Positions 1 to 47,558 of a DNA stretch of 47,558 nucleotides are shown here, one piece after another. The translations under genes and the position numbers were made by a program. The DNA lies in IMG/VR virus record IMGVR_UViG_3300025728_000015, positions 1 to 47,558 of that record; one strand, written 5' to 3'. Within the stretch, counting starts at the first letter, position 1; every line of letters starts with the position of its first letter. The DNA comes from a virus. The notes under the pieces are model-generated. The model made no database searches, was not told the DNA's origin, and was given only the letters and a program-made list of their open reading frames with translations.

Positions 1-130
1 TGAATATTTAGAACTATATGTAACACCAGAGGGTAATTTAAATTTAGAGAACATCGGAGCACATTCAGTAATAATGGACATAAAAGGGGCTAAGAAGTTA
101 AGAAAAACTCTTAAGAAATACATTAAATCT
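1..130. repeat. Terminal repeat, left copy
   Basis: Bases 1-130 match 47429-47558 except at base 4 (A here, C at 47432). Bases 5-130 are identical to 47433-47558. One gene reads in frame from the right end across this repeat into the left end, so the two ends join into a circle. This could be an assembly overlap of a circularly permuted genome or a short physical terminal redundancy. The near-127-base length and the single mismatch at the contig tip favour an assembly overlap. Confidence 0.95.
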
Positions 131-145
131 GAGGAGGAAAACTAA
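2..145 (+). CDS. 3' part of the junction-spanning hypothetical gene
   Basis: This is the end of the gene that starts at 47373. Reading on from the right end, codons continue in frame to TAA at 143-145 and give a 66-residue protein in total. The protein is charged, with a Lys-rich C-terminal helix followed by Glu-Glu-Glu-Asn. The last codons overlap the GAGGAGG ribosome-binding site of the next gene. No family is recognised. The window edge, not a mutation, breaks it. Confidence 0.7.
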   Translation, partial: EYLELYVTPEGNLNLENIGAHSVIMDIKGAKKLRKTLKKYIKSEEEN

Positions 146-146
146 A

Positions 147-338
147 ATGTCAAATAAATTCACAATGTACCCAAAAACTTATCAGGTAATTATTTATAAC
201 TTAGAAGGAGAAAGAGAGAATGATTATACTCAACAGACATTTCTATCTAAAGAGCAATTAATTATTCAGATAGGAATAGCTCTAGAGGAATCAAGTATGT
301 GTGTTACAACATCTAAAGTGGAGGTGTATGAAGTATGA
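147..338 (+). CDS. Hypothetical protein, 63 aa
   Basis: A GAGGAGG ribosome-binding site lies at 131-137 and the ATG follows the previous stop by one base. The protein is predicted alpha/beta, with a hydrophobic QVIIYNLEG strand near the N-terminus and a valine-rich C-terminal strand. It has no Cys cluster and no membrane segment. Its stop overlaps the start of the next small gene, so the two are probably translationally coupled. It belongs to the run of small genes ending the rightward early operon. Function unknown. Confidence 0.7.
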   Translation: MSNKFTMYPKTYQVIIYNLEGERENDYTQQTFLSKEQLIIQIGIALEESSMCVTTSKVEVYEV

Positions 339-478
339 GAGATTTCGAAAAAGAAGTAGCTGACTTTGCAAAGTTCTTCCAAGAGTACCGAAAAGGTGAG
401 GAAGAGTACTACGAGAACATGATTAAGAATCTTGATGAAGTATTAGACACTAAGGAGGAAAATAAAAATGACAATTAA
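335..478 (+). CDS. Small acidic hypothetical protein, 47 aa
   Basis: The ATG at 335 overlaps the preceding TGA in an ATGA arrangement, and GGAGG lies at about 320. The 47-residue product is highly charged and helical, rich in Glu, Lys and aromatic residues, with an FEKEVADFAKFFQEY helix near the N-terminus. Its 3' end carries the ribosome-binding site and start codon of the glutaredoxin-like gene, an 11-base overlap. Overlaps on both sides and tight packing support a real gene. No function is recognised. Confidence 0.6.
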   Translation: MRDFEKEVADFAKFFQEYRKGEEEYYENMIKNLDEVLDTKEENKNDN

Positions 479-752
479 GATTAAAATGTTCACTAAGACG
501 GTATGTCCAACTTGTAAGGTGGCTAAACAGCAACTTAGTTTCCTGCCAATACCTGTAGAGATTGAGGAAATTAATATTGAGACTTCAAAGGAGCGCTTCA
601 TGGATACTCAGACTGGAGAACTGACACATACAGCGTATGAGTATCTCACATTAAATCTAGATAGCTTGTCTACTCCGACATTCCTCTTTGAAGACGGACA
701 TGTCATCAGAGGTTTCGAAATGGGTCAACTACAGGAGAAATTGGGGCTATGA
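468..752 (+). CDS. Glutaredoxin/thioredoxin-like protein
   Basis: The 94-residue protein has a CPTC redox motif at residues 13-16 directly after the first beta strand, and a cis-proline TP pair at about 69-70 followed by a beta strand. This is the layout of glutaredoxin/NrdH folds, and its length is normal for them. Such proteins reduce disulfides in the cytoplasm, often those of ribonucleotide reductase. No reductase gene is visible here, so it probably serves a host enzyme (inference). It starts after an AAGGAGG site at 452-458. Confidence 0.85.
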   Translation: MTIKIKMFTKTVCPTCKVAKQQLSFLPIPVEIEEINIETSKERFMDTQTGELTHTAYEYLTLNLDSLSTPTFLFEDGHVIRGFEMGQLQEKLGL

Positions 753-892
753 TGACTAGAACAAGACTAACTATTGAGATAGAAGACATCACTTCAAAGG
801 AAAAGGAAGCTATCTTATAGCTTATAAGTGAAAACTTTACAGATAAAGACCCGAGGTTAAACGTCTGGTTTGAACTACTGAGACCAGAATAA
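749..892 (+). pseudogene. Small gene interrupted by an in-frame TAG (47 codons)
   Basis: An ATGATG start at 749 overlaps the stop of the glutaredoxin-like gene. The frame is open to TAG at 818-820 (23 residues), then continues open with coding-like sequence to TAA at 890-892. The downstream part (ISENFTDKDPRLNVWFELL and on) reads as a plausible continuation of the same protein. A CAG-to-TAG change would explain the interruption. It could be a nonsense mutation, a sequencing error or a suppressed stop. Confidence 0.45.
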
Positions 893-914
893 TGTTACAT
901 TAGGAGGAAAAGAT

Positions 915-1085
915 ATGAACCGTAAAGATTACTTTAAGAAGCGTGATAACATAATGGATAACTGGGTGAAAGGGAACATCTCTCATGAGCATAGAAACAA
1001 CCTCATGAGAGAATTATCTCTAAGGTACAACCCTAAATGGGGTAACGTACTATTTGAAGATACATACTCTAAGGAGGTTCGCTAA
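915..1085 (+). CDS. Hypothetical protein, 56 aa
   Basis: TAGGAGGAAAAG precedes the ATG at 915. The 56-residue product is rich in Asn, Arg and Lys with several aromatic residues, and contains an NISHEHRNNLMRELSL helix. Its TAA is immediately followed by the next ATG at 1086, and its last codons hold that gene's AAGGAGG site. It is soluble in appearance, with no known motif. Good ribosome-binding site and packing support expression. Confidence 0.65.
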   Translation: MNRKDYFKKRDNIMDNWVKGNISHEHRNNLMRELSLRYNPKWGNVLFEDTYSKEVR

Positions 1086-1316
1086 ATGGCTAAATACATT
1101 AAGAGAGAAGCTAAAAAGGGTACATTCAAGTGGAAAGCTAAAGAGGATATATTCATGAGTGATTTGTTCGCTCCTGAGTACTTGATTTTCTCTAAAGGTA
1201 CAATCTACAGCATGGACGTTGTAGGAACGTACACTTATGACACTACAGATGATAGAAAAGATACCAGACGGTTGACTAGAGAGTTCTTAAGAGAAAACTT
1301 TGAGGAGGTAAACTAA
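1086..1316 (+). CDS. Hypothetical protein, 76 aa
   Basis: It starts directly after the preceding stop, with AAGGAGG about 8 bases upstream. The N-terminus is strongly basic (Lys and Arg in the first 20 residues), the middle contains predicted beta strands (YLIFSKGTIYSMDVV), and the C-terminus is charged. It may bind nucleic acid, but that is only a charge-based guess. The stop overlaps the next ATG (TAATG). No family recognised. Confidence 0.7.
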   Translation: MAKYIKREAKKGTFKWKAKEDIFMSDLFAPEYLIFSKGTIYSMDVVGTYTYDTTDDRKDTRRLTREFLRENFEEVN

Positions 1317-1543
1317 TGAGCAATCAAAAGCGTATGACTCGGAAGGAATATGACCGTATCAAGAAAGAATGGATCAATAAGTTAGACTCTAGAGAGGTAA
1401 CACTGAAGGAGTTCACTAACTTTATGGGAAAACATGTTGAAGAGAATTTCAACATGAAATGGAAGGTAAAACATAAAGCACAATCAGAAGTACTGGCTAA
1501 TCACATTATGGACATACAGGAGAGTGTAAACAATGGTCACTAA
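1316..1543 (+). CDS. Hypothetical helical protein, 75 aa
   Basis: The ATG overlaps the previous TAA and is preceded by TTGAGGAGG. The protein is highly charged and mostly helical, with alternating Lys/Glu segments and no hydrophobic core long enough for a membrane. It sits between a basic small protein and two membrane proteins in a tightly coupled cluster. It overlaps the next gene by 11 bases. Function unknown. Confidence 0.7.
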   Translation: MSNQKRMTRKEYDRIKKEWINKLDSREVTLKEFTNFMGKHVEENFNMKWKVKHKAQSEVLANHIMDIQESVNNGH

Positions 1544-1727
1544 AAATGAAAAACAAAAGGAACACCGCCTAAATAGTTATTATCTCCTAGTAGTTTCATT
1601 ACTGCTAGGAGGATTTACCGCTTATGAGTATTTCATTGAAGAAAGCTATGCTCAAACGGGAATCTTCTTAGTATGTACTATTATGATGGCACTTGCTTGT
1701 GTGAGAGAATGGAGGGAAAGCAAATGA
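1533..1727 (+). CDS. Small membrane protein, 64 aa, two TM segments
   Basis: After a basic N-terminus of about 14 residues there are two hydrophobic stretches, at about 18-33 and 43-56, separated by an acidic loop. This predicts a two-pass inner-membrane hairpin. A CAGGAGAG site precedes the ATG within the upstream gene. The neighbour downstream is also a two-pass membrane protein and overlaps by four bases, so the pair may act together. No holin or antiholin family is claimed. Confidence 0.7.
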   Translation: MVTKNEKQKEHRLNSYYLLVVSLLLGGFTAYEYFIEESYAQTGIFLVCTIMMALACVREWRESK

Positions 1728-1864
1728 GTAAAATTTCTTGGAAGGTACTTTTAATATCTATGGCTATGCTTCTTATAAGTTATGGAATATTCTTTGATGA
1801 TGTAATGAATCAAGCTGGAATAGTTCTAGTTCTTCTATATTTATCTTCGAAGGAGGAACTTTAA
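1724..1864 (+). CDS. Small membrane protein, 46 aa
   Basis: The start at 1724 is chosen because GGAGGGAAAGCAA precedes it. An upstream in-frame start at 1673 lies inside the previous gene without a ribosome-binding site. Two hydrophobic segments (about 7-22 and 29-40) flank an FFDD turn, and the protein ends in charged residues. It is translationally coupled to the previous membrane gene. The next gene starts at 1865, one base after its stop. Confidence 0.65.
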   Translation: MSKISWKVLLISMAMLLISYGIFFDDVMNQAGIVLVLLYLSSKEEL

Positions 1865-2104
1865 ATGAATAAGACTTTTGATACAACCTCGATTACAACT
1901 AAAAAGGTTTCACTTGGAGCATATACTACTCTGGTGCATACATACATCAACGGATCATACAAGAAAACAGAAATCATCAGAGATTTCTCTAATTGGAATC
2001 AACACAACAGTAGCTATCCTAAAGAGGTCGTTACCTTATTAGCTGAGAATACTCTTGAGCTACAAGCCTTAATTGAATTACTTCAAGGAGGAATTGAAGT
2101 ATAA
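1865..2104 (+). CDS. Hypothetical protein, 79 aa; last gene of the rightward operon
   Basis: A GAAGGAGGAACTTTAA ribosome-binding region lies directly upstream. The N-terminal half is Thr/Ser-rich and predicted beta, and the C-terminal half forms a Leu/Glu-rich helix (LLAENTLELQALIELL). An intrinsic terminator follows 12 bases after the stop, making this the last gene of the unit that begins near 38453 and crosses the genome junction. No function recognised. Confidence 0.7.
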   Translation: MNKTFDTTSITTKKVSLGAYTTLVHTYINGSYKKTEIIRDFSNWNQHNSSYPKEVVTLLAENTLELQALIELLQGGIEV

Positions 2105-2115
2105 ATATAACTAGG

Positions 2116-2143
2116 AAGACTGCCTACAGAGGTGGTCTTTTTT
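2116..2143 (+). terminator. Intrinsic terminator of the rightward early operon
   Basis: AAGACTGCC (2116-2124) pairs with GGTGGTCTT (2131-2139), giving nine pairs including two G-U wobbles, around a TACAGA loop and followed by a run of T. It sits 12 bases after the last small gene and separates it from the large non-coding region. Confidence 0.85.
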
Positions 2144-2146
2144 GTA

Positions 2147-3092
2147 TTCTAAAGAGATTAAATGCCTACAGTTTCCTTATCTTATCCGTTATGATATATA
2201 CCTTTTAAGCTATACACACAAGCTAAATTGTGGACTCTAAAGCTCTATACTCTACAGATCATCTACCTAGCTATATCAAACTAACCAGATGCATACACTA
2301 TGGATTTATATACTACATAGATATTACTCATAAGCATATACTGTATAGACGGGTGCACACAAGATAGGGTCGATTCTCCTCAGGTAAACTACCTATGATT
2401 ATCTATAGGGTAAAGTACTGCACCTAAAGTACAGGCTAAATAGCTACCCTAAATAGCTAGGCTTAAACCCTATAGTAAAACCCTATAGTTAAATGCTATA
2501 GCTAAATAGTGGTAGTGTATCTGTGGTGTATAGGTGCTGTGGAGGAGTGCTTGAGAGGGCTACTGTAAAGGTCTGCCAGTGCACGCCACATAGGTACATA
2601 CATATAAGCCTACCTGCATAGCCTATACATCTGAGTGTATATCTCGAGAGGAATATCGCTCGAAAGATTGTGAATCATCGGTGAGAATCATTTATGCATT
2701 GCTCGAGAGAAAAATAAAAGAGGCGAAGAAGTAGAAAAACATTGAAGAAAGGCTTCATAGAGGCATTGAAACTTAGATGACTTCCTATAACCTTTATTAT
2801 GTCAACTGAATGTGAAATACAACACGAAGGAGGGTCGACAAGGGGTACGGGGGTGGGGGTGCCTCAGATTTGGAGCCCTTCCGCTCTGGGAGTCACTCTT
2901 TATAGTATGCTACGTGTGAAAAGCGATTTCCCTCTGGAGATTTTGCTTACGTGTAAAGCCACAGGCTGTTAAGCGCTCGATTGCTTCCGTACTATTAAGA
3001 TAGACCTACCTCGAAAGTAGTAGCTCGAAAGCTCATCCGTCCTTGAAAGATATAGCTTAGAGAAAATATTGGGCGAAAGTTTAAGAAAACAC
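2147..3092. other. Large non-coding region with iteron-like repeats and small hairpins
   Basis: About 0.95 kb with no convincing gene. The left part (2160-2520) is rich in CTA/TAG steps and contains tandem repeats. The right part (2640-3090) has several C-GAAA-G elements (CTCGAAAG at about 2672, 3011 and 3025), a G-tract block at 2841-2857, and two ACGTG-type direct repeats near 2910 and 2950. It lies between a terminator and a promoter. Candidate roles are the replication origin, a packaging signal or an untranslated RNA. The sequence alone does not decide between them. Confidence 0.6.
2436..2509. repeat. Iteron-like tandem repeats, 13-nt spacing
   Basis: CTAAATAGCTA occurs at 2436-2446 and again at 2449-2459, 13 bases apart. 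AAACCCTATAGT occurs at 2465-2476 and 2478-2489, also 13 bases apart. A further partial copy CTAAATAG is at 2502-2509. The constant spacing and position in non-coding DNA resemble initiator-binding iterons. No dedicated initiator gene is identified nearby. Confidence 0.55.
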
Positions 3093-3121
3093 TTGCACTC
3101 CTTTTCAATACGTGCTATTCT
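3093..3121 (+). promoter_or_regulatory. SigA-type promoter
   Basis: A -35 TTGCAC (3093-3098) and a -10 TATTCT (3116-3121) are separated by 17 bases. The site opens the unit 3154-3645 and marks the end of the large non-coding region. Confidence 0.65.
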
Positions 3122-3153
3122 TAACTCATCAAGTATTTGAGGAGGACATGCAC

Positions 3154-3339
3154 ATGAAACTTGAAAGCGAAAGAGACTATGCAGTATTCATCTTCGGAGT
3201 TGCTCACGGGATGGCTAAATCTATGAAGGATGACGGACACTGTAAGCATTTAACTGTTGAGGAGCTTCGAGATCATCTATTAAAGTCTACACTTAATAAT
3301 TCACCTAGCACTTCATTTAAAGGAGGAAAACTAAAATGA
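3154..3339 (+). CDS. Hypothetical protein, 61 aa
   Basis: ATG 3154 is chosen because GGAGG (3141-3145) lies eight bases upstream. An ATG at 3148 would be too close, and any earlier start would fall inside the promoter. The protein is helical and mixed-charge (KLESERDYAVFIFGVAHGM, then a basic tail ending in KGGKLK). It contains three His and one Cys, without a clear metal site. The stop overlaps the next ATG. Function unknown. Confidence 0.65.
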   Translation: MKLESERDYAVFIFGVAHGMAKSMKDDGHCKHLTVEELRDHLLKSTLNNSPSTSFKGGKLK

Positions 3340-3560
3340 AACTTATAGTAAGCAACTTCATCACTTTAACGGAAAAACAGGAAGATAAATTAACACCTAG
3401 ACAGGCTCGCATCTATTACGCAGTACTTGAAAGAGGTGCACAATCCGTGGAGGACATCTTCGAAGAGTCTCCAATGTCTCATAAGAGCGTAGCAAACGTA
3501 GAGAAAGCTATCCTGTCTATAGAAAAGAAACTTAAAATAAGTCTTAAGGAGGAAAACTAA
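3336..3560 (+). CDS. Putative small winged-helix/HTH DNA-binding protein, 74 aa
   Basis: An AAAGGAGGAAAACTAAAATG start cassette precedes it. Residues 20-66 contain a helix, a short turn, a second helix (SVEDIFEES) and a third (SHKSVANVEKAILSIEKKL). This fits a helix-turn-helix or small winged-helix fold with a basic recognition helix. Its position in the first small unit after the non-coding region would suit a transcriptional regulator. This is fold-level inference, not a family hit. Confidence 0.5.
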   Translation: MKLIVSNFITLTEKQEDKLTPRQARIYYAVLERGAQSVEDIFEESPMSHKSVANVEKAILSIEKKLKISLKEEN

Positions 3561-3561
3561 A

Positions 3562-3645
3562 ATGATGCGAGGATCACTAAAGGTTGCATGCTGTGCAGGA
3601 TTCTTATGGTTGGTAATCTACGGGATGGCTCACGTTGTAGGTTGA
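3562..3645 (+). CDS. Tiny membrane peptide, 27 aa
   Basis: An AAGGAGGAAAACTAAAATG cassette, identical in style to the gene before it, directs an ATG at 3562. The product begins MMRGSLKVACC and continues with a single hydrophobic segment to the end, so it is predicted to be a one-pass membrane peptide. Its stop overlaps a 26-base element that recurs at 8160-8186. The strong ribosome-binding site supports expression; its role is unknown. Confidence 0.55.
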   Translation: MMRGSLKVACCAGFLWLVIYGMAHVVG

Positions 3646-3667
3646 AAGTTCGAACGAAGTGAGAACA
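3642..3667 (+). repeat. Dispersed 26/27-nt element, copy 1
   Basis: TTGAAAGTTCGAACG, a two- or three-base variable spacer, then GTGAGAACA. A second copy lies at 8160-8186. The element contains the palindrome GTTCGAAC and can form a GTTC/GAAC hairpin. Both copies lie in untranslated DNA close to a terminator or promoter, which suggests a regulatory RNA or protein-binding site. Confidence 0.55.
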
Positions 3668-3695
3668 GGAACTTGAAAGGGAATATTCCCTCTTG

Positions 3696-3730
3696 AGAGG
3701 TGTAGCTGAAAAGTTGCACCTCTTTTTTTT
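3696..3730 (+). terminator. Strong intrinsic terminator
   Basis: AGAGGTG...CACCTCT (3696-3702 with 3717-3723), extended by AGC/GTT pairs around a GAAA apex, is followed by eight T residues. It ends the unit 3154-3645. A perfect 12-base palindrome GGGAATATTCCC lies just upstream at 3679-3690. Confidence 0.9.
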
Positions 3731-3887
3731 GTGTCATAAACTCTGAAGTGGGCACATACCTTATAGTATACTCACTAGGGAAGGAAGCTGGGAAGGGTTG
3801 AACCTCAGGGGGAGCAGTGCTTCTCTATAACGGCTAAGTATTCCCCTTTAGTGGGATTATTACTAAATAGTAAAGGACTGATGCTCC

Positions 3888-4847
3888 ATGTTTCTCTCCA
3901 TAGGAACGGCAATGGCGCTGATACCTCTAGGGGTATGGGCATACAAGGATTTAACTATGAAGTATGAATGGTCTGAAGAGGAGAAACTTCCAAGTAAATC
4001 TCTCCGAGGATGGCACGTCCCAATAGGTGTCGACTCTCAGAGAAGGAAGTACTCTTTAGACTTCAACAAGACGCCTCACTTGGTTCTTGGAGGAGCTACC
4101 CGTTACGGGAAGTCAAATCTGCTCAACTCAATAGTCGTATCTCTTATGAGGTTGCGCCCTGAAGATGTCACATTCACGATGATTGACTTGAAAGGGGGAA
4201 TCGAGCTAGGTGACTACGAAGTAATGGAAAACTGTAGAGGTGTTGCCTATGAGCCACAAGATGCTCTGAGGTTGCTCTCATCCGTTTACTTGGAGATGCG
4301 TGACACTCAAGAGTATCTGAAACGTAAGAGGATGCGCAAGCAGTGGTGGAAGAAGCATTTCATAATCATTGACGAAGTCGGAGAGTTGAACCCTTCAGAG
4401 GAGACCTGTCGTGAAACGAAGAAGTTGAAGCAAGAGTGTCAATCTCTAATGAGTAAGATTTCACGCTTAGGCGCAGGACTTGGCTTCCATTTGATCCTTG
4501 CCACACAGTACCCCACTGGAGATGTGCTTCCGAGACAGTGTAAGCAGAATAGTGATGCCAAGATATGCTTCCGAGTACAGTCGGGGACAGCTTCAAAGGT
4601 TGTTCTCGATGAGGTGGGAGCTGAGGAGCTTCCAGACATCAGAGGTCGAGCTATCTTCCAAAGGGGAGCTGATCGCTACACAGTGCAGGTTTACCTTGTA
4701 GGTGAGACTGACATCGAGAACACTATAGAGAAGCACAGGAGGAAACCACATGAGCACATTGAACTTGAAACCATTGAACACGAGACACGAGAAGATTTTA
4801 CTCTCTTTGAAGAAACTCAGTTTTCTGACGAGGATACAACTTTCTAA
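3888..4847 (+). CDS. FtsK/SpoIIIE-like DNA translocase ATPase
   Basis: The protein has 319 residues. A hydrophobic N-terminal segment (residues 3-18) suggests a membrane anchor. Walker A is GGATRYGKSN (68-77), Walker B is FIIIDEVGEL (158-167), and LILATQYPTGDVLP (202-215) matches the FtsK sensor segment. It lacks the large linker and the gamma domain of chromosomal FtsK, and is closer in size to short plasmid or phage translocases. In such systems the enzyme pumps double-stranded DNA. Its last 98 bases overlap the replication-relaxation gene in another frame. The start has only an AAAGGA site upstream and is less certain than the domain. Confidence 0.85.
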   Translation: MFLSIGTAMALIPLGVWAYKDLTMKYEWSEEEKLPSKSLRGWHVPIGVDSQRRKYSLDFNKTPHLVLGGATRYGKSNLLNSIVVSLMRLRPEDVTFTMIDLKGGIELGDYEVMENCRGVAYEPQDALRLLSSVYLEMRDTQEYLKRKRMRKQWWKKHFIIIDEVGELNPSEETCRETKKLKQECQSLMSKISRLGAGLGFHLILATQYPTGDVLPRQCKQNSDAKICFRVQSGTASKVVLDEVGAEELPDIRGRAIFQRGADRYTVQVYLVGETDIENTIEKHRRKPHEHIELETIEHETREDFTLFEETQFSDEDTTF

Positions 4848-5337
4848 GATTCATAGCTTGGGAGGTAAGCGCAATACGAATAGAATACTTGAACGGCTAG
4901 AGCCATATCTTCATAGCTTCCGAGAAGGATACGATACAGTTTATTATTTGAATAAGATCGGAAGGGAATATGTTGACTCTAAGAAGGTTCTACGGAAGAA
5001 TCAATTCGTAAGTCATACTCTGATGAGGAACGAATGGTTTATCTTCAAAGGTAAGCCGTCCTATTGGCGCAATGAGATGAAAGTTGGAGGAGCCATCGTT
5101 TGTGATGCTGTATATAAGGAGTCTGGGAAGATGGTTATCTTGGAAGTTGACCTAACTCAGAAGATGTCCGTCAATAGGGAAAAGATTGCAACCTATAAGA
5201 AGGTGAGCTCTAAAGTTAAGGATTTCCCTTTGGTGATATTTCTAACTCATACGGAACATAGAAGGAAGCAATTGCAGAAAGCTTGCTCTGAGGCAGGGCT
5301 GACTGCTGAGGTTTACACTCTCGAGGATGTGCGCTAA
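4750..5337 (+). CDS. Replication-relaxation family protein
   Basis: The 195-residue protein opens with a winged-helix segment (about 8-50), followed by a central mixed alpha/beta region containing VILEVDLTQKMSVNREKIATYKK. That pattern resembles the replication-relaxation family found beside FtsK-like ATPases on plasmids and some Bacillus phages. AGGAGGAAACCAC precedes the ATG at 4750, inside the FtsK gene, so the two are coupled. A role in plasmid-like DNA handling or replication is inferred from family context. The terminator hairpin begins within its last codons. Confidence 0.75.
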   Translation: MSTLNLKPLNTRHEKILLSLKKLSFLTRIQLSKIHSLGGKRNTNRILERLEPYLHSFREGYDTVYYLNKIGREYVDSKKVLRKNQFVSHTLMRNEWFIFKGKPSYWRNEMKVGGAIVCDAVYKESGKMVILEVDLTQKMSVNREKIATYKKVSSKVKDFPLVIFLTHTEHRRKQLQKACSEAGLTAEVYTLEDVR

Positions 5338-5363
5338 TGCGTATATCTTGAGAGTTTTTTTTT
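5317..5363 (+). terminator. Intrinsic terminator overlapping a gene end
   Basis: A long imperfect stem begins with ACTCTCGAG at 5317, turns at TAAT (5335-5338) and closes with TTGAGAGT, followed by nine T residues. The 5' arm lies inside the last codons of the replication-relaxation gene. Confidence 0.85.
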
Positions 5364-5382
5364 ATTTTTATCTGGAATAGTG

Positions 5383-5411
5383 TTGACTTTCTATGAATAT
5401 ACTAGTAAGAT
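5383..5411 (+). promoter_or_regulatory. SigA-type promoter
   Basis: TTGACT (5383-5388), 17 bases, then TAAGAT (5406-5411). It starts the cluster of small genes 5443-6521, directly after the preceding terminator. Confidence 0.75.
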
Positions 5412-5442
5412 GAACTTATCAACTTAAAGGGGGGGACAAACA

Positions 5443-5553
5443 ATGTCTGAAGAATTGAAGAAAGCTATTGAGAACTTGCTCTACTGTGAATGGATTTACA
5501 TTGAAGAGTGTCACCACGAGTTAAAGCAAATATGGGAGGATGAAAACAAATGA
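5443..5553 (+). CDS. Small hypothetical protein, 36 aa
   Basis: A long G-run ribosome-binding site (AAAGGGGGGGACAAACA) precedes the ATG at 5443. The product is acidic and helical with two Cys and two adjacent His, possibly metal-binding but too short to judge. Its TGA overlaps the next ATG. As first gene of a promoter-led unit it is probably expressed. Confidence 0.55.
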   Translation: MSEELKKAIENLLYCEWIYIEECHHELKQIWEDENK

Positions 5554-5684
5554 CACTTTTAGAGGTTGCTATAAAGTTATCGGAACTAGCAGGGTTGGAA
5601 GACTGGCAGTGGGACGATCAAGCATCTTTTGACTATGGAGAATGTTTGGCACACTTATCAGATTACAAGGAGGAAATTAAATGA
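5550..5684 (+). CDS. Small acidic hypothetical protein, 44 aa
   Basis: The ATG overlaps the preceding stop (ATGA), with TGGGAGGATG upstream. The product is acidic, with an LLEVAIKLSELAGLEDWQWDD helix, and ends in KEEIK, whose codons supply the next gene's AAGGAGG site. It is coupled on both sides. No function recognised. Confidence 0.55.
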   Translation: MTLLEVAIKLSELAGLEDWQWDDQASFDYGECLAHLSDYKEEIK

Positions 5685-6022
5685 GACATTTAAGATTACG
5701 TCAATTATTAGAATTTCAAGGATACACTGGAAAGGACAAGCGTGAGGCAGTAGCTTTCGAGCATGACAACTGGAAAGAAGACGGTGAGAGTTTACCTACT
5801 ATTAAGGAAGTCCGTAAAATGCATGTAACTTTAGGGACATGGGACAAGCTTACTTATTGGAATAGATATAACACTGTAGACGGTATTGAGAACTTTGTAG
5901 TTAATTACCGTAAGGGGTTCTCTTTCTGCCCAAGAGCTAACTATAAGCATCGCTTAAAAGTATATAGATGGGAAGAACATGAGAGAAGAACTGAAGAGTT
6001 TTTCGACTCAATGGGGGTGTAA
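5681..6022 (+). CDS. Hypothetical basic protein, 113 aa
   Basis: It starts inside the previous stop after AAGGAGGAAATTAA. The protein is rich in Arg, Lys, Tyr and Trp, and has a pattern of short helices (LRLRQLLEFQGYTG; TIKEVRKMHVTLGTWDKL) that could bind nucleic acid. No known motif is found. It is the largest member of the 5443-6521 cluster. Confidence 0.65.
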   Translation: MRHLRLRQLLEFQGYTGKDKREAVAFEHDNWKEDGESLPTIKEVRKMHVTLGTWDKLTYWNRYNTVDGIENFVVNYRKGFSFCPRANYKHRLKVYRWEEHERRTEEFFDSMGV

Positions 6023-6025
6023 CTT

Positions 6026-6187
6026 ATGAGTCTACGTGAAAGAGAGTGTTGGTATCATATGGGAACACTTAATAAGATTATTTCTGATAGGATACTAACA
6101 AACGACATGGAAGCAGTTCTCATACATACCGCAACTCTTTTAAGTTATGCTAAGGAGATTCAACAGATTAAAACTAAGGAGGAATAA
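6026..6187 (+). CDS. Small hypothetical helical protein, 53 aa
   Basis: The ATG at 6026 follows the previous stop by three bases, with ATGGGGGTG upstream as a weak ribosome-binding site. The product is mostly helical with a Lys/Glu C-terminus that encodes the next gene's AAGGAGG site. Coupled arrangement supports translation. Function unknown. Confidence 0.55.
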   Translation: MSLRERECWYHMGTLNKIISDRILTNDMEAVLIHTATLLSYAKEIQQIKTKEE

Positions 6188-6189
6188 TA

Positions 6190-6363
6190 ATGAGAAGCAT
6201 CCATAAAGTAGCCCGTAATCTTGCAAGGAAACAACTTAACGGAAAAGATATTCGTAGTAAGATAACTTCTGAGTGTGAACATGAAGGTTGGGAGATTAAT
6301 AGGATGCGCAAATTAGTTACAGAGTATTATCAAATTGAGGAGGGAAAACTAAAATGGAAATAA
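6190..6363 (+). CDS. Small basic hypothetical protein, 57 aa
   Basis: AAGGAGGAATAATAATG directs the start. The protein is basic (many Arg and Lys) with an IHKVARNLARKQLNGKDI helix and a WEINRMRKLV segment, which might contact nucleic acid. Its 3' end overlaps the next gene's start by ten bases and carries that gene's ribosome-binding site. No family recognised. Confidence 0.6.
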   Translation: MRSIHKVARNLARKQLNGKDIRSKITSECEHEGWEINRMRKLVTEYYQIEEGKLKWK

Positions 6364-6521
6364 CTACTGAGAAATACAAAGAGGTAGTCATTGTAGAGAA
6401 AAACATTTATGGACTTATTGAGTTGATTACGTATCCCGTAAAAGGAGGGTACGGAGTAGACCTCACTCCAGAGGAAGCTGTTAAGGTAGCAAATGAACTA
6501 TTACGTTTAGCAAATAAGTAA
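6354..6521 (+). CDS. Small hypothetical protein, 55 aa
   Basis: A GAGGAGGGAAAACTAAAATG cassette precedes it, the same initiation sequence seen before several other small genes. The product is a compact alpha/beta protein with strands (VVIVEKNIYGLIELI), a glycine-rich turn, and a helix starting LTPEEAVKVANELL. An intrinsic terminator follows at once. Function unknown. Confidence 0.65.
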   Translation: MEITTEKYKEVVIVEKNIYGLIELITYPVKGGYGVDLTPEEAVKVANELLRLANK

Positions 6522-6523
6522 CT

Positions 6524-6558
6524 AAAACCCTTGGGAGGCTTGACTTCTCAGGGGTTTT
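6524..6558 (+). terminator. Intrinsic terminator overlapping a promoter
   Basis: AAAACCCTTGGGAG (6524-6537) pairs, with wobbles, with the arm ending GGGGTTTT at 6558. The loop and 3' arm contain the -35 element of the following promoter (6540-6545), so ending one transcript and starting the next share the same bases. Confidence 0.75.
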
Positions 6559-6568
6559 CGTGTATCAT
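6540..6568 (+). promoter_or_regulatory. SigA-type promoter inside the terminator
   Basis: TTGACT (6540-6545), 17 bases, then TATCAT (6563-6568). It drives the HNH endonuclease gene. The spacer consists largely of the 3' half of the terminator stem. Confidence 0.65.
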
Positions 6569-6604
6569 ATTAGGTATCAATGAAAACATAGAGGAGAGAT
6601 TAAT

Positions 6605-7294
6605 ATGAGTACATGGAATAGTAGAATAGCGGAAGAGATGGAAAACATTAAAGCGAGCTTTATATCTGAAGAGGAAGCTAGAAAGATAATGATGGAGTCG
6701 ATCGGGATTGAAACTAAAGAGATTGTCACAAGTGGAGTTAAGAAACCTTTCGATAAGAAATTCACTAAGAATAAATTTGAGAAGTGGGCAGACATTGAAG
6801 GTTATTCAGGTTGGTACAAAATCTCTACAGCAGGACGTGTCTGGAGTGCTTACTCTGGTAAGATATTGAAACCTAATCCGCATGTACATAGTGGATACCT
6901 TAAGACTCGCTTGAAGCACCCTATAGAGGGATATCACACTACTCCTTACATTCACCGCTTAGTGGCTCAAACATTCCTGCCTAATCCAGAAAACAAACCT
7001 GAAGTGAATCACAATGACGGCAATAGAGCAAACTGCTCAGTATGGAATCTTTCTTGGATGACTAAAGAGGAAAACATCCGTCACGCTCAAATGCACGGTC
7101 TTGGAAACATCAAGTTGAAACCTATTGAGGTTCAATCAATCTATTACCTTTGCTGGGCGACTGATATGACTCAAGACGAAATAGGTGAGATTTACGGAGT
7201 CTCAAGAGGAATGGTGTCAGCCATCAAGAATAGATCGTCTTGGGAGTTTATGACCGACAATAAAGTACAAGCTGAAATGGGGTTGTTTGAATGA
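6605..7294 (+). CDS. HNH homing endonuclease (NUMOD4 type)
   Basis: The 229-residue protein has a NUMOD4-like DNA-binding segment (about 61-90, ADIEGYSGWYKISTAGRVW), then an HNH domain (about 116-162) with HRLVAQTF, VNHNDGN (His136) and NLSW...EENIRHA, and a C-terminal helix-turn-helix (about 186-212, TQDEIGEIYGVSRGMVSAI). It is a stand-alone nuclease of the kind that spreads itself into related phages. An extra helical N-terminus of about 60 residues is unusual. GAGGAGAG precedes the ATG. It has its own promoter, typical of an inserted selfish gene. Confidence 0.9.
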   Translation: MSTWNSRIAEEMENIKASFISEEEARKIMMESIGIETKEIVTSGVKKPFDKKFTKNKFEKWADIEGYSGWYKISTAGRVWSAYSGKILKPNPHVHSGYLKTRLKHPIEGYHTTPYIHRLVAQTFLPNPENKPEVNHNDGNRANCSVWNLSWMTKEENIRHAQMHGLGNIKLKPIEVQSIYYLCWATDMTQDEIGEIYGVSRGMVSAIKNRSSWEFMTDNKVQAEMGLFE

Positions 7295-7410
7295 AACGTT
7301 TCATGTGCTTTATAGGGTTTCATTTCTGGATAAGACATATACATTACTTTGAAGGTGTAGTCATGGCAGATTATATAGAATGTAAAGACTGTAAGAAGAG
7401 AGGGGACTAA
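7291..7410 (+). CDS. Small Cys-rich hypothetical protein, 39 aa
   Basis: The ATG overlaps the end of the endonuclease gene (ATGA). The protein has Cys6, His/aromatic residues, and a C-terminal CKDC pair in a charged tail, so a small metal-binding peptide is possible. No clear ribosome-binding site other than GGGG upstream. It probably depends on translational coupling. Confidence 0.5.
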   Translation: MKRFMCFIGFHFWIRHIHYFEGVVMADYIECKDCKKRGD

Positions 7411-7491
7411 ATGTTAGGAGATGAAATTCTGTCCATCTTTTTCATAGTTGCGATGTGGATTTACATTTTAGTTATAACTCATAAGAAATAA
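7411..7491 (+). CDS. Tiny membrane peptide, 26 aa
   Basis: It starts immediately after the previous stop with AAGAGAGGGGAC upstream. Residues 6-22 (ILSIFFIVAMWIYILVI) form one transmembrane helix, followed by His-Lys-Lys. A one-pass membrane peptide is predicted. A terminator follows directly. Role unknown. Confidence 0.5.
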   Translation: MLGDEILSIFFIVAMWIYILVITHKK

Positions 7492-7494
7492 GAG

Positions 7495-7523
7495 AGAGGG
7501 AGCTGAAAAGCTACCCTCTTTTT
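7495..7523 (+). terminator. Intrinsic terminator between converging genes
   Basis: AGAGGGAGCT (7495-7504) pairs with AGCT-A-CCCTCT (7509-7519) around GAAA, followed by TTTTT. It ends the endonuclease unit and overlaps the stop of the opposing gene at 7511. The apex sequence CTGAAAAG recurs in two other terminators. Confidence 0.85.
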
Positions 7524-7900
7524 AGTTGCTCCATTAAGATATTGATTATCTCCTGTTGCTTATCTATAATGGCTTCATATTTAGCTGTGAGAGCTTTAAA
7601 GTCCTCTGAGGTAGTTTTATACTCCTGAGGTACTACAACCTCTCTAGCGAGCTCCTGAGCCTTCTTAGAGTACCTGTAGAGCATATCATTGACTGCGAGC
7701 TCAGTCTTGTAGAAAATATCTCCAGTGTCCATTAACATGTAGGAAATCATTATCTCACCGTTTTCTAAATAGCGATTGATTATCTTGATCGTTCCCTCTT
7801 CAGTGATATATTCTTTTCCTTTAGCGTACTTCTTTGACTTCTTAAGAAATCCAACTCGATTGCTTTCACTCATCTTACGTCCTTCTGCTTTACGGTTCAT
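7511..7900 (-). CDS. Hypothetical protein, 129 aa, lone leftward gene
   Basis: AAGGAGGCGGTAAC precedes the ATG on the minus strand. The N-terminus is basic (about 30 residues), a middle beta-rich segment resembles a small barrel (EYITEEGTIKIINRYLENG), and the last 45 residues form a helix ending DKQQEIINILMEQL. A basic arm plus a coiled coil would suit a DNA-binding or regulatory protein. It is the only leftward gene between 1 and 28829. No family is recognised. Confidence 0.7.
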   Translation of the reverse strand: MNRKAEGRKMSESNRVGFLKKSKKYAKGKEYITEEGTIKIINRYLENGEIMISYMLMDTGDIFYKTELAVNDMLYRYSKKAQELAREVVVPQEYKTTSEDFKALTAKYEAIIDKQQEIINILMEQLKRG

Positions 7901-8010
7901 GTTACCGCCTCCTTAGTTTTACTTACACGACTATTCTACGCAGGTTGTCCGAAAAGTATACATACATTCTAGAAAAAAGTTTTGCGAAAAGTTGTGTGGC
8001 GAAACCTCAA

Positions 8011-8043
8011 AAGTGTATGGCTGAAAAGCTGTGCACTTATTTT
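8011..8043 (+). terminator. Terminator-like hairpin
   Basis: AAGTGTATGGC (8011-8021) pairs with GCTGTGCACTT (8028-8038), eleven pairs with three wobbles, followed by ATTTT. The apex CTGAAAAG matches two other terminators here. What it terminates on the plus strand is unclear; it may stop read-through from upstream. Confidence 0.55.
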
Positions 8044-8088
8044 GTATCCTGTCAAGGTAATTATTTTAAAAGATTTTGTAACTTTTTG

Positions 8089-8117
8089 TTGACAACAATT
8101 TAGGACATGTGTATAAT
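8089..8117 (+). promoter_or_regulatory. Perfect consensus SigA promoter
   Basis: TTGACA (8089-8094), 17 bases, TATAAT (8112-8117). It is followed at once by the inverted repeat GTTCTT-7 nt-AAGAAC (8118-8136), which could be an operator or a 5' RNA hairpin. It is the only fully consensus promoter noted and is expected to be strong from the start of infection unless repressed. Confidence 0.9.
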
Positions 8118-8159
8118 GTTCTTTAGAGAGAAGAACAACATTAGAGAAAACAAACAAGC

Positions 8160-8186
8160 TTGAAAGTTCGAACGTTAGTGAGAACA
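8160..8186 (+). repeat. Dispersed 26/27-nt element, copy 2
   Basis: Matches 3642-3667 apart from the short variable spacer. Here it lies about 43 bases downstream of the consensus promoter's -10 element, inside the presumed transcript leader. Confidence 0.55.
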
Positions 8187-8229
8187 AAAGACCTTGTACT
8201 TCATTACATTACGTACTATCAATTATATC

Positions 8230-8258
8230 TTGATTAAGCATATCCGTTGGTGTATAAT
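8230..8258 (+). promoter_or_regulatory. SigA-type promoter before terS
   Basis: TTGATT (8230-8235), 17 bases, TATAAT (8253-8258). A second TATAAT follows a few bases later. The terS start is about 35 bases downstream. Confidence 0.8.
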
Positions 8259-8294
8259 GTATAATATAAACTATTGAGATAAGGAGAGACGGAA

Positions 8295-8801
8295 ATGATA
8301 CACAATCACGAAGTAAAGAACGTAAAGTTTCCTGCTGATCCTCCTGAGTGGAACGGAATCAGCTTTAAGAACTTTAAAGAAAAGCATCGCATCCTCAACA
8401 GGGAGTTGATGGCTTCAGGAATGAACTATCGGAAGATTGCTTCTAAGTATGACTATCGACTGGACAGTTTGTACCGTATAGCTCGTATGCCCGCCTCTAG
8501 AGCATACCGAGACTGGCTAGGTGCTAGCGCTAGGGATACTCAGATTGCAGATGCTCACGAGGTTCTGAGGCACCTCACAGACATCTTAAGAGAGGATGCC
8601 TACGATGAGCATGTCACTCCAGCAGGAATGATTGTCACTAAGAAGACGGACACGAAGGATCGTTTGAAAGCGGCGGAGACTTTAGCTAAGGCGTTTGGCA
8701 TGTTTGAGAATAAAACTCAGGATACTTCAAACGTTATTGTTGTTGACATTGAAGGAGAAGACGAGGATGATGATATTTTAACTATAGAGAGTGGGGAATA
8801 A
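8295..8801 (+). CDS. terS: Terminase small subunit
   Basis: The 168-residue protein has an N-terminal helix-turn-helix-like region (about 30-65, NRELMASGMNYRKIASKYDY), a helical middle, and KDRLKAAETLAKAFGMF (about 119-135), a typical small-terminase segment, followed by an acidic tail. Small terminases recognise phage DNA and feed it to the large subunit. Position before terL supports this, although a structured intergenic RNA and two small genes lie between them. ATAAGGAGAG precedes the ATG. Confidence 0.8.
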   Translation: MIHNHEVKNVKFPADPPEWNGISFKNFKEKHRILNRELMASGMNYRKIASKYDYRLDSLYRIARMPASRAYRDWLGASARDTQIADAHEVLRHLTDILREDAYDEHVTPAGMIVTKKTDTKDRLKAAETLAKAFGMFENKTQDTSNVIVVDIEGEDEDDDILTIESGE

Positions 8802-8802
8802 A

Positions 8803-8970
8803 ATGAAAGTACAAGAGTTCATAGTGAGGTTTAACGGTGAAGCTATTGATAAGGATCAACTCGAGAGGATTATCTACAAAGGTCTTCAATGGTATGAGGA
8901 TATTCACTGGAAGCAGTATGTTGTTACTAAAGAGGGACGACCTGAAGAGGGAGGCGACTTAGATGATTAG
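8803..8970 (+). CDS. Small hypothetical protein, 55 aa
   Basis: It starts one base after terS ends, with GTGGGGAATAAA upstream as a weak site. The product is compact, with a beta strand (VQEFIVRFNG), a helix and a Trp-rich middle (QWYEDIHWKQYVV), and an acidic tail. Its stop overlaps the next start. No family recognised. Confidence 0.55.
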   Translation: MKVQEFIVRFNGEAIDKDQLERIIYKGLQWYEDIHWKQYVVTKEGRPEEGGDLDD

Positions 8971-9139
8971 TACATTCATATTAGCATGTTTCTTACTACT
9001 TATGATGATGTCAAGCTTTGTAGTCGGGATGGTTATTACTTACATGGCTTTCAGAGATAAAACTTTGAAGATATTGGACAATGAAGATATGCCTTCCGTT
9101 TATAAACTAACAGTAATTAAAAAACTTTTTGATAAATAG
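8963..9139 (+). CDS. Small membrane protein, 58 aa
   Basis: The ATG lies within the end of the previous gene, after GAGGGAGGCGAC. Residues 2-30 form one long, Met-rich transmembrane segment, followed by a charged cytoplasmic tail of about 28 residues. The promoter of the large ncRNA begins right at its stop codon. Role unknown. Confidence 0.6.
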   Translation: MISTFILACFLLLMMMSSFVVGMVITYMAFRDKTLKILDNEDMPSVYKLTVIKKLFDK

Positions 9140-9169
9140 TTGACAAGCTATATAGAAATATGCTATTAT
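9140..9169 (+). promoter_or_regulatory. Promoter of the terL-leader ncRNA
   Basis: TTGACA (9140-9145), 18 bases, TATTAT (9164-9169) with an extended -10 TG at 9161-9162. The -35 starts one base after the preceding stop codon. Transcription is expected near 9176. Confidence 0.85.
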
Positions 9170-9175
9170 GTTAGT

Positions 9176-9727
9176 AGTTGATAAAGAGAGGTAACTCATA
9201 AGAGGCTCTCTGTAAGACTCCTCCTCCTGAGGAATATCACAAGTGAAATGCGAAAGCTAGAAACTTGTGCTTTCCTTTGAAGGTTCTCTCAAAAGTTAAA
9301 CGCAGGGCTGATGAATCGTTACGAGCGAGCCGACACAATAGAAGCTAAGTAGAGAACCTTGAAAGGAAAGTATACGAGTGCTTTCTAAAGAGTCTTTTTA
9401 TAGTGCAAGACATAAGCTTCAGAGATTACGGCTCTGGAGCTTCCTCCTGCCCTGAGTTCAGGTCAACCTGTAATTATGAACCTTACAGCAGTGGTTCAAG
9501 TCCACGTTGGGGCATCCCTCCTTTTTGAAAACTAGAGAGGATTAAGACCTTTAGGTTTATGATACTCATTGCGAGTCACCAACCGAAGATAAGGCAACCT
9601 CCCTCCTAAAGAAATCCTCGAGACCTCCTCCGAGGCGCACCACCGATGCGCAAAAACTGGAACCTGTGAGATCACGCCTAAGTGCAAAGATAAGATGACT
9701 CTTCCTCTCTAGTTTTGAGAAAGGAGC
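9176..9727 (+). ncRNA. Large structured RNA, about 550 nt, upstream of terL (ROOL/GOLLD-like candidate)
   Basis: There is no convincing ORF, a strong promoter in front, and a series of stems: 9185-9190 with 9206-9211; 9238-9244 with 9263-9269; a 20-base stem 9270-9289 with 9351-9370 (19 of 20 pair); 9414-9424 with 9432-9442; a tRNA-like domain 9448-9514; and a 24-base stem 9518-9541 with 9703-9726. The last arm covers the ribosome-binding site of terL. Size, phage location and a tRNA-like part recall the GOLLD and ROOL giant RNAs. Membership is inference. It may be a leader of the terL mRNA or a separately processed RNA; no terminator is seen before terL. Confidence 0.7.
9448..9514 (+). other. 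tRNA-like domain inside the structured RNA
   Basis: TGCCCTG (9448-9454) pairs with TGGGGCA (9508-9514) as an acceptor-like stem. GTGG-TTCAAGT-CCAC (9491-9505) is a classic T arm with consensus loop. CTGTAA/TTACAG (9468-9473 with 9483-9488) forms an anticodon-like stem with a nine-base loop. The D arm is missing or merged with the CAGG/CCTG hairpin. At 67 nt it is probably not a working tRNA but a mimic or relic. Confidence 0.5.
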
Positions 9728-9733
9728 ATTTCT

Positions 9734-11002
9734 ATGAGTAATGATATTCCTCTAAAGATATCATTCAAGAAGCGCTTCTTCAATGAATGTTATCTTCCAA
9801 CGTTAAGTAATAAAAATCGTATCCTCATCTTCTACGGAGGGGCTGGATCAGGAAAGTCTGTATGGGCATTCCAACGACAGGTGATGATTTACCTCAAAAG
9901 TAAAGAACCTCGAAAGTGTTTAGTAGTCAGAAAGGTTGGAGCCACTATACGTGATTCAGTCTTTGCTCAGATGAAGCACACTCTATCCTCTTTTAAGATT
10001 CTAGATCGATGTAAGGTCTCAGAGTCAAACTTCACAATTACTCTTCCAAACGGAAGTCAATTTATCTTCAAAGCTATGGATGACCCCGAGAAGATCAAAT
10101 CTATTCAAGGTCTAGATGATATCATGATAGAGGAAGCTACTGAGCTTACCTTAGATGACTTCTCACAGCTTAAACTTCGATTGCGCTCTCAAAAGCCAAA
10201 CAACCAAATCGTAATGATGTTCAACCCTGTTAGTAAATCTAATTGGGTGTACAAGGAGTTCTTCAAGGACAATCCTGACTTAAAAGCTAAAGATGCTTAC
10301 ATCATGCATACAACTTACAAGGACAATAAATTCTTACCAGAGTCTTACGTGAACGGCTTGATGGAAATGATGAATTCCAATCCAGTCTACTTCCGTATCT
10401 ATGCTCTCGGAGAGTTTGCTTCACTTTCTAAGCTTATCTATACAAACTGGGAAGAGAAGCTATTTAACTTACCAGACCTTGTCTCTAAAGGTATATCTCA
10501 ACCACGTTTTGGAATGGACTTTGGTTTCACTAATGACCCGTCCACTTTAGTGGGTGTCATGGTAGATAGACCTAACAAGACAATGTATATCTTTGATGAG
10601 TACTACAAGAAAGGGGCAACCAATGAAGAAATTGCAGAAGCTATCTTTGACATGGGTTACTCGAAGCAAACTATTACAGCTGATTCTTCTGAGCCTAAGA
10701 GTATTCTAGAGATAAAGCGTAACGGTGTCCGTAAGATTAAACCTGCTAAGAAAGGCAACGACTCTCTAATGTGGGGCATTCAATTCTTACAAGGTTGGAA
10801 AATGATAGTCCATCCTAATTGCAAGGAAACTATCGAGGAACTTGAGAACTATGCTTACGTCAAAGACAAGAAAACTAACGAGTACATCAATAAGCCTATA
10901 GATGAATTCAACCACGTTCTAGATGCTTTAAGGTATGCTATGGAAGACGAGATGCCAGCAAATAGGATGAATACTGGAACGAAAGGGGCATTTGGAATTT
11001 AA
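9734..11002 (+). CDS. terL: Terminase large subunit
   Basis: The 422-residue protein has Walker A GGAGSGKS (35-42), Walker B IMIEEA (130-135), and a C-terminal RNase H-like nuclease with Asp262 (GMDFGF), Asp317 (ADSSEP) and Asp397 (HVLDALRY). This is the packaging motor ATPase and headful nuclease of the PBSX/terminase_3-like type. GAAAGGAG precedes ATG 9734, but those bases form the 3' arm of a 24-base stem, so translation may depend on RNA refolding or processing. Confidence 0.95.
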   Translation: MSNDIPLKISFKKRFFNECYLPTLSNKNRILIFYGGAGSGKSVWAFQRQVMIYLKSKEPRKCLVVRKVGATIRDSVFAQMKHTLSSFKILDRCKVSESNFTITLPNGSQFIFKAMDDPEKIKSIQGLDDIMIEEATELTLDDFSQLKLRLRSQKPNNQIVMMFNPVSKSNWVYKEFFKDNPDLKAKDAYIMHTTYKDNKFLPESYVNGLMEMMNSNPVYFRIYALGEFASLSKLIYTNWEEKLFNLPDLVSKGISQPRFGMDFGFTNDPSTLVGVMVDRPNKTMYIFDEYYKKGATNEEIAEAIFDMGYSKQTITADSSEPKSILEIKRNGVRKIKPAKKGNDSLMWGIQFLQGWKMIVHPNCKETIEELENYAYVKDKKTNEYINKPIDEFNHVLDALRYAMEDEMPANRMNTGTKGAFGI

Positions 11003-11094
11003 TGAATAGCTACAGAGCTGTAATTTATTATTTCTTTTTAAGCCTCCTTTACCTTCCTCTCAGTATATATCTTAGGATGAAAGGAGATAAATAA
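11002..11094 (+). CDS. Tiny membrane peptide between terL and portal, 30 aa
   Basis: The ATG overlaps the terL stop (TAATG) and the stop overlaps the portal ATG. The product has one hydrophobic helix (VIYYFFLSLLYLPLSIYL) and a basic end. The portal ribosome-binding site (AAAGGAG) lies in its last codons. Stop/start overlap on both sides suggests a coupled gene rather than a spacer. Confidence 0.5.
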   Translation: MNSYRAVIYYFFLSLLYLPLSIYLRMKGDK

Positions 11095-12587
11095 TGAGTC
11101 AAGAACTTCGAAACGAATACTTCTACGCACCTCATGTGTTCAATGCACCTCGAAAGTACTACCTCAAGAACATTGCAGACTTGAAAGATATCTCAATGCA
11201 GATTTACGCTTTCAATAATCGTCAGAGCGAATACAGAGAGTTGAAGAACTATTATGATAACAACACTCGAATCAATCAGAGATCCTTCGATGATCCTACG
11301 AAGCCGAACAACCGTATCAGTCACCCCTTCGCAGAAATAATCGTCAACAATGCTACGTCTTACTTCACAGGTAAGCCTATCAAGGTTCAACCTCACAAGG
11401 AGTCTAGACAGAAAGAGCTTGACCGTATTCACTTCCTCAATGAAGTAGACGACATCAACAGTGAACTAGATAGATTGTCCAACCTTTACGGACATGCTTT
11501 CGAGTTACACTGGAATGATACAATCAACGGAAAAGTTACTCCTCGCTTTAAAGCCTTATCCCCACAGAATGTCATGATGTTCCACTCAACAGACTTCGAT
11601 GAAGAGCCTATCGCTTCGGTGGTATGGACATGCGTCAGAGATACTGGAACTAATGAGATGGTCTACAACGCTACTCTCTACACGAAAGACACTGCTCAAA
11701 AGTTTTCATTCAACATGTCAGGAAAGTCAATTGTAAATATTAATCCAGACAAGCCTAAACCTCACACGATGGGATTCCTTCCGGTTATCGAGTATTTAAA
11801 TAATGAAGACAGAGCATCATCCTTCCAGAAAGTAATGGGACTCATTGATGCTTACAATACTGCTGAGTCTGATACTGTCAATGATATTGAATATTGGGCA
11901 GACAGTTATCTCGTTCTCAAGAACATGAGTGGCACTGACCCTGAAGATGTTGCAGAGTTTAAACGCAATCGTGTGATGCTTGTAGATGGAGACGGTGGTG
12001 CTGAGTTCCTTAATAAGCAAACAAACGATACTCATCTAGAGAACTTCAAAGATCGCCTCACGAGTGACATTCACAAATTCTCACAAGTACCTAACTTACA
12101 TGATGAACAGTTTGCGTCCAACTTATCAGGTACTGCTATCCGTATGAAGATTAAAGACTTAGAAGATAAAGTATCTGCAAAGGAACGAAAATTCAATAAG
12201 TCACTCCGTAAACGATACGAGATTATCTTTGCTACTCTTGATAAGGTTGACTTGGCAGAAACTACAGACTTTGTAGAATTTATCTATACAAGAAACATTC
12301 CGTTAAACTTAGTAGAGACTGCTGATATGGTTGCAAAAGCTCCAGAGGGACTATGGTCTATGAAGACTCTTCGTACACTATACGGTATCACCTACAATGA
12401 GCAGAAGGAAGTTGAGCAAATCAAGAAGGAACAAGAAGAAGCTGACAATCGACTAGCCACTGTTGATCCATTTGCACCAGCCCCTAAACCTCCAGTTGAC
12501 CCTAAAGAGCATCCTATGGGAAGCAATCAATCATCTAGTGGACAAGCTGGAAAGCCTCCAGCACCTAAGCCCTCGACACCTAAATAG
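11094..12587 (+). CDS. Portal protein (SPP1 gp6-like)
   Basis: The 497-residue protein fits the SPP1-type portal family in length and order. The N-terminal region has YYDNNTRINQRSF-like wing sequence, the middle has the stem/clip segment, and SGTAIRMKIKDLEDKVSAKERKFNKSLRK (about 350-375, abbreviated here by its ends) matches the conserved crown-side helix. A Pro/Lys-rich tail follows. Portals form the dodecameric DNA gateway at one capsid vertex. It lies directly between terL and the MuF-like gene, as expected. GAAAGGAG precedes the ATG. Confidence 0.9.
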   Translation: MSQELRNEYFYAPHVFNAPRKYYLKNIADLKDISMQIYAFNNRQSEYRELKNYYDNNTRINQRSFDDPTKPNNRISHPFAEIIVNNATSYFTGKPIKVQPHKESRQKELDRIHFLNEVDDINSELDRLSNLYGHAFELHWNDTINGKVTPRFKALSPQNVMMFHSTDFDEEPIASVVWTCVRDTGTNEMVYNATLYTKDTAQKFSFNMSGKSIVNINPDKPKPHTMGFLPVIEYLNNEDRASSFQKVMGLIDAYNTAESDTVNDIEYWADSYLVLKNMSGTDPEDVAEFKRNRVMLVDGDGGAEFLNKQTNDTHLENFKDRLTSDIHKFSQVPNLHDEQFASNLSGTAIRMKIKDLEDKVSAKERKFNKSLRKRYEIIFATLDKVDLAETTDFVEFIYTRNIPLNLVETADMVAKAPEGLWSMKTLRTLYGITYNEQKEVEQIKKEQEEADNRLATVDPFAPAPKPPVDPKEHPMGSNQSSSGQAGKPPAPKPSTPK

Positions 12588-12603
12588 AAAGGAGACTTTA
12601 TAG

Positions 12604-13377
12604 ATGGCTGATACTAAGAAGCAAGAATGGCTTGAGAGAGAAACTCGTAAGGTTCACGATACAATCACTCGAGACATCGACAAGTATCTCAACACCTTAG
12701 GCAAAGAGTATCAGCGACTCTATAAGGTTCTCACTCAAGAGGTCAAAGATTTAAACAGACAGCTAGAACTTGGACGCATCTCCTCAGATTACATGGAGTT
12801 GCGCACCAATGTTTTAATCACTCAGCTTGAAGCAAGACTTATGACTATCAAGCAAGAGATGGCTCAAGAGCTTCCTAAGAAGTTGGAATACTACGAGTCA
12901 TACTCAAGAGAAGGAATGGAAAAGATTCTCAAGAGATTGGACACTGTAGCTCTACCAGTCAGAGCGATTGAGTTTGCTACATTGTTTAACTATAAAGATT
13001 ATGATTTCCAATCGAGTATCTCCAAAGCTGGAATCACAGTAGGATCCAGACTTAATAAGGTACTCACGGAAGGGCTTGCTAAAGGTTGGGACAACCGAAA
13101 GTATGCCAAGGAGATTCAAGCAATTGAGAAGTTCACCAAGTTTGAAGCCAATCGAATAGCACGCACTGAAACTGCAAGGGTAGCTACTGAAGGTTCTCGC
13201 CGAGGAATGAAAGAGTACGGCATAGAGAGAGTCGAATGGGATGCAACACTTGAACGCAGGACGTGTCCCGTATGTGCTTCACTTCATGGTAAGAAGTTCC
13301 CAATAGATAATGCGCCTCCACTTCCAAGACATCCATTTTGCAGGTGTGTCCTACTACCTGTAGTCCCTGAATTGTAG
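12604..13377 (+). CDS. MuF-like minor head protein
   Basis: The 257-residue protein has a helical N-terminus (1-130) and the MuF core. NRIARTETARVATEGSRRGM (184-203), CPVC (221-224) and HPFCRC (243-248) form the expected zinc-binding pattern. Such proteins bind the portal and take part in head morphogenesis or DNA ejection. The position after the portal is standard. AAAGGAGAC precedes the ATG. No C-terminal toxin domain is fused. Confidence 0.9.
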   Translation: MADTKKQEWLERETRKVHDTITRDIDKYLNTLGKEYQRLYKVLTQEVKDLNRQLELGRISSDYMELRTNVLITQLEARLMTIKQEMAQELPKKLEYYESYSREGMEKILKRLDTVALPVRAIEFATLFNYKDYDFQSSISKAGITVGSRLNKVLTEGLAKGWDNRKYAKEIQAIEKFTKFEANRIARTETARVATEGSRRGMKEYGIERVEWDATLERRTCPVCASLHGKKFPIDNAPPLPRHPFCRCVLLPVVPEL

Positions 13378-13442
13378 GAACAAAATAAAATCAACTTTAT
13401 AGAAGGACTCAAAGAGGACTTCACGAAAGGGGAAAATTAAAC

Positions 13443-14081
13443 ATGTCAGAAGTAACTTTAACGCAAGAACAATTAGTAGAGGCTTTAGAAGCAAATCCAG
13501 AAATGAAAGCAAGCTTAACAGCAACATTATTATCAGAAGAAGCTTTCGTAGCATTTGCCGAGACGGATGCAGGAAAGAAAGCTATTCAACCTAAGTTAGA
13601 TTCATTCGCTTCACAGGCAATCAATACTTGGAAGAATAACAACTTAGATAAAATCAAACAAGAAGCCGTACTACAAGCTAACCCTTCAGACACTCCAGAG
13701 CAACGTATGATTAAAGAGTTGCAAATGAAGTTTGAAGCATCGGAGAAGAGCAAGGCACTAGCTGAGCAGAAGGCTTATGCTATTAATCTAGCTAATCAGA
13801 AAGGATTACCTGTAGAGTTAATTGATCCTTTCGTTAAAGATAACACGGAAGATACAGTGCGTAGCTTGAACCAGTTCGAGATGGCATTCAAGTCAACTTT
13901 ACAGCAAGCTATCGAGCAACACACTGGAGGTCAAGGTCGTCAACATCTTCCACAGAATCCAAACGTTCAAGAGAACACTCAAGCTCCAGTACGTAGCTTT
14001 GGAGAAATGTCACTAGCTGAGAAGCAACACTTATACGCTACTGACCGTACACGTTACGAAGCTTTACAGGCTCAGGGATGA
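13443..14081 (+). CDS. Capsid scaffold protein
   Basis: The 212-residue protein is acidic and almost wholly helical, with a central coiled coil (about 95-125, MIKELQMKFEASEKSKALAEQKAY) and a Gln/Pro-rich low-complexity stretch before a short C-terminal helix. This is the usual form of scaffolds that guide shell assembly and leave before packaging. It sits directly before the capsid gene. GAAAGGGGAAAAT precedes the ATG. A strong hairpin follows its stop. Confidence 0.85.
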   Translation: MSEVTLTQEQLVEALEANPEMKASLTATLLSEEAFVAFAETDAGKKAIQPKLDSFASQAINTWKNNNLDKIKQEAVLQANPSDTPEQRMIKELQMKFEASEKSKALAEQKAYAINLANQKGLPVELIDPFVKDNTEDTVRSLNQFEMAFKSTLQQAIEQHTGGQGRQHLPQNPNVQENTQAPVRSFGEMSLAEKQHLYATDRTRYEALQAQG

Positions 14082-14084
14082 GCC

Positions 14085-14111
14085 TTGCCTTAGGTGAGAC
14101 TCCTAAGGCAA
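14085..14111 (+). other. Intercistronic hairpin before the capsid gene
   Basis: TTGCCTTAGG and CCTAAGGCAA make a perfect ten-base stem around TGAGACT. No T-run follows, so it is more likely an mRNA-stability or processing hairpin than a terminator. A similar hairpin with loop TGAGAAT lies at 26594-26618. Confidence 0.7.
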
Positions 14112-14152
14112 AACTTTAAAACTAAACTCAAACAGAAAAGGATGATTATATT

Positions 14153-15040
14153 ATGGCATTACAAGTTAAATTAGGCGAAGGTTTTTGGAAGCCAGGTCAA
14201 GCAGGTTTAACAGGAACTACAGATACAACTGATGTACAAGCTATTATCCCTCAGGTTATGGCTGACAGTATCGCTCAAAAGATGGGCAAGCTTATCCGTT
14301 TCGCTCCATTAGCTATGGTTGATACTCGACTAGTTGGCTCAGCAGGTTCTTCTATCACGTTACCTACATGGGCTTACATTGGAGATGCTAACATTGTAGA
14401 TGAGGGTGGCACTGTAACTCGTGAGGAAATCAAAGCATCAAGCAAGTCATTCGTAATTCACAAAATCGCTAAAGATATCCAAGTAACTGATGAAGCTGAA
14501 GGCGCAACTAATGGTGCAGTCTTAAATGAAATCGACGGTCAATTAGCAGTATCTATCGCTCAAACGGTTGACAAATCAGTTGTTGAAGTATTACGTGCAG
14601 GTGCTACAGCTAATGAGATTAACAAGAAAACTGTAGAGTTAACACAAGCAGGTTTAGCACAATTACGTGTAGCTTTCGGTGAGGACATCGAAGATACTGT
14701 ACTAGTTATCGCTTCAGTAGACTACGGTAAGATTTTAGCAATGAAAGAATTCGTAGCAGTTCTTCAAGGACAAGCTTTCATGGCAGGACACGTTGGTCAC
14801 GTAATGGGATTAAACATTGTAATCTCTGATCGCTTAAATGAGAACGAATCATTCCTAGTACGTGCAGGCGGATTAGCTATCTCTTACAAGCGTCAAGTAC
14901 ACTTCGAAGTTGAACGTTTAGCTCAACAACGCTCTAACGCTTACTGTGCAGATTTACACTACGTAACTTACATCCGTGATGCATCTAAACTTCAAGGTGT
15001 AACATTCAAGGAAGCGACTGCACCTGAAGAGGGAAAGTAA
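14153..15040 (+). CDS. Major capsid protein (N4-gp56 family)
   Basis: The 295-residue protein shows the N4-gp56-type pattern: IIPQVMADSIAQKMGKLIRF (about 31-50), then ITLPTWAYIGDA (64-75), KDIQVTDEAEG and a hydrophobic domain near the C-terminus. It uses the HK97 fold in known relatives and makes the shell. Codon use is cleaner and more T-ending than its neighbours, as expected for the most abundant protein. The zero-frame stop TAA (15038-15040) directly follows a GGGAAAG slippery site. AAAGGATG precedes the ATG. Confidence 0.95.
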   Translation: MALQVKLGEGFWKPGQAGLTGTTDTTDVQAIIPQVMADSIAQKMGKLIRFAPLAMVDTRLVGSAGSSITLPTWAYIGDANIVDEGGTVTREEIKASSKSFVIHKIAKDIQVTDEAEGATNGAVLNEIDGQLAVSIAQTVDKSVVEVLRAGATANEINKKTVELTQAGLAQLRVAFGEDIEDTVLVIASVDYGKILAMKEFVAVLQGQAFMAGHVGHVMGLNIVISDRLNENESFLVRAGGLAISYKRQVHFEVERLAQQRSNAYCADLHYVTYIRDASKLQGVTFKEATAPEEGK

Positions 15041-15150
15041 AACCTCCTGAGGGGAAACCTGAAGAGGTAGAACCTCTAGAGGAATCTCCAACGGAGAATG
15101 AAGCTCCTCCTTCAAAAGAGGAAATCATTAAGGAAGCTAGTGGGGAGTAA
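14153..15150 (+). CDS. Frameshift-extended major capsid protein (332 aa)
   Basis: A -1 shift at 15031-15037 bypasses the TAA and continues in an open frame to TAA at 15148-15150, adding 37 residues rich in Glu and Pro (starting VKPPEGKPEEVEP). The open frame exactly fills the otherwise unexplained gap between the capsid gene and the next gene. Two-length capsid proteins made by -1 shifting are known in T7 (gp10A/10B). The extension probably forms a surface decoration (inference). Confidence 0.75.
15031..15037 (+). promoter_or_regulatory. Slippery site G GGA AAG for -1 frameshifting
   Basis: It has the canonical X-XXY-YYZ form in the correct phase, immediately before the TAA. Downstream, AGAGGT-AGA-ACCTCT (about 15063-15077) and CCTC/GAGG segments can form a stimulatory hairpin or pseudoknot. 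Confidence 0.75.
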
Positions 15151-15163
15151 TCCTCCCTAGCTT
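15134..15163 (+). other. Hairpin at the end of the extended capsid frame
   Basis: AAGCTAG (15134-15140) pairs with CTAGCTT (15157-15163), continued by a GGGGA/TCCTC-type inner stem around GTAA. The -1 frame stop lies in the loop. No T-run follows, so it may stabilise or process the capsid mRNA. Confidence 0.6.
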
Positions 15164-15185
15164 TACCTTATAAGAGGTGAAACAT

Positions 15186-15596
15186 ATGAGCGTCACAAAA
15201 GGATTTATCAATGATGAAGATTTAGATCCAATCTACATTGCTCAACTTGTAAGTGACATCAAACCAATGCTTCAAGGTATCACTGGAAAGACTACTGCAA
15301 TGGATGAGATATTACTAGAGAGTACAATCACCAAAGTATTGATATACATCAACGGACTAGTTCTCCCTAAAGCGTTATACTTAACAGTCGCTGAAATGTG
15401 TGCTAGACAGCTTGTAGACTACGAAGGTGGTCTTACTTCTGAGAAGGGTGAAGGAGCTGTTAAGAAAGTACAACGTGGCGGATTCACTCAAGAGTTTGAA
15501 ACTAAGCAGGCATCTTCAAGCATACCACGAGGTACTCAATTCATGCAAGACTATGTTAAGTTCCTTAATCGTTTTAGAAAGATGAGGACGATATAG
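15186..15596 (+). CDS. Head-tail connector (adaptor) protein
   Basis: ATG 15186 is chosen because AAGAGGTG lies seven bases upstream; the GTG at 15177 is part of that site. The 136-residue protein is helical, with a hydrophobic helix LPKALYLTVAEMCARQLVDY in the middle and a basic end. Its location directly after the capsid gene is where adaptor proteins that dock on the portal are encoded. Assigned mainly by position and fold type. Confidence 0.65.
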   Translation: MSVTKGFINDEDLDPIYIAQLVSDIKPMLQGITGKTTAMDEILLESTITKVLIYINGLVLPKALYLTVAEMCARQLVDYEGGLTSEKGEGAVKKVQRGGFTQEFETKQASSSIPRGTQFMQDYVKFLNRFRKMRTI

Positions 15597-15597
15597 T

Positions 15598-15672
15598 ATG
15601 GAAACATTAAAGGATAAATTCTGGACAGTTTACTATTATGTCGCACTCTTCATAGAAGGGATGAGACGTTAA
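15598..15672 (+). CDS. Tiny peptide, 24 aa, in the connector cluster
   Basis: GATGAGGACG lies just upstream and the ATG follows the previous stop by one base. The product has an aromatic hydrophobic middle (WTVYYYVALFIEG) flanked by charged residues, so membrane association is possible. Its stop overlaps the next tiny ORF. Conservation would be needed to be sure it is real. Confidence 0.4.
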   Translation: METLKDKFWTVYYYVALFIEGMRR

Positions 15673-15767
15673 TGAAGTTTGGATGGAAGATGGATTTTTA
15701 TCTGATTGCTTTTGGTATCCTATGGGCACTAGCTACTCCCATTAGATGGATAAGGAAGTGGTTTTAA
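15672..15767 (+). CDS. Tiny membrane peptide, 31 aa, in the connector cluster
   Basis: The start and stop each overlap a neighbouring stop or start (TAATG on both sides). The product is MKFGWKMDF, then a hydrophobic segment (YLIAFGILWALATPI), and a strongly basic end. This is the positive-inside layout of a one-pass membrane peptide. The next gene's AAGGAAG site lies in its last codons. Confidence 0.45.
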   Translation: MKFGWKMDFYLIAFGILWALATPIRWIRKWF

Positions 15768-16150
15768 TGGCTTACAAATCCCCAAAGAATTATATTGAAG
15801 AAACCTATGATGCTTTGATGGAAGTTGTCCGAGAAGAAGATGTAAAGCAATCCAACGGTTCGTACAAAACTGAAAAGGTTAAAGTCTATGAAGCACAGCC
15901 TTGTGGGATATACGTGCATCGAGCTGAAGAGTTTGACAGACGTAGAAGTGTTCAACCTGAAACGGGTGACTTCCGTATCTTCTGTGATAACCTTCTTTTG
16001 ATTTACAAAGGAGATAGAATCAACTTCACTCAATACGGTAGAACTTACAAGACTATCTGTGGTGATCCTATCGTATATGAGACTCATCAAGAGATTGTTT
16101 GCCGTCAAGAATCTGTAGCGTCAGGAGCTTATCGAGATGGCGAGATTTAG
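15767..16150 (+). CDS. Head-closure (stopper) protein
   Basis: ATG 15767 (MAYKSPKN) is preferred over an upstream ATG at 15746 because AAGGAAGTGG sits just before it. The 127-residue protein is beta-rich in the second half (GDFRIFCDNLLLIYKGDRINFTQYGRTYKTI). This is typical of the small barrel proteins that close the portal channel after packaging. It overlaps the next gene by 14 bases. Assignment rests on order and secondary structure. Confidence 0.65.
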   Translation: MAYKSPKNYIEETYDALMEVVREEDVKQSNGSYKTEKVKVYEAQPCGIYVHRAEEFDRRRSVQPETGDFRIFCDNLLLIYKGDRINFTQYGRTYKTICGDPIVYETHQEIVCRQESVASGAYRDGEI

Positions 16151-16526
16151 AGCTACTGTAAACGATAGAGTCTTACGAGCTAAGCTATCGAGGATGTATC
16201 GAGGACTTGGAACTGAAGGAGAGACAGCCGTTAAGAATGCTTCAACAGCAGGACAGCGAGAAGCTATCAAGGGAGCGCCTAGAGAGACAGGAAACCTTAA
16301 GAGGTCTATCCAGTTGAAGCCTATCCAGAAAACCTCAACAGGGATCATTGGAGGTTTTGATGCTTCTGTAAAGTATGCATCTCCTCAGAACTATGGGTTT
16401 GTGCACAATAGATCAGGACGATTCATTGAAGGTAAGTTCTTCATGGAGAAAGGCTACCAAGCATCTCTAGTTAGGTTGGAAAAGGAAGTACAGAAAGCTA
16501 TTAAGAAATTTATCTCTGAAGGGTGA
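16137..16526 (+). CDS. HK97 gp10-like tail completion protein
   Basis: The 129-residue protein contains AIKGAPRETGNLKRSI (about 42-57), the conserved APxxTGxLxxSI signature of the HK97 gp10 family, and YASPQNYGFVHNRSGRF with the usual Y-G pair. These proteins lie at the neck and help join tail to head. It is encoded between the stopper and the tail terminator, as usual. The start overlaps the upstream gene. Confidence 0.85.
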   Translation: MARFRATVNDRVLRAKLSRMYRGLGTEGETAVKNASTAGQREAIKGAPRETGNLKRSIQLKPIQKTSTGIIGGFDASVKYASPQNYGFVHNRSGRFIEGKFFMEKGYQASLVRLEKEVQKAIKKFISEG

Positions 16527-16531
16527 TACAC

Positions 16532-16921
16532 ATGTCAGATATGGCTGGAACTTGGTATTACACGGAAGATGTTCAGCAATCTTTTGAGGATGCCCTTGTA
16601 AGGGAAATACTTGAAGTATTCGGAGAGGACACTAAAGTATACTCCCAAGCTAAGACAGGACAGATTCCTCCAGAGTGTGTCATCTTCACTGCAAAGCCAA
16701 TGAACTTCATGAGAGCTTCTGATTACGTCCAGAGGAGAACTGTTATGATTGACGTAGCAGTTGTAACCGAAAAGGGAAAGAACTGGGCGTACAATATGCT
16801 CATGAAGATGAAGTCCCTCAACATTGGAGACGTCAAAAAGGTTATCCCTTCTGGACGGTTCTCAGAGGTTGACGGGATCGTACACTTCACCTCTTACATT
16901 TATCTTGTAGAGGTAGATTAA
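16532..16921 (+). CDS. Tail terminator protein
   Basis: ATG 16532 is chosen; the GTG at 16523 belongs to the GAAGGGTG ribosome-binding site. The 129-residue protein has a helix followed by beta strands (ECVIFTAKPMNFM, TVMIDVAVVTEKGKNWAYNMLMKM, GIVHFTSYIYLVEV). This alpha/beta layout matches tail terminators that cap the tail tube. It directly precedes the tail tube gene. Assignment by order and fold pattern. Confidence 0.65.
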   Translation: MSDMAGTWYYTEDVQQSFEDALVREILEVFGEDTKVYSQAKTGQIPPECVIFTAKPMNFMRASDYVQRRTVMIDVAVVTEKGKNWAYNMLMKMKSLNIGDVKKVIPSGRFSEVDGIVHFTSYIYLVEVD

Positions 16922-16943
16922 TTAGAAAAGGAATGATTCATAT

Positions 16944-17549
16944 ATGGCATCACCAGCACGCCGTAGAGGCACAACAATTATCGGTATCGACAAAGCATAC
17001 TTCGCTCCATTCATGGATGAGACTGCTGAAACTTACGAGGTACCATTCGCTCTAGACCCTATCCAGACTTTCTCTGTAGAGCCTCAAACGAATACATCTT
17101 CTCAATACGGAGACAACATCGCTATTGAGACAGCATCTGCAATGGGAACTATTGATGGGACAGCAACCTTCACAGGATTGACTCCTGAGATTGAAGCTAA
17201 AATCCTTGGAGCAACTTATGTACCAGCAGACCGTCGAGTTATTAAATCAGCTTCAGACGTTGCACCTATGGGAGCATTCTTATATCGCCGTATGAGAGCT
17301 GACGGAGGTTTCCGCTACAAAGTATTCTACCGTGGACGTTTCTCTCTTCCTAACGAGGAAACAAACACTAAGGAAGATCAAGTAGACTTCCAAGGATCAG
17401 AGTTGGCTATCACGTTCGCTCCTCGTCTTTCAGACCAAGTTTACGAGATGAGTATCGATGCTGACAAGGCTACATCTGAGAAACCTGATAAGTGGGCAAC
17501 AGAGTTCTTCAAGAAAGTATTAATGCCTACTGAGAATCCAGCAGGCTAA
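16944..17549 (+). CDS. Major tail (tube) protein
   Basis: The 201-residue protein begins with a basic N-terminus, and TFSVEPQTNTSSQYGDNIAIETASAM (cited by its ends) marks the conserved strand region of siphophage tube proteins. An LTPEIEAKILGA helix follows, then a beta-rich half with YRRMRADGGFRYKVFYRG. Many copies stack to form the tail tube. AAAAGGAATG precedes it. Its codon use is similar to that of the capsid gene, consistent with high expression. Confidence 0.85.
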   Translation: MASPARRRGTTIIGIDKAYFAPFMDETAETYEVPFALDPIQTFSVEPQTNTSSQYGDNIAIETASAMGTIDGTATFTGLTPEIEAKILGATYVPADRRVIKSASDVAPMGAFLYRRMRADGGFRYKVFYRGRFSLPNEETNTKEDQVDFQGSELAITFAPRLSDQVYEMSIDADKATSEKPDKWATEFFKKVLMPTENPAG

Positions 17550-17568
17550 GAAGTAAATAAACTAAAAA

Positions 17569-17591
17569 GAGGGGCGCTACGGTGACCCCTC
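17569..17591 (+). other. Intercistronic hairpin after the tail tube gene
   Basis: GAGGGG (17569-17574) pairs with CCCCTC (17586-17591) around an 11-base loop. There is no strong T-run (AAATATAACTTT). It may set relative mRNA levels between the tube protein and the chaperones. Confidence 0.55.
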
Positions 17592-17616
17592 AAATATAAC
17601 TTTGGAGGTTATTAAT

Positions 17617-17913
17617 ATGGAATTAACTATCAAAATTAACGGTGAAGATAAAACATTTAAGCAACCTGAAATCTTAATGGCTATCCGCTTCAAGCAAGCT
17701 GTAAAGTGGGCTTCAGCTATCGAGAAAGACTTCTCAGTTGAGACTCTTGAGGGAGCTGTACAGTTTATCGCAAATGATTTATATGTAGGACAGTTCACTG
17801 CTGATGAGTTCTGGGAAGGTGTACACACTGAGGATTTAGTTGACTACTTACGAGATGCATTAACTTCTCCTATGATGCGTATGCAAGGTAAGCTTGAACC
17901 ATTAAAAAACTAA
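17617..17913 (+). CDS. Tail assembly chaperone, short form
   Basis: ATG 17617 is chosen because GGAGG (17604-17608) precedes it; a TTG at 17602 is part of that site. The 98-residue protein resembles gpG-type chaperones: a beta-rich N-terminus (LTIKINGEDKTF) and a helical rest. It binds the tape measure during tail assembly. It ends in AAA AAC TAA, where a slippery heptamer allows the longer fusion. Confidence 0.85.
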   Translation: MELTIKINGEDKTFKQPEILMAIRFKQAVKWASAIEKDFSVETLEGAVQFIANDLYVGQFTADEFWEGVHTEDLVDYLRDALTSPMMRMQGKLEPLKN

Positions 17914-18170
17914 AACAGTCTACAGCAAAGAAGATGGTCATGGACGATAATCCTCTGCTTGCTTCTATGGGTGTAGACGCTTCACCTATGCAGTCATACA
18001 TTATGAAGTTCTACGATACTCACATTCAAGCAGGACAGATCATAAGTGATATCGACAAGCAGGACATCCTAGCTTACACGGAACTTGTAGTGTATAAAGC
18101 TGTTACTGATTATGTCAAGAAACTTTCTGAGATTGATGCTTCTGGAGGAGGCAGTGCAGGTTCTCTATAG
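17617..18170 (+). CDS. Tail assembly chaperone, -1 frameshift fusion (gpGT-like, 184 aa)
   Basis: A -1 shift on AAAAAAC (17904-17910) continues in frame through the ORF that holds ATG 17934 and ends at 18170, adding 86 residues. This gpG/gpGT arrangement is conserved across long-tailed phages and the gene order here is exactly right. The downstream ORF lacks a good ribosome-binding site of its own, which supports synthesis by frameshift. Confidence 0.85.
17904..17910 (+). promoter_or_regulatory. Slippery site A AAA AAC for -1 frameshifting
   Basis: It is a canonical heptamer in the right phase, one codon before the TAA at 17911-17913. No strong stem-loop is evident directly downstream, as is common for tail chaperone shifts. 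Confidence 0.85.
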
Positions 18171-18213
18171 AGTGTAGCCTCCTCCGAATAAATCTAGAAA
18201 GGAATGAAACTTA

Positions 18214-20823
18214 ATGGCTCAAAACGAAAGAATGGGCGTCGACGTCGTCCTCAATGATGGAAACTTTAGAGCAGGCGTCGGAAGGATGGTAACTGAACTT
18301 AATAGAGTTAACCGTACAGCAGGAGATACCACTAAAGCTGGCGAGAAGATGGGAAGCGGATTTGCTTCTTCCTTTAAAGCGATGATTGTCCCTACTGCAG
18401 TCCTAGGTGGATTTGTCGCAGTAGGTAAAGCCATCTCAGGAGCTGTCTCTGTAGGTATGGACTATACTAAGCAGATGTCCAAAGTAGAAGCTATCTCTGG
18501 ATCAACTTCTTTACAGATGGCGGAACTTGGAAGTAATGCTCGTAAGTTAGGTGCTGAGACTAGATGGTCAGCTACCAACGTAGCAGAAGCCTATGAGTAT
18601 ATGGCTATGGCAGGTTGGAACTCCAACCAGATGCTTGACGCATCTCTACCGTTACTTAACTTAGCGACAGCAGGGGCGCTTGACTTAGGTAAGGCGGCGG
18701 ATATCGTTACAGATACAATGACGCCTTTCGGACTTGTTGCATCAGAAGCTGGGCGTGTAGCTGACGTTTTCGCAGTTGCTCAATCGAAAGCAAACTTAAA
18801 TGTTGAGATGCTTGGAGAGACTATGAAGTATGCGGCACCAATCGCATCAACCTTCGGAGCAAGCTTGGAAGAGACTACTGTAATTGCTATGCAGTTTGCC
18901 AACGGAGGTATCAAAGCTTCGATGGCAGGTACAGCTTTACGTGCAGGTTTATCTCGACTAGCGTCACCCCCTAAGGCGGCTGCTAAGGCGCTTGATGAGA
19001 TGGGAGTGTCAACTAAGCAGGCAGACGGCAACATGAAAGACTTAGGAACTATCATTGGAGAGATGTCTCCTAAGTTCCTTAAGATGAGTGAGTCTCAACA
19101 GATTGCTACTGCAAAGGCTATCTTCGGAGAGGAAGCCTATGCAGGTTGGGTAATGGTTCTAAAGAATGGACTACCTGAGTTTGAACGTATGAAGGGACTT
19201 CTAGATACTTCAGCAGGATCAGCGGATGTTATGGCTAAGGTTATGGCGAACAACTTATCAGGGGCAGTCGATAATGCAAGCTCAGCTCTAGAGAATCTAG
19301 GACTTATCCTCTTCAGTCGTATCGAAGGAGGACTTGTTTCAGCAACTAATGGCTCCATCGGGCTTATGGAGAGCTTAACTAAGACGATTGATCCTACAAA
19401 CACTTTAGTTGAAGCTACGAAGTTACTACAAGCCGAAGAGATGAAACGTTCACAGTCAATGGCTATATTAGATAATGCTCTCGCTAAAGGAAACATTACT
19501 CAGGCAGAGTACAACCAGAAGATGCTCGAGACTAATCAGAGGTTTAATGAGAACACAACTGCTGAGGGGATATACAAGCAGAAACTTGAAGAGTTGGACG
19601 CTCAATTAGCGTCTGGACAGTTGACTCAAGAGCAATACAACAAGAAGAAAGAAGAAGGAAAGCTCTGGTCAGACGCAATGGGAGAATCAGTTGCTAAGGA
19701 ACAAGCCCATCAGCAATCCTTAGGAGAGAAGATCCAATGGCTTCAAGGAATCTTTGAGAAACTCTGGGAAGTTGTCAAGCCCTTATGGGATGACATGAGT
19801 AAATTCATAGGTGAGCAGATTGAGAAAATCAAGAAATTCATAGACACCAACGGTAAGGATATCGAAACTGTATGGAATGCAGTCTGGACAGTAATTAAAT
19901 TCTTTACAGAGTCAATCTGGGAAGGAATCAAGGATATTATCTCGGGAGCTATTGATATCATCATGGGCATCATTAAAGTCTTCGCAGGGATACTTGAGGG
20001 AGACTGGTCTAAAGTCTGGGAAGGTGTCACTGACATTGTAGGTGGCGCTATAGATGTCATCTGGGGAATTATCCAAGTAGGTTTCGGAAGCTTCCTTAAA
20101 GCCCCTCTAAAGTTAGGTAAGGACTTACTTAAGTGGGCTAAGGATACGTTCGTGAATCTCGGAAAGAACATCAAAGGATACATCGACGATATTGTCTCAA
20201 AAGGTGCTGAAGGGTGGAACAAATTCATTGACGATGCTAAGCGCATTATGGGAACTATTAAGAAGTGGATAACTAACCCTATAGACGAAGCCAAGAAGGT
20301 CTTAGAGGGAATCGACTGGGGAAGCGTTGGTCGAGGACTGATCCAATCCTTAATAGACGGTATCTGGTCGATGACTAAATGGCTAGGAACTACAGTTTCC
20401 TCCGTAGGTTCAATGCTTAATCCTATCAAGTGGTTCCGTGCTCCTGATACTCCAGTAGGTAGAATCTCAGGAGGTCAGCTACAAAGCCCTGATGCTGAGT
20501 ACGCTCCGTCAGCACTTCCTGTAGGGATGTTACAAGCCCCTCAAGGTATCGCTGGATTGTCTGCTGTAATGGACATGGTAAACAACTCCATCAGTTCCCT
20601 TGACAGTGTTAGCTATGCAGGTCAACGTGGAGGTCGATACTCTTATGACTCACCTCAAGGAGACATCGGTGCAGGTGAACAAGGCGGAAGCATCGTAGTT
20701 CAAGTTCCTGTATATCTTGACAAGTATCAAATTGCAAGCGCAACTGGAGAGGTTAACCAACGAGAAGCAAAACGATTAGACTCTAGAACTATTAGAGGAT
20801 CAAACGGTAGTAAGTATTTTTAG
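18214..20823 (+). CDS. Tail tape measure protein (TP901 type)
   Basis: The 869-residue protein has a hydrophobic Gly/Ala-rich segment (about 58-80), the TP901 core (about 95-300, with ARKLGAETRWSATNVAEAYEYM), a Glu/Gln-rich coiled coil (about 400-510) and a second hydrophobic block (about 550-640). It sets tail length and is ejected with the DNA. At about 0.15 nm per residue the tail would be about 130 nm (family rule of thumb). No lytic transglycosylase domain is evident. AAAGGAATG precedes the ATG. Confidence 0.95.
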   Translation: MAQNERMGVDVVLNDGNFRAGVGRMVTELNRVNRTAGDTTKAGEKMGSGFASSFKAMIVPTAVLGGFVAVGKAISGAVSVGMDYTKQMSKVEAISGSTSLQMAELGSNARKLGAETRWSATNVAEAYEYMAMAGWNSNQMLDASLPLLNLATAGALDLGKAADIVTDTMTPFGLVASEAGRVADVFAVAQSKANLNVEMLGETMKYAAPIASTFGASLEETTVIAMQFANGGIKASMAGTALRAGLSRLASPPKAAAKALDEMGVSTKQADGNMKDLGTIIGEMSPKFLKMSESQQIATAKAIFGEEAYAGWVMVLKNGLPEFERMKGLLDTSAGSADVMAKVMANNLSGAVDNASSALENLGLILFSRIEGGLVSATNGSIGLMESLTKTIDPTNTLVEATKLLQAEEMKRSQSMAILDNALAKGNITQAEYNQKMLETNQRFNENTTAEGIYKQKLEELDAQLASGQLTQEQYNKKKEEGKLWSDAMGESVAKEQAHQQSLGEKIQWLQGIFEKLWEVVKPLWDDMSKFIGEQIEKIKKFIDTNGKDIETVWNAVWTVIKFFTESIWEGIKDIISGAIDIIMGIIKVFAGILEGDWSKVWEGVTDIVGGAIDVIWGIIQVGFGSFLKAPLKLGKDLLKWAKDTFVNLGKNIKGYIDDIVSKGAEGWNKFIDDAKRIMGTIKKWITNPIDEAKKVLEGIDWGSVGRGLIQSLIDGIWSMTKWLGTTVSSVGSMLNPIKWFRAPDTPVGRISGGQLQSPDAEYAPSALPVGMLQAPQGIAGLSAVMDMVNNSISSLDSVSYAGQRGGRYSYDSPQGDIGAGEQGGSIVVQVPVYLDKYQIASATGEVNQREAKRLDSRTIRGSNGSKYF

Positions 20824-20858
20824 GCGGAAGCCGAATAAGTTTAAGGAGATGAAACTTT

Positions 20859-22757
20859 ATGGTAGTACTCAATAAAGTAAACAATCTCCCTAACTTTGAC
20901 TTTAAAGGATTGAATAGCTTAGAGGACATGAAAGTTTACATGACTTCTAAGCCGTCCATTCCCTTGCCAGAGCTACGAGCAGATTACGTAGTAGTCAAAG
21001 GTAGGGACTCAACGTACACCATCTCAGATGGGACGTATGATGATATAGAGATATCTTTCGGGTTACGTACCTATAGAGGGGAACTCTCTTATCAGGATAC
21101 ACTTAATAAGTTAAACGATTGGCTAAGACCTGACTTGTATGCAGACTTCTCAGAACTTGTCTTCTCAGAGTTTCCTCAGTGGTACTTTGATGTTAAAGGG
21201 ATTACACCTCATACGTGGAACTACAATTCAGCAACTGGAGAGTTTGTTACAACTGTTAAGATGAGATGTGCACCTTTCAAGTATTCTCATAAGCAGTACG
21301 ACATGGTAGGTAATAGCTCTACTCCTATTCCGATTGAACCTAGGACGTTTAAACCCTCAGCAGGAAGTGTCTGGAAGATAAAGACTGAGCCTCAGTTGCA
21401 GAACCATAGTGATCTTAGTAGGCATGGATATCAGAGAGTTCTTAAGGGAGATGTTACTCCTCAGTCGGAACTTAATAAGCTATCCAACATAGATGGGACT
21501 TCAGTGACTGTCGATCAAGCTAAATACACTTCAGGAAATTATCACAACTGCTGTCCTGACTTCTATTCTACTCTAAGTAATTGGAATGCTTTGAAGGATT
21601 CAGAGATAATCAACCTGAACTCTACAGAGGCAATGTTCAACTTTAAAACATCTAGCTCAACTATTACGGCAACACTTAAAGGAATACAGGCAGGTAAGAG
21701 ATACTTATTCAACTTAGGGTATAACTACGGAGATGACTTGCAAGGACTATCTCTTAGAGTAAACTCCTTCTCAGGAACACTTGTGGGTTCCTCAAATGGG
21801 CTAAGTACGGTATCATTCATACCTACCTCTTCAGGTGACCATTTAGTGACAATCTCAAGCAATAGAGTTAAGTCAATTGCCGTAAAGAGACCTTGGGCGG
21901 TTCAAGAGAATACAAATCCTGCAAAGTATACTCCTGAGGGTAAAAGCTCGATGGCTACCGTTGTAGTTGCTGTAGATATGACTCCACTGTTGAAAACTAT
22001 TGAGCCGAGCATCTATGGAAGCTCAACTTCAGAGGTTGACTTGAAGAATATCTTGAAAGCTAGAGGGGTAACCTTAGATGTCGAGAAAGTCGTATCACAT
22101 ACTTCAGGGACATCCGTCAATTTAATCCAAGTTGAAAAAGATACAGCAATTCATTCATTATCAGTTAACCCTATAGGGGCAAATGAAACTAAGAAGATAA
22201 CTACTTCCCTCACAAGTGCAACTTTTGTGGATAGACTGTACTATCAGAATGTACAAGGAAGCTTATCTTTATGGGCAACATTTATCATTACCTCGATAGA
22301 TAGCTTCAATGATCCTGGAATGTCTCTCGAGGACAAGTACTTCTCTCTAGATAGTTTTAACATAACGGTAAAGATGAACTCTATTCCGTCAGCTACAAAG
22401 AGCATCTACAATGACGGTAACCTCGAGACTCTTCCCTATCTTAAACTATACAAAGCACCAAACGTATCTGAATGTAAGATTGATATGTGGCAAGCTAAGC
22501 AACCTAACGGGTATCAATACTACTCAGGGATTACTATCAAGAATATGGGACAAGTTGGAGCAGGTCAGCATATCGAAATAGATGCAGACTATCAAGACGT
22601 AATACGATATCAAGAAAACGACCCAGCATTGTCAACCAATTGGAACATCAATACAGTAATTGCAAGTGAAAACCCAAAGCTAGGTCTAGGGTGGACATCT
22701 ATTGAGGTTACTGGAGTATCTAAATTAGAAATAGAGTGGAGAACTCGTCGGATATAG
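20859..22757 (+). CDS. Distal tail protein (Dit) with long C-terminal extension
   Basis: Residues 1 to about 145 match the Dit/sipho_tail N-terminal domain (DIEISFGLRTYRGELSYQDTL, then LRPDLYADFSELVFSEF). Classical Dit proteins are about 250 residues long; this one has 632. The added region is beta-rich, including a jelly-roll-like stretch (about 260-340, ITATLKGIQAGKRYLFNLGY), which suggests an evolved Dit carrying carbohydrate-binding modules. It would form the hub at the tail tip. AAGGAGATG precedes the ATG. Confidence 0.8.
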   Translation: MVVLNKVNNLPNFDFKGLNSLEDMKVYMTSKPSIPLPELRADYVVVKGRDSTYTISDGTYDDIEISFGLRTYRGELSYQDTLNKLNDWLRPDLYADFSELVFSEFPQWYFDVKGITPHTWNYNSATGEFVTTVKMRCAPFKYSHKQYDMVGNSSTPIPIEPRTFKPSAGSVWKIKTEPQLQNHSDLSRHGYQRVLKGDVTPQSELNKLSNIDGTSVTVDQAKYTSGNYHNCCPDFYSTLSNWNALKDSEIINLNSTEAMFNFKTSSSTITATLKGIQAGKRYLFNLGYNYGDDLQGLSLRVNSFSGTLVGSSNGLSTVSFIPTSSGDHLVTISSNRVKSIAVKRPWAVQENTNPAKYTPEGKSSMATVVVAVDMTPLLKTIEPSIYGSSTSEVDLKNILKARGVTLDVEKVVSHTSGTSVNLIQVEKDTAIHSLSVNPIGANETKKITTSLTSATFVDRLYYQNVQGSLSLWATFIITSIDSFNDPGMSLEDKYFSLDSFNITVKMNSIPSATKSIYNDGNLETLPYLKLYKAPNVSECKIDMWQAKQPNGYQYYSGITIKNMGQVGAGQHIEIDADYQDVIRYQENDPALSTNWNINTVIASENPKLGLGWTSIEVTGVSKLEIEWRTRRI

Positions 22758-22781
22758 TTCTTCACTTGAAAGGAGAACTAT

Positions 22782-24290
22782 ATGGAATACCCTTCACTGT
22801 ATGAATACATTCCACCTATAAGTGGATCACTGGCTAACTACTGGAACACTCGAGGGATTGGCACCCTTCGAGATGTCCTCGAGTGTACAATATATGAAAA
22901 CCTTGATGGGGCATTTGAGCTAACTCTTGTGTACCCTGATGGGGGAAGATATGAGCATGAAATCAAAATAGGTCGCATGATTAAAGCTAGAGCATACCAA
23001 CCTAAGACACCTTGGGAGCAAGCTAACTACAAAGTTGGCTCAAAGGATATGTGGGGTAACGACTCAGCTTACTATAAGATCCCTGTTGAGCATCAATTGT
23101 TTTACATCAATGATATTGAATACAATTCAGACGGTACCATGACAGTGAGAGCAGTTCACTTTACGTATCGCTTTAAAGATAACATGTTCTTAATCTTCGG
23201 AGTTGACAACGCTACGAACTTCCCTTATGCGGAAAGAGAACATACAGGAAAGCTTCCGTGTGACATAATTGACTTGGCTTCAAAGACAGGACACTTTTAC
23301 AGTGTATCAAGTATGAGTAGGACATATCCTCTTAAGTGGTACAACTTCCAAGGGAACGTTGTGACAGTTCCATCTAATCAATGTTCCGTTGAGATAGGGA
23401 CTACAGAATTCATCCAAGATATTGATAATCAATTAGAGTATATGCCTTGGAATCCTGACAGCGACAGAAACAATGTGTATCCTAGAACTATTAAGATGGG
23501 ACATGACAACCAGCAAAATACTTTCTTCGGAGAGAAAGATACCTCATTCAAGAACCTCTGGAAAGCTGACATCATTAGAGATCGCTGGAGAGTAGTCCTA
23601 TGTACGAATAGAAGCTTGAAGACTTGGGACAATGCTTATACGATATCTTACGGGAGAGATACTGTAGGAATGAAAGTTAGGACAGACTTGTCAGACATCG
23701 TTACAGATATATTCCCTTACTATATGTGGACTGGAAAGAAGAAAAGACTTGTTCCCGACCCTACTCCGGATGACCCTAACAGAATGAAACTTGAAGAGTA
23801 TGACGCTGAAAGGCAAGTCGTTCTTGATAGACGTGGAGACTCTACAGCTCCTGTTTATCCTGACGTGTCAGATATTGGAGTTATGCGTTTGATTCCTTAC
23901 AATAAAGACATGCGTACAGGTCTTCATGTGGATATGGCTCTCTACATGGATACGGAAGCTCTCAATACTCGAATGGAACAGAACGATTGGGGACAAAAGA
24001 AAACGTCAATGCCTTACTTGTATGACGCTGTGAAGAAGTACAGAAACGTTACAGGTATCTGTTACGGTACTCTCTCCGCAGATATTGACTTCTTACCTGT
24101 GTGGGAAACGGAAGAGGCTAAACACAAGCCAGCTCTTGAGAAGCTACGTCTCGGTGATCCCGTCATAGTTAATCATAAACGTCTTGGAAAGATTCACTCG
24201 AGAGTATCCGAGACAGTATTGAACTGCTTAACAGGGAAGTACGAAAGCATCAAGATAGAGTCTCACTCAGTACGAATCCCAATTGCTTAA
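22782..24290 (+). CDS. Tail-associated protein (Tal, prophage endopeptidase-tail type)
   Basis: The 502-residue protein begins with the gp27-like hub fold typical of phage tail endopeptidase proteins (LRDVLECTIYENLDGAFEL, then YPDGGRYEHEIKIGRMIKA), with an HFTYRFKDNMF segment next. It ends soon after the hub (LGDPVIVNHKRLGKIHSRV), so there is no long fibre or lysin domain. Following Dit, it closes the tail tip and may cleave or bind the cell wall. AAAGGAGAAC precedes the ATG. Confidence 0.8.
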   Translation: MEYPSLYEYIPPISGSLANYWNTRGIGTLRDVLECTIYENLDGAFELTLVYPDGGRYEHEIKIGRMIKARAYQPKTPWEQANYKVGSKDMWGNDSAYYKIPVEHQLFYINDIEYNSDGTMTVRAVHFTYRFKDNMFLIFGVDNATNFPYAEREHTGKLPCDIIDLASKTGHFYSVSSMSRTYPLKWYNFQGNVVTVPSNQCSVEIGTTEFIQDIDNQLEYMPWNPDSDRNNVYPRTIKMGHDNQQNTFFGEKDTSFKNLWKADIIRDRWRVVLCTNRSLKTWDNAYTISYGRDTVGMKVRTDLSDIVTDIFPYYMWTGKKKRLVPDPTPDDPNRMKLEEYDAERQVVLDRRGDSTAPVYPDVSDIGVMRLIPYNKDMRTGLHVDMALYMDTEALNTRMEQNDWGQKKTSMPYLYDAVKKYRNVTGICYGTLSADIDFLPVWETEEAKHKPALEKLRLGDPVIVNHKRLGKIHSRVSETVLNCLTGKYESIKIESHSVRIPIA

Positions 24291-24321
24291 TTACGATACC
24301 TACAAGGTAAGGAGATGACCG

Positions 24322-24600
24322 ATGGATATTTTATTAGAGAAAGCCATTACGATGATATTTACTAAGGAGACTGCCTTCTTTGGATTGTTCCTTGTGAGCT
24401 ATGTACTAGCCTACAAGGACAAGATCAAACTTCAGGACTTCATCACTATTCAGCAAGATGTCTTGAAAGACTTGACCCATTCAGTTCAAGACATAGCTAA
24501 GACTCAAGAGAAGCAACACGAGAGGATTGAGCGTATGGAGGACAACTTAGATCACTTCTACGAGAAGGTAAACAACAAATTAGAAAATCACATTAGATAA
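24322..24600 (+). CDS. BhlA/UviB-type holin-like protein, 92 aa
   Basis: One hydrophobic N-terminal segment (about 16-32, ETAFFGLFLVSYVLAY) is followed by a long charged coiled coil (QDVLKDLTHSVQDIAKTQEKQHERIERMEDNL, cited by its ends). This is the layout of BhlA/UviB proteins from Bacillus and Clostridium. These are holin-like membrane proteins that assist lysis. Here it is separated from the other holin by two tail genes. AAGGAGATGACC precedes the ATG. Confidence 0.7.
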   Translation: MDILLEKAITMIFTKETAFFGLFLVSYVLAYKDKIKLQDFITIQQDVLKDLTHSVQDIAKTQEKQHERIERMEDNLDHFYEKVNNKLENHIR

Positions 24601-24622
24601 ACTATGAAGGAGTGATAACTAT

Positions 24623-25879
24623 ATGGCAACTGCTAGACTAGTTGACTTACGATTCGATTTAGCTTATCCGTCCGACCATTATAAGTTTCTACAACGTTTA
24701 GGTGAACGGAAAGGGACAGAAATATTAGTAGAGGTATTCAACAAAGGAGTTCCTTACAATATCGCTGGAGCAAAGATGGGCTTCGAGATGCGTAATGATA
24801 ACATGAAAGTAATGATTGACACTGACCAGACTAGATTCACAAAGGTAGCACCTCTGGAGGGAGTCTTCTCATATAAGCCTCCAGAGAATATTACTGGCTT
24901 TTTCGGTAACGCCTACCTAGCTTATTTTACTTTTGAGAATGGAGCAGACAGAGTGACGACAGAACGATTTAGATTTTACAATGATGAGGATGTACAACAA
25001 TGTGTAGCTCCTGAATTACAAGAGCACTACGTTTCAGTGATTGACGACTTGGTAGCTTCTAATCAAACTGCAATGGACAAAGCTGAAGAGATTAAGGATT
25101 TGATTAATGCCAATCAGGTTGTCAAAAAGTCTGGAGACACTATGACAGGGGATTTAAACTTTGGAGGTACATCTGCGAGACAAATTACCTCTGAGGCGGG
25201 TACTGGTAAGCTTGTTTTTGGAGGATCAGGTGTGTGGATTACAGACTCTAACGGTGGAGGTATTCCTTGGCAGTATCGATACTCAGATAGGATGTTTATC
25301 GTTAACGCTTCGACCAACCTAGCGAGACGAACAGGAGATACCTTTACAGGTAACATAGGGTTTGATCTATCAAACGGAGGCAAACTTATTAGAGGCGAAA
25401 ACGGTGGCACTGCTCGAAGTGGAATGCTCTTTGAAGATGTAGGCTTCAAAGGTTACGACTGGCAGAATAATCGGGAAGTGTTCCGCTACACTGCTTCATC
25501 TAATACATTCAATTTAGCATCTGCAAACACTAACCTAATGTACAAGGCAGATTATACAGGTAAGGACGGACAGGTCGCTTTATCTCTATCATCTGAGGCC
25601 ACTAATCCAGACGTAAATAATATAACAAGATCAGTTAGGAGAGGAAACACCGTTACAGTTCACCTATGTACAATACTTAATGCAAATGCTACAGGAGCTA
25701 CAGTAACAAATATCCCTTCTGATATGAGACCTATTTATAATGTGTCAACATATGTCCCTGCACATGACGGGACTGCAACTGTTCAGGTTTTCATTAATGC
25801 TAGTACAGGAGCACTTGCTTTTAGTAATAACGCTAAAGGAAAACGAATAGAAACTATCATCACATACGTAGTTAACTAA
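24623..25879 (+). CDS. BppU-like baseplate/receptor-binding protein
   Basis: The 418-residue protein has an N-terminal BppU-like domain (about 1-140, DLRFDLAYPSDHYKFLQRLGERKGTEI cited by its ends), a linker helix (about 140-165), then a tail-fibre repeat GDTMTGDLNFGG (about 175-186) with a second GDTFTGNIGF copy (about 237-246) and a beta C-terminus. It probably attaches the receptor-binding part to the baseplate. AAGGAGTG precedes the ATG. Confidence 0.75.
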   Translation: MATARLVDLRFDLAYPSDHYKFLQRLGERKGTEILVEVFNKGVPYNIAGAKMGFEMRNDNMKVMIDTDQTRFTKVAPLEGVFSYKPPENITGFFGNAYLAYFTFENGADRVTTERFRFYNDEDVQQCVAPELQEHYVSVIDDLVASNQTAMDKAEEIKDLINANQVVKKSGDTMTGDLNFGGTSARQITSEAGTGKLVFGGSGVWITDSNGGGIPWQYRYSDRMFIVNASTNLARRTGDTFTGNIGFDLSNGGKLIRGENGGTARSGMLFEDVGFKGYDWQNNREVFRYTASSNTFNLASANTNLMYKADYTGKDGQVALSLSSEATNPDVNNITRSVRRGNTVTVHLCTILNANATGATVTNIPSDMRPIYNVSTYVPAHDGTATVQVFINASTGALAFSNNAKGKRIETIITYVVN

Positions 25880-25893
25880 AAGGAGGAAAAATA

Positions 25894-26307
25894 ATGGCAA
25901 CTATCTATGGTTATTTATATGACGACAAAGGGGTATTTGTAGAACAAGTACCTATCTATGGGGTTTTTGACGAAGAAGGAAATGAATCTCATCCATTGCC
26001 TCCAAAGGTAACATTGATCGACCCTCCTCCTATGAACACCTTCCCTTACTTTGATGAGGATAAGCAACTATGGGTACCTACAGTTGTCCCTGATCCCCTT
26101 CCAGAGCAAAAACCTGATGCCCCAATTTTTAATGCTGAAGAGGAGATACGTAAACTCCGGGAAGAATATCTAAAGGAAATCAAGTCACTCAAGGAAGAAG
26201 TTTCTCAATGGAAACGAATCAATTCAGACTTATCTTCATCGTTACAACGTACAAGATACTATCTGACACTTGCTCTCCCGGGAGCTTCTCACCTATTCAG
26301 AGATTAA
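25894..26307 (+). CDS. Hypothetical tail-region protein, 137 aa
   Basis: The N-terminal half is Pro-rich and beta-like (IYGYLYDDKGVFVEQVPIYG; VTLIDPPPMNTFPYFD), resembling small chaperone or accessory proteins found after tail fibres in Bacillus phages. The C-terminal half is a coiled coil (EEEIRKLREEYLKEIKSLKEEV). AAAGGAGGAAAAATA precedes the ATG. It may help fold or attach the adjacent receptor-binding protein; this is inferred from position. Confidence 0.6.
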   Translation: MATIYGYLYDDKGVFVEQVPIYGVFDEEGNESHPLPPKVTLIDPPPMNTFPYFDEDKQLWVPTVVPDPLPEQKPDAPIFNAEEEIRKLREEYLKEIKSLKEEVSQWKRINSDLSSSLQRTRYYLTLALPGASHLFRD

Positions 26308-26339
26308 ACCAAGGGATATTAAACTAAGGAGATGGAACT

Positions 26340-26585
26340 ATGAACTTTAAAGAAATCTTAAAAGATAAAGCATTGCTCACAAAGTATACAGTACTAATCT
26401 TCGCAGTCCTCAACTCAGTTCTAAACCTTTTCGGAATCCAAACGATAGGAGATGACCAAGTCAATGAGATTGCTACCGCTATCAGTACACTTGCAGGTGG
26501 TTACCTATTGCTTAATGTTCGTGCTCATGAGTTGAAGAACATTGTGTCGAAAGACAACGTAGTAGCTAAAGAAGATAACAAGTAA
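26340..26585 (+). CDS. Holin (SPP1-type pattern)
   Basis: The 81-residue protein has a charged N-terminus, a first membrane segment (about 15-33, YTVLIFAVLNSVLNLFGI), a polar turn with DDQVNEI, a second membrane segment (about 46-60) and a charged tail. Size and pattern fit SPP1-type holins, which open the membrane so that the amidase can reach the wall. AAGGAGATGG precedes the ATG. A stable hairpin lies just after the gene. Confidence 0.75.
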   Translation: MNFKEILKDKALLTKYTVLIFAVLNSVLNLFGIQTIGDDQVNEIATAISTLAGGYLLLNVRAHELKNIVSKDNVVAKEDNK

Positions 26586-26593
26586 GGATGTAC

Positions 26594-26618
26594 CGCCTCG
26601 GGTGAGAATCCTGAGGCG
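26594..26618 (+). other. Intercistronic hairpin after the holin gene
   Basis: CGCCTCGGG pairs with CCTGAGGCG (nine pairs, one wobble) around TGAGAAT. There is no T-run. The loop matches that of the hairpin before the capsid gene, so a shared processing or stability role is possible. Confidence 0.65.
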
Positions 26619-26644
26619 AGTTAAATCTGAAAGGAAATGATTAA

Positions 26645-28021
26645 ATGGCTATCATCAATGTAACTCCTACAGGACAAACTATCAAGTGTAAAACTGACGA
26701 TGTGATTATATTGGAAGGAATCGAAACTATAAAGCATAACGGCTTTGAAGTTAAATACCTGCACAGCGAAACTCAATCAGCTTTTTACGTATCACCCTTA
26801 GGAGGTAAGTACATTGTAGGTGATAAGTATTTCATCTTAGAAGTATCTGGGGAAACTTCAGAGGATCATGACTTATATGAAATCCTAGGAGTTACTAACC
26901 GTTCGGAAATAGATAAGGTTGTCTGGAGAGATACAAAAAACTTTGGAGGTGGCTCTGGAAGTAACTTCGACCCTACAAAGTATTACACTAAAGTTATTAC
27001 TGATGAGACTTTCGCTACAAAGGAAGAACTTTATGCATGGGGACATCCTGAAGTTCCTCAAGGAGAGTCTTCTGAGGCGAATGTTAACACTCTAGATACT
27101 ATAAAGAATGTCGGAAGGTATTCTCTAGCGTTTGACTATAAAGGGAATCCACTACCTTCAGGTGATTATGCTTTCTTGCTTGTAACTAGAAAGGTTGACA
27201 ATGGGGATATCCGTCAAGAGTACTCGCACATCAATGTAAACTTTGAAGCAGATACCTCTACCGTAATGTTTGCTTACCGTATGTATGATACTACAAAGCA
27301 AGAGTGGAGCGGGTGGGCGGTCATTGATTCTGTCTCTGGAGGAGACATTACAGAGACTCTTAAGAATTACTATACTAAGAAGCAAGCAGATGAGACTTTC
27401 TCGACTGTTCTCGCTCATAATGCTTTGGGTACAGCTATAACTGATCTTTATAATCAAAAAGTAGGGTATGATGAAATATACATTAGAGAGGAGTCTGATG
27501 CTAGATTCGCTCTTAAAGGTGAAACTGGAGGAGTTGCATCCTCAGAGTATCAAGACTTGAAAGATGCTGATGGCAACTTCGTGCTAGAAAATGGCACATG
27601 GGCAATTGATAGCCTTAAAAAGTCTGGTATTTACTACGGAGGTGACTACGATGATGGCAATAATGGATCATGGCGTTACTACTATAAAGCGTACTTCCAT
27701 CCATCAAACCCTAACAAGGATATTATCATTGCCTACAATGTTTATTACAGTTCAGATGTAAACAATTGGTCTAACAGACATCACGCTATCGAGGTAAGCC
27801 GTAGAGTTGGGGCTTCACAGAAATTCTCAGTAGCAAGTTATGTACCTTCAAAGGGAAACATAGAAGCTGTTAAGTTTAACATTGAGAATATGTACAAGGC
27901 ATACGTAAAAGGTTACTCATACTCTAAAGCTGAATCTGATGGATTGTTAAACAATAAAGCAGATGTCACTTGGGTAGTATCTGAACTTCTAAAACTTAAA
28001 ACCTTAATAGATGCTAAATAG
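26645..28021 (+). CDS. Receptor-binding tail protein with pyocin-knob-like domain
   Basis: The 458-residue protein has a small N-terminal beta domain (1-100), then NTLDTIKNVGRYSLAF...GDYAFLLVTRK (about 147-185), a pyocin-knob pattern seen in phage fibres. Repeated YYTKKQADETFS-like segments (about 240 and 110) mark fibre repeats, and the C-terminal domain is Tyr- and Asn-rich (about 315-400). It probably contacts the host surface. It is unusual in lying between holin and amidase. AAAGGAAATG precedes the ATG. Confidence 0.7.
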   Translation: MAIINVTPTGQTIKCKTDDVIILEGIETIKHNGFEVKYLHSETQSAFYVSPLGGKYIVGDKYFILEVSGETSEDHDLYEILGVTNRSEIDKVVWRDTKNFGGGSGSNFDPTKYYTKVITDETFATKEELYAWGHPEVPQGESSEANVNTLDTIKNVGRYSLAFDYKGNPLPSGDYAFLLVTRKVDNGDIRQEYSHINVNFEADTSTVMFAYRMYDTTKQEWSGWAVIDSVSGGDITETLKNYYTKKQADETFSTVLAHNALGTAITDLYNQKVGYDEIYIREESDARFALKGETGGVASSEYQDLKDADGNFVLENGTWAIDSLKKSGIYYGGDYDDGNNGSWRYYYKAYFHPSNPNKDIIIAYNVYYSSDVNNWSNRHHAIEVSRRVGASQKFSVASYVPSKGNIEAVKFNIENMYKAYVKGYSYSKAESDGLLNNKADVTWVVSELLKLKTLIDAK

Positions 28022-28035
28022 AAAGGATGACTTAA

Positions 28036-28779
28036 ATGAAAATAAACACACAATACCTCGTAACGGATAATGATCGCTTAAAAGTAATTGCACCTTACGA
28101 GATGAACCCTACGGAGATCACCTTCCATAATACTTACAATGATGCTTCTGCATCTGCTGAGGTTCGCAACGTTAGAAACAACTCTACAGGGACAAGCTTC
28201 CACACGGCAGTAGATGACTTCGAAGTACAACAAGTAGTTCCCTTCAATAGAAATGCTTGGCACGCAGGAGATGGAGTATCTGGGACTGGTAACCGTAAAA
28301 GTATTGGCGTAGAGATTTGCTACTCCAAGAGTGGAGGCTCTCGCTATCGCAAAGCAGAGCTAAACGCAATTGACCACATCAGTGACTTGATGATTCGCTT
28401 TGGGATTCCTATCTCTAAAGTTAAAACTCATCAGGAACGAAACGGAAAGTATTGCCCTCACCGTATGCTCGATGAAGGTCGTGTAGCTTGGTTCAAGAAC
28501 GAATTAGTTAAAGCAGTGAATATCAAAAAAGCAGGAGGCTCAGTAGAAGCCCCTATCAAGGAGGAACCTAAATTGAAAAATCAAATCTTCACAGGTGGAT
28601 ACGCATCAGAAGGACTAGTAGATATCATCGGAGCAATGAACTCTGTACATGTTACAGCTAAGATGGAACTACGTAGCGACAAGTATGTGTACATCACTAC
28701 AGATCCAACTTCAGAGGTTCAGTTGAATGCAATGAAAGGATACCTTGACCGTAATAAGCTCTGGTACGAAATGGTATAA
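28036..28779 (+). CDS. Endolysin: N-acetylmuramoyl-L-alanine amidase (Amidase_2)
   Basis: The catalytic domain (about 20-160) has zinc ligands and catalytic residues in the PlyL/PlyG pattern: His31 (HNTYNDA), Glu93 (VEICYSKSGG), His132 (THQ) and Cys140 (KYCPHRM). A linker (165-182) leads to a C-terminal wall-binding domain of about 65 residues (IFTGGYASEGLVDIIGAMNS), as in B. cereus-group lysins. It cuts the glycan-peptide bond and releases progeny after holin action. AAAGGATG precedes the ATG. It is the last rightward late gene. Confidence 0.95.
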   Translation: MKINTQYLVTDNDRLKVIAPYEMNPTEITFHNTYNDASASAEVRNVRNNSTGTSFHTAVDDFEVQQVVPFNRNAWHAGDGVSGTGNRKSIGVEICYSKSGGSRYRKAELNAIDHISDLMIRFGIPISKVKTHQERNGKYCPHRMLDEGRVAWFKNELVKAVNIKKAGGSVEAPIKEEPKLKNQIFTGGYASEGLVDIIGAMNSVHVTAKMELRSDKYVYITTDPTSEVQLNAMKGYLDRNKLWYEMV

Positions 28780-28817
28780 TCAATTAAGTTACATCCATAT
28801 AGTAAACTCCAATATAA

Positions 28818-28853
28818 AAACCTCCCAAGTTAATTCTTAGGAGGTTTCTTTTT
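28818..28853. terminator. Bidirectional terminator between late and leftward genes
   Basis: AAACCTCC (28818-28825) pairs with GGAGGTTT (28840-28847). CTTTTT follows on the plus strand and a T-rich stretch follows on the minus strand. It ends the late operon and also the converging leftward operon. Confidence 0.9.
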
Positions 28854-28916
28854 ACCTTCAATCATATCTAATTGCTCATTCATCCACGACCAGTCCATAG
28901 GGATATCTCTATACAT
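28830..28916 (-). CDS. Small hypothetical protein, 28 aa
   Basis: On the minus strand, GGAGTGAAGGAAC precedes ATG (28916-28914). The product begins MYRDIPMDWSWMNEQLDMI and ends in a Lys/Pro-rich tail. Its start overlaps the end of the resolvase gene and its stop lies inside the terminator stem. It is last in the leftward operon. The good ribosome-binding site and tryptophan-rich compact sequence argue for a real gene. Confidence 0.5.
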   Translation of the reverse strand: MYRDIPMDWSWMNEQLDMIEGKKKPPKN

Positions 28917-29544
28917 GTTCCTTCACTCCTAACTTTAAATGTGTAAGAATCACAGCAGTTGAATCCGTTTCGTTGTCGTTGTAGTATACTTCCTTTTGAG
29001 TGTCACCTGTAAGCTTTCTCAACTTGTAAGAGTACATATCAGTTCCAAACTCTTGAAGCACAGCATCAATGACAGGTTTCTTTCTAAGGTAGTTTGCTTT
29101 AGTGTTGCTTCCCTTAATAGTCTTATCTACTCCACCGTATCCCGTTACAGCTTTCTTGATTGTACTTGGGGGGTAAGCGTGCATCTTTACAGGGTCATGT
29201 GTAACAGAAGCTCCTGATTGGTTGAACTGCTTCCAAGTCTCACATACTTCTTCAATAATTCCTGTAGCTTTACTTACAAGGCTTACACTTCGGAACTTAC
29301 TCATGTCAGCACCCATCCCTTCCTTGATGAATACCTGAGGAGCGAACCTGTCAAGTATCTCAAATACGGAATGCCTTAGAAGAGAAAGCCTTTCTCCGTC
29401 AGAGAATTTATGTTTTCCCTTTGAAGGTACAGTCTCTATATGGGTGACGTACACGAGAGATTTATTCCCTCGTGAGTCAACATCCATTACAGTAATTCCT
29501 GTATCGCTTGCTGAGATGTCAAACCCTATTAGTCTAGTTTTCAC
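28909..29544 (-). CDS. RuvC-like Holliday junction resolvase
   Basis: The 211-residue protein has an RNase H-like fold with Asp9 (IGFDISASDTG), Glu75 (FIKEGMG) and C-terminal Asp190/Asp194 (NDNETDSTAV), the four-acid layout of RuvC-type enzymes. It also has PSTIKKAVTGYGGVDK (126-141), close to the RuvC signature. It would resolve branched DNA before packaging. It overlaps the next upstream gene by four bases in the leftward operon with the PD-(D/E)XK nuclease. Confidence 0.85.
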   Translation of the reverse strand: MKTRLIGFDISASDTGITVMDVDSRGNKSLVYVTHIETVPSKGKHKFSDGERLSLLRHSVFEILDRFAPQVFIKEGMGADMSKFRSVSLVSKATGIIEEVCETWKQFNQSGASVTHDPVKMHAYPPSTIKKAVTGYGGVDKTIKGSNTKANYLRKKPVIDAVLQEFGTDMYSYKLRKLTGDTQKEVYYNDNETDSTAVILTHLKLGVKEHV

Positions 29545-29828
29545 TTCTTAGTCACCCACTTTACAGTTACAATCTCTTTCTTCTCTACTTCATAGACTTC
29601 TAGCTCTTGACAGCTTGACTCATATCCGTAATCTTCATGTCCGTAACGAATGAGGTTAATGTTGATCATAATGTGTTCACCTTTGTCGTTACCCATGATG
29701 TAAGTCAGAATCTTAAATTTGTCGTCCATGTCCTCACTTTCATCGACCATCTGGAAAGTTACACCATTAAGCGTAACCTCCTCGTTATGGTAAGCGTCAC
29801 GGTGCTCCTCTTTAGTTAAGTTTCTCAT
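29541..29828 (-). CDS. Hypothetical protein, 95 aa
   Basis: The protein is acidic and alpha/beta, with predicted strands EEVTLNGVTFQMV, KFKILTYIMG, EHIMININLIRYG and KKEIVTVKWV. It has no cysteine cluster pattern. It lies between the nuclease and resolvase genes, overlapping the resolvase by four bases, so it may assist recombination. The minus-strand site is TGAAGGGAGGAAACTAGA. Confidence 0.65.
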   Translation of the reverse strand: MRNLTKEEHRDAYHNEEVTLNGVTFQMVDESEDMDDKFKILTYIMGNDKGEHIMININLIRYGHEDYGYESSCQELEVYEVEKKEIVTVKWVTKK

Positions 29829-29829
29829 T

Positions 29830-30966
29830 CTAGTTTCCTCCCTTCATAGGATTCTTCAACTCTAATGTTCCTGCACGTTTCATTTCTTCCCTAGCTTGTC
29901 TGATTTCTTCTAAGCATTGCTCTGCACTTTTCTTCTCGAAAGCTGTCATGTCTCTTGAGTGCCTAATCTTAGATACATCATTACTTAGTTGAGTGTATTC
30001 CTCGTCAGTCATATTCACGATAGCTGAAATCTTATGAGAGTTGAACGTCCAGTTTAGAGGGTCTAAAGGGGGTTTCTCTTTAGTTTGTAAATCCCACAAG
30101 TCCCGCAAATAATTTCTATGACTTTCCTTGTCCTCCTCTGAGATATAAATCCCGAATACTCGAACATCTGGGTACTTCGTTTTAGTTTCCTCATCTTGAG
30201 TCCATCCCTTCTTTGAACAATTCTGATACAGAATGAAATAATAATCCAAGTCGTACATCAACGCATAAGTTTTAATTTGCTGAATGTGTTTATCTTCAGC
30301 GCATTTCATCTTATAAGTACCTGTACTCGCATTAGTTGTCTGTTTAGATTTAACTTCAAATCCGATACGGTGAACTACTTGTGTTGCTGAGCAGTTTGTT
30401 TCAAAAATCTCTCTATAGTTTAATATCCCGTCACAGGTTCCCCATACAGGAACCCCGTCAATCTCAATGTACTTACGAGCGAACTCTTCAAACATCGGGT
30501 AGTTACCGTCACCATGAGACTCAATTCCTTCAAGGTTTACTCTCTCGAAAGCAAAGTCCACGTCAGCTTTTCCCTTCTTAGTCCAATGCTCAGCGGATAA
30601 TACTTGACGTTGCCACATATCTCCTACGACTGTCCCAATAGCTTGCCATCGAGTGTGTACTTCATCCTGAGGCTCGTCCAAGAGGAACGTGTCAGGCTTA
30701 TACCCGTGAAGGTGCATCCAGATAGCTTGCTTGTCAGCTCCCACCATTGAAGGTCTAATCCATTTCTTAACAGGTGGATACTGTTCTCCTCTCTCGAGGA
30801 TGTCTGCAAAGTTCCTATGCCAGTCTAACATGATTGGATCGTCTGATAAGTTCTTTCTGAAGTATGCATCCATTTGAGATTTAAACTTGTCAGCTAGCTC
30901 CTCAATGAAAACCTGCTGAGGAGCCTTTCCTTTTACTTCTGCAAATGCTTGTCCCTTTTTAGTCAT
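29830..30966 (-). CDS. PD-(D/E)XK nuclease (Cas4/RecB-like exonuclease)
   Basis: The start is placed at 30966 (MTKKGQ) because AAGGAGGAAGATAAAA precedes it; the frame is open further upstream without such a site. The 378-residue protein has Asp179 (GTCDGIL) and Glu204-x-Lys206 (GFEVKSKQ), the PD-(D/E)XK catalytic core. Related phage proteins degrade or process DNA ends in recombination or packaging. No iron-sulfur Cys cluster is clear, so it is not a full Cas4. Confidence 0.8.
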   Translation of the reverse strand: MTKKGQAFAEVKGKAPQQVFIEELADKFKSQMDAYFRKNLSDDPIMLDWHRNFADILERGEQYPPVKKWIRPSMVGADKQAIWMHLHGYKPDTFLLDEPQDEVHTRWQAIGTVVGDMWQRQVLSAEHWTKKGKADVDFAFERVNLEGIESHGDGNYPMFEEFARKYIEIDGVPVWGTCDGILNYREIFETNCSATQVVHRIGFEVKSKQTTNASTGTYKMKCAEDKHIQQIKTYALMYDLDYYFILYQNCSKKGWTQDEETKTKYPDVRVFGIYISEEDKESHRNYLRDLWDLQTKEKPPLDPLNWTFNSHKISAIVNMTDEEYTQLSNDVSKIRHSRDMTAFEKKSAEQCLEEIRQAREEMKRAGTLELKNPMKGGN

Positions 30967-31081
30967 TTTTATCTTCCTCCTTATTCGTATGACACTCTTG
31001 ACACATATTTTCACATAATGACACTACTGAGGTGTTGATATCATATAAGATATCCCCACACTCTATGCATGTTTTTCTCAA
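30959..31081 (-). CDS. Zinc-ribbon-like peptide, 40 aa, TTG start
   Basis: On the minus strand AAGGAGGAGAAATAA precedes a TTG start. The product has CIEC near the N-terminus and CENMCQEC in the second half, a CxxC...CxxxCxxC zinc-binding pattern. It overlaps the nuclease start by eight bases and carries its ribosome-binding site. As first gene after a good promoter it is probably expressed. A regulator or accessory of the nuclease is possible. Confidence 0.6.
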   Translation of the reverse strand: MRKTCIECGDILYDINTSVVSLCENMCQECHTNKEEDKND

Positions 31082-31112
31082 TTATTTCTCCTCCTTAGTT
31101 CTGAATACTTTA

Positions 31113-31141
31113 ATAGTATCATAGATTACTAGAGAGTGCAA
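31113..31141 (-). promoter_or_regulatory. SigA-type promoter of the leftward recombination operon
   Basis: On the minus strand TTGCAC (31141-31136), 17 bases, TACTAT (31118-31113). It drives 31081 down to 28830 and lies directly after the DNA polymerase gene. Confidence 0.7.
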
Positions 31142-31143
31142 CA

Positions 31144-33519
31144 TTATTTAGTCATCCAATTGCGCTCACTCCAAAGTTTATTCCATTCCTCTTGAGATTC
31201 TAGATACTCTTTATAGCTAATCATATCTTTCCAGTTCTTACCTACAGCAATATCTGTCACAACGTCGATACCTTCAAGAGTTACCGTCTGAGTCATAAGC
31301 TTCTCAATCCAAAGTATTTCCTCTTCAGTGATATCATCTGGAGCATAGAATAGTAACTCATCGTGTATCGGCGCCAATAAGTAAAATTCCCTTCCTTGCG
31401 ATCTCTTATGTTTACACCACTTGTCAGATTGAATCATTACCCGTTTAGTCTGCTCAGCAGATGTACCTTGAATGACTGAGTTTACTGCTTGACGGTCAAT
31501 ACCTCCCTTGATAGATTTCTTTTTCCAGTCAGGGAGCAAGTTCCACGGAATGAGAATATCTTTCCCTTTACGTCTAGCTTCCAAATCATATCCTTGAGAG
31601 CGCATCTTATCGACAGCTACAATGTTTCTTGACTCTTCCATGTAAACCTCTTTAGGCAGAGGCAGTCGTCTCTTATTTCCAAACTCCATAAGTACATAAG
31701 ATTTCTCTTGAGCCATCTTCTGAGTTTGTTTCATCCAAGGTTCAATTCTAGGGAAAGCATCTAAGAATAATCTAATTGTAGTTTTACCTTCCTTTGTAGC
31801 ATCCTCCTTAGTTGGCTCACGTTTGATGCCTTGGTCAGCATACTTCGCTGTTAAGATAGTGAATCCCAACTCTACAGGGCTGATTCCGTACGTTACAGCA
31901 AGTACGATTACTTTGGCAAGGTTACGCCACTGAGTACCATCTCGGCAATCCTCGTAATGTTTATTAAACACTGAAGATGCGATACTTGAGTAGAAGTCAA
32001 TCCCTTTAGCCCATCCCTCTTTCATTTTCTCATCTTGGCAGAAGTGGCCTAGCCATCTGTTTTCCTGTCCTCCAAAGTCTGCAGACACAATTACCATTCT
32101 ATTAGGAGCTTCAAACGATTGACGGATAATCTTATGAATCTGTTGAGCATTGAACTCTACCGAACTAAATCGACTTGTCACAGTCCCCCTAGGTTTAAAG
32201 TTTGAGTGATATCTTCTTGTCGATTCTTGATAGAAGTTAGGAAGCTTGTCCATAAAGTCATTCTTTAACTTGGAAGCTCCTCTCCACTCTAGTAGTTTTC
32301 CAACTACAGGGAATTGAGCCTTTAAAGGTTTAAGAATCTTCTTACCTGTACCTTTAATGTCTTTAGATACTTTACTTTGTAATGCCTTTAAGAGTTGAGG
32401 AGGGCTTGAAAGAAGTACATCTTTACCGAGAACTTCTTTGATTTCCTTTTCTAATCTGTCAATCTCTTTTCCGTACTCTATAGATTGTTGCCCCATATGT
32501 TTCTCATTAATGACAAACCCTACACGTTCCATATTAGCGTTAACTTTAATGAGTGGCATCTCTACTTCTAAGTATTCATTCCATATTCGTTTCATGCCAT
32601 ATAGATCACCTTCAGCTAGAGCAATTCCTTCATAGAACTTGTACAGCTCATAAGTAATCTTAGGATCGTTCGCTCCATAGTATCTTGCATACTTCAAAGG
32701 AACCCCTTCAAATCCACCATTACCGAACAGTGTTGCATACTTATCAGACGGAATCTTTAAGTATTTCTCTGTAAGTTGCTTCAGCCCGTGAGACATTTCA
32801 TTTTCGTTAAACATATGAGCTATCGTTTGAGTACAATGCCATTCTCCAGTGATAGGTAGCTTGTCATTTAAGCACATATGAATATCATAATTAGCGTTGT
32901 GTAGAATCTTCTTAGGTACTTTATTTAAGATGATGCTCATAGTATTATTTACTTCTAAGTCGTGCAATTGAACCTCTCCAGTAGTATGACGGAAAGGAAG
33001 ATAGAAACTCTTGTCATCCTCTGGGCAATACACACAGTGTCCTACAATCTTATCTTTATACTTATCAAGTCCAGTCGTCTCAGTATCATAACCTATTTCA
33101 GATTGAGCCTCAGCGGTTCTCCTCATTTCAGTAAGATCCTCTTCAGTTACCACTAAAATGTAATTATCAGGAGTCTTCGCTACAAGTTCCTCTAAGATTT
33201 CTTCTCTACGGATTTCTTGCAACTGCTTGTGTAACCGTAGAGCCTCTGCCTTAGTGAATTTCTTTTGCTTCTTACCTTCTGGGACGGGCTCACGACCTAT
33301 CAAACCTTTCTCCATGTACTCTTTAACTTCTAAGCATTTACGCTTGTCAGAGTCAGATGCTTTAGAGTTAGCTATCTCTTCCCAGCATTCCTCCATAGTT
33401 GGCACATACTTAGCTTCCTTTACTTTCTTTTCCGTTGCGTTTACTTTACGATACAACGCCCCTGCATCTACTCTCCCGAAATCTGTATCATTTAACATAT
33501 CTCCATTAAGTTTTCTCAC
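31144..33519 (-). CDS. DNA polymerase, family A, with 3'-5' exonuclease domain
   Basis: A GTG start at 33519 is preferred, with ACAGGAGGAAATCGA upstream on the minus strand; a further ATG at 33582 has no ribosome-binding site. This gives 791 residues. The exonuclease motif YDTETTGLD lies at about 144-152. Polymerase motifs follow: ADFGGQENRWLG (A), KVIVLAVTYGI (B) and IHDELLFY (C). The 5'-3' exonuclease domain is absent, as in most phage Pol I enzymes. In motif A, GGQEN replaces the common SQIEL, keeping Gln and Glu. It is the phage replicase. Confidence 0.95.
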   Translation of the reverse strand: MRKLNGDMLNDTDFGRVDAGALYRKVNATEKKVKEAKYVPTMEECWEEIANSKASDSDKRKCLEVKEYMEKGLIGREPVPEGKKQKKFTKAEALRLHKQLQEIRREEILEELVAKTPDNYILVVTEEDLTEMRRTAEAQSEIGYDTETTGLDKYKDKIVGHCVYCPEDDKSFYLPFRHTTGEVQLHDLEVNNTMSIILNKVPKKILHNANYDIHMCLNDKLPITGEWHCTQTIAHMFNENEMSHGLKQLTEKYLKIPSDKYATLFGNGGFEGVPLKYARYYGANDPKITYELYKFYEGIALAEGDLYGMKRIWNEYLEVEMPLIKVNANMERVGFVINEKHMGQQSIEYGKEIDRLEKEIKEVLGKDVLLSSPPQLLKALQSKVSKDIKGTGKKILKPLKAQFPVVGKLLEWRGASKLKNDFMDKLPNFYQESTRRYHSNFKPRGTVTSRFSSVEFNAQQIHKIIRQSFEAPNRMVIVSADFGGQENRWLGHFCQDEKMKEGWAKGIDFYSSIASSVFNKHYEDCRDGTQWRNLAKVIVLAVTYGISPVELGFTILTAKYADQGIKREPTKEDATKEGKTTIRLFLDAFPRIEPWMKQTQKMAQEKSYVLMEFGNKRRLPLPKEVYMEESRNIVAVDKMRSQGYDLEARRKGKDILIPWNLLPDWKKKSIKGGIDRQAVNSVIQGTSAEQTKRVMIQSDKWCKHKRSQGREFYLLAPIHDELLFYAPDDITEEEILWIEKLMTQTVTLEGIDVVTDIAVGKNWKDMISYKEYLESQEEWNKLWSERNWMTK

Positions 33520-33572
33520 TCGATTTCCTCCTGTGCCCTTTTCTCTCAGGCTTGTATTTACTTTCTGATTAA

Positions 33573-33601
33573 ATCTTAACATGAAAAAAGAACCCTGTAA
33601 A
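33573..33601 (-). promoter_or_regulatory. SigA-type promoter of the DNA polymerase gene
   Basis: On the minus strand TTTACA (33601-33596), 17 bases, TAAGAT (33578-33573). The -35 lies in the loop of the terminator that ends the methyltransferase gene. Confidence 0.65.
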
Positions 33602-33615
33602 GGATTCTTTTAAAA
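33583..33615 (-). terminator. Intrinsic terminator of the methyltransferase gene
   Basis: On the minus strand AAAAGAATCC (33611-33602) pairs with GGGTTCTTTT (33595-33586), with one mismatch, followed by further T. The methyltransferase stop codon lies in the 5' arm. It overlaps the next promoter. Confidence 0.75.
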
Positions 33616-34764
33616 TAATTCCAACTGTTCATATTTTACTTGTTCTAATTTAGTTTCTTCAAACATATTCTTAAAGATATAACACAGTACATCAACCACG
33701 ATAGCGTTACCTGCTTGTTTGTATAATTGCGAGTCAGATATTCCTGAGTTTTTAGCTTTATAAAAATCCTCATCAGTAATACCCGTGAGTCTCCAACACT
33801 CTAGAGGTATAAGCCTACGGATACGGTAGTCAATAATTGTAGCTTGTTGAGGTGATGTTGTCAGAGTCTGTGCTACTTGCTTGCCCACTCGTCCTCTACG
33901 AGTTTTACTATTAGGGTGCTCTATATTGATAGAATCTCCTTCTTCTGCAACTTTGTATCCTAACTTGGTAGCCTCTTTTACTCTTACTTCTCCATCTACA
34001 TAGTCAATAATCTTAGGGTGCTGGTTGCCTCCTTGGCATGTTGGCATTGTTGGTGATAAACCTTCAGGGTCATACACTCTCTTTATCTGATCATGCCCTT
34101 TTATGTCAATAGATCCAACTTGCAGTAAGTCCCCTTCGCTTGTCTTTTTAGGGATAAATGCGTAATTCAGATAGTATTTCTCGTCAACTTTGTCATCTAG
34201 TATATCTTTTAGTTTTAACTCGAGAGGGAAACTCTCAGGGAAATCATAGGTACCTTCTCCTAAGATACTCACTACAAAGACACGCTCTCTATTTTGGGGA
34301 ACTCCATAGTCTTTAGCATTCAATATCTGCCAGTAGTTACGATACCCTTGAGATTCTAACCATTCAAGCCACTTATCGAAGTCATGCTTAAACTTTTTAC
34401 CTACAAGGTTCTTTACGTTCTCGAGGAGGAGATACTTAGGTTTCTTTGTAGCGATAACTTTTTCGCACTCATAAAGTAACCCTGATCGAGTTCCTTTCCC
34501 TAAACCTCGTTGTTTACCTGAGATAGATAAATCTTGGCAAGGAAACGAATAAGTAAATAAATCCATATCAGGTAACTCTGCAGGATCTATCTTAGATATG
34601 TCTCCATAGTTCTTTGTTTCTCCGTGGATTGCCATGTAGCTCTGTATAGCAAACTTATCTATCTCAGCAATACCAACTACCTCGTGAGGGACACCTAATC
34701 TCTTAAGTGCCATACTCTGTGTCCCTACTCCTGCGAAAGCTTCAAATACTCTTAGTTTTTTCAT
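33610..34764 (-). CDS. DNA cytosine-5 methyltransferase (Dcm type)
   Basis: The 384-residue protein has motif I FEAFAGVGTQ (7-16), motif IV SFPCQDLS with catalytic Cys76, motif VI LENVKNL (114-120), motif VIII QNRERV-like, and C-terminal motif IX/X (IVVDVLCYIF). All key parts are present. No partner restriction enzyme is adjacent, so it is an orphan enzyme that probably protects phage DNA from host restriction. The target recognition region is about residues 190-290. GAGGAGGAAATTTAA precedes it. Confidence 0.95.
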   Translation of the reverse strand: MKKLRVFEAFAGVGTQSMALKRLGVPHEVVGIAEIDKFAIQSYMAIHGETKNYGDISKIDPAELPDMDLFTYSFPCQDLSISGKQRGLGKGTRSGLLYECEKVIATKKPKYLLLENVKNLVGKKFKHDFDKWLEWLESQGYRNYWQILNAKDYGVPQNRERVFVVSILGEGTYDFPESFPLELKLKDILDDKVDEKYYLNYAFIPKKTSEGDLLQVGSIDIKGHDQIKRVYDPEGLSPTMPTCQGGNQHPKIIDYVDGEVRVKEATKLGYKVAEEGDSINIEHPNSKTRRGRVGKQVAQTLTTSPQQATIIDYRIRRLIPLECWRLTGITDEDFYKAKNSGISDSQLYKQAGNAIVVDVLCYIFKNMFEETKLEQVKYEQLELF

Positions 34765-34794
34765 TTAAATTTCCTCCTCTTAAGTTATAAATAT

Positions 34795-34823
34795 ATCTTA
34801 ATCTATAAAACTATTAAAGTCAA
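34795..34823 (-). promoter_or_regulatory. SigA-type promoter of the methyltransferase gene
   Basis: On the minus strand TTGACT (34823-34818), 17 bases, TAAGAT (34800-34795), directly after the helicase stop codon. It lets the methyltransferase be made independently of the replication operon. Confidence 0.75.
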
Positions 34824-34825
34824 TA

Positions 34826-36178
34826 CTAGAAATCAAACTTATTAGCTTTTGCCCCAAATTGCTTTACTACTTCTTCCTTCTCAGGTTCTCTAACGTATCC
34901 TATGCTTGGGAGGTAAACACCCTCGAAAGTAGTTCCTTCGCCTCCTTGGCGTCCCTTTCGGATAGACAATTGAAAGCGACCATCACAGCTATCGAATGCA
35001 AACAAGTTGAACGCATCTTCGAGAAGCGCTGAAGTCTTTTTAACTTCGGAGCGATCTGGAACGTTGAGTTCTCTTTCGTCATCAGAGCCTTTCTTGTCCT
35101 CATCAGCTTGCGTAATTGCAAATATGACTGTGTCAGTTGAACCTGCAACCCTATTGAGCGCTTGGCTTGTAGATGTAGCGGCTCCTCCTGTCGTGTTATT
35201 TGAGTTTCGCTCATAGTCAAGGAGATAGAACGGGTCAATAACAACGTAGTCAGCTCCTGTGTTGAGTATATCCCTCTCAAGGTCTTTAATTGTTCTAGAA
35301 TGAAAGTCTCTATCTGTCTTTCCACGGACGATGATATCTCCTGAGATATAGTCTCCCATGTTTTTAACAAAGTTGACGAAGTCCTCTCTTTGACTTTCTT
35401 CAAGCTTTCCTCCGATAAGGTCGTTACTTTTGTAACCAGCAAGGTATTCAACTCCTCCAATGTTCTGTTTTTGTAGTTTTGCGTTTGCTGAAACGAAAGA
35501 GTAAGCTCTTGAGAGCCATTCAAACTTGCTCATCTCTAAAGCCCATACAAGAACCTTAGCTCCTTGGTACTGTGAGGCATGTATTGCTTCAATTGAAGTC
35601 ACTACAGACTTACCTCGACCACTTCTAGCGTACCAAGTGTATACATTACCAGAAGTGTATCCTCCAATCTCTCTATTGATTGTCTCAAAAGATGACTTGA
35701 AATGACGGTTGCTCTTTCCGTTTTCCCTGTTTTCCATCTCAGCAAGGAAATCTTCCCAGTCATCTTTAATGCTTGTCCCAACCTTAACAGTTGAAGATGT
35801 TTCTTTTTGGATGCTTTCAAGACGTGACGTCAACTCTTCAGTCCACTTGTCTACATCACCTTTTCCCCATTGATCGATATGTAGATTCATGAAGGCTTCA
35901 ATCTCTTTAGACTTGCGTTTCTTCTTAGCCGTCTTTACAAGGTACTCAAAAGCGTCTGTAACTTCCTCTCGATAGTTGAAGTTCGGGACTGCTGTGATCA
36001 CTGTACGGTAATCAGGAACTACTGAGTACTCGTTAAAGTATTCCTTTATAAAGTTGTAAGCATCCTTTTCAGGTTGAGTCTGAAAGTCTTCAACTTCCAG
36101 TCCCAATTTTACAGGTGTTACCCAATCTTTAGTTTCAATCATTTTAGATAATATCATTTCTCCTGAGAATAAGCTCAT
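34826..36178 (-). CDS. Replicative DNA helicase (DnaB-like)
   Basis: The 450-residue protein has a small N-terminal helical domain (about 10-125) and a RecA-like C-terminal domain with Walker A ARSGRGKS (184-191), Walker B YVVIDPFYLLD (about 283-293), and a conserved late Gln and Arg region (ITQADED; SIRKGRQGGEG). It would unwind the fork as a hexamer, loaded by the protein encoded two genes upstream. GAGGAGAAAC precedes the ATG. Confidence 0.85.
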   Translation of the reverse strand: MSLFSGEMILSKMIETKDWVTPVKLGLEVEDFQTQPEKDAYNFIKEYFNEYSVVPDYRTVITAVPNFNYREEVTDAFEYLVKTAKKKRKSKEIEAFMNLHIDQWGKGDVDKWTEELTSRLESIQKETSSTVKVGTSIKDDWEDFLAEMENRENGKSNRHFKSSFETINREIGGYTSGNVYTWYARSGRGKSVVTSIEAIHASQYQGAKVLVWALEMSKFEWLSRAYSFVSANAKLQKQNIGGVEYLAGYKSNDLIGGKLEESQREDFVNFVKNMGDYISGDIIVRGKTDRDFHSRTIKDLERDILNTGADYVVIDPFYLLDYERNSNNTTGGAATSTSQALNRVAGSTDTVIFAITQADEDKKGSDDERELNVPDRSEVKKTSALLEDAFNLFAFDSCDGRFQLSIRKGRQGGEGTTFEGVYLPSIGYVREPEKEEVVKQFGAKANKFDF

Positions 36179-36202
36179 ATGTTTCTCCTCCTAAGTGTGT
36201 AC

Positions 36203-36343
36203 CTAACTGTTTCTACTATTTATTTCCAATACGATTTCTTTGTAAACTAATCTCAGCGTCTCATCGTGAGGAAATCTCATTATTTGGTTGTTAATCATCT
36301 CTCTCATACTATACAGTGTCATAACGTTATAAACTTTATACAT
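36203..36343 (-). CDS. Small hypothetical protein, 46 aa
   Basis: On the minus strand the ATG overlaps the loader stop (TAATG), with GGGGGAAAATG upstream. The product is helical and basic (YNVMTLYSMREMINNQIM; LRLVYKEIVLEINSR). Its position between loader and helicase suggests a small accessory of the replisome. No family recognised. Confidence 0.55.
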   Translation of the reverse strand: MYKVYNVMTLYSMREMINNQIMRFPHDETLRLVYKEIVLEINSRNS

Positions 36344-37101
36344 TACATTTTCCCCCTTTGAGATTCGCCTACAAAGTTAAACTCTATCGTGTATCTTCTT
36401 ATTCTATCATACAAGCGTTGATCATATATGTCAAGCATTTCCTTAAGAGGAACGTTTGAAGTATAGATACTTGTAAGATTTTCAACTGTACGGTGATTAA
36501 TTAACTCATGAATGTCCCCTCTAAAAGCATCTGACACGTCACGTAGAGCCATCTCATCGAATACTACTAATCTAGCATACTTAGCTTTAGTAAGCATGTC
36601 ATAATACTTAGTAGATGCCTCTTCACGGATGTCCTGTGGAGTTCCACCTCTGTTGGCTTTTAGGTATAAACTCTGAAGCTTTGGCATATCCATAAAGTAT
36701 ACTGGACGTTTGAAACTGTTAGGGTCTTCTAGCATGATACTTCTCATATAGCTATACACGAGGAACTCATTAGCTAAGGCACTCGCAGTTTCCGTCTTTC
36801 CAGTTCCTGTCTCTTTAGAGTAAAAGAATAAGTCCTTCAAGCGACTCTCTTTATCATTTCTCTTTACATTGAAGGCTTTCTTGAAAGTCGATGCATATGA
36901 TTCTAAGTTCTTGTACACGTTAGATTGAGCTACACGGCTACGAGAAGTCTCTAGAGTTGTTTGTTTATACTCAGAAGGGATACCTGCATCGTGTTGCTTC
37001 CCTCCGTCTCCGTTGAGTCCTTGTACTTGTATGAATGCTCCACAGGGAGCCTTGCACGTTGATGCTTTCTCACATGTTTCTCTCAATAGGCAATCTTTCA
37101 T
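36343..37101 (-). CDS. DnaC-like helicase loader ATPase
   Basis: The 252-residue protein has an N-terminal Cys cluster (Cys4, 10, 16 and 20), a linker, then an AAA+ domain with Walker A ETGTGKTE (97-104), Walker B RLVVFDEMALRD (about 171-182) and a sensor-like TSIYTSN segment. It resembles DnaC/DnaI loaders that open and load the replicative helicase. The four spaced cysteines suggest a small zinc site, as in DnaI. It is encoded two genes before the helicase. Confidence 0.85.
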   Translation of the reverse strand: MKDCLLRETCEKASTCKAPCGAFIQVQGLNGDGGKQHDAGIPSEYKQTTLETSRSRVAQSNVYKNLESYASTFKKAFNVKRNDKESRLKDLFFYSKETGTGKTETASALANEFLVYSYMRSIMLEDPNSFKRPVYFMDMPKLQSLYLKANRGGTPQDIREEASTKYYDMLTKAKYARLVVFDEMALRDVSDAFRGDIHELINHRTVENLTSIYTSNVPLKEMLDIYDQRLYDRIRRYTIEFNFVGESQRGKM

Positions 37102-37244
37102 TTTGTTTCCTCCTCATCTAGTTCCTCTAACATATTCTTATATGCCTCAATACTTCCGGAAATGTATCCTTTCATCCATTCAGTATCCGCAACTGCCTCC
37201 ATTTTCTTTAATGACTCGATCTGATTCTCAATAGTTACTCTCAT
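37098..37244 (-). CDS. Small acidic helical protein, 48 aa
   Basis: On the minus strand TTGGAGGTTGTCAA precedes the ATG (37244-37242). The protein is helical and acidic, ending ELDEEETK. Its stop overlaps the loader start (ATGA) and its end codes the loader's ribosome-binding site. It is part of the coupled chain of small genes in the replication operon. Function unknown. Confidence 0.6.
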   Translation of the reverse strand: MRVTIENQIESLKKMEAVADTEWMKGYISGSIEAYKNMLEELDEEETK

Positions 37245-37420
37245 TTGACAACCTCCAATTTGTAATCACATTCCTCATCTACACATATAATGTTATTAAT
37301 TTTCACATCACCTGTCAAGTTAATTCTTACGATTATGTCATTGCATTTCGGACAAGACTTACCTTCAATCATTTTAGCTTGTCCTTCTAAGTATAGCTCT
37401 AATGCATTAATACCCTTCAT
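37241..37420 (-). CDS. Zinc-finger-like small protein, 59 aa
   Basis: The start at 37420 is chosen because AAGGAGGAGAATAGAA lies just upstream; the longer frame runs into the previous gene. The product has CPKC and CVDEEC motifs (about residues 23-26 and 47-52) with beta strands between, as in zinc ribbons. It may bind DNA or a replication partner. It is coupled to the next gene by a four-base overlap. Confidence 0.65.
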   Translation of the reverse strand: MKGINALELYLEGQAKMIEGKSCPKCNDIIVRINLTGDVKINNIICVDEECDYKLEVVK

Positions 37421-37622
37421 TTCTATTCTCCTCCTTAGCATCTCTAATTGCAGAGTGAAGAGTATCCGGTGCGTGATTTCCTTCCAAGAGACAGTACACA
37501 AAGTTCTCACTCATATAGTTAAGCATCCGAGATATATCAAATACTAACTCTTCGTAGTAAGCTGTAGTATTGTGATTGCGAGCTCTTTCTCTAAAGCAAA
37601 TATTTATCTGCATGTTATTCAT
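37407..37622 (-). CDS. Hypothetical protein, 71 aa
   Basis: The start at 37622 is chosen because GGAGG stands eight bases upstream. The product is helical, with YYEELVFDISRMLNYMSENF in the middle and a charged tail. Two Cys are present without a clear motif. It lies second in the leftward replication operon. Function unknown. Confidence 0.6.
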   Translation of the reverse strand: MNNMQINICFRERARNHNTTAYYEELVFDISRMLNYMSENFVYCLLEGNHAPDTLHSAIRDAKEENRNEGY

Positions 37623-37644
37623 CTTAAACACCTCCGATTATATT

Positions 37645-38136
37645 TTAAAATACATTACTGTAATCTACAAAGTCTACATTCTTCTGAGCTTCTAACTCTT
37701 TACGTCTTTCTTCCTCTTGCTGACGCTTGTACAATATTGCAGGTAAGTTTCCGTCCTTCATGTATGTTAGCATAAAGTGGAAGCTTGGGATTGGATATTG
37801 CTTATTTCCCTTATAAGTTTTCATGCACGAATAGATGAACTCTTTAGTCACTTCTCTACCGTGTTTCTTAATGAAAGCTGAGATCATAGCGTTCTCTTGA
37901 CGGACATTTCCACACTCGTAAGGTATTTTAAACTTCGCAAGTGTACAAGCATTCATGTAATCTCTAAATGTTGTACTGTTCCACTTAGATATTGGAGTTG
38001 CTTTCCAGTGCTTCCTTACTTCTGTTCTTTCTTTTCCGTTCAACGAATGGTAAGCTTCCTCTTTTGAACTCTCGTAAGATAGTCCACTCATAAACTCAAC
38101 CTTTTCCTCTATAGATACCGATAATGTATCACTCAT
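37645..38136 (-). CDS. Hypothetical replication-operon protein, 163 aa
   Basis: It is the first gene of the leftward replication operon, with AAGGAGGAATAATA before the ATG. The N-terminus is Ser/Glu-rich, the middle is basic with aromatic residues (FKIPYECGNVRQENAMISAFIKKHG), and a long charged coil (RQQEEERRKELEAQ) precedes an acidic, aromatic end. This combination and the position recall replisome organiser or accessory proteins, but no family is recognised. A structured leader precedes it. Confidence 0.65.
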   Translation of the reverse strand: MSDTLSVSIEEKVEFMSGLSYESSKEEAYHSLNGKERTEVRKHWKATPISKWNSTTFRDYMNACTLAKFKIPYECGNVRQENAMISAFIKKHGREVTKEFIYSCMKTYKGNKQYPIPSFHFMLTYMKDGNLPAILYKRQQEEERRKELEAQKNVDFVDYSNVF

Positions 38137-38287
38137 TATTATTCCTCCTTATATCCTTACGGATATTTAATAGATAGGGAAGCATAGCTTCCCATGCAAT
38201 CGTAGATTGCATTATCTTTTAAGAACTTAATATCTTTTAAGACCGAAGGTCTATATCTTTAAATCTCTTAAGTTCTTTTCTTATCGT
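38137..38287 (-). promoter_or_regulatory. Structured 5' leader of the leftward replication operon
   Basis: The leader is about 150 nt between the promoter and the first gene. On the minus strand it folds as an outer stem (38277-38268 with 38230-38221, ten of ten pairs) enclosing a cUUCGg-capped hairpin (38252-38240), followed by three perfect hairpins at 38212-38194, 38193-38177 and 38166-38151. The last ends one base before the AAGGAGG site. Such density suggests a cis-acting control RNA. No known riboswitch is recognised. Confidence 0.7.
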
Positions 38288-38293
38288 ACTCTC

Positions 38294-38323
38294 ATACTAA
38301 CATGCATAAAACGGAGAAGTCAA
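38294..38323 (-). promoter_or_regulatory. SigA-type promoter of the leftward replication operon
   Basis: On the minus strand TTGACT (38323-38318), 18 bases, TAGTAT (38299-38294). Transcription would begin near 38287, at the start of the structured leader. Confidence 0.75.
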
Positions 38324-38360
38324 GCATATAATTTAAGTTAATTTATTTTACCTAAAAAGT

Positions 38361-38388
38361 TCACTCCTCCTGAGTCTTTGCTAATATG
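38361..38388 (+). promoter_or_regulatory. Possible promoter of the rightward early operon
   Basis: TTCACT (38361-38366), 16 bases, TAATAT (38383-38388). It is weaker than the other promoters. It is the best match before the SSB-like gene in the divergent 316-base intergenic region 38137-38452, which otherwise holds the leftward promoter and leader. Confidence 0.45.
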
Positions 38389-38452
38389 AGTTATGTAAGC
38401 CACACAAACAAGCTTACCCTCAAATAAACAAAACTGAAAGGATTGATTAAAC

Positions 38453-39289
38453 ATGACAGTATTAAAAGGATTTGACTTTAGTAAGCCGGATAGCGTTCAA
38501 CAAGCAGAAGGAAACGAACAAGAGGAACACTTCTTACGTTACGTAAAGAAAGATGAGACAATCACTGTTGGGTTATTATCTCCAAATGAATACGCTCAAG
38601 TAAAAGTATACGATGTGTATCCCTTAACAGGAACAGTTGGAATTCCTCAAGAGGACTTATTCAAGAAAGCTAAAGAGGAGATGTTCCGCTTAGCAGATGA
38701 ACTTAAAGAAGAATGTGGAGCTGAAGAGGCTCGTAAAAATATGACACCCGATCAGTATAAAGCTTTCAAGGAAGGCGAAGGCGCTGAGTGGATTGCTAAA
38801 CTGAAAGAAGCTTACCGTTTCGATACTCAAGAGAGATTCTTATTTGGATTCTATGACTTTGAGACAGGTACTCCTTTCGTGATGCAAACTACTAAGAAAC
38901 AAGCAGAGAATATCTATAAGAAGATCGCTGGAGCGTGGACACCTAAGAAGGCAGGAGCTAAGTCTCAAGCAGAGAAGTTTGCTTTCACTATCTCCAAAGG
39001 TACTGGAGGTTTCGCTTTAGATGTAGATACGGACACTGAAGTTGAGGACAAGCACCTAGAGTGGTCTAAACAGGAAATCTCTGAAGAACAGTTCTCATCA
39101 GCTCATTTTACTTTATCTGTAGAAGCTCAGAAGGAAGTAATCAAAACGTTCGCTTCTTCTCATGAGGGATTCGACTTAGAGAAAGTAATCGGACAAGTTT
39201 CTTCTACTAAAGAGGAAACTAAAAAGGATGATCCTTTTGACAATGTAGGACATCCTTTAGACTTATCAGATGACGACCTTCCTTTCTAG
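38453..39289 (+). CDS. Putative single-stranded DNA-binding protein
   Basis: The 278-residue protein ends in an acidic tail with the tip DDDLPF, the hallmark of bacterial and phage SSB proteins that recruit partners. The body has a beta-rich part (ETITVGLLSPNEYAQVKVYDVYPL; FLFGFYDFETGTPFVM) and a helical insertion with many charged residues (about 70-125). It would coat single strands at the fork. The body itself is not a recognisable OB-fold by eye. AAAGGATTGATTAAAC precedes the ATG. Confidence 0.75.
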   Translation: MTVLKGFDFSKPDSVQQAEGNEQEEHFLRYVKKDETITVGLLSPNEYAQVKVYDVYPLTGTVGIPQEDLFKKAKEEMFRLADELKEECGAEEARKNMTPDQYKAFKEGEGAEWIAKLKEAYRFDTQERFLFGFYDFETGTPFVMQTTKKQAENIYKKIAGAWTPKKAGAKSQAEKFAFTISKGTGGFALDVDTDTEVEDKHLEWSKQEISEEQFSSAHFTLSVEAQKEVIKTFASSHEGFDLEKVIGQVSSTKEETKKDDPFDNVGHPLDLSDDDLPF

Positions 39290-39327
39290 GAGGCTCGTTA
39301 TCTACTACTATAATAGGAGGAAACTAA

Positions 39328-39651
39328 ATGAAAATCACACAAGTTAAAACTTTAGAGAGAATGGATAGATACGTACAGTTTGACGGAGATATCTACTTTG
39401 TAGCATGTACTCACCATGCAGACGACAACGATCCCCCAGCTTTCGAGCTATACGATTTAAACCATGGTAATGCTTACTTCGGAGAATCAATTATAGGCTT
39501 AGGAGATTTGTCTGATAAGATGTCCGAAATTGATCCTGATTGGTTTACTTATGAAGTAGATAGAACTATTGTTGACGAAGAAGTAAGAATACCTTTAAAC
39601 ATTGACCCTAAGGCTTTTGCTAAAGAGTTTATAAAACATTTCGATAAGTAG
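39328..39651 (+). CDS. Hypothetical protein, 107 aa
   Basis: TAGGAGGAAACTAA precedes the ATG. The protein is acidic, with beta strands in the first half (RYVQFDGDIYFVACTHH) and a helix at the end (DPKAFAKEFIKHFDK). Two adjacent His and one Cys lie near residues 28-31. A new promoter begins one base after its stop codon. Function unknown. Confidence 0.65.
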   Translation: MKITQVKTLERMDRYVQFDGDIYFVACTHHADDNDPPAFELYDLNHGNAYFGESIIGLGDLSDKMSEIDPDWFTYEVDRTIVDEEVRIPLNIDPKAFAKEFIKHFDK

Positions 39652-39681
39652 TTGACATCCTCCAGAGGGACATGCTAAGAT
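39652..39681 (+). promoter_or_regulatory. SigA-type promoter
   Basis: TTGACA (39652-39657), 18 bases, TAAGAT (39676-39681) with an extended -10 TG. The -35 follows the preceding stop codon directly. It drives the gene at 39705. Confidence 0.8.
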
Positions 39682-39704
39682 AGTCTCATAAGGAGGAGAT
39701 GACA

Positions 39705-40136
39705 ATGATTAAAACTAAAGAGTTAAAGAAAGACGGCTACCTTAAAGGTAATGCAAAGTATGAACAAATGAGTATCTATGACTTTATAGAAGAGTCCCAA
39801 GAGCTTCCGCCTTCCGAGACGGTTGCCCAAGTGGATGAAGCCCAAGATGATTGGAAGCTTAACGCTATCAATCAGCCAAGCAGTGCCCTAGATGCTAAAG
39901 AATCTACAGAGGATACTGACATGACTCTGTTCTCTGTAGGTGATGTTTTAACAGTTAGACAGGCTTCGGAAGTGTATTTATCTAATGAAAGCCCAGAAGA
40001 TTTTTACTTCCTCAAAGAATATGAGGGAGAGCAAGTTAAGATAATCGATATAGATGATAATGTTTTAAAGTGTAATACATTCAACCTTGATAAGGATATC
40101 TATCTAAGGAAGAATGAAGTTATAAAAATAAATTAG
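39705..40136 (+). CDS. Hypothetical acidic protein, 143 aa
   Basis: ATG 39705 is chosen over 39699 because AAGGAGG ends at about 39696. The N-terminus is basic, with a YEQMSIYDFIEE segment. A long acidic, probably disordered linker (about 30-75) leads to a beta-rich C-terminal domain (FSVGDVLTVRQASEVYL; QVKIIDIDDNVLKC) that looks like a small barrel. Function unknown. It precedes the second large ncRNA. Confidence 0.65.
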   Translation: MIKTKELKKDGYLKGNAKYEQMSIYDFIEESQELPPSETVAQVDEAQDDWKLNAINQPSSALDAKESTEDTDMTLFSVGDVLTVRQASEVYLSNESPEDFYFLKEYEGEQVKIIDIDDNVLKCNTFNLDKDIYLRKNEVIKIN

Positions 40137-40162
40137 TTGGATTTAATCATTAATTGTTTTCG

Positions 40163-40191
40163 TTGACACACAGGAAAGACTGTGATAGTAT
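40163..40191 (+). promoter_or_regulatory. Promoter of the second large ncRNA
   Basis: TTGACA (40163-40168), 17 bases, TAGTAT (40186-40191). The spacer contains a perfect inverted repeat CACAG-GAAAGA-CTGTG, which might be an operator. Transcription would start near 40198. Confidence 0.85.
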
Positions 40192-40197
40192 TGAATC

Positions 40198-40787
40198 ATA
40201 CCAGTGATACACAAGGTAATAAAATATTGAGGTGTATCGGACACCCTGAGAGAAGGGAAATAAACTTATAAGCCATGTAAGAGTGAGATCTACATAGGCA
40301 AATAAACATGAATGACTTCGAAAGAGTAAGACGGAAAGTTGCTTTTAAGAGTAACCTTGAACAGTTCCATTTACAGACATCTTAGGAGTTCGATAACTAA
40401 GCAGGCAACGACATGTTGCTACAAAGTATTCTACATCCTGATAACGTGTAGGATAGCTCACTTTTTGATTGACACTCTGGAAAGACAGAGCGCTCGTGAG
40501 GTGAGAGCGTACTTTCTGCAAGCCGACTTCTAACTAAGGTAGGTGAACAGGAAAGCCTTCTTTCAATCTAGTACACTACAGAGTAGAAACTGTTGTGTGC
40601 GACTCGGTGGAGACCTAAGACACCTCTTCCGTTTCAATACTGACTGGTAGGAAAGACTACTACAAGATTATATGTAAAGCTAGACTTGTGTGACGGGGAA
40701 GCTGAAGAGCGTACCTTGATAGACATATCTTGACCATAGTATTAGCTTAATCCCTTTGGAGGTGCAACTCTGGAGGGATATTTTTTT
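40198..40787 (+). ncRNA. Stand-alone large structured RNA, about 590 nt (ROOL-like candidate)
   Basis: It is bounded by a strong promoter and an intrinsic terminator and holds no convincing gene. Stems seen: 40206-40212 with 40232-40238 (alternative 40231-40235 with 40241-40245); 40272-40279 with 40291-40299; 40405-40409 with 40415-40419; 40475-40479 with 40486-40490; 40491-40495 with 40505-40509; 40551-40555 with 40560-40564; 40646-40650 with 40657-40661. Length and phage location fit the ROOL class, which forms RNA oligomers. Class membership is inference and needs a covariance search. It lies in the rightward early operon, so it is probably made early. Confidence 0.75.
40750..40787 (+). 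terminator. Intrinsic terminator of the second large ncRNA
   Basis: ATCCCTTTGGAG (40750-40761) pairs with CTCTGGAGGGAT (40768-40779), twelve pairs with wobbles, then ATTTTTTT. It gives the RNA a defined 3' end. Confidence 0.9.
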
Positions 40788-40812
40788 GTTTAAAATAATT
40801 TACATAAAAATG

Positions 40813-40841
40813 TTGCATTATCTTTTTAGTCATGATATATT
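40813..40841 (+). promoter_or_regulatory. SigA-type promoter
   Basis: TTGCAT (40813-40818), 17 bases, TATATT (40836-40841). It restarts transcription after the ncRNA terminator and drives the genes from 40903 onward. Confidence 0.7.
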
Positions 40842-40902
40842 TAAGTCAACAAAGAAACACAAGAACCTAAGCTAATTTACAATTTAAGAGGAGGAAAATA
40901 AA

Positions 40903-41505
40903 ATGACACGCAAACAAATTGGATTCACTTTAGATAAGACTGATGAGGTAAAAACTGTAGAGGAAGCTCCTAAGAGATCTCTTAAAGGACAAGCACTATT
41001 CGCAATGGTACCTTTAGTACTTATAGGAGGATTCGTTGGAACAATTGTGAAAGGATCGTTTGACCGTCAAGAGGAGAGAGCTATTGAGAAAGCAAAAACT
41101 GAACAGGTTGTCGTTACAGAAACTAAGAAGATCGAACCTCTGAAGGTTTCAGCTCCTAAGGCAGAGGAAAGCATAGTAGGCAACGAAGCAGTTAAACTTT
41201 ACGGAGAAAACCTCGTAAGTATTTTCAATAAAGAGTTGCAATCTACTAAGGAAAATGATATATTTAAATCAGAGTTTAACATCAAAGATGAAAGAACACT
41301 TCGTATGGTAGTTGACACTGAGAGTGCTTCTAACTATTTCGGAAAACCTGAAGAGACTGTGAATCTAGGAATCTCACAAGGGGCAGATGCTTACCGTATA
41401 TATCTTCAGAGATTCAATAACCGTATCTGGAACGGAAAAGGCGAAGGACTTAAGCTTGAGATTGTAAACACTAGAGGAGATAACTTACGAACTGTCGAAT
41501 TATAA
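40903..41505 (+). CDS. Membrane-anchored hypothetical protein, 200 aa
   Basis: A basic cytoplasmic N-terminus (about 30 residues) leads to one transmembrane helix (about 32-50, LFAMVPLVLIGGFVGTIV), then a Lys/Glu-rich linker and a folded C-terminal domain (about 100-200) predicted outside the membrane. There is no signal-peptidase or lipobox motif. It might alter the envelope or exclude other phages, but nothing in the sequence proves it. AAGAGGAGGAAAATAAA precedes the ATG. Confidence 0.65.
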   Translation: MTRKQIGFTLDKTDEVKTVEEAPKRSLKGQALFAMVPLVLIGGFVGTIVKGSFDRQEERAIEKAKTEQVVVTETKKIEPLKVSAPKAEESIVGNEAVKLYGENLVSIFNKELQSTKENDIFKSEFNIKDERTLRMVVDTESASNYFGKPEETVNLGISQGADAYRIYLQRFNNRIWNGKGEGLKLEIVNTRGDNLRTVEL

Positions 41506-41527
41506 ATTTAAGGGAGGTAACACTATA

Positions 41528-41917
41528 ATGACTTACAATGATTTATACACAAAAAGAAAAGTAGAATATACAACTAATTATAAAATAAACCCTTTGCCCC
41601 ATCACTTAATTGTTGAAACTAAAGAGCGCACACGTTACGGGTTGAAGCATATTAAGCAAATCAAACGACTAACAGGGGTAAAGAAGCCTATTGCGGATTT
41701 AAGTTCGGGAGAGTTATTCTTACGAGACTTTAAATTCTTAAGCATGCTCCATAGAGTGCAATCCTTAGAAGGGAAGTTCGATCATAACTACGGCATCTAT
41801 GAAGTATTGGAAGTGCATGACACTGGAGAGATATTCCGTTCATATTTTGAATGTCACTTACTTCCAAAGTTTGATACTGAATTGACACTGAATGGAGTGA
41901 AGAAGAATGCTTTCTAG
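41528..41917 (+). CDS. Hypothetical protein, 129 aa
   Basis: GGGAGGTAACACTATA precedes the ATG. The protein is basic, with a helical centre (LKHIKQIKRLTGVKKPIADL), a segment with FLRDFKFLSMLHRVQSLEG, and beta strands at the end. Just before the primase gene, it might be a replication accessory. No family recognised. Confidence 0.65.
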   Translation: MTYNDLYTKRKVEYTTNYKINPLPHHLIVETKERTRYGLKHIKQIKRLTGVKKPIADLSSGELFLRDFKFLSMLHRVQSLEGKFDHNYGIYEVLEVHDTGEIFRSYFECHLLPKFDTELTLNGVKKNAF

Positions 41918-41929
41918 AGGTGAAAATAT

Positions 41930-42871
41930 ATGACTCTTGTATGGGTAGGTAACCAACGTATAGATGTAGACTTGGAAGAAGAACTTAATCAATTTCACTG
42001 GGAGAGGGAGCGCTGGACAGATGAAAAACTCACCGCATGTTCACCATTCAGATACGACAAAAGTCCGAGCTTCTTTGTTAATCTTACAGACATTGGAACT
42101 CTTGAGATTTCGGGAAGCTGGAAAGACTCTGGAGGAGGGACGTCAGGTAATTTCACAGAGTTAATGGCTCACTTGATGGATACAGACTATGAGTCCGCTC
42201 TAGAGTATTTGCTAGAAAGATATGCTCCTGTTGCTTATGAGGAGGCTAAAAAGCTTCACCCTTGGAAGGATATCAAAGAGTTTAAACCTTTGCATAAAGT
42301 AAGCGGAACAACCTCCACGTATCTCCTTAATAGGGGAATATCTTTCGAGACTCAGTTGAGGTTAAATTCTATACTTGTAAGTGACCATGTGAGTTTCGAT
42401 TGGTGTAATCCTATGGGAGAGATAATGGCTCGTAAGTACAGACGGACAGACTCTAAAGTGTTCTCTTACGAGAAAGACGGTTACCGTATTAATCAATGCT
42501 TATTTGGGATAGATCAAGTATATTCCTCTAAAGCTACAACTCTTTGGATATGCGAAGCTGAGATAGATGCATTAACTGTATGGGAAAACGGATACGCTTC
42601 AGTAGCCTTAGGAGGTTCAAGCATTTCAGATAGACAGGCTGAGATGATTTTACAGTCAGGAGTACAGCGGATAGTGATCGCTTCCGATAATGATAAAGCT
42701 GGAAAAGATTTATCTAAAAAGATTCAAAAAAAGCTTTACAGTTTAGATATCTATATGGTAAGATGGAATCAAGATAACGATGACATAAACGCTTACTACT
42801 TAAGGGAAGGGAAACTTCCAAAATCTTATAAGGCGTTTAACATCGAAAGAATAAAGAAACTGAGAGGATGA
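41930..42871 (+). CDS. DNA primase (TOPRIM, DnaG-like)
   Basis: The 313-residue protein has ACSPFRYDKSPSFFVNL (36-52), which corresponds to the CPFHxEKTPSF segment of DnaG. It then has a TOPRIM domain with Glu209 (ICEAEIDAL), GGSS (228-231) and the DxD pair Asp253/Asp255 (IASDNDKAGKD). The usual CHC2 zinc cysteines are mostly missing. It would make primers for the phage fork. GAGGTGAAAATAT precedes the ATG. Confidence 0.85.
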   Translation: MTLVWVGNQRIDVDLEEELNQFHWERERWTDEKLTACSPFRYDKSPSFFVNLTDIGTLEISGSWKDSGGGTSGNFTELMAHLMDTDYESALEYLLERYAPVAYEEAKKLHPWKDIKEFKPLHKVSGTTSTYLLNRGISFETQLRLNSILVSDHVSFDWCNPMGEIMARKYRRTDSKVFSYEKDGYRINQCLFGIDQVYSSKATTLWICEAEIDALTVWENGYASVALGGSSISDRQAEMILQSGVQRIVIASDNDKAGKDLSKKIQKKLYSLDIYMVRWNQDNDDINAYYLREGKLPKSYKAFNIERIKKLRG

Positions 42872-42878
42872 ATTTAAG

Positions 42879-43526
42879 ATGGTAGTACGTAACTGGGATG
42901 AAATTAAGGTAGAAACTTCGAGAGGTATGACTGAAGAGGAAGGTAAATGGCTTATGGAGGAAATAGTTACTCCAGTGTATCGATCTTATTGCCGTAAGGT
43001 AATCAAGAAAGAAAGAGATGAGTTCTTAAGTTTTGTTGCTCAAGAAGCATTCATTTACTTTTTCAGATATGATGACTCAAAAGGAATCTCATTGGACAAG
43101 TTCGTATTTACTAATACATGGAATAGAGCAAAGAACTTCTTGAGAGACAGTTACCGAGACAATATGAAATCATTCTGCTACGATCCTGACGCTGAAACGA
43201 ACAATGGAGAAGGTACAGAGTCTGATAAGGGTGACCACTTTAGTAGGTTGCTTAATGTAAACTTAGATGATACTGAATTATCTCTAGAGGAATTACTTTC
43301 CACTTTCGATGATCGAGAGCTTGAAACTGTTAATCTATTACTTGACGGGTACGCCTTAAAGGAAATAGAAAAACTCCAAGGAAAGAGCCGTACTTACGTG
43401 AGACGCTCAGTAGATTTAATTATAATGCGTCTAGAGGAATACGGATATGATATGAACTATTATGAGAAGTACCGCCAATATAAGAAAAGAACTGCCCGTT
43501 TAGGGACACAAAGGAGAGAAAACTAA
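42879..43526 (+). CDS. Sigma-factor-like protein, 215 aa
   Basis: Residues about 25-95 resemble sigma region 2 (a helical bundle with FLSFVAQEAFIYFFRYDDSKGISLDKFVFTNTW, cited by its ends). Residues about 140-190 resemble region 4 (LEELLSTFDDRELETVNLLLDGYALKEIEKLQGKSRTYVRRSVD, cited by its ends), a helix-turn-helix. An acidic linker joins them. Such proteins may redirect host RNA polymerase to late phage promoters. All promoters found here still look SigA-like, so its targets are unknown. Its stop overlaps the next ATG. Confidence 0.7.
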   Translation: MVVRNWDEIKVETSRGMTEEEGKWLMEEIVTPVYRSYCRKVIKKERDEFLSFVAQEAFIYFFRYDDSKGISLDKFVFTNTWNRAKNFLRDSYRDNMKSFCYDPDAETNNGEGTESDKGDHFSRLLNVNLDDTELSLEELLSTFDDRELETVNLLLDGYALKEIEKLQGKSRTYVRRSVDLIIMRLEEYGYDMNYYEKYRQYKKRTARLGTQRREN

Positions 43527-43813
43527 TGAAGACATATAAAACTATTAGAGGATTAAATAACGCTTTAGGGAAAGCACTTGGAGAACCTAGTAAGGCAACT
43601 TCTGAGGGAACTATGACAGACGGCTGGATGTGTATCCCTATAAAGTCAAATAAACTATATAGAGTACTTATCATTAAAGACGGCTATCCTTTTGGTATGA
43701 ATAGCGAACAGTTGGATATATTAGAAGATACCTTTGGAGGAAAAAGATATGTAGCTAACATGTTTAACAAAGAATGCCTTACAGTGGATATACTTCTGGA
43801 GGTGAGCAAATGA
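43526..43813 (+). CDS. Hypothetical protein, 95 aa
   Basis: The ATG overlaps the sigma-like gene's stop and AAAGGAGAG lies upstream. The protein is alpha/beta with a short N-terminal helix (RGLNNALGKALGE), strands (MCIPIKSNKLYRVLII) and a C-terminal strand. No conserved motif is seen. The next gene starts inside its last codons. Confidence 0.65.
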   Translation: MKTYKTIRGLNNALGKALGEPSKATSEGTMTDGWMCIPIKSNKLYRVLIIKDGYPFGMNSEQLDILEDTFGGKRYVANMFNKECLTVDILLEVSK

Positions 43814-44271
43814 GTAATAACTACAATGTAAACGATAAAGTTGTAATCATTAAAGGGGAACAAATTCACGGCTTTAAAGTTGGATCGACTCAAACTATAA
43901 CTTCCATCGGAATGGGAGGGACACTCTTTATAAGAAACGAAAGAGGATTTGCTAAAATGGTGAATCACGATGAGGTTAAACCCATTGAGCCTAACTACAC
44001 GGATGATGTACCTGAAGGGGAATTTGTACCGAGATTGTTTAAACGTACTGCTGTGTGTGAAACTAACGAGGAAAGGTATTACTTTCGAGAAGGAAATATC
44101 TATATAGAGATCGACCCTAAAAGATGGGACGAGTTAGGTATAGACAGGGAAGCTATTGAGAATCTATACTTATTTGAAGATGAGAAACCTGTATTGATTA
44201 CTGATGAGGATGGATATACACTAATGGGAAGCTTTGACATTGAGGACGATTTCGAGGAGGTATTTCAATGA
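43810..44271 (+). CDS. Hypothetical protein with SH3-like N-terminus, 153 aa
   Basis: ATG 43810 is chosen because GGAGGTGAGCAA stands directly before it. The first 55 residues (NVNDKVVIIKGEQIHGFKVG, then FAKMVNHDEVKPI) look like a small SH3/KOW-type barrel. A linker and an acidic domain follow, ending in DIEDDFEEVF. It lies between the sigma-like and kinase genes and overlaps the kinase by four bases. Function unknown. Confidence 0.65.
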   Translation: MSNNYNVNDKVVIIKGEQIHGFKVGSTQTITSIGMGGTLFIRNERGFAKMVNHDEVKPIEPNYTDDVPEGEFVPRLFKRTAVCETNEERYYFREGNIYIEIDPKRWDELGIDREAIENLYLFEDEKPVLITDEDGYTLMGSFDIEDDFEEVFQ

Positions 44272-44840
44272 GAATAGCACTCTGTGGAGAAGCTCGATCA
44301 GGTAAGGACACTGTAGCGTCCCTTTGTAGTGGATTTATAAGCATGGCTTTCGGAGATTACATGAAAGTAAGATACTATAAAGATAACCCTCATAAGGTAG
44401 GAAAGCCTAAAGATAGGGAACACATGATAGCATGGTCACAACCTCAGGTGAATGAGTACCCTAGGATATGGGTAGACAAGCTTGAAGAAGACTTCAATAG
44501 ATACCATTGGAGCTATGGCAACAACTTAGATGTTATTATAACTGACTTGAGACAACCTCACGAGGAAGAATGGTGCCGTGAGAATGGATTCCATATCGTT
44601 AGAGTACATGCGAATGAGACACTTAGAGCAAAGAGAGCTATGAAGCATGGGGAGTTCTTAGGGAAAGACTTGCCTTACGAGGTTAAAGCTGATTTCCATA
44701 TCTACAATGACGGTAGCTTGAGAGATTTAAAAAACAATGTAAAACAATTGTTGCGCATTCTCGTAACATATGATAAGATTAAATCAGATACAAATAAGGT
44801 AAACAAAAGCTATGCTAAAAACAGTAATTATTTTAACTAG
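44268..44840 (+). CDS. Deoxynucleoside monophosphate kinase
   Basis: The 190-residue protein has a P-loop GEARSGKDT (7-15), an ITDLRQPHEEEW segment (about 90-101) typical of phage dNMP kinases, and a basic lid region (RAKRAMKHGEF). It phosphorylates dNMPs released from host DNA to feed phage replication. A basic, Asn/Lys-rich tail of about 25 residues is extra. GAGGAGG lies before the ATG within the upstream gene. Confidence 0.8.
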   Translation: MRIALCGEARSGKDTVASLCSGFISMAFGDYMKVRYYKDNPHKVGKPKDREHMIAWSQPQVNEYPRIWVDKLEEDFNRYHWSYGNNLDVIITDLRQPHEEEWCRENGFHIVRVHANETLRAKRAMKHGEFLGKDLPYEVKADFHIYNDGSLRDLKNNVKQLLRILVTYDKIKSDTNKVNKSYAKNSNYFN

Positions 44841-44850
44841 AAAGTGAGAG

Positions 44851-45564
44851 ATGGGCATGATTGTAAATGATAGAATAGTAGTAAGTGAGAGTAACTTGAA
44901 AGGTTTTAACACTGGAGTTATGGAGGATACAAACCTCCTAGCTTCTATGATATATCAAGACTTGAGAGAAATATCTACAGGAAGCCGTTACAGGTCTTTC
45001 AGCCCTACTAAGATAGCTTTTGAGTATTTCCAAGGAGACAAATATGCTACTCATAACATACTTAGAGCAATACGAAATATAGAGAAAAACGGATACATTG
45101 GATACAAGAGACAATACCAGCACGTACCTCCTAAGTTTATTATCTTAAAAGACATAGAGCCAAACGCTGATGTTGACTTACGATGGATGTCTGTACAAGA
45201 TAAGTTTGGAGCCATAAACTTATTAGTCCTAACAACAATTGACTCTCTTGAGGAAGCAACAACAAATGAGATTGCAAACAATAACCCTGAGATTGCTAGA
45301 AGTTCAATATCAAAAGAGTTGATTCGATTAAGAAATCGTGGTATACTTAAGTCAGTTCCAGCTAATAAGAAAGAAAACCTCTGGAGCTTGAACCTTGAAA
45401 AACTAACTTTAATGGAGGGATTGCAAATGTCAAGCAATATCGCTAAATTGTTAGAACTCAAAGAGATTTACGCTAGGAGAGCTGAGCAAGCTCAAGACGC
45501 TGTAAAGTTTTACGAAGAAGAATTGGCAAAAGAGTTAAAGAAAACTGAGGAGGAAACAAAATGA
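44851..45564 (+). CDS. Hypothetical protein with winged-helix-like segments, 237 aa
   Basis: GAAAGTGAGAG precedes the ATG. Two segments look like winged helices: about 45-85 (SPTKIAFEYFQGDKYATHNILRAIRNIEKNGYI, cited by its ends) and about 130-175 (LEEATTNEIANNNPEIARSSISKELIRLRNRG, cited by its ends). A C-terminal coiled coil (LELKEIYARRAEQAQDAVKFYEEELAKE) follows. A DNA-binding regulator is plausible. No named family. Confidence 0.6.
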   Translation: MGMIVNDRIVVSESNLKGFNTGVMEDTNLLASMIYQDLREISTGSRYRSFSPTKIAFEYFQGDKYATHNILRAIRNIEKNGYIGYKRQYQHVPPKFIILKDIEPNADVDLRWMSVQDKFGAINLLVLTTIDSLEEATTNEIANNNPEIARSSISKELIRLRNRGILKSVPANKKENLWSLNLEKLTLMEGLQMSSNIAKLLELKEIYARRAEQAQDAVKFYEEELAKELKKTEEETK

Positions 45565-46334
45565 CAAACGAAGTAGTAAACTCAAAAGTGATTAAAGGTA
45601 ATGACGGATTAGGGACTACAGTGGTAACAACTCACGAGGACAAGCTTGACGTTGCTCAGGAAGCATCTAATAACGCTTGGATGGCTGTACAAGGTATCCG
45701 TCAGGCACATGCTGAGAAGAACGGTGAGCCTATCCCTTGTGAGCCAAACCCTTATGAGGATGCCTTATCAGACGCTTGGCACAATGGATACACTGAAGGG
45801 CTAAAAGAACATGAAAAGTTCAACTTCTCAGATTTCGACAAATCAGTAAATCGTACTTGGAAGAAACAAGACTTCAAAGATGCCGTATCTAATGCGTCTT
45901 TAGGGTTAACAGGAGAAGCCGGTGAGGTTGCTGATCTTATCAAGAAAGCTATTTATCACGGTAGAGGTTTCGATCACTTCCCTGCTAAAGAAGGAAGTGA
46001 CTTATCTGGTCTGATTAAACGAAAAGACGTACTAGACGAACTTTCAGATATCCTATTCTACGTATCAGCTATGGCTCAGGAGTTTGGATTCACTCTCGAG
46101 GATGTAGCACTACACAATAAAGCTAAACTTGAGAAGCGTTACAAGAAAGGTTTTACTGTAGAGGAATCAGCTCAAAAGGCGGACAAGCATCCTTCTAAGT
46201 TAGAATTTCCTAGAAACATGATAGTTAAGAATCCTACAGATTATTACAAGAAGTTTGCTATCATCCATGTAACTGGAGAGACAGATACTCATTTCTTATC
46301 AGGTGACGTTTATATCCCTAAGGAGGTATTCTAA
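45561..46334 (+). CDS. MazG-like nucleotide pyrophosphohydrolase
   Basis: The 257-residue protein has LGLTGEAGEVADLIKK (114-129) with the acidic metal-binding residues, and LDELSDILFYVSAMAQE (158-174) with the second acidic pair, as in MazG-type all-alpha NTP pyrophosphatases. The extra N-terminal 100 residues and the C-terminal 55-residue domain are unassigned. It may hydrolyse nucleotides or (p)ppGpp, adjusting host metabolism during infection. GAGGAGGAAACAAA precedes the ATG. Confidence 0.8.
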   Translation: MTNEVVNSKVIKGNDGLGTTVVTTHEDKLDVAQEASNNAWMAVQGIRQAHAEKNGEPIPCEPNPYEDALSDAWHNGYTEGLKEHEKFNFSDFDKSVNRTWKKQDFKDAVSNASLGLTGEAGEVADLIKKAIYHGRGFDHFPAKEGSDLSGLIKRKDVLDELSDILFYVSAMAQEFGFTLEDVALHNKAKLEKRYKKGFTVEESAQKADKHPSKLEFPRNMIVKNPTDYYKKFAIIHVTGETDTHFLSGDVYIPKEVF

Positions 46335-46335
46335 T

Positions 46336-46569
46336 ATGAAAACTACACAGGTTAATACGAAGTACGTTAATCACATTACAGGTACAGATGCTTTGGATTA
46401 TATCTTAGAAGGTAATCGCCTTTACTTCCCAGATGGAAATGGTATGAAAGCCATAGAGTATGACGATGTAGTATTCTCATACTTCTTCATTAACTACGAA
46501 GATCAACGTATCCGTACAAACTGGAATGATGCTCACATAGCTAATAAAACTTGGGAGGTAGAACGATAG
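46336..46569 (+). CDS. Hypothetical protein, 77 aa
   Basis: ATG 46336 is chosen because AAGGAGGTATTCTAAT stands directly before it. The protein is alpha/beta and rich in aromatic residues (VVFSYFFINYEDQRI). Its stop overlaps the next gene's GTG start. No family recognised. Confidence 0.65.
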   Translation: MKTTQVNTKYVNHITGTDALDYILEGNRLYFPDGNGMKAIEYDDVVFSYFFINYEDQRIRTNWNDAHIANKTWEVER

Positions 46570-46736
46570 TGATTAAACGTAAGATTCACTTAAGAGATGG
46601 ACTTTGGGTAATTTTTGAATCAGATGAGGATACAAAAAGTATTAAAGATAAGATGGAAGAGAATGAATTCATTGTAATAGGAAACACGATAATCAACACT
46701 AAAGACATTCAACTTATAGAGGAGATCAAGCAATGA
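46569..46736 (+). CDS. Hypothetical protein, 55 aa, GTG start
   Basis: TTGGGAGGTAGAACGATA precedes the GTG, which is preferred over a TTG overlapping that site. The protein has beta strands (KIHLRDGLWVIFES; FIVIGNTIINTKDIQLI) and may form a small sheet. It is coupled to the next gene by a four-base overlap. Confidence 0.6.
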   Translation: MIKRKIHLRDGLWVIFESDEDTKSIKDKMEENEFIVIGNTIINTKDIQLIEEIKQ

Positions 46737-46996
46737 GCCTAATCAGAGAAATTAAAGAAACTTGGAAGCCAGACTTGCAAGGAGCAAGAGAACATGTTAG
46801 ACTTACTATAAAGAATTACTCTCAGTTGGATAAGCTAGTGTTTCATAAACAATTAGATGTAACCTTAAGAGGTTTAATCGTTGCTGGATTTACTGTAGAA
46901 GAAGCTGAGGCGGTTATGATTGTAGAAATACCAGAGGAGGAAATATACTATGAATGGATTAACGAAAGAGCAACAGACGAGATTATCTCTAATTAG
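46733..46996 (+). CDS. Hypothetical acidic protein, 87 aa
   Basis: GAGGAGATCAAGCA precedes the ATG. The product is helical (IREIKETWKPDLQGAREHVRL; LDVTLRGLIVAGFTVEEAEAV) with an acidic C-terminus. It overlaps the next gene by 47 bases in another frame. Function unknown. Confidence 0.65.
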   Translation: MSLIREIKETWKPDLQGAREHVRLTIKNYSQLDKLVFHKQLDVTLRGLIVAGFTVEEAEAVMIVEIPEEEIYYEWINERATDEIISN

Positions 46997-47171
46997 TTGT
47001 TTAAATGAAGGTCAATCTCAATTGATACTGTCTGGGGTGCTTGCAATTCTAGACAGTAAGCTACAGTATGATGTATACGCTGGTTACACTCAGAAGATGT
47101 TAGCTGAAGAGTTGATAGACGATATAGATAAGATGATATCAAAAGCTTACGAGAAGGGACTGTATAACTAA
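46950..47171 (+). CDS. Hypothetical helical protein, 73 aa
   Basis: GAGGAGGAAATATACT, within the upstream gene, sets the ATG at 46950. The protein is almost wholly helical (QTRLSLISCLNEGQSQLILSG; YTQKMLAEELIDDIDKMISKA). Its stop overlaps the next ATG. No family recognised. Confidence 0.65.
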   Translation: MNGLTKEQQTRLSLISCLNEGQSQLILSGVLAILDSKLQYDVYAGYTQKMLAEELIDDIDKMISKAYEKGLYN

Positions 47172-47380
47172 TGGGACAACCTGTAGTGTTTACATGCGAA
47201 ATGGAGAAAGAAGAATACTTGAGAGTAAAAGATCACCCTTACGGGGCACTTATAGAGATGCACTCACCTTCTCAGGTAAACATGGGAGAGACACCTTCAG
47301 TAGTGTTAAACGATTTAGAGATAGCTAATATGATATATACATTAAAATGTATCCAAAAGGAGAGAAACATTTATGCATAA
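47171..47380 (+). CDS. Hypothetical protein, 69 aa
   Basis: The ATG overlaps the preceding TAA. The product has strands at the start (PVVFTCEMEKEEYLRV) and a helix near the end (LNDLEIANMIYTLKCI). It overlaps the junction gene by eight bases. Function unknown. Confidence 0.6.
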   Translation: MGQPVVFTCEMEKEEYLRVKDHPYGALIEMHSPSQVNMGETPSVVLNDLEIANMIYTLKCIQKERNIYA

Positions 47381-47558
47381 CTTAAGGAGAGAGGTATACT
47401 ACAAGCAAAATTGCATAGAGGATGGAGGTGACTATTTAGAACTATATGTAACACCAGAGGGTAATTTAAATTTAGAGAACATCGGAGCACATTCAGTAAT
47501 AATGGACATAAAAGGGGCTAAGAAGTTAAGAAAAACTCTTAAGAAATACATTAAATCT
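47373..47558 (+). CDS. 5' part of the junction-spanning hypothetical gene
   Basis: AAAAGGAGAGAAACATTT precedes ATG 47373. The frame is open to the window end (62 codons) and continues at base 131 to TAA at 143-145, for 66 residues. The product begins MHNLRREVYYKQNCIEDGGD and ends in a Lys-rich helix. The window edge splits a normal gene. The one-base mismatch between the repeat copies changes Asp (GAC here) to Glu (GAA at the left end). Confidence 0.75.
   Translation, partial: MHNLRREVYYKQNCIEDGGDYLELYVTPEGNLNLENIGAHSVIMDIKGAKKLRKTLKKYIKS
47429..47558. repeat. Terminal repeat, right copy
   Basis: Matches bases 1-130 with one mismatch (47432 C against base 4 A). See the left copy for interpretation. 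Confidence 0.95.

Follow-up and report, generated by a model that had tools for sequence, protein, structure and literature searches.

A structured leader RNA with multiple anti-Shine-Dalgarno motifs before terL of a virus: a possible translation switch

Introduction

Binding of Shine-Dalgarno sequences (SDs) by C-rich RNA motifs has been described for Staphylococcus aureus RNAIII (PMC2837412) and for Listeria LhrC, RsaE, SprD and FsrA, the UCCC-motif sRNAs (PMC4132741). RNAIII is a large structured RNA of a low-GC Gram-positive, a separate host transcript in which a few unpaired C-rich loops pair with the SDs of specific targets and block initiation of several mRNAs (PMC2837412), and LhrC and its kin are short terminated sRNAs with few targets, whose three redundant CU-rich motifs lie in loops or single strands and can each bind an SD; they are neither leaders nor phage RNAs (PMC4132741). 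Among large structured phage RNAs, GOLLD and ROOL are of unknown function, and the GOLLD linker can carry tRNAs (PMC12286853).

Here we analysed a 47,558-base virus record (the window, meaning the whole stretch of DNA under analysis), in which head, tail and replication genes were identified and a large structured leader precedes terL. The leader resembles RNAIII in its size, setting and unpaired C-rich loops, but it is phage-borne, fused to terL and furnished with 5-8 full CCUCC motifs, in a genome whose SDs fall into two classes. Its redundant motifs, each predicted to be capable of SD binding, recall LhrC; LhrC-type sRNAs are ~110 nt long. As in RNAIII and LhrC, motifs complementary to SDs and predicted to be unpaired were found, but the terminator of its own that an independent C-rich SD-targeting sRNA has was not detected. 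The resemblance would be one of mode of action, not of descent; the leader had no match to any Rfam covariance model, among which we take the RNAIII and LhrC families to be included. Unlike GOLLD and ROOL, whose Rfam models matched neither the window nor the leaders of four relatives, it contains no tRNA and is fused to terL, and its core consists of two long hairpins and C-rich loops. In the phage lambda N leader, which is opened by RNase III, a hairpin beside the gene's SD limits translation, whereas here the arms are predicted to pair with the SD itself, the leader carries anti-SD motifs and cleavage is hypothetical. No report of a phage anti-SD RNA or of a structured terL leader was found in the open-licence literature, which is weak evidence of absence.

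Results

Position, promoter and fold of the leader

The leader was located between terS with two small ORFs upstream and terL downstream, where a near-consensus promoter is followed by ~560 nt free of genes. This promoter ranked second best in the whole window in a promoter scan, in which promoter-like sites were about as many in shuffles as in the real sequence. A promoter of like kind was observed upstream of the leaders of relatives L004, L005, L006 and L010, and in the more distant L222 a TGT-TATACT -10 was the sole clear promoter element. The 566 nt from 9170 were predicted to fold with -171.4 kcal/mol, compared with -146.0 ± 7.2 kcal/mol for dinucleotide shuffles (z -3.54, 0 of 100 as good). 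The first-pass annotation of a structured RNA of ~550 nt between a strong promoter and terL was thereby confirmed. The structured leader spans 9176-9733, and the parts of the locus are as follows.

9140-9169, + strand: sigma-70/A-type promoter, TTGACA-18-TATTAT, with an extended -10 (TG); 11 of 12 consensus matches
9185-9211, + strand: variable 5' hairpin, lacking in L222, where the RNA would start near the next motif
9219-9233, + strand: anti-SD motif block with CCTCC at 9220 and 9223; UCCUCCUG (9222-9229) invariant
9268-9372, + strand: H1, a 21-bp hairpin with the conserved apical domain GGCUGAUGA...GAGCNAGNC (fold and covariation)
9371-9399, + strand: conserved linker UACGAGU...AAGAG..CUUUUU (sequence conservation)
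9414-9442, + strand: 11-bp hairpin with loop RUUACGG, present in L004 and absent in L005, L006 and L010
9443-9447, + strand: CCTCC anti-SD motif, mean unpaired probability 0.87
9448-9514, + strand: 67-nt insert found only in the window (comparison with relatives), with a T-arm-like hairpin (GTGG TTCAAGT CCAC)
9518-9541, + strand: 5' arm of the predicted terL-SD lock (fold and covariation)
9598-9631, + strand: CCTCC motifs at 9598, 9602, 9624 and 9627 within the lock (internal loop and hairpin loop), unpaired probabilities 0.77, 0.69, 0.85 and 0.43
9703-9726, + strand: 3' lock arm, which includes the terL SD AAAGGAG (9720-9726), unpaired probability 0.01 in the whole leader
9734-11002, + strand: terL, encoding the large terminase subunit, with which the late head and tail cluster begins (phrog_3717, E 1.3e-78)

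No Rfam match was obtained for the window at gathering score, for 7900-9900 up to E 10, or for the leaders of L222, L004, L006 and L223 up to E 1. ARAGORN found no tRNA gene in the window; the hairpin in the insert presumably resembles a T-arm, and a cloverleaf in 9448-9514 was recognised neither by ARAGORN nor by the Rfam tRNA model. From the promoter to terL, the + strand showed no intrinsic terminator, and no second copy of the leader was found elsewhere in the window. A 78-nt match of 5295-5372 to R1, the covariance model of the upper domain (E 0.0019), was taken as a chance hairpin. A 5' helix closed by AGAGUCUUUUU is not claimed, its predicted partners differing among leaders, and the apical GGCUGAUGA/GCGAGCC loop is no longer read as a kink-turn because L222 alters a required pair (by eye).

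Occurrence in relatives

TerL searches of IMG/VR viral contigs yielded eight contigs with 74-76% TerL identity and the more distant L222 (62%), and all nine carried a homologous leader at the same place, upstream of terL. Several of these leaders were identical, leaving a distinct homologous set of five (L004, L005, L006, L010 and L222). By contrast, L223 (TerL 60-61% identical) had only a short leader without H1 and the upper domain, and phages with TerL 50-61% identical lacked the full leader RNA. In Listeria LP-026, Enterococcus EG103P1 and 9181 and Carnobacterium cd4 (TerL ~51%), there was no gap before terL able to house it. Two further TerL relatives, L205 and L226, had gaps of 561 and 419 nt before terL (by the ORF rule) with zero CCTCC, which may hold other RNA elements.

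Model R1 gave matches with E <1e-20 in RNA-bearing phages only (95 sources, 864,293 bases), and nhmmer on 220 loci together with motif patterns retrieved the same leader family only. The linker pattern TATACGAGT...AGAGTCTTTTT occurred in eight viral contigs, each from this family; the linker of L222 was divergent (TTACGAGTG...AAAGAGAACCTTTTT). The apical pattern alone was too loose, since the matches listed were mostly unrelated contigs, and a tighter version matched L222 only. Among 50,697 phage records, blastn found no match for 9100-9800.

Conserved hairpins and the SD of terL

Pairing was well kept in both long hairpins, on counts resting on 6-7 alignment rows. In H1 (9268-9289 with 9351-9372) and the apical stems, 97.1% of the cells of 23 pairs were paired and two-sided changes occurred in 7 pairs, compared with at most 2 in partner-slid controls. 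For the 24 pairs of the terminal hairpin, the values were 86.9% and 10 (slid controls at most 4), which were lowered because the L223 row was misaligned in alignment A4. Compensatory changes in homologous phages, which the first-pass annotation had named as its test, were thus present. Of the long-range stems that it had counted, the 24-base arm pair (9518-9541 with 9703-9726, 92%) and the 21-bp stem stood, whereas the 9448-9514 insert and additional inner stems in the terminal domain proved private to the window.

In predicted folds, the terminal hairpin was 22-26 bp long with the terL SD buried within it. The unpaired probability of this SD was 0.01 in the window, 0.00 in L004, 0.13 in L005, 0.14 in both L006 and L010, and 0.28 in L222, where the helix was shifted so that the SD lay ~16 nt below it and was partly masked, implying a weaker lock. 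When SDs were ranked by accessibility on local folds (least accessible first), that of terL was placed 6/74 in the window, 2/66 in G001, 9/78 in G002, 3/43 in G004 and 1/9 in G003; G001, G002 and the partial G004 are the contigs of L004, L222 and L011, and G003 is the nearest RNA-lacking relative. In L223, the terL SD was found within a long hairpin of unrelated sequence (z -5.05). The locus therefore shows a conserved SD-pairing helix with compensatory changes, as SD-sequestering cis-regulatory leaders do, in weaker form in L222. Locking of terL by the leader, as predicted from sequence, is well supported by the covariation.

Multiple CCUCC motifs

The leader of the window contained 8 copies of CCTCC, and those of L004, L005, L006, L010 and L222 contained 5, 5, 7, 7 and 6, respectively. 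Shuffles gave means of 0.7-1.4 per leader and reached the observed count in at most 5 of 1000 cases. At least five copies in the 600 nt before terL were found at 5 of 68 terL loci (the same five relatives) and 0 or 1 copy at the other 63, the loci being a selection from the TerL searches with weaker or truncated ones excluded. Many copies were predicted to be open (unpaired probability 0.6-1.0), and some to be largely paired (two in the window, with unpaired probabilities of 0.21 and 0.32). Within the anti-SD block 9219-9233, TCCTCCTG was invariant across 6/6 leaders, and the relatives were also C-rich at positions equivalent to 9598-9631.

Two classes of SD in RNA-bearing phages

A listing of SDs, some of whose starts were spurious, gave the first lead by suggesting GGAGG in early genes and AAAGGA(G) in late ones. 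Counts were then obtained throughout with one gene caller, our own script, which chose the start with the best SD by the same rule for every phage; 'late' was defined by position and covers the run of genes that starts with terL, stays on one strand and takes in the head and tail genes. GGAGG SDs were found in 2/21 late versus 37/53 other genes of the window, 4/19 versus 29/47 of G001, 1/20 versus 35/59 of G002 and 2/14 versus 20/29 of the partial G004, or 9/74 versus 121/188 in the four RNA-bearing phages pooled (odds ratio 0.077). In 17 TerL-related records without the leader, the pooled counts were 98/291 and 170/469 (odds ratio 0.89), none being significant singly; these controls are not all independent because terL and SD suggest near-identity within the pairs G008/G018 and G015/G016, and G003, G017 and G018 have too few genes on one side to inform. 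The late and other counts of annotated phages without the leader were likewise not significantly different: LP-026, 7/22 and 28/89; EG103P1, 9/18 and 40/62; cd4, 9/22 and 18/47; KLEB27-1, 14/25 and 24/45; Javan633, 5/25 and 4/34; and 9181, 11/21 and 26/54. In 7 kb of G003, 1/8 late SDs were GGAGG, i.e. they were already mostly of the other type.

Predicted pairing with the 16S tail was the same for late and other SDs in the three phages compared (window, -11.7 versus -11.8, P 0.23; G001, -12.1 versus -12.1, P 0.60; G002, -11.4 versus -11.3, P 0.98; G004 entered the decoy comparison below). Predicted pairing with the accessible segments of the phage's own leader was weaker for late SDs, at -7.8 versus -12.0 in the window (P 2e-7), -9.1 versus -11.5 in G001 (P 3e-3) and -9.4 versus -10.8 in G002 (P 2e-2). 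Late SDs are thus not weak; they appear to have shifted to a side of the 16S tail not mimicked by the leader. With three generic CCUCC decoys, the classes differed in 4/4 RNA-bearing phages (P 2.5e-7 to 0.017). Among the 14 of 17 controls that had three or more genes in each class, G011 (P 0.008) and G005 (P 0.048) leaned in the same direction and G007 (P 6e-4) in the opposite one; a weak trend thus also occurs in phages lacking the RNA. The gap between class medians was 3.2 to 5.2 kcal/mol in each RNA-bearing phage versus at most 2.8 in every control.

Inside late coding sequence, GGAGG was observed 22 times in the window (19.9 expected), 12 in G001 (12.2), 19 in G002 (19.6) and 4 in G004 (6.8); late reading frames do not avoid it, and the avoidance is therefore confined to SDs. 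Late orthologues mostly retained their SD class. GGAGG was retained by the late gene at 17617 with its G001 and G002 orthologues, and by that at 25894. Non-late orthologue pairs of the window and a relative were both GGAGG in 29 cases, both non-GGAGG in 14 and mixed in 17 (P 0.002). Outside the late operon, terS (8295), an FtsK/SpoIIIE-like gene (3888) and a phrog_6883 gene (38453) had non-GGAGG SDs in every relative with an orthologue, and these three genes are predicted to be late-expressed. Upstream of the 38453 gene, CTCCTCCTGAG at 38365-38374, similar to the leader's invariant motif, was observed between a possible -35 and an extended -10.

Other features of the genome

The first-pass annotation had counted two large RNAs in this genome, and a second large non-coding stretch with its own promoter indeed recurred at the same place in the window (40160-40790), G001 (12020-12750) and G002 (22430-23140). 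It had a terminator-like hairpin with a T-run in the window and G001, and several hairpins with a common GAAAGA hexaloop (stem-GGAAAGAC-stem), resembling a multi-site binding RNA; no match was found in Rfam or in phages. At 15031-15150 of the window, the major capsid gene ended in GGGAAAG-UAA, with the -1 frame open for 37 codons beyond the slippery site (VKPPEGKPEEVEPLEES...), and the capsid protein is probably extended by programmed frameshift. The corresponding end in G001 and G004 was CACCCUAA, a possible +1 site. About 1 kb at 2105-3150 of the window, with no credible gene and rich in short repeats such as CTATAG, is possibly an origin or another non-coding element.

Discussion

The leader RNA is real, as its position, fold, recurrence in relatives and compensatory changes demonstrate, and it is considered to be a new RNA with a translation switch as its likely function. 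Our main reading, with a probability of about one half, is that a late leader RNA locks terL and also acts as an SD-targeting antisense RNA, disfavouring messages of the GGAGG class (early, perhaps also host); in it we infer the timing (from gene position), the trans action and the cleavage. The ~550-nt leader would open the transcript carrying terL and the head and tail genes. Because its last hairpin is predicted to pair with the terL SD, terL would be little translated until the hairpin is opened or cut, a step for which the computational evidence is strong. The 5-8 CCUCC copies seen in the sequence, each complementary to GGAGG, would be displayed on a scaffold of long hairpins. Once the leader is abundant, they would, as the SD partition suggests, pair with GGAGG-type SDs, and early and replication messages, probably host messages too, would lose ribosomes. 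Late genes would escape because the partner of AAAGGA(G)-type SDs is the CUCCUUU side of the 16S tail, so that these SDs keep ribosome affinity but match the leader poorly. The leader may act while still part of the late mRNA or once cleaved off, e.g. by RNase III at the lock. Judging from complementarity, multiplicity and partition, GGAGG-class SDs are most likely masked.

The partition, however, fits cis avoidance, in which late messages must escape their own leader, as well as trans repression. Since the four RNA-bearing phages are related, its association with the RNA amounts effectively to one or few events and may be mere co-occurrence. Rather unlikely, yet the likeliest alternative, is a leader acting in cis only, whose lock would keep TerL at a low dose or delay it until RNase III, refolding or a protein opens the hairpin; the C-rich loops would then be structural or hold the lock, and the partition would have another cause, such as a ribosome-acting phage protein or lineage history. 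No other element is as widely kept as the predicted lock, which L223 has while lacking the remainder of the RNA, and on local folds few SDs are less accessible than that of terL in the window and in G001, G002, G003 and G004. What a cis-only leader leaves unexplained is the invariant UCCUCCUG far from the lock, the multiplicity of CCUCC and the SD partition.

The latter two would also go unexplained if the late operon began with an element for processive antitermination or attenuation, like HK022 put or Bacillus EAR RNA. The promoter-proximal site, the strong hairpins and the conserved weak hairpin with a U-run at 9371-9399 would suit such an element, but terminator-like sites were not in excess in the late region (5 in 11-30 kb on both strands versus 11.8 expected by chance) and there were zero Rfam matches, which makes it improbable. 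Packaging sites are often located between terS and terL, as the leader is, and cos/pac repeats recognised by TerS might have been mistaken for RNA structure. This is very improbable, considering that the stems keep G-U pairs (UG in 4/6 rows at A3 columns 60/155 and in 5/7 rows at A4 columns 51/262) and show two-sided changes in place of conserved DNA sequence, and that a promoter lies directly upstream. The packaging- or particle-linked RNA proposed in the first-pass annotation, which would be analogous to the pRNA that serves phi29-type motors, is the least probable of all, as adjacency to terL is all that speaks for it, whereas the terminase is classical (phrog_2/3717), the RNA does not co-occur with the motor (phages with TerL 50-61% identical manage without it, and the one at 60-61% has the lock, not the rest), and the conserved anatomy points to translation control.

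The main reading, a lock on terL combined with SD-targeting antisense action, can be extended, more tentatively, to a genome-wide translational switch made of RNA only. Early GGAGG and late AAAGGA-type SDs would have equal 16S affinity, and a leader with up to 8 anti-SD copies, made alongside the late genes, would silence the early class and the host with the ribosome unchanged. The promoter is sigma-A-like, so transcription of the leader could also occur early. Transcription is the usual explanation for temporal control in phages. If the switch is true, such control would be exerted at translation, with SDs sorted into two classes, one of which is masked by a multi-site antisense RNA. It would predict that terS, the FtsK-like gene and the 38453 gene are late although they lie apart from the late operon, and the two SD classes would constitute an orthogonal pair with equal ribosome affinity, distinguishable by one RNA.

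Follow-up and report, generated by a model that had tools for sequence, protein, structure and literature searches.

A predicted programmed -1 frameshift at the end of a phage major capsid gene, with homologous tails reached by opposite shifts in relatives

Does the major capsid gene of this phage always end at its stop codon, or do some ribosomes slip into the -1 frame just before it and make a longer capsid protein? The DNA analysed (the window, 47,558 nt) is a single IMG/VR virus record from a tailed phage. Its genes are ordered as follows: terminase, SPP1-type portal, MuF, scaffold, major capsid, adaptors, major tail. Features are given in Table 1; numbers preceded by L designate the phages and contigs compared with the window. 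The zero-frame capsid product has the HK97 fold according to family, model and PDB matches. The nearest solved chain is the capsid of phage NF5 (9m66, E 4e-23, 30% identity). In the AlphaFold model (15-row alignment; pLDDT 75, pTM 0.69), the N-arm is predicted to be disordered and the C-terminal end to be unstructured beyond the last strand. The lysin gene (28036-28779) encodes Amidase_2 and a PlyG-type cell-wall-binding domain, hinting at a Bacillus-type host.

Table 1. Features of the capsid locus in the window, and possible split Fn3 domains in other phages (positions in each sequence's own numbering).
Feature	Position	Strand	Basis
Scaffold gene, DUF4355 / Gp46 type (context)	13443..14081	+	domain/PHROG matches
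Major capsid protein gene, HK97 fold, zero-frame product of 295 aa	14153..15040	+	phrog_544 (E 3e-53); Phage_capsid_4; structure model and PDB match
TGA closing the -1 frame upstream and bounding the shift	15025..15027	+	codon list
Slippery heptamer G GGA AAG, zero-frame phase	15031..15037	+	sequence, pattern search
-1 frame tail, 37 codons and TAA (15148-15150)	15037..15150	+	translation; homologous to +1/-1 tails of relatives
Zero-frame stop TAA, abutting the heptamer	15038..15040	+	sequence
Predicted stem-loop, possible stimulator	15044..15096	+	folding, suggestive only
Head-tail adaptor gene (phrog_132), next gene, likely ATG at 15186	15186..15596	+	PHROG match; start inferred from sequence
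Tail-assembly chaperone pair, A AAA AAC (17904-17910) directly before TAA	17617-18170		gene 17617-17913, -1 continuation to 18170
Tail and next gene, possible split Fn3, L002	2267-2797		
Tail and next gene, possible split Fn3, L022	13260-13784		
Tail and next gene, possible split Fn3, L023	8584-9185		
Tail and next gene, possible split Fn3, L004	2281-2970		
Tail and next gene, possible split Fn3, L056/L059/L086/L087	behind capsid gene		

The capsid gene ends GAG GGA AAG TAA and thus carries G GGA AAG, a heptamer of the X XXY YYZ form of -1 frameshift sites. The initial annotation had proposed a programmed frameshift at this heptamer. The heptamer is perfect, as stated there, but it directly adjoins the stop codon, with no codon between, instead of lying one codon before it. 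The TGA upstream closes the -1 frame, so that the shift is confined to about 12 nt including the heptamer. Beyond the stop, the -1 frame is open for the 37 codons announced (translation: GKVKPPEGKPEEVEPLEESPTENEAPPSKEEIIKEASGE*), which gives the predicted transframe product the claimed length of 332 residues (295+37). This frame nearly fills the gap before the next gene. "Exactly", as had been written, is a slight overstatement: a GAGGTG ribosome-binding site and about 35 nt separate the stop of the tail from the likely start codon of the adaptor gene. The 37 residues include 12 acidic, 4 basic and 7 proline, and the end of the tail, EEIIKEASG, looks helix-like (judged by eye). The tail matches neither a Pfam family (at E 1) nor a PHROG family (at E 0.1). 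It does not qualify as an Ig-like or Fn3 domain and, with 37 aa, is shorter than a whole one.

The tail might instead be made separately, by reinitiation or from a start codon of its own. Coupled starts are possible in some relatives; L003 has an annotated gene starting from GTG 2331, 3 bases past the stop. The codon list of the window tail, however, contains no ATG, GTG, TTG or CTG, only ATC and ATT near the end, and separate translation is considered extremely improbable.

Two properties of the site were found to carry no weight. GGGAAAG occurs 8 times in the window for 5.5 expected, which is not an enrichment; heptamer frequency, being at chance level, was dropped as evidence. A second in-frame G GGA AAG is found at 16774-16780, in gene 16523-16921, 46 codons before the gene end. 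Frame length was also dropped: 37 codons are unremarkable, since -1 extensions of at least 38 codons were found at five other gene ends (23 plus-strand ends checked). As for position, 41 in-frame X XXY YYZ heptamers are present in the 11,929 codons of 43 window genes, and the one in the capsid gene is the only one of them lying 3 codons or fewer from the stop of its own gene. The tail-chaperone gene, a 44th outside this list, is the second case in the window of a heptamer combined with a stop, and its -1 arrangement is the same in the window, L010 and L017. GGGAAAG is the heptamer of the lambda G/GT tail genes. The lambda G/GT-type tail-assembly chaperone resembles the window capsid in having an X XXY YYZ heptamer beside a stop; the gene concerned is a different one.

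The stem-loops that had been noticed downstream are present as a predicted fold, which begins 6 nt after the heptamer (-24.9 kcal/mol). This value was matched by 1/200 dinucleotide shuffles (12/300 with slightly different ends) and by 52/1000 and 46/1000 sequences preserving the tail peptide; with these controls, a role of the fold as frameshift stimulator is suggestive only. Stems were predicted 4-5 nt past the stop in all eight folded members of the clade having a tail. Statistical support for the stem is marginal in the window, and some relatives show none (z: -0.5, L017; -0.6, L004; 0.1, L056).

The deciding evidence for a frameshift in the window comes, as we read the sequences, from homology in relatives. 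No near DNA relative of the window was found among phage records. The window capsid protein used alone as query gave no relative among viral_contigs, and the L010 capsid retrieved itself only. The sole match in genome_contigs is a distant capsid without tail (L033), and plasmid records gave 8 distant capsid matches. IMG/VR relatives were gathered by terminase search and by capsid and terminase alignments. The capsids of L010 (56% identity to the window) and of L011/L014/L017 (64%) are encoded by genes ending CCC TAA, behind which the tail lies at +1. The genes of L034-L036 end G GGG GAG TAA and those of L029/L038/L040 end G GGA AAC TAA, both groups having their tail at -1; the tail of L109 is like that of L040. 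The bases before TAA form a recognised shift motif at every such site: G GGA AAG, G GGA AAC, G GGG GAG or CCC. The disappearance of the -1 frame from close relatives had been named as an argument against the frameshift. The frame is indeed absent in the nearest ones, L010, L011, L014 and L017. These carry instead a +1 tail behind CCC TAA, which in L010 is homologous to that of the window, and the -1 frame is kept in L034-L036 and L029/L038/L040.

Tails reached by opposite shifts are alike. The ends of the tails of the window (SKEEIIKEASGE), L010 (TLEEIIKEASGS) and L034-L036 (TLEEIIKEAGGE) resemble each other, and YEDMTPSxKRAYTIAKKKAE is common to the tails of L017 type (+1) and L029 type (-1). 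Identities are 19/33 residues between the window (-1) and L010 (+1) and 29/52 between L029 (-1) and L017 (+1). The alignment scores are 79 for window/L010 (shuffled mean 32), 50 for window/L034 (25) and 123 for L017/L029 (29), each reached by 0/1000 shuffles. The window tail does not align significantly with that of L017 (103/1000 shuffles) or L029 (190/1000); KPPEG follows the stop in both the window and L017. Base differences at codon positions 1/2/3 are 16/12/34 for L029/L017 and 17/12/35 for L040/L017 (52 codons each), 12/10/18 for window/L010 (33 codons) and 10/10/18 for L010/L034 (28 codons). No third-position excess is seen for window/L034 (16/13/12 in 29 codons). From the alignment scores and the codon-position differences, frames that can be reached only by opposite shifts appear mostly to evolve as coding sequence and to encode homologous tails. 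In the window, the new frame is open over its 37 codons and homologous to the tails of L010 and L034-L036. Conservation across both directions is, at the sequence level, stronger support than a single conserved frame.

These data bear on two other explanations. One is that the RNA element matters, the stem and the stop region tuning how the genes that follow are translated or degraded, with the peptide incidental. The occurrence of predicted stems at the same position in phages of both shift directions is in its favour, but homologous peptides across opposite shifts and the third-position excess are left unexplained; this explanation is judged very unlikely. The other supposes that the true product is one fused protein whose frame has been broken by a recent indel or by an error of sequencing. 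The tail is coding, and one base would fuse it to the capsid frame. It is however out of frame in 11 of the 12 rows of the clade described below, always behind a known stop-adjacent shift motif, of which there are four different sequences. Independent errors would not recur in this way in relatives, which refutes an indel or error as far as sequence can and makes it very improbable.

A capsid tree was built. Of 52 capsid ORFs, nine (L013, L025-L028, L031, L032, L039, L057) were dropped as contig-end cuts or second locus copies; 7 more rows below 140 bits were removed from the remaining 43, leaving 36. The labels (-1, +1, none) were assigned by reading the capsid gene ends. L118, whose contig ends 30 nt past the capsid stop, is outside these classes, and L109, L119, L120 and L122, added later, are outside the tree. 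The tree contains 14 rows at -1, 11 at +1 and 11 without recoded tail. The window groups with L010 and L011/L014/L017, all +1 (support 95/91). The 12-row clade around it (support 100/99) includes 11 recoded tails (7 at -1, 4 at +1) and L030, which has no tail; several rows are near copies, and by eye about six or seven lineages can be told apart in the clade. At least five changes of direction are required across the rows carrying a -1 or +1 label. From the shared stop to a shared CCTCC, L010 is one base shorter than the window (by eye); a one-base indel together with a new slip site would produce the swap. No description of a direction swap around a homologous capsid tail was found in the literature searched, which covered few subscription journals. 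As far as these searches show, the use of opposite shifts for one homologous tail inside a close clade would be new.

A programmed -1 frameshift at the end of the window capsid gene, giving a minority 332-residue form that would co-assemble and display its tail on a subset of subunits, is therefore held to be very probable. For most ribosomes, translation would end at TAA 15038 with the 295-residue protein. A minority would move back one base on the heptamer (G GGA AAG to GGG AAA), a step favoured by the adjacent stop codon and probably also by the stem-loop, and would translate the further 37 codons. While the site, the open frame and the homologous tails of relatives can be read directly, the efficiency of the slip and the presence of the long form in virions are what we infer from them. 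The long form should assemble with the short one, and its acidic, proline-rich tail would form a flexible stalk that ends in a short, helix-like binding segment. Outward display may be expected by comparison with other phages that have capsid tails. The favoured role of the tail would be that of a docking or display peptide at the surface, on a minority of subunits. Mimicry of the scaffold C-terminus was considered as another role, the tail type YEDMTPSQKRAY resembling the scaffold end FADMTHAERTALY, and was rejected. Of 25 tail/scaffold pairs, only L017 tail/L040 scaffold was strong (1/1000 shuffles); the L017 tail against its own scaffold (382/1000) weighs against mimicry.

Frameshifted capsids were described by the initial annotation as known in a few phages (T7) and uncommon. 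T7 is a known case; the rarity was overstated, since the part of a review consulted also mentions T3, A2, A118, A500 and PSA and places such capsids in phages of Gram-positive bacteria (PMC5009743). Gene10b of phage K1F is -1 frameshifted, according to part of another paper (PMC13370021). Listeria phages PSA (capsid gene cps and also tail-shaft gene tsh, +1) and A118/A500 (capsid, -1) produce two capsid forms by slippage near the gene end, as predicted in the window, and have Gram-positive hosts; PSA uses proline codon +1 sites, as do relatives of the window (PMC5009743, in part; PSA record). Unlike PSA, the window would use -1 at G GGA AAG, and the tails of the two do not match. In contrast to PSA, A118 and A500, both directions serve homologous tails in the window clade. 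A2 and T3 (Ig-like extensions) and T7 gene 10B share with the window a -1 shift at the capsid gene end, and the T7 extension is, like that of the window, not Ig-like (PMC5009743, in part). The window differs from A2, T3 and T7 in its tail, which is 37 aa long, acidic, proline-rich and without Pfam or PHROG match. The window would be a new case of frameshifted capsid, whose tail is short, acidic and not Ig-like.

Enterococcus Saphexavirus capsids (IME-EF1, EfsWh-1, fHoEfa01) are homologous to that of the window and have the identical G GGA AAG TAA and an open -1 frame; the same ending is found for the homologous Enterococcus phage capsids of L004, L119 and L120. The Saphexavirus -1 tail, unlike that of the window, is Fn3-like and stops ahead of the third strand. 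No annotation of a capsid frameshift is present in the Enterococcus (Saphexavirus) records examined. Fn3-like shifted tails lie behind homologous capsids of Enterococcus and Carnobacterium phages and of similar IMG/VR contigs: 28 aa at -1 (L004, L056, L059, L086, L087) or 21 aa at +1 (L002, L022, L023). The shifted tail resembles Fn3 strands A-B, and the next gene, with its own start codon, begins at the would-be strand C. Joined across the stop, tail and next gene match Pfam fn3 (84 positions) almost over its full length (L002: 3e-11, profile 2-81; L022: 1.8e-12, profile 2-82), whereas the downstream genes alone match profile 40-82 only (L002: 1.4e-4; L022: 5.2e-5). The domain is read as split because the match is near full-length only once the two parts are joined. 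This suggests, from sequence comparison, that capsid tails can serve as half-domains on which a separately translated decoration protein docks. If the tail does supply strands A and B, only shifted capsid subunits could hold that protein. No description of a split-Fn3 capsid dock was found in the same literature, again with few subscription journals covered.

Other arrangements were observed behind capsid genes. The Fn3/Ig genes L056 15417-15857 and L002 2351-2797 match phrog_341, "major tail protein", yet adjoin the capsid gene; they may encode capsid decorations. Listeria phage P70 (L024) has an Fn3-like first part at the in-frame end of the capsid gene itself, and each of the two genes that follow (11046-11243 and 11257-12135) begins with a similar half domain (all by eye; fn3 was not confirmed by Pfam for 11046-11243). 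These two genes may compete for the first part carried by the capsid. The tails of L003 and L081 have Big_2 matches. L074, L075 and L076 form a further +1 CCC TAA capsid group (tails of 104-121 aa); the Ig/Fn3 matches of the L075 tail are all sub-threshold. In L009 (about 2300-2334), some 11 consecutive A immediately precede the capsid stop, and the Ig-like gene follows in the +1 frame; transcriptional slippage at this run is possible.

Indifference to shift direction has been noted before: in the part consulted, the review remarks that the choice between -1 and +1 seems indifferent and repeats an earlier proposal that non-homologous recombination brings domains into differing frames (PMC5009743). 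In the window clade, the tails on either side of the swap are homologous, so that the shift signal looks as if it had been exchanged around a kept tail. Tentatively, and with more doubt than confidence, it is proposed that selection keeps a docking peptide at a tuned dose and not the mechanism. Single-base indels next to the stop would be rescued, either way, by swapping -1 sites (GGGAAAG, GGGAAAC, GGGGGAG) and +1 sites (CCC TAA), and in the Enterococcus/Carnobacterium relatives the tail would be Fn3 strands A and B docking a separate decoration protein. If the exchange is real, it would be a natural experiment in which the peptide, and perhaps its dose, is conserved and the mechanism is not. 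Short capsid tails, possibly including a docking half-domain, may be overlooked in phage annotations.

Follow-up and report, generated by a model that had tools for sequence, protein, structure and literature searches.

A candidate family of large, modular structured RNAs carried by two unrelated groups of phages

Few large structured RNAs of phages are known, and most of them have no settled function. ROOL and GOLLD, two large phage RNAs whose function is unknown, form cages, and tRNA islands near ROOL are common, although not obligatory (PMC12286853). Other points of comparison are the structured pRNA of the phi29-type phages (Salasmaviridae) and PE1-T of Ceduovirus phages, a non-coding transcript that lies near replication genes and comes in varying types (PMC7150918). 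The stretch of DNA analyzed here (referred to as the window) is a virus record of 47.6 kb (47,558 nt), whose primase and helicase share only ∼40 to 45% identity with their counterparts in Enterococcus phages (Saphexavirus) and whose more distant relatives are phages of Listeria, Paenibacillus, Carnobacterium, and Bacillus. The original prediction, made from the letters of the window, was that positions 40198 to 40787 encode a stand-alone structured RNA of ∼590 nt, with its own promoter and terminator, that matches the ROOL class in size and phage context but could also represent a new family.

The RNA resembles ROOL (RF03087) in being phage encoded, ∼600 nt long, rich in helices, equipped with conserved loops, and of unknown function, and it resembles GOLLD in its large size, its occurrence in phages, and its mix of conserved and variable parts. 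Assignment to the ROOL class was nevertheless not borne out: the ROOL covariance model had no match at an E value of ≤10 in seven phage records (a search without a positive control, since 14 control genomes also gave no match), and the window has no tRNA genes. From GOLLD, the RNA differs in its smaller size, the lack of a tRNA island, and the lack of a GOLLD match up to an E value of 10. The Rfam comparison proposed with the prediction, run up to an E value of 10 on the window and on stretches from two relatives (L002 and L095), returned no ROOL, GOLLD, OLE, or HEARO; in the window, none of the 4,227 Rfam families matched at its gathering score, and the relaxed scan gave a chance match on the opposite strand. 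Matches to PCA3_2, NsiR1, and His_leader were below the cutoffs and were rejected because they look like chance or terminator-like hits. A group I or II intron was likewise rejected, given the absence of an Rfam match and the presence of a terminator at the end of the RNA. In contrast to the pRNA, the window RNA matches no Rfam pRNA model, and unlike PE1-T, its family spans phages with two unrelated modes of replication and has a fold with covariation at the RNA level. ROOL and GOLLD are nearest in kind to the window RNA, which, judged by these searches, is a member of neither and represents a family absent from Rfam.

Extent and structure of the RNA

As predicted, the stretch is free of genes, with no credible open reading frame (ORF) from 40137 to 40902, between the stop of a 145-amino-acid (aa) ORF (40136) and the start of a 200-aa ORF (40903). 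Homologues were identified in IMG/VR through the primase, which is 77% identical in L002 and 72% in L095, and in both the RNA lies in the same place; four more (L177, L178, L179, and L185) were added by pattern searches with conserved parts of the RNA, giving, with the window, seven long members, which are few and related to one another and are drawn from collections that may miss near relatives. Conservation among these homologues begins at about 40155 and sets the limits of the RNA at 40155 to 40787 on the + strand, from the conserved UGUUUUCG through the T-run of the terminator, so that its length is ∼633 nt and not ∼590 nt. Four further pattern matches (L181 to L184) were rejected as chance on inspection of their sequences, and a pattern search of genome contigs gave nothing at first and then two chance matches. 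BLASTN with the window or L179 RNA found no match in phages and plasmids, nor did L206 RNA (see below) in plasmids.

The many internal complementary arms of the prediction correspond to many helices. The + strand of 40198 to 40787 folds better than shuffled sequences (z = −3.75, with 0 of 100 shuffles equal), versus z = −1.30 for the − strand, and the difference persists when the terminator is excluded (window RNA, z = −2.86 versus −0.92). The + strand fold was also better than the − strand fold in 6 of 6 homologues. In some members, the signal from folding energy alone is weak, and the L178 RNA by itself (z = −0.98) is barely beyond its shuffles. Translations compared among the homologues revealed no shared reading frame and no codon-like conservation of the kind that the prediction had set against covariation.

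The most conspicuous part of the RNA is a recurring motif, UUGAC or UGAC followed by a stem of 4 to 6 bp with an invariant GAAAGA loop, that is present in three copies per RNA. In the window, the first copy (P1; UUGACA followed by CACAG-GAAAGA-CUGUG) lies at 40163 to 40185, the second at 40469 to 40491, and the third, together with CAAUACUGAC, at 40635 to 40662, all on the + strand like the other parts (E values with the hairpin model R2 of 2.9e-6, 4.7e-6, and 2.4e-5, respectively). Between the first two copies lie hairpin P2 (40206 to 40238; GAUACAC/GUGUAUC with an inner GGUA/UAUU helix), module M1 (40272 to 40299), which is a hairpin with a conserved UGUAAGAGUGAG found in four of the seven long members, the core module (40326 to 40374), and UAACUAAGCAG followed by a hairpin with the loop GACAN (40394 to 40420). 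The core module consists of a two-part helix, the hairpin GUUGCUU-UUAA-GAGUAAC, and a nine-nucleotide strand, CUUGAAC(C/A)G. Hairpin F, with the loop NGUAGRAA, lies at 40571 to 40600 and module M2 at 40690 to 40746, and the RNA ends in the predicted intrinsic terminator (40750 to 40787), a 12-pair stem (40750 to 40779) that covaries between members and is followed by seven T residues. The RNA would be read from the + strand and would stop at this terminator.

Compensatory changes were found among the seven long members in every helix tested, in the case of P2 from two sequences only (4 of 11 pairs changed on both sides). For the GAAAGA hairpin, 94.5% of the alignment cells are paired and four of five pairs are changed on both sides, with a covariation score of 1.047 versus 0.188 ± 0.071 in shuffles and at most 0.205 in slid controls, although this alignment pools copies within and between RNAs, and its rows are therefore not independent. 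The core module (92.9% paired; 9 of 16 pairs changed on both sides) scored 0.583 versus 0.236 in shuffles. Hairpin F, which has an internal loop in three close members, was paired in 72.7% of cells with 7 of 11 pairs changed on both sides; the GACAN hairpin also covaries, with 100% of cells paired, and the terminator alignment was paired in 96.7% of cells. Because the alignments were trimmed manually to the helices, they are biased toward structure, a bias that is offset in part by the slid controls and by the independent matches in Salasmaviridae described below; two alignments in which rows were misplaced were left out of account. At one pair, U-G is invariant in 10 of 10 members, and such conserved pairs favor an RNA of the + strand over a DNA cruciform.

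The composition of the RNA varies between members. Module M2 is common to the window and L178 alone (local alignment score of 52, versus at most 32 in 300 shuffles), and with respect to the CAAUACUGAC hairpin, it is on one side in the window and on the other in L178. In L095, ∼200 nt are inserted on the 5′ side, and this insert is similar to repeat units that precede the RNA in L205, L206, and L207. Between members, modules of the RNA have been gained, lost, and relocated, which suits an accessory function. Repeats of the form UCAAGGAAAAGA..UAAAACCCGU..ACGUUAA were observed in the L095 insert (5057 to 5262), at the upstream sites in L205, L206, and L207, and at 4737 to 5040 of L208.

The transcription unit and the upstream gene

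The predicted promoter sequence, TTGACA-17-TAGTAT, is present at 40163 to 40191, but a promoter used throughout the family is doubtful there: promoter-like matches in the region are not in excess (16 versus 12.9 ± 3.6 in shuffles), the TTGACA is within the conserved P1 hairpin, and a hexamer 17 nt downstream of it is seen in two of the seven long members, namely, the window (TAGTAT) and L002 (TAGAAT), whereas L095, L177, L178, L179, and L185 have no −10 hexamer at that spacing. The Salasmaviridae members have TATAAT or TAAAAT at 18 nt. Pairing in the hairpin that occupies the would-be promoter spacer is retained by every member, so the hairpin is likely to be transcribed; we concluded from this conservation that the RNA would start upstream of 40163, and an additional promoter at 40163 may have arisen in some lineages. 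TGTTTTCGTTGACA was considered as a general promoter of the window phage and rejected, since other near matches to it in the window are at chance level.

In each of the seven long members, the RNA is directly preceded by the gene for the 145-aa protein (39699 to 40136 in the window, + strand); the neighborhoods of L177, L178, L179, and L185 were taken from longer stretches (L189, L186, L187, and L188, respectively). The RNA lies mostly within ∼40 nt of the stop codon of this gene, except in L095, where the insert intervenes, and the gene still precedes the RNA where helicase identity falls to ∼57%. A promoter-like site, TTGACA-18-TAAGAT with TG before the −10 element, is found upstream of the gene at 39652 to 39681 (+ strand), with similar sites in L002, L095, and L177, and another such site precedes the next operon at 40813 to 40841 (+ strand), with similar sites in L002 and L095. 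Because there is a promoter before the 145-aa gene and a separate one for the next operon, the transcription unit in the window's group is probably the 145-aa gene with the RNA as its 3′ part. The description of the RNA as stand-alone is thus doubtful, given the same upstream gene in seven of seven long members, but its own terminator stands. We also observed a CCUCC-containing leader (39652 to 39700), conserved in relatives, that faces the AGGAGG ribosome site of the 145-aa gene and may control its translation.

In a structure model from the seven-sequence alignment, the 145-aa protein has a C-terminal barrel (pLDDT of 80 to 90) and is otherwise disordered. Foldseek gave no match below an E value of 0.001; VIA-align aligned the barrel with KOW domains of DSIF, Spt5, and NusG (Z of 8 to 9; root mean square deviation of 1.1 to 1.6 over 51 to 57 residues), in a list that also includes other SH3-like barrels. 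The predicted KOW/SH3-like barrel would be a common fold that does not by itself show a function. No homologue of the protein was found in the phage collection, and there was no clear PHROGs match.

Occurrence in Salasmaviridae

A scan of viral sequences with the 5′ motif identified four further loci, L204 to L207, in genomes of 26 to 27 kb. Over the stretch, L205 shares 98.6% identity with Bacillus phage KonjoTrouble, a Claudivirus of the family Salasmaviridae (phi29-like) that infects B. thuringiensis, carries a short version of the RNA of an expected 300 to 400 nt, and has no annotation under it. The 5′ end, UUUUCGUUGACA with the GAAAGA hairpin, is present in all seven long members and in L204 to L207, the 5′ motif of KonjoTrouble being TTGGCA. 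A covariance model of the core hairpin, UAACUAAGCAG, and the GACA(N) hairpin (R1), which was built from the seven long members only and matches these by construction, independently found L204 (E value of 4e-10), L205 (2e-8), and L206 (5e-8); L207 had no R1 match, and although its 5′ and 3′ motifs are present, the core as modeled is not. The R2 hairpin was found in five of five Salasmaviridae loci, with two copies in L204 and in L207, and the core hairpin covaried again once the Salasmaviridae members were added. Thus, covarying homologues, which the prediction had proposed to seek, were found both in related phages and in Bacillus phages of the KonjoTrouble group, supporting a large structured noncoding phage RNA and perhaps a new family. 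Among related Enterococcus, Listeria, Bacillus, Paenibacillus, and Carnobacterium phages and the primase relatives, R1 recovered only known members. No obvious T-run terminator was seen by eye in the Salasmaviridae members.

By sequence and model matches, the same RNA is present in two unrelated phage groups. The window's group encodes a DnaB-like helicase, a primase, and a polymerase of a different type from that of Salasmaviridae, while KonjoTrouble-type phages have a terminal protein and their own polymerase; because the two groups, as annotated, replicate by different proteins, common replication machinery cannot explain the RNA. No relative of the 145-aa gene was found among the genes neighboring the RNA in KonjoTrouble, which weakens the idea of the 145-aa protein as an obligatory partner of the RNA. 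Term searches of literature on KonjoTrouble's phage group (PMC6266182 among it) brought up the pRNA as the only noncoding RNA under discussion. Given strand-specific folding, covariation in several helices without coding constraint, and the sharing of the RNA by phage groups that are not related to each other, we regard it as near certain that the stretch in the window is a structured RNA.

Candidate functions

The RNA probably does a real job during infection. By analogy, it would be a big, modular, self-contained fold like ROOL and GOLLD, and the repetition of one hairpin with an invariant loop suggests that the GAAAGA hairpin is a docking site. Since the two phage groups differ in their replication proteins as annotated, the evidence speaks against a function tied to a single phage machine and for one aimed at the host; that two unrelated families of phages carry the RNA limits its function to a shared need, most likely one that comes from the host. 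Our best reading, for which we consider the chances even, is a new family of large, modular, trans-acting phage RNAs that are scaffolds or decoys with GAAAGA docking hairpins. The RNA would be freed from the 145-aa transcript by processing, or separately started in some lineages, and would act in trans early in infection, its repeated UUGAC and GAAAGA-loop hairpins docking a host protein or each other. For the mechanism taken alone, a trans-acting scaffold or decoy for a host factor, our confidence falls somewhat short of even. A more specific form, which we put forward tentatively, is a new class of host-directed RNA that is swapped between unrelated phage families, has interchangeable modules, and uses its GAAAGA-loop hairpins, possibly as a multimer, to disarm or redirect a host system, for which a defense system, a ribonuclease, or transcription could be candidates. 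KonjoTrouble on B. thuringiensis, with its short version of the RNA, offers a workable laboratory model. Kissing of the GAAAGA loop with a UCUUUC stretch was considered by eye and not adopted; the complement is present in five of the seven long members and lost in L095.

The strongest alternative, although an unlikely one, is that the RNA acts in cis as the 3′ region of the 145-aa mRNA, stabilizing the message or governing whether transcription continues past the terminator and into the replication operon, in one variant as an antiterminator, the KOW-like protein then playing the part of a NusG-like protein. The invariable 145-aa gene upstream of the long members, the promoter before it, the predicted KOW-like barrel, and the position of the terminator as the last element all fit such control, but the RNA of KonjoTrouble stands without this gene, in three members the next operon is served by a promoter of its own, and a modular fold of 600 nt far exceeds what such control needs. 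Somewhat less probable is a multimeric, RNA-only particle like the ROOL and GOLLD cages. Size, phage context, and several invariant loops are compatible with it, as are palindromes seen by eye in some terminator loops (UGCA and UGAUCA, and a UAUA loop in L002 and L095); yet there is no family relation to ROOL, and the palindromes are not universal.

We consider it improbable that the RNA is an origin transcript forming an R-loop primer, as proposed by likeness to PE1-T (PMC7150918). The RNA does lie among replication genes in both groups, near those for an SSB-like protein and primase in the long members and for SSB in Salasmaviridae, and the GC skew changes sign near 38 kb, where gene orientation changes too. 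However, according to a report on the relative Goe4 (PMC6266182), replication in Salasmaviridae is primed by terminal protein at the genome ends, and this unrelated machinery makes a role tied to one replication origin less likely; the covariation and conserved G-U pairs, moreover, point to the RNA fold itself. That the stretch is a spacer folding by chance, as the weak fold energy of some members might suggest, is hardly credible in view of covariation tested with controls and model recognition across phage families.

Three other gene-free stretches were observed. In an Enterococcus phage, EH93P1 (L093), the stretch from 8093 to 8765 before the primase gene has no Rfam match, adjoins a gene for an I-HmuI-like endonuclease, and folds on the + strand with z = −3.07 versus −0.98 on the − strand. 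In the window, a stretch of 694 nt (2105 to 2798) has CUAUAG-type repeats, fragments conserved in L002, and a weak + strand fold (z = −2.05). The window stretch from 9140 to 9733, before the gene for the terminase large subunit, folds strongly on both strands (z = −4.6 and −4.1), has long inverted repeats, contains a tRNA-like stretch (∼9447 to 9514) not called by ARAGORN, and shares conserved blocks with L002 and parts with two other relatives; it is possibly a second structured leader RNA.
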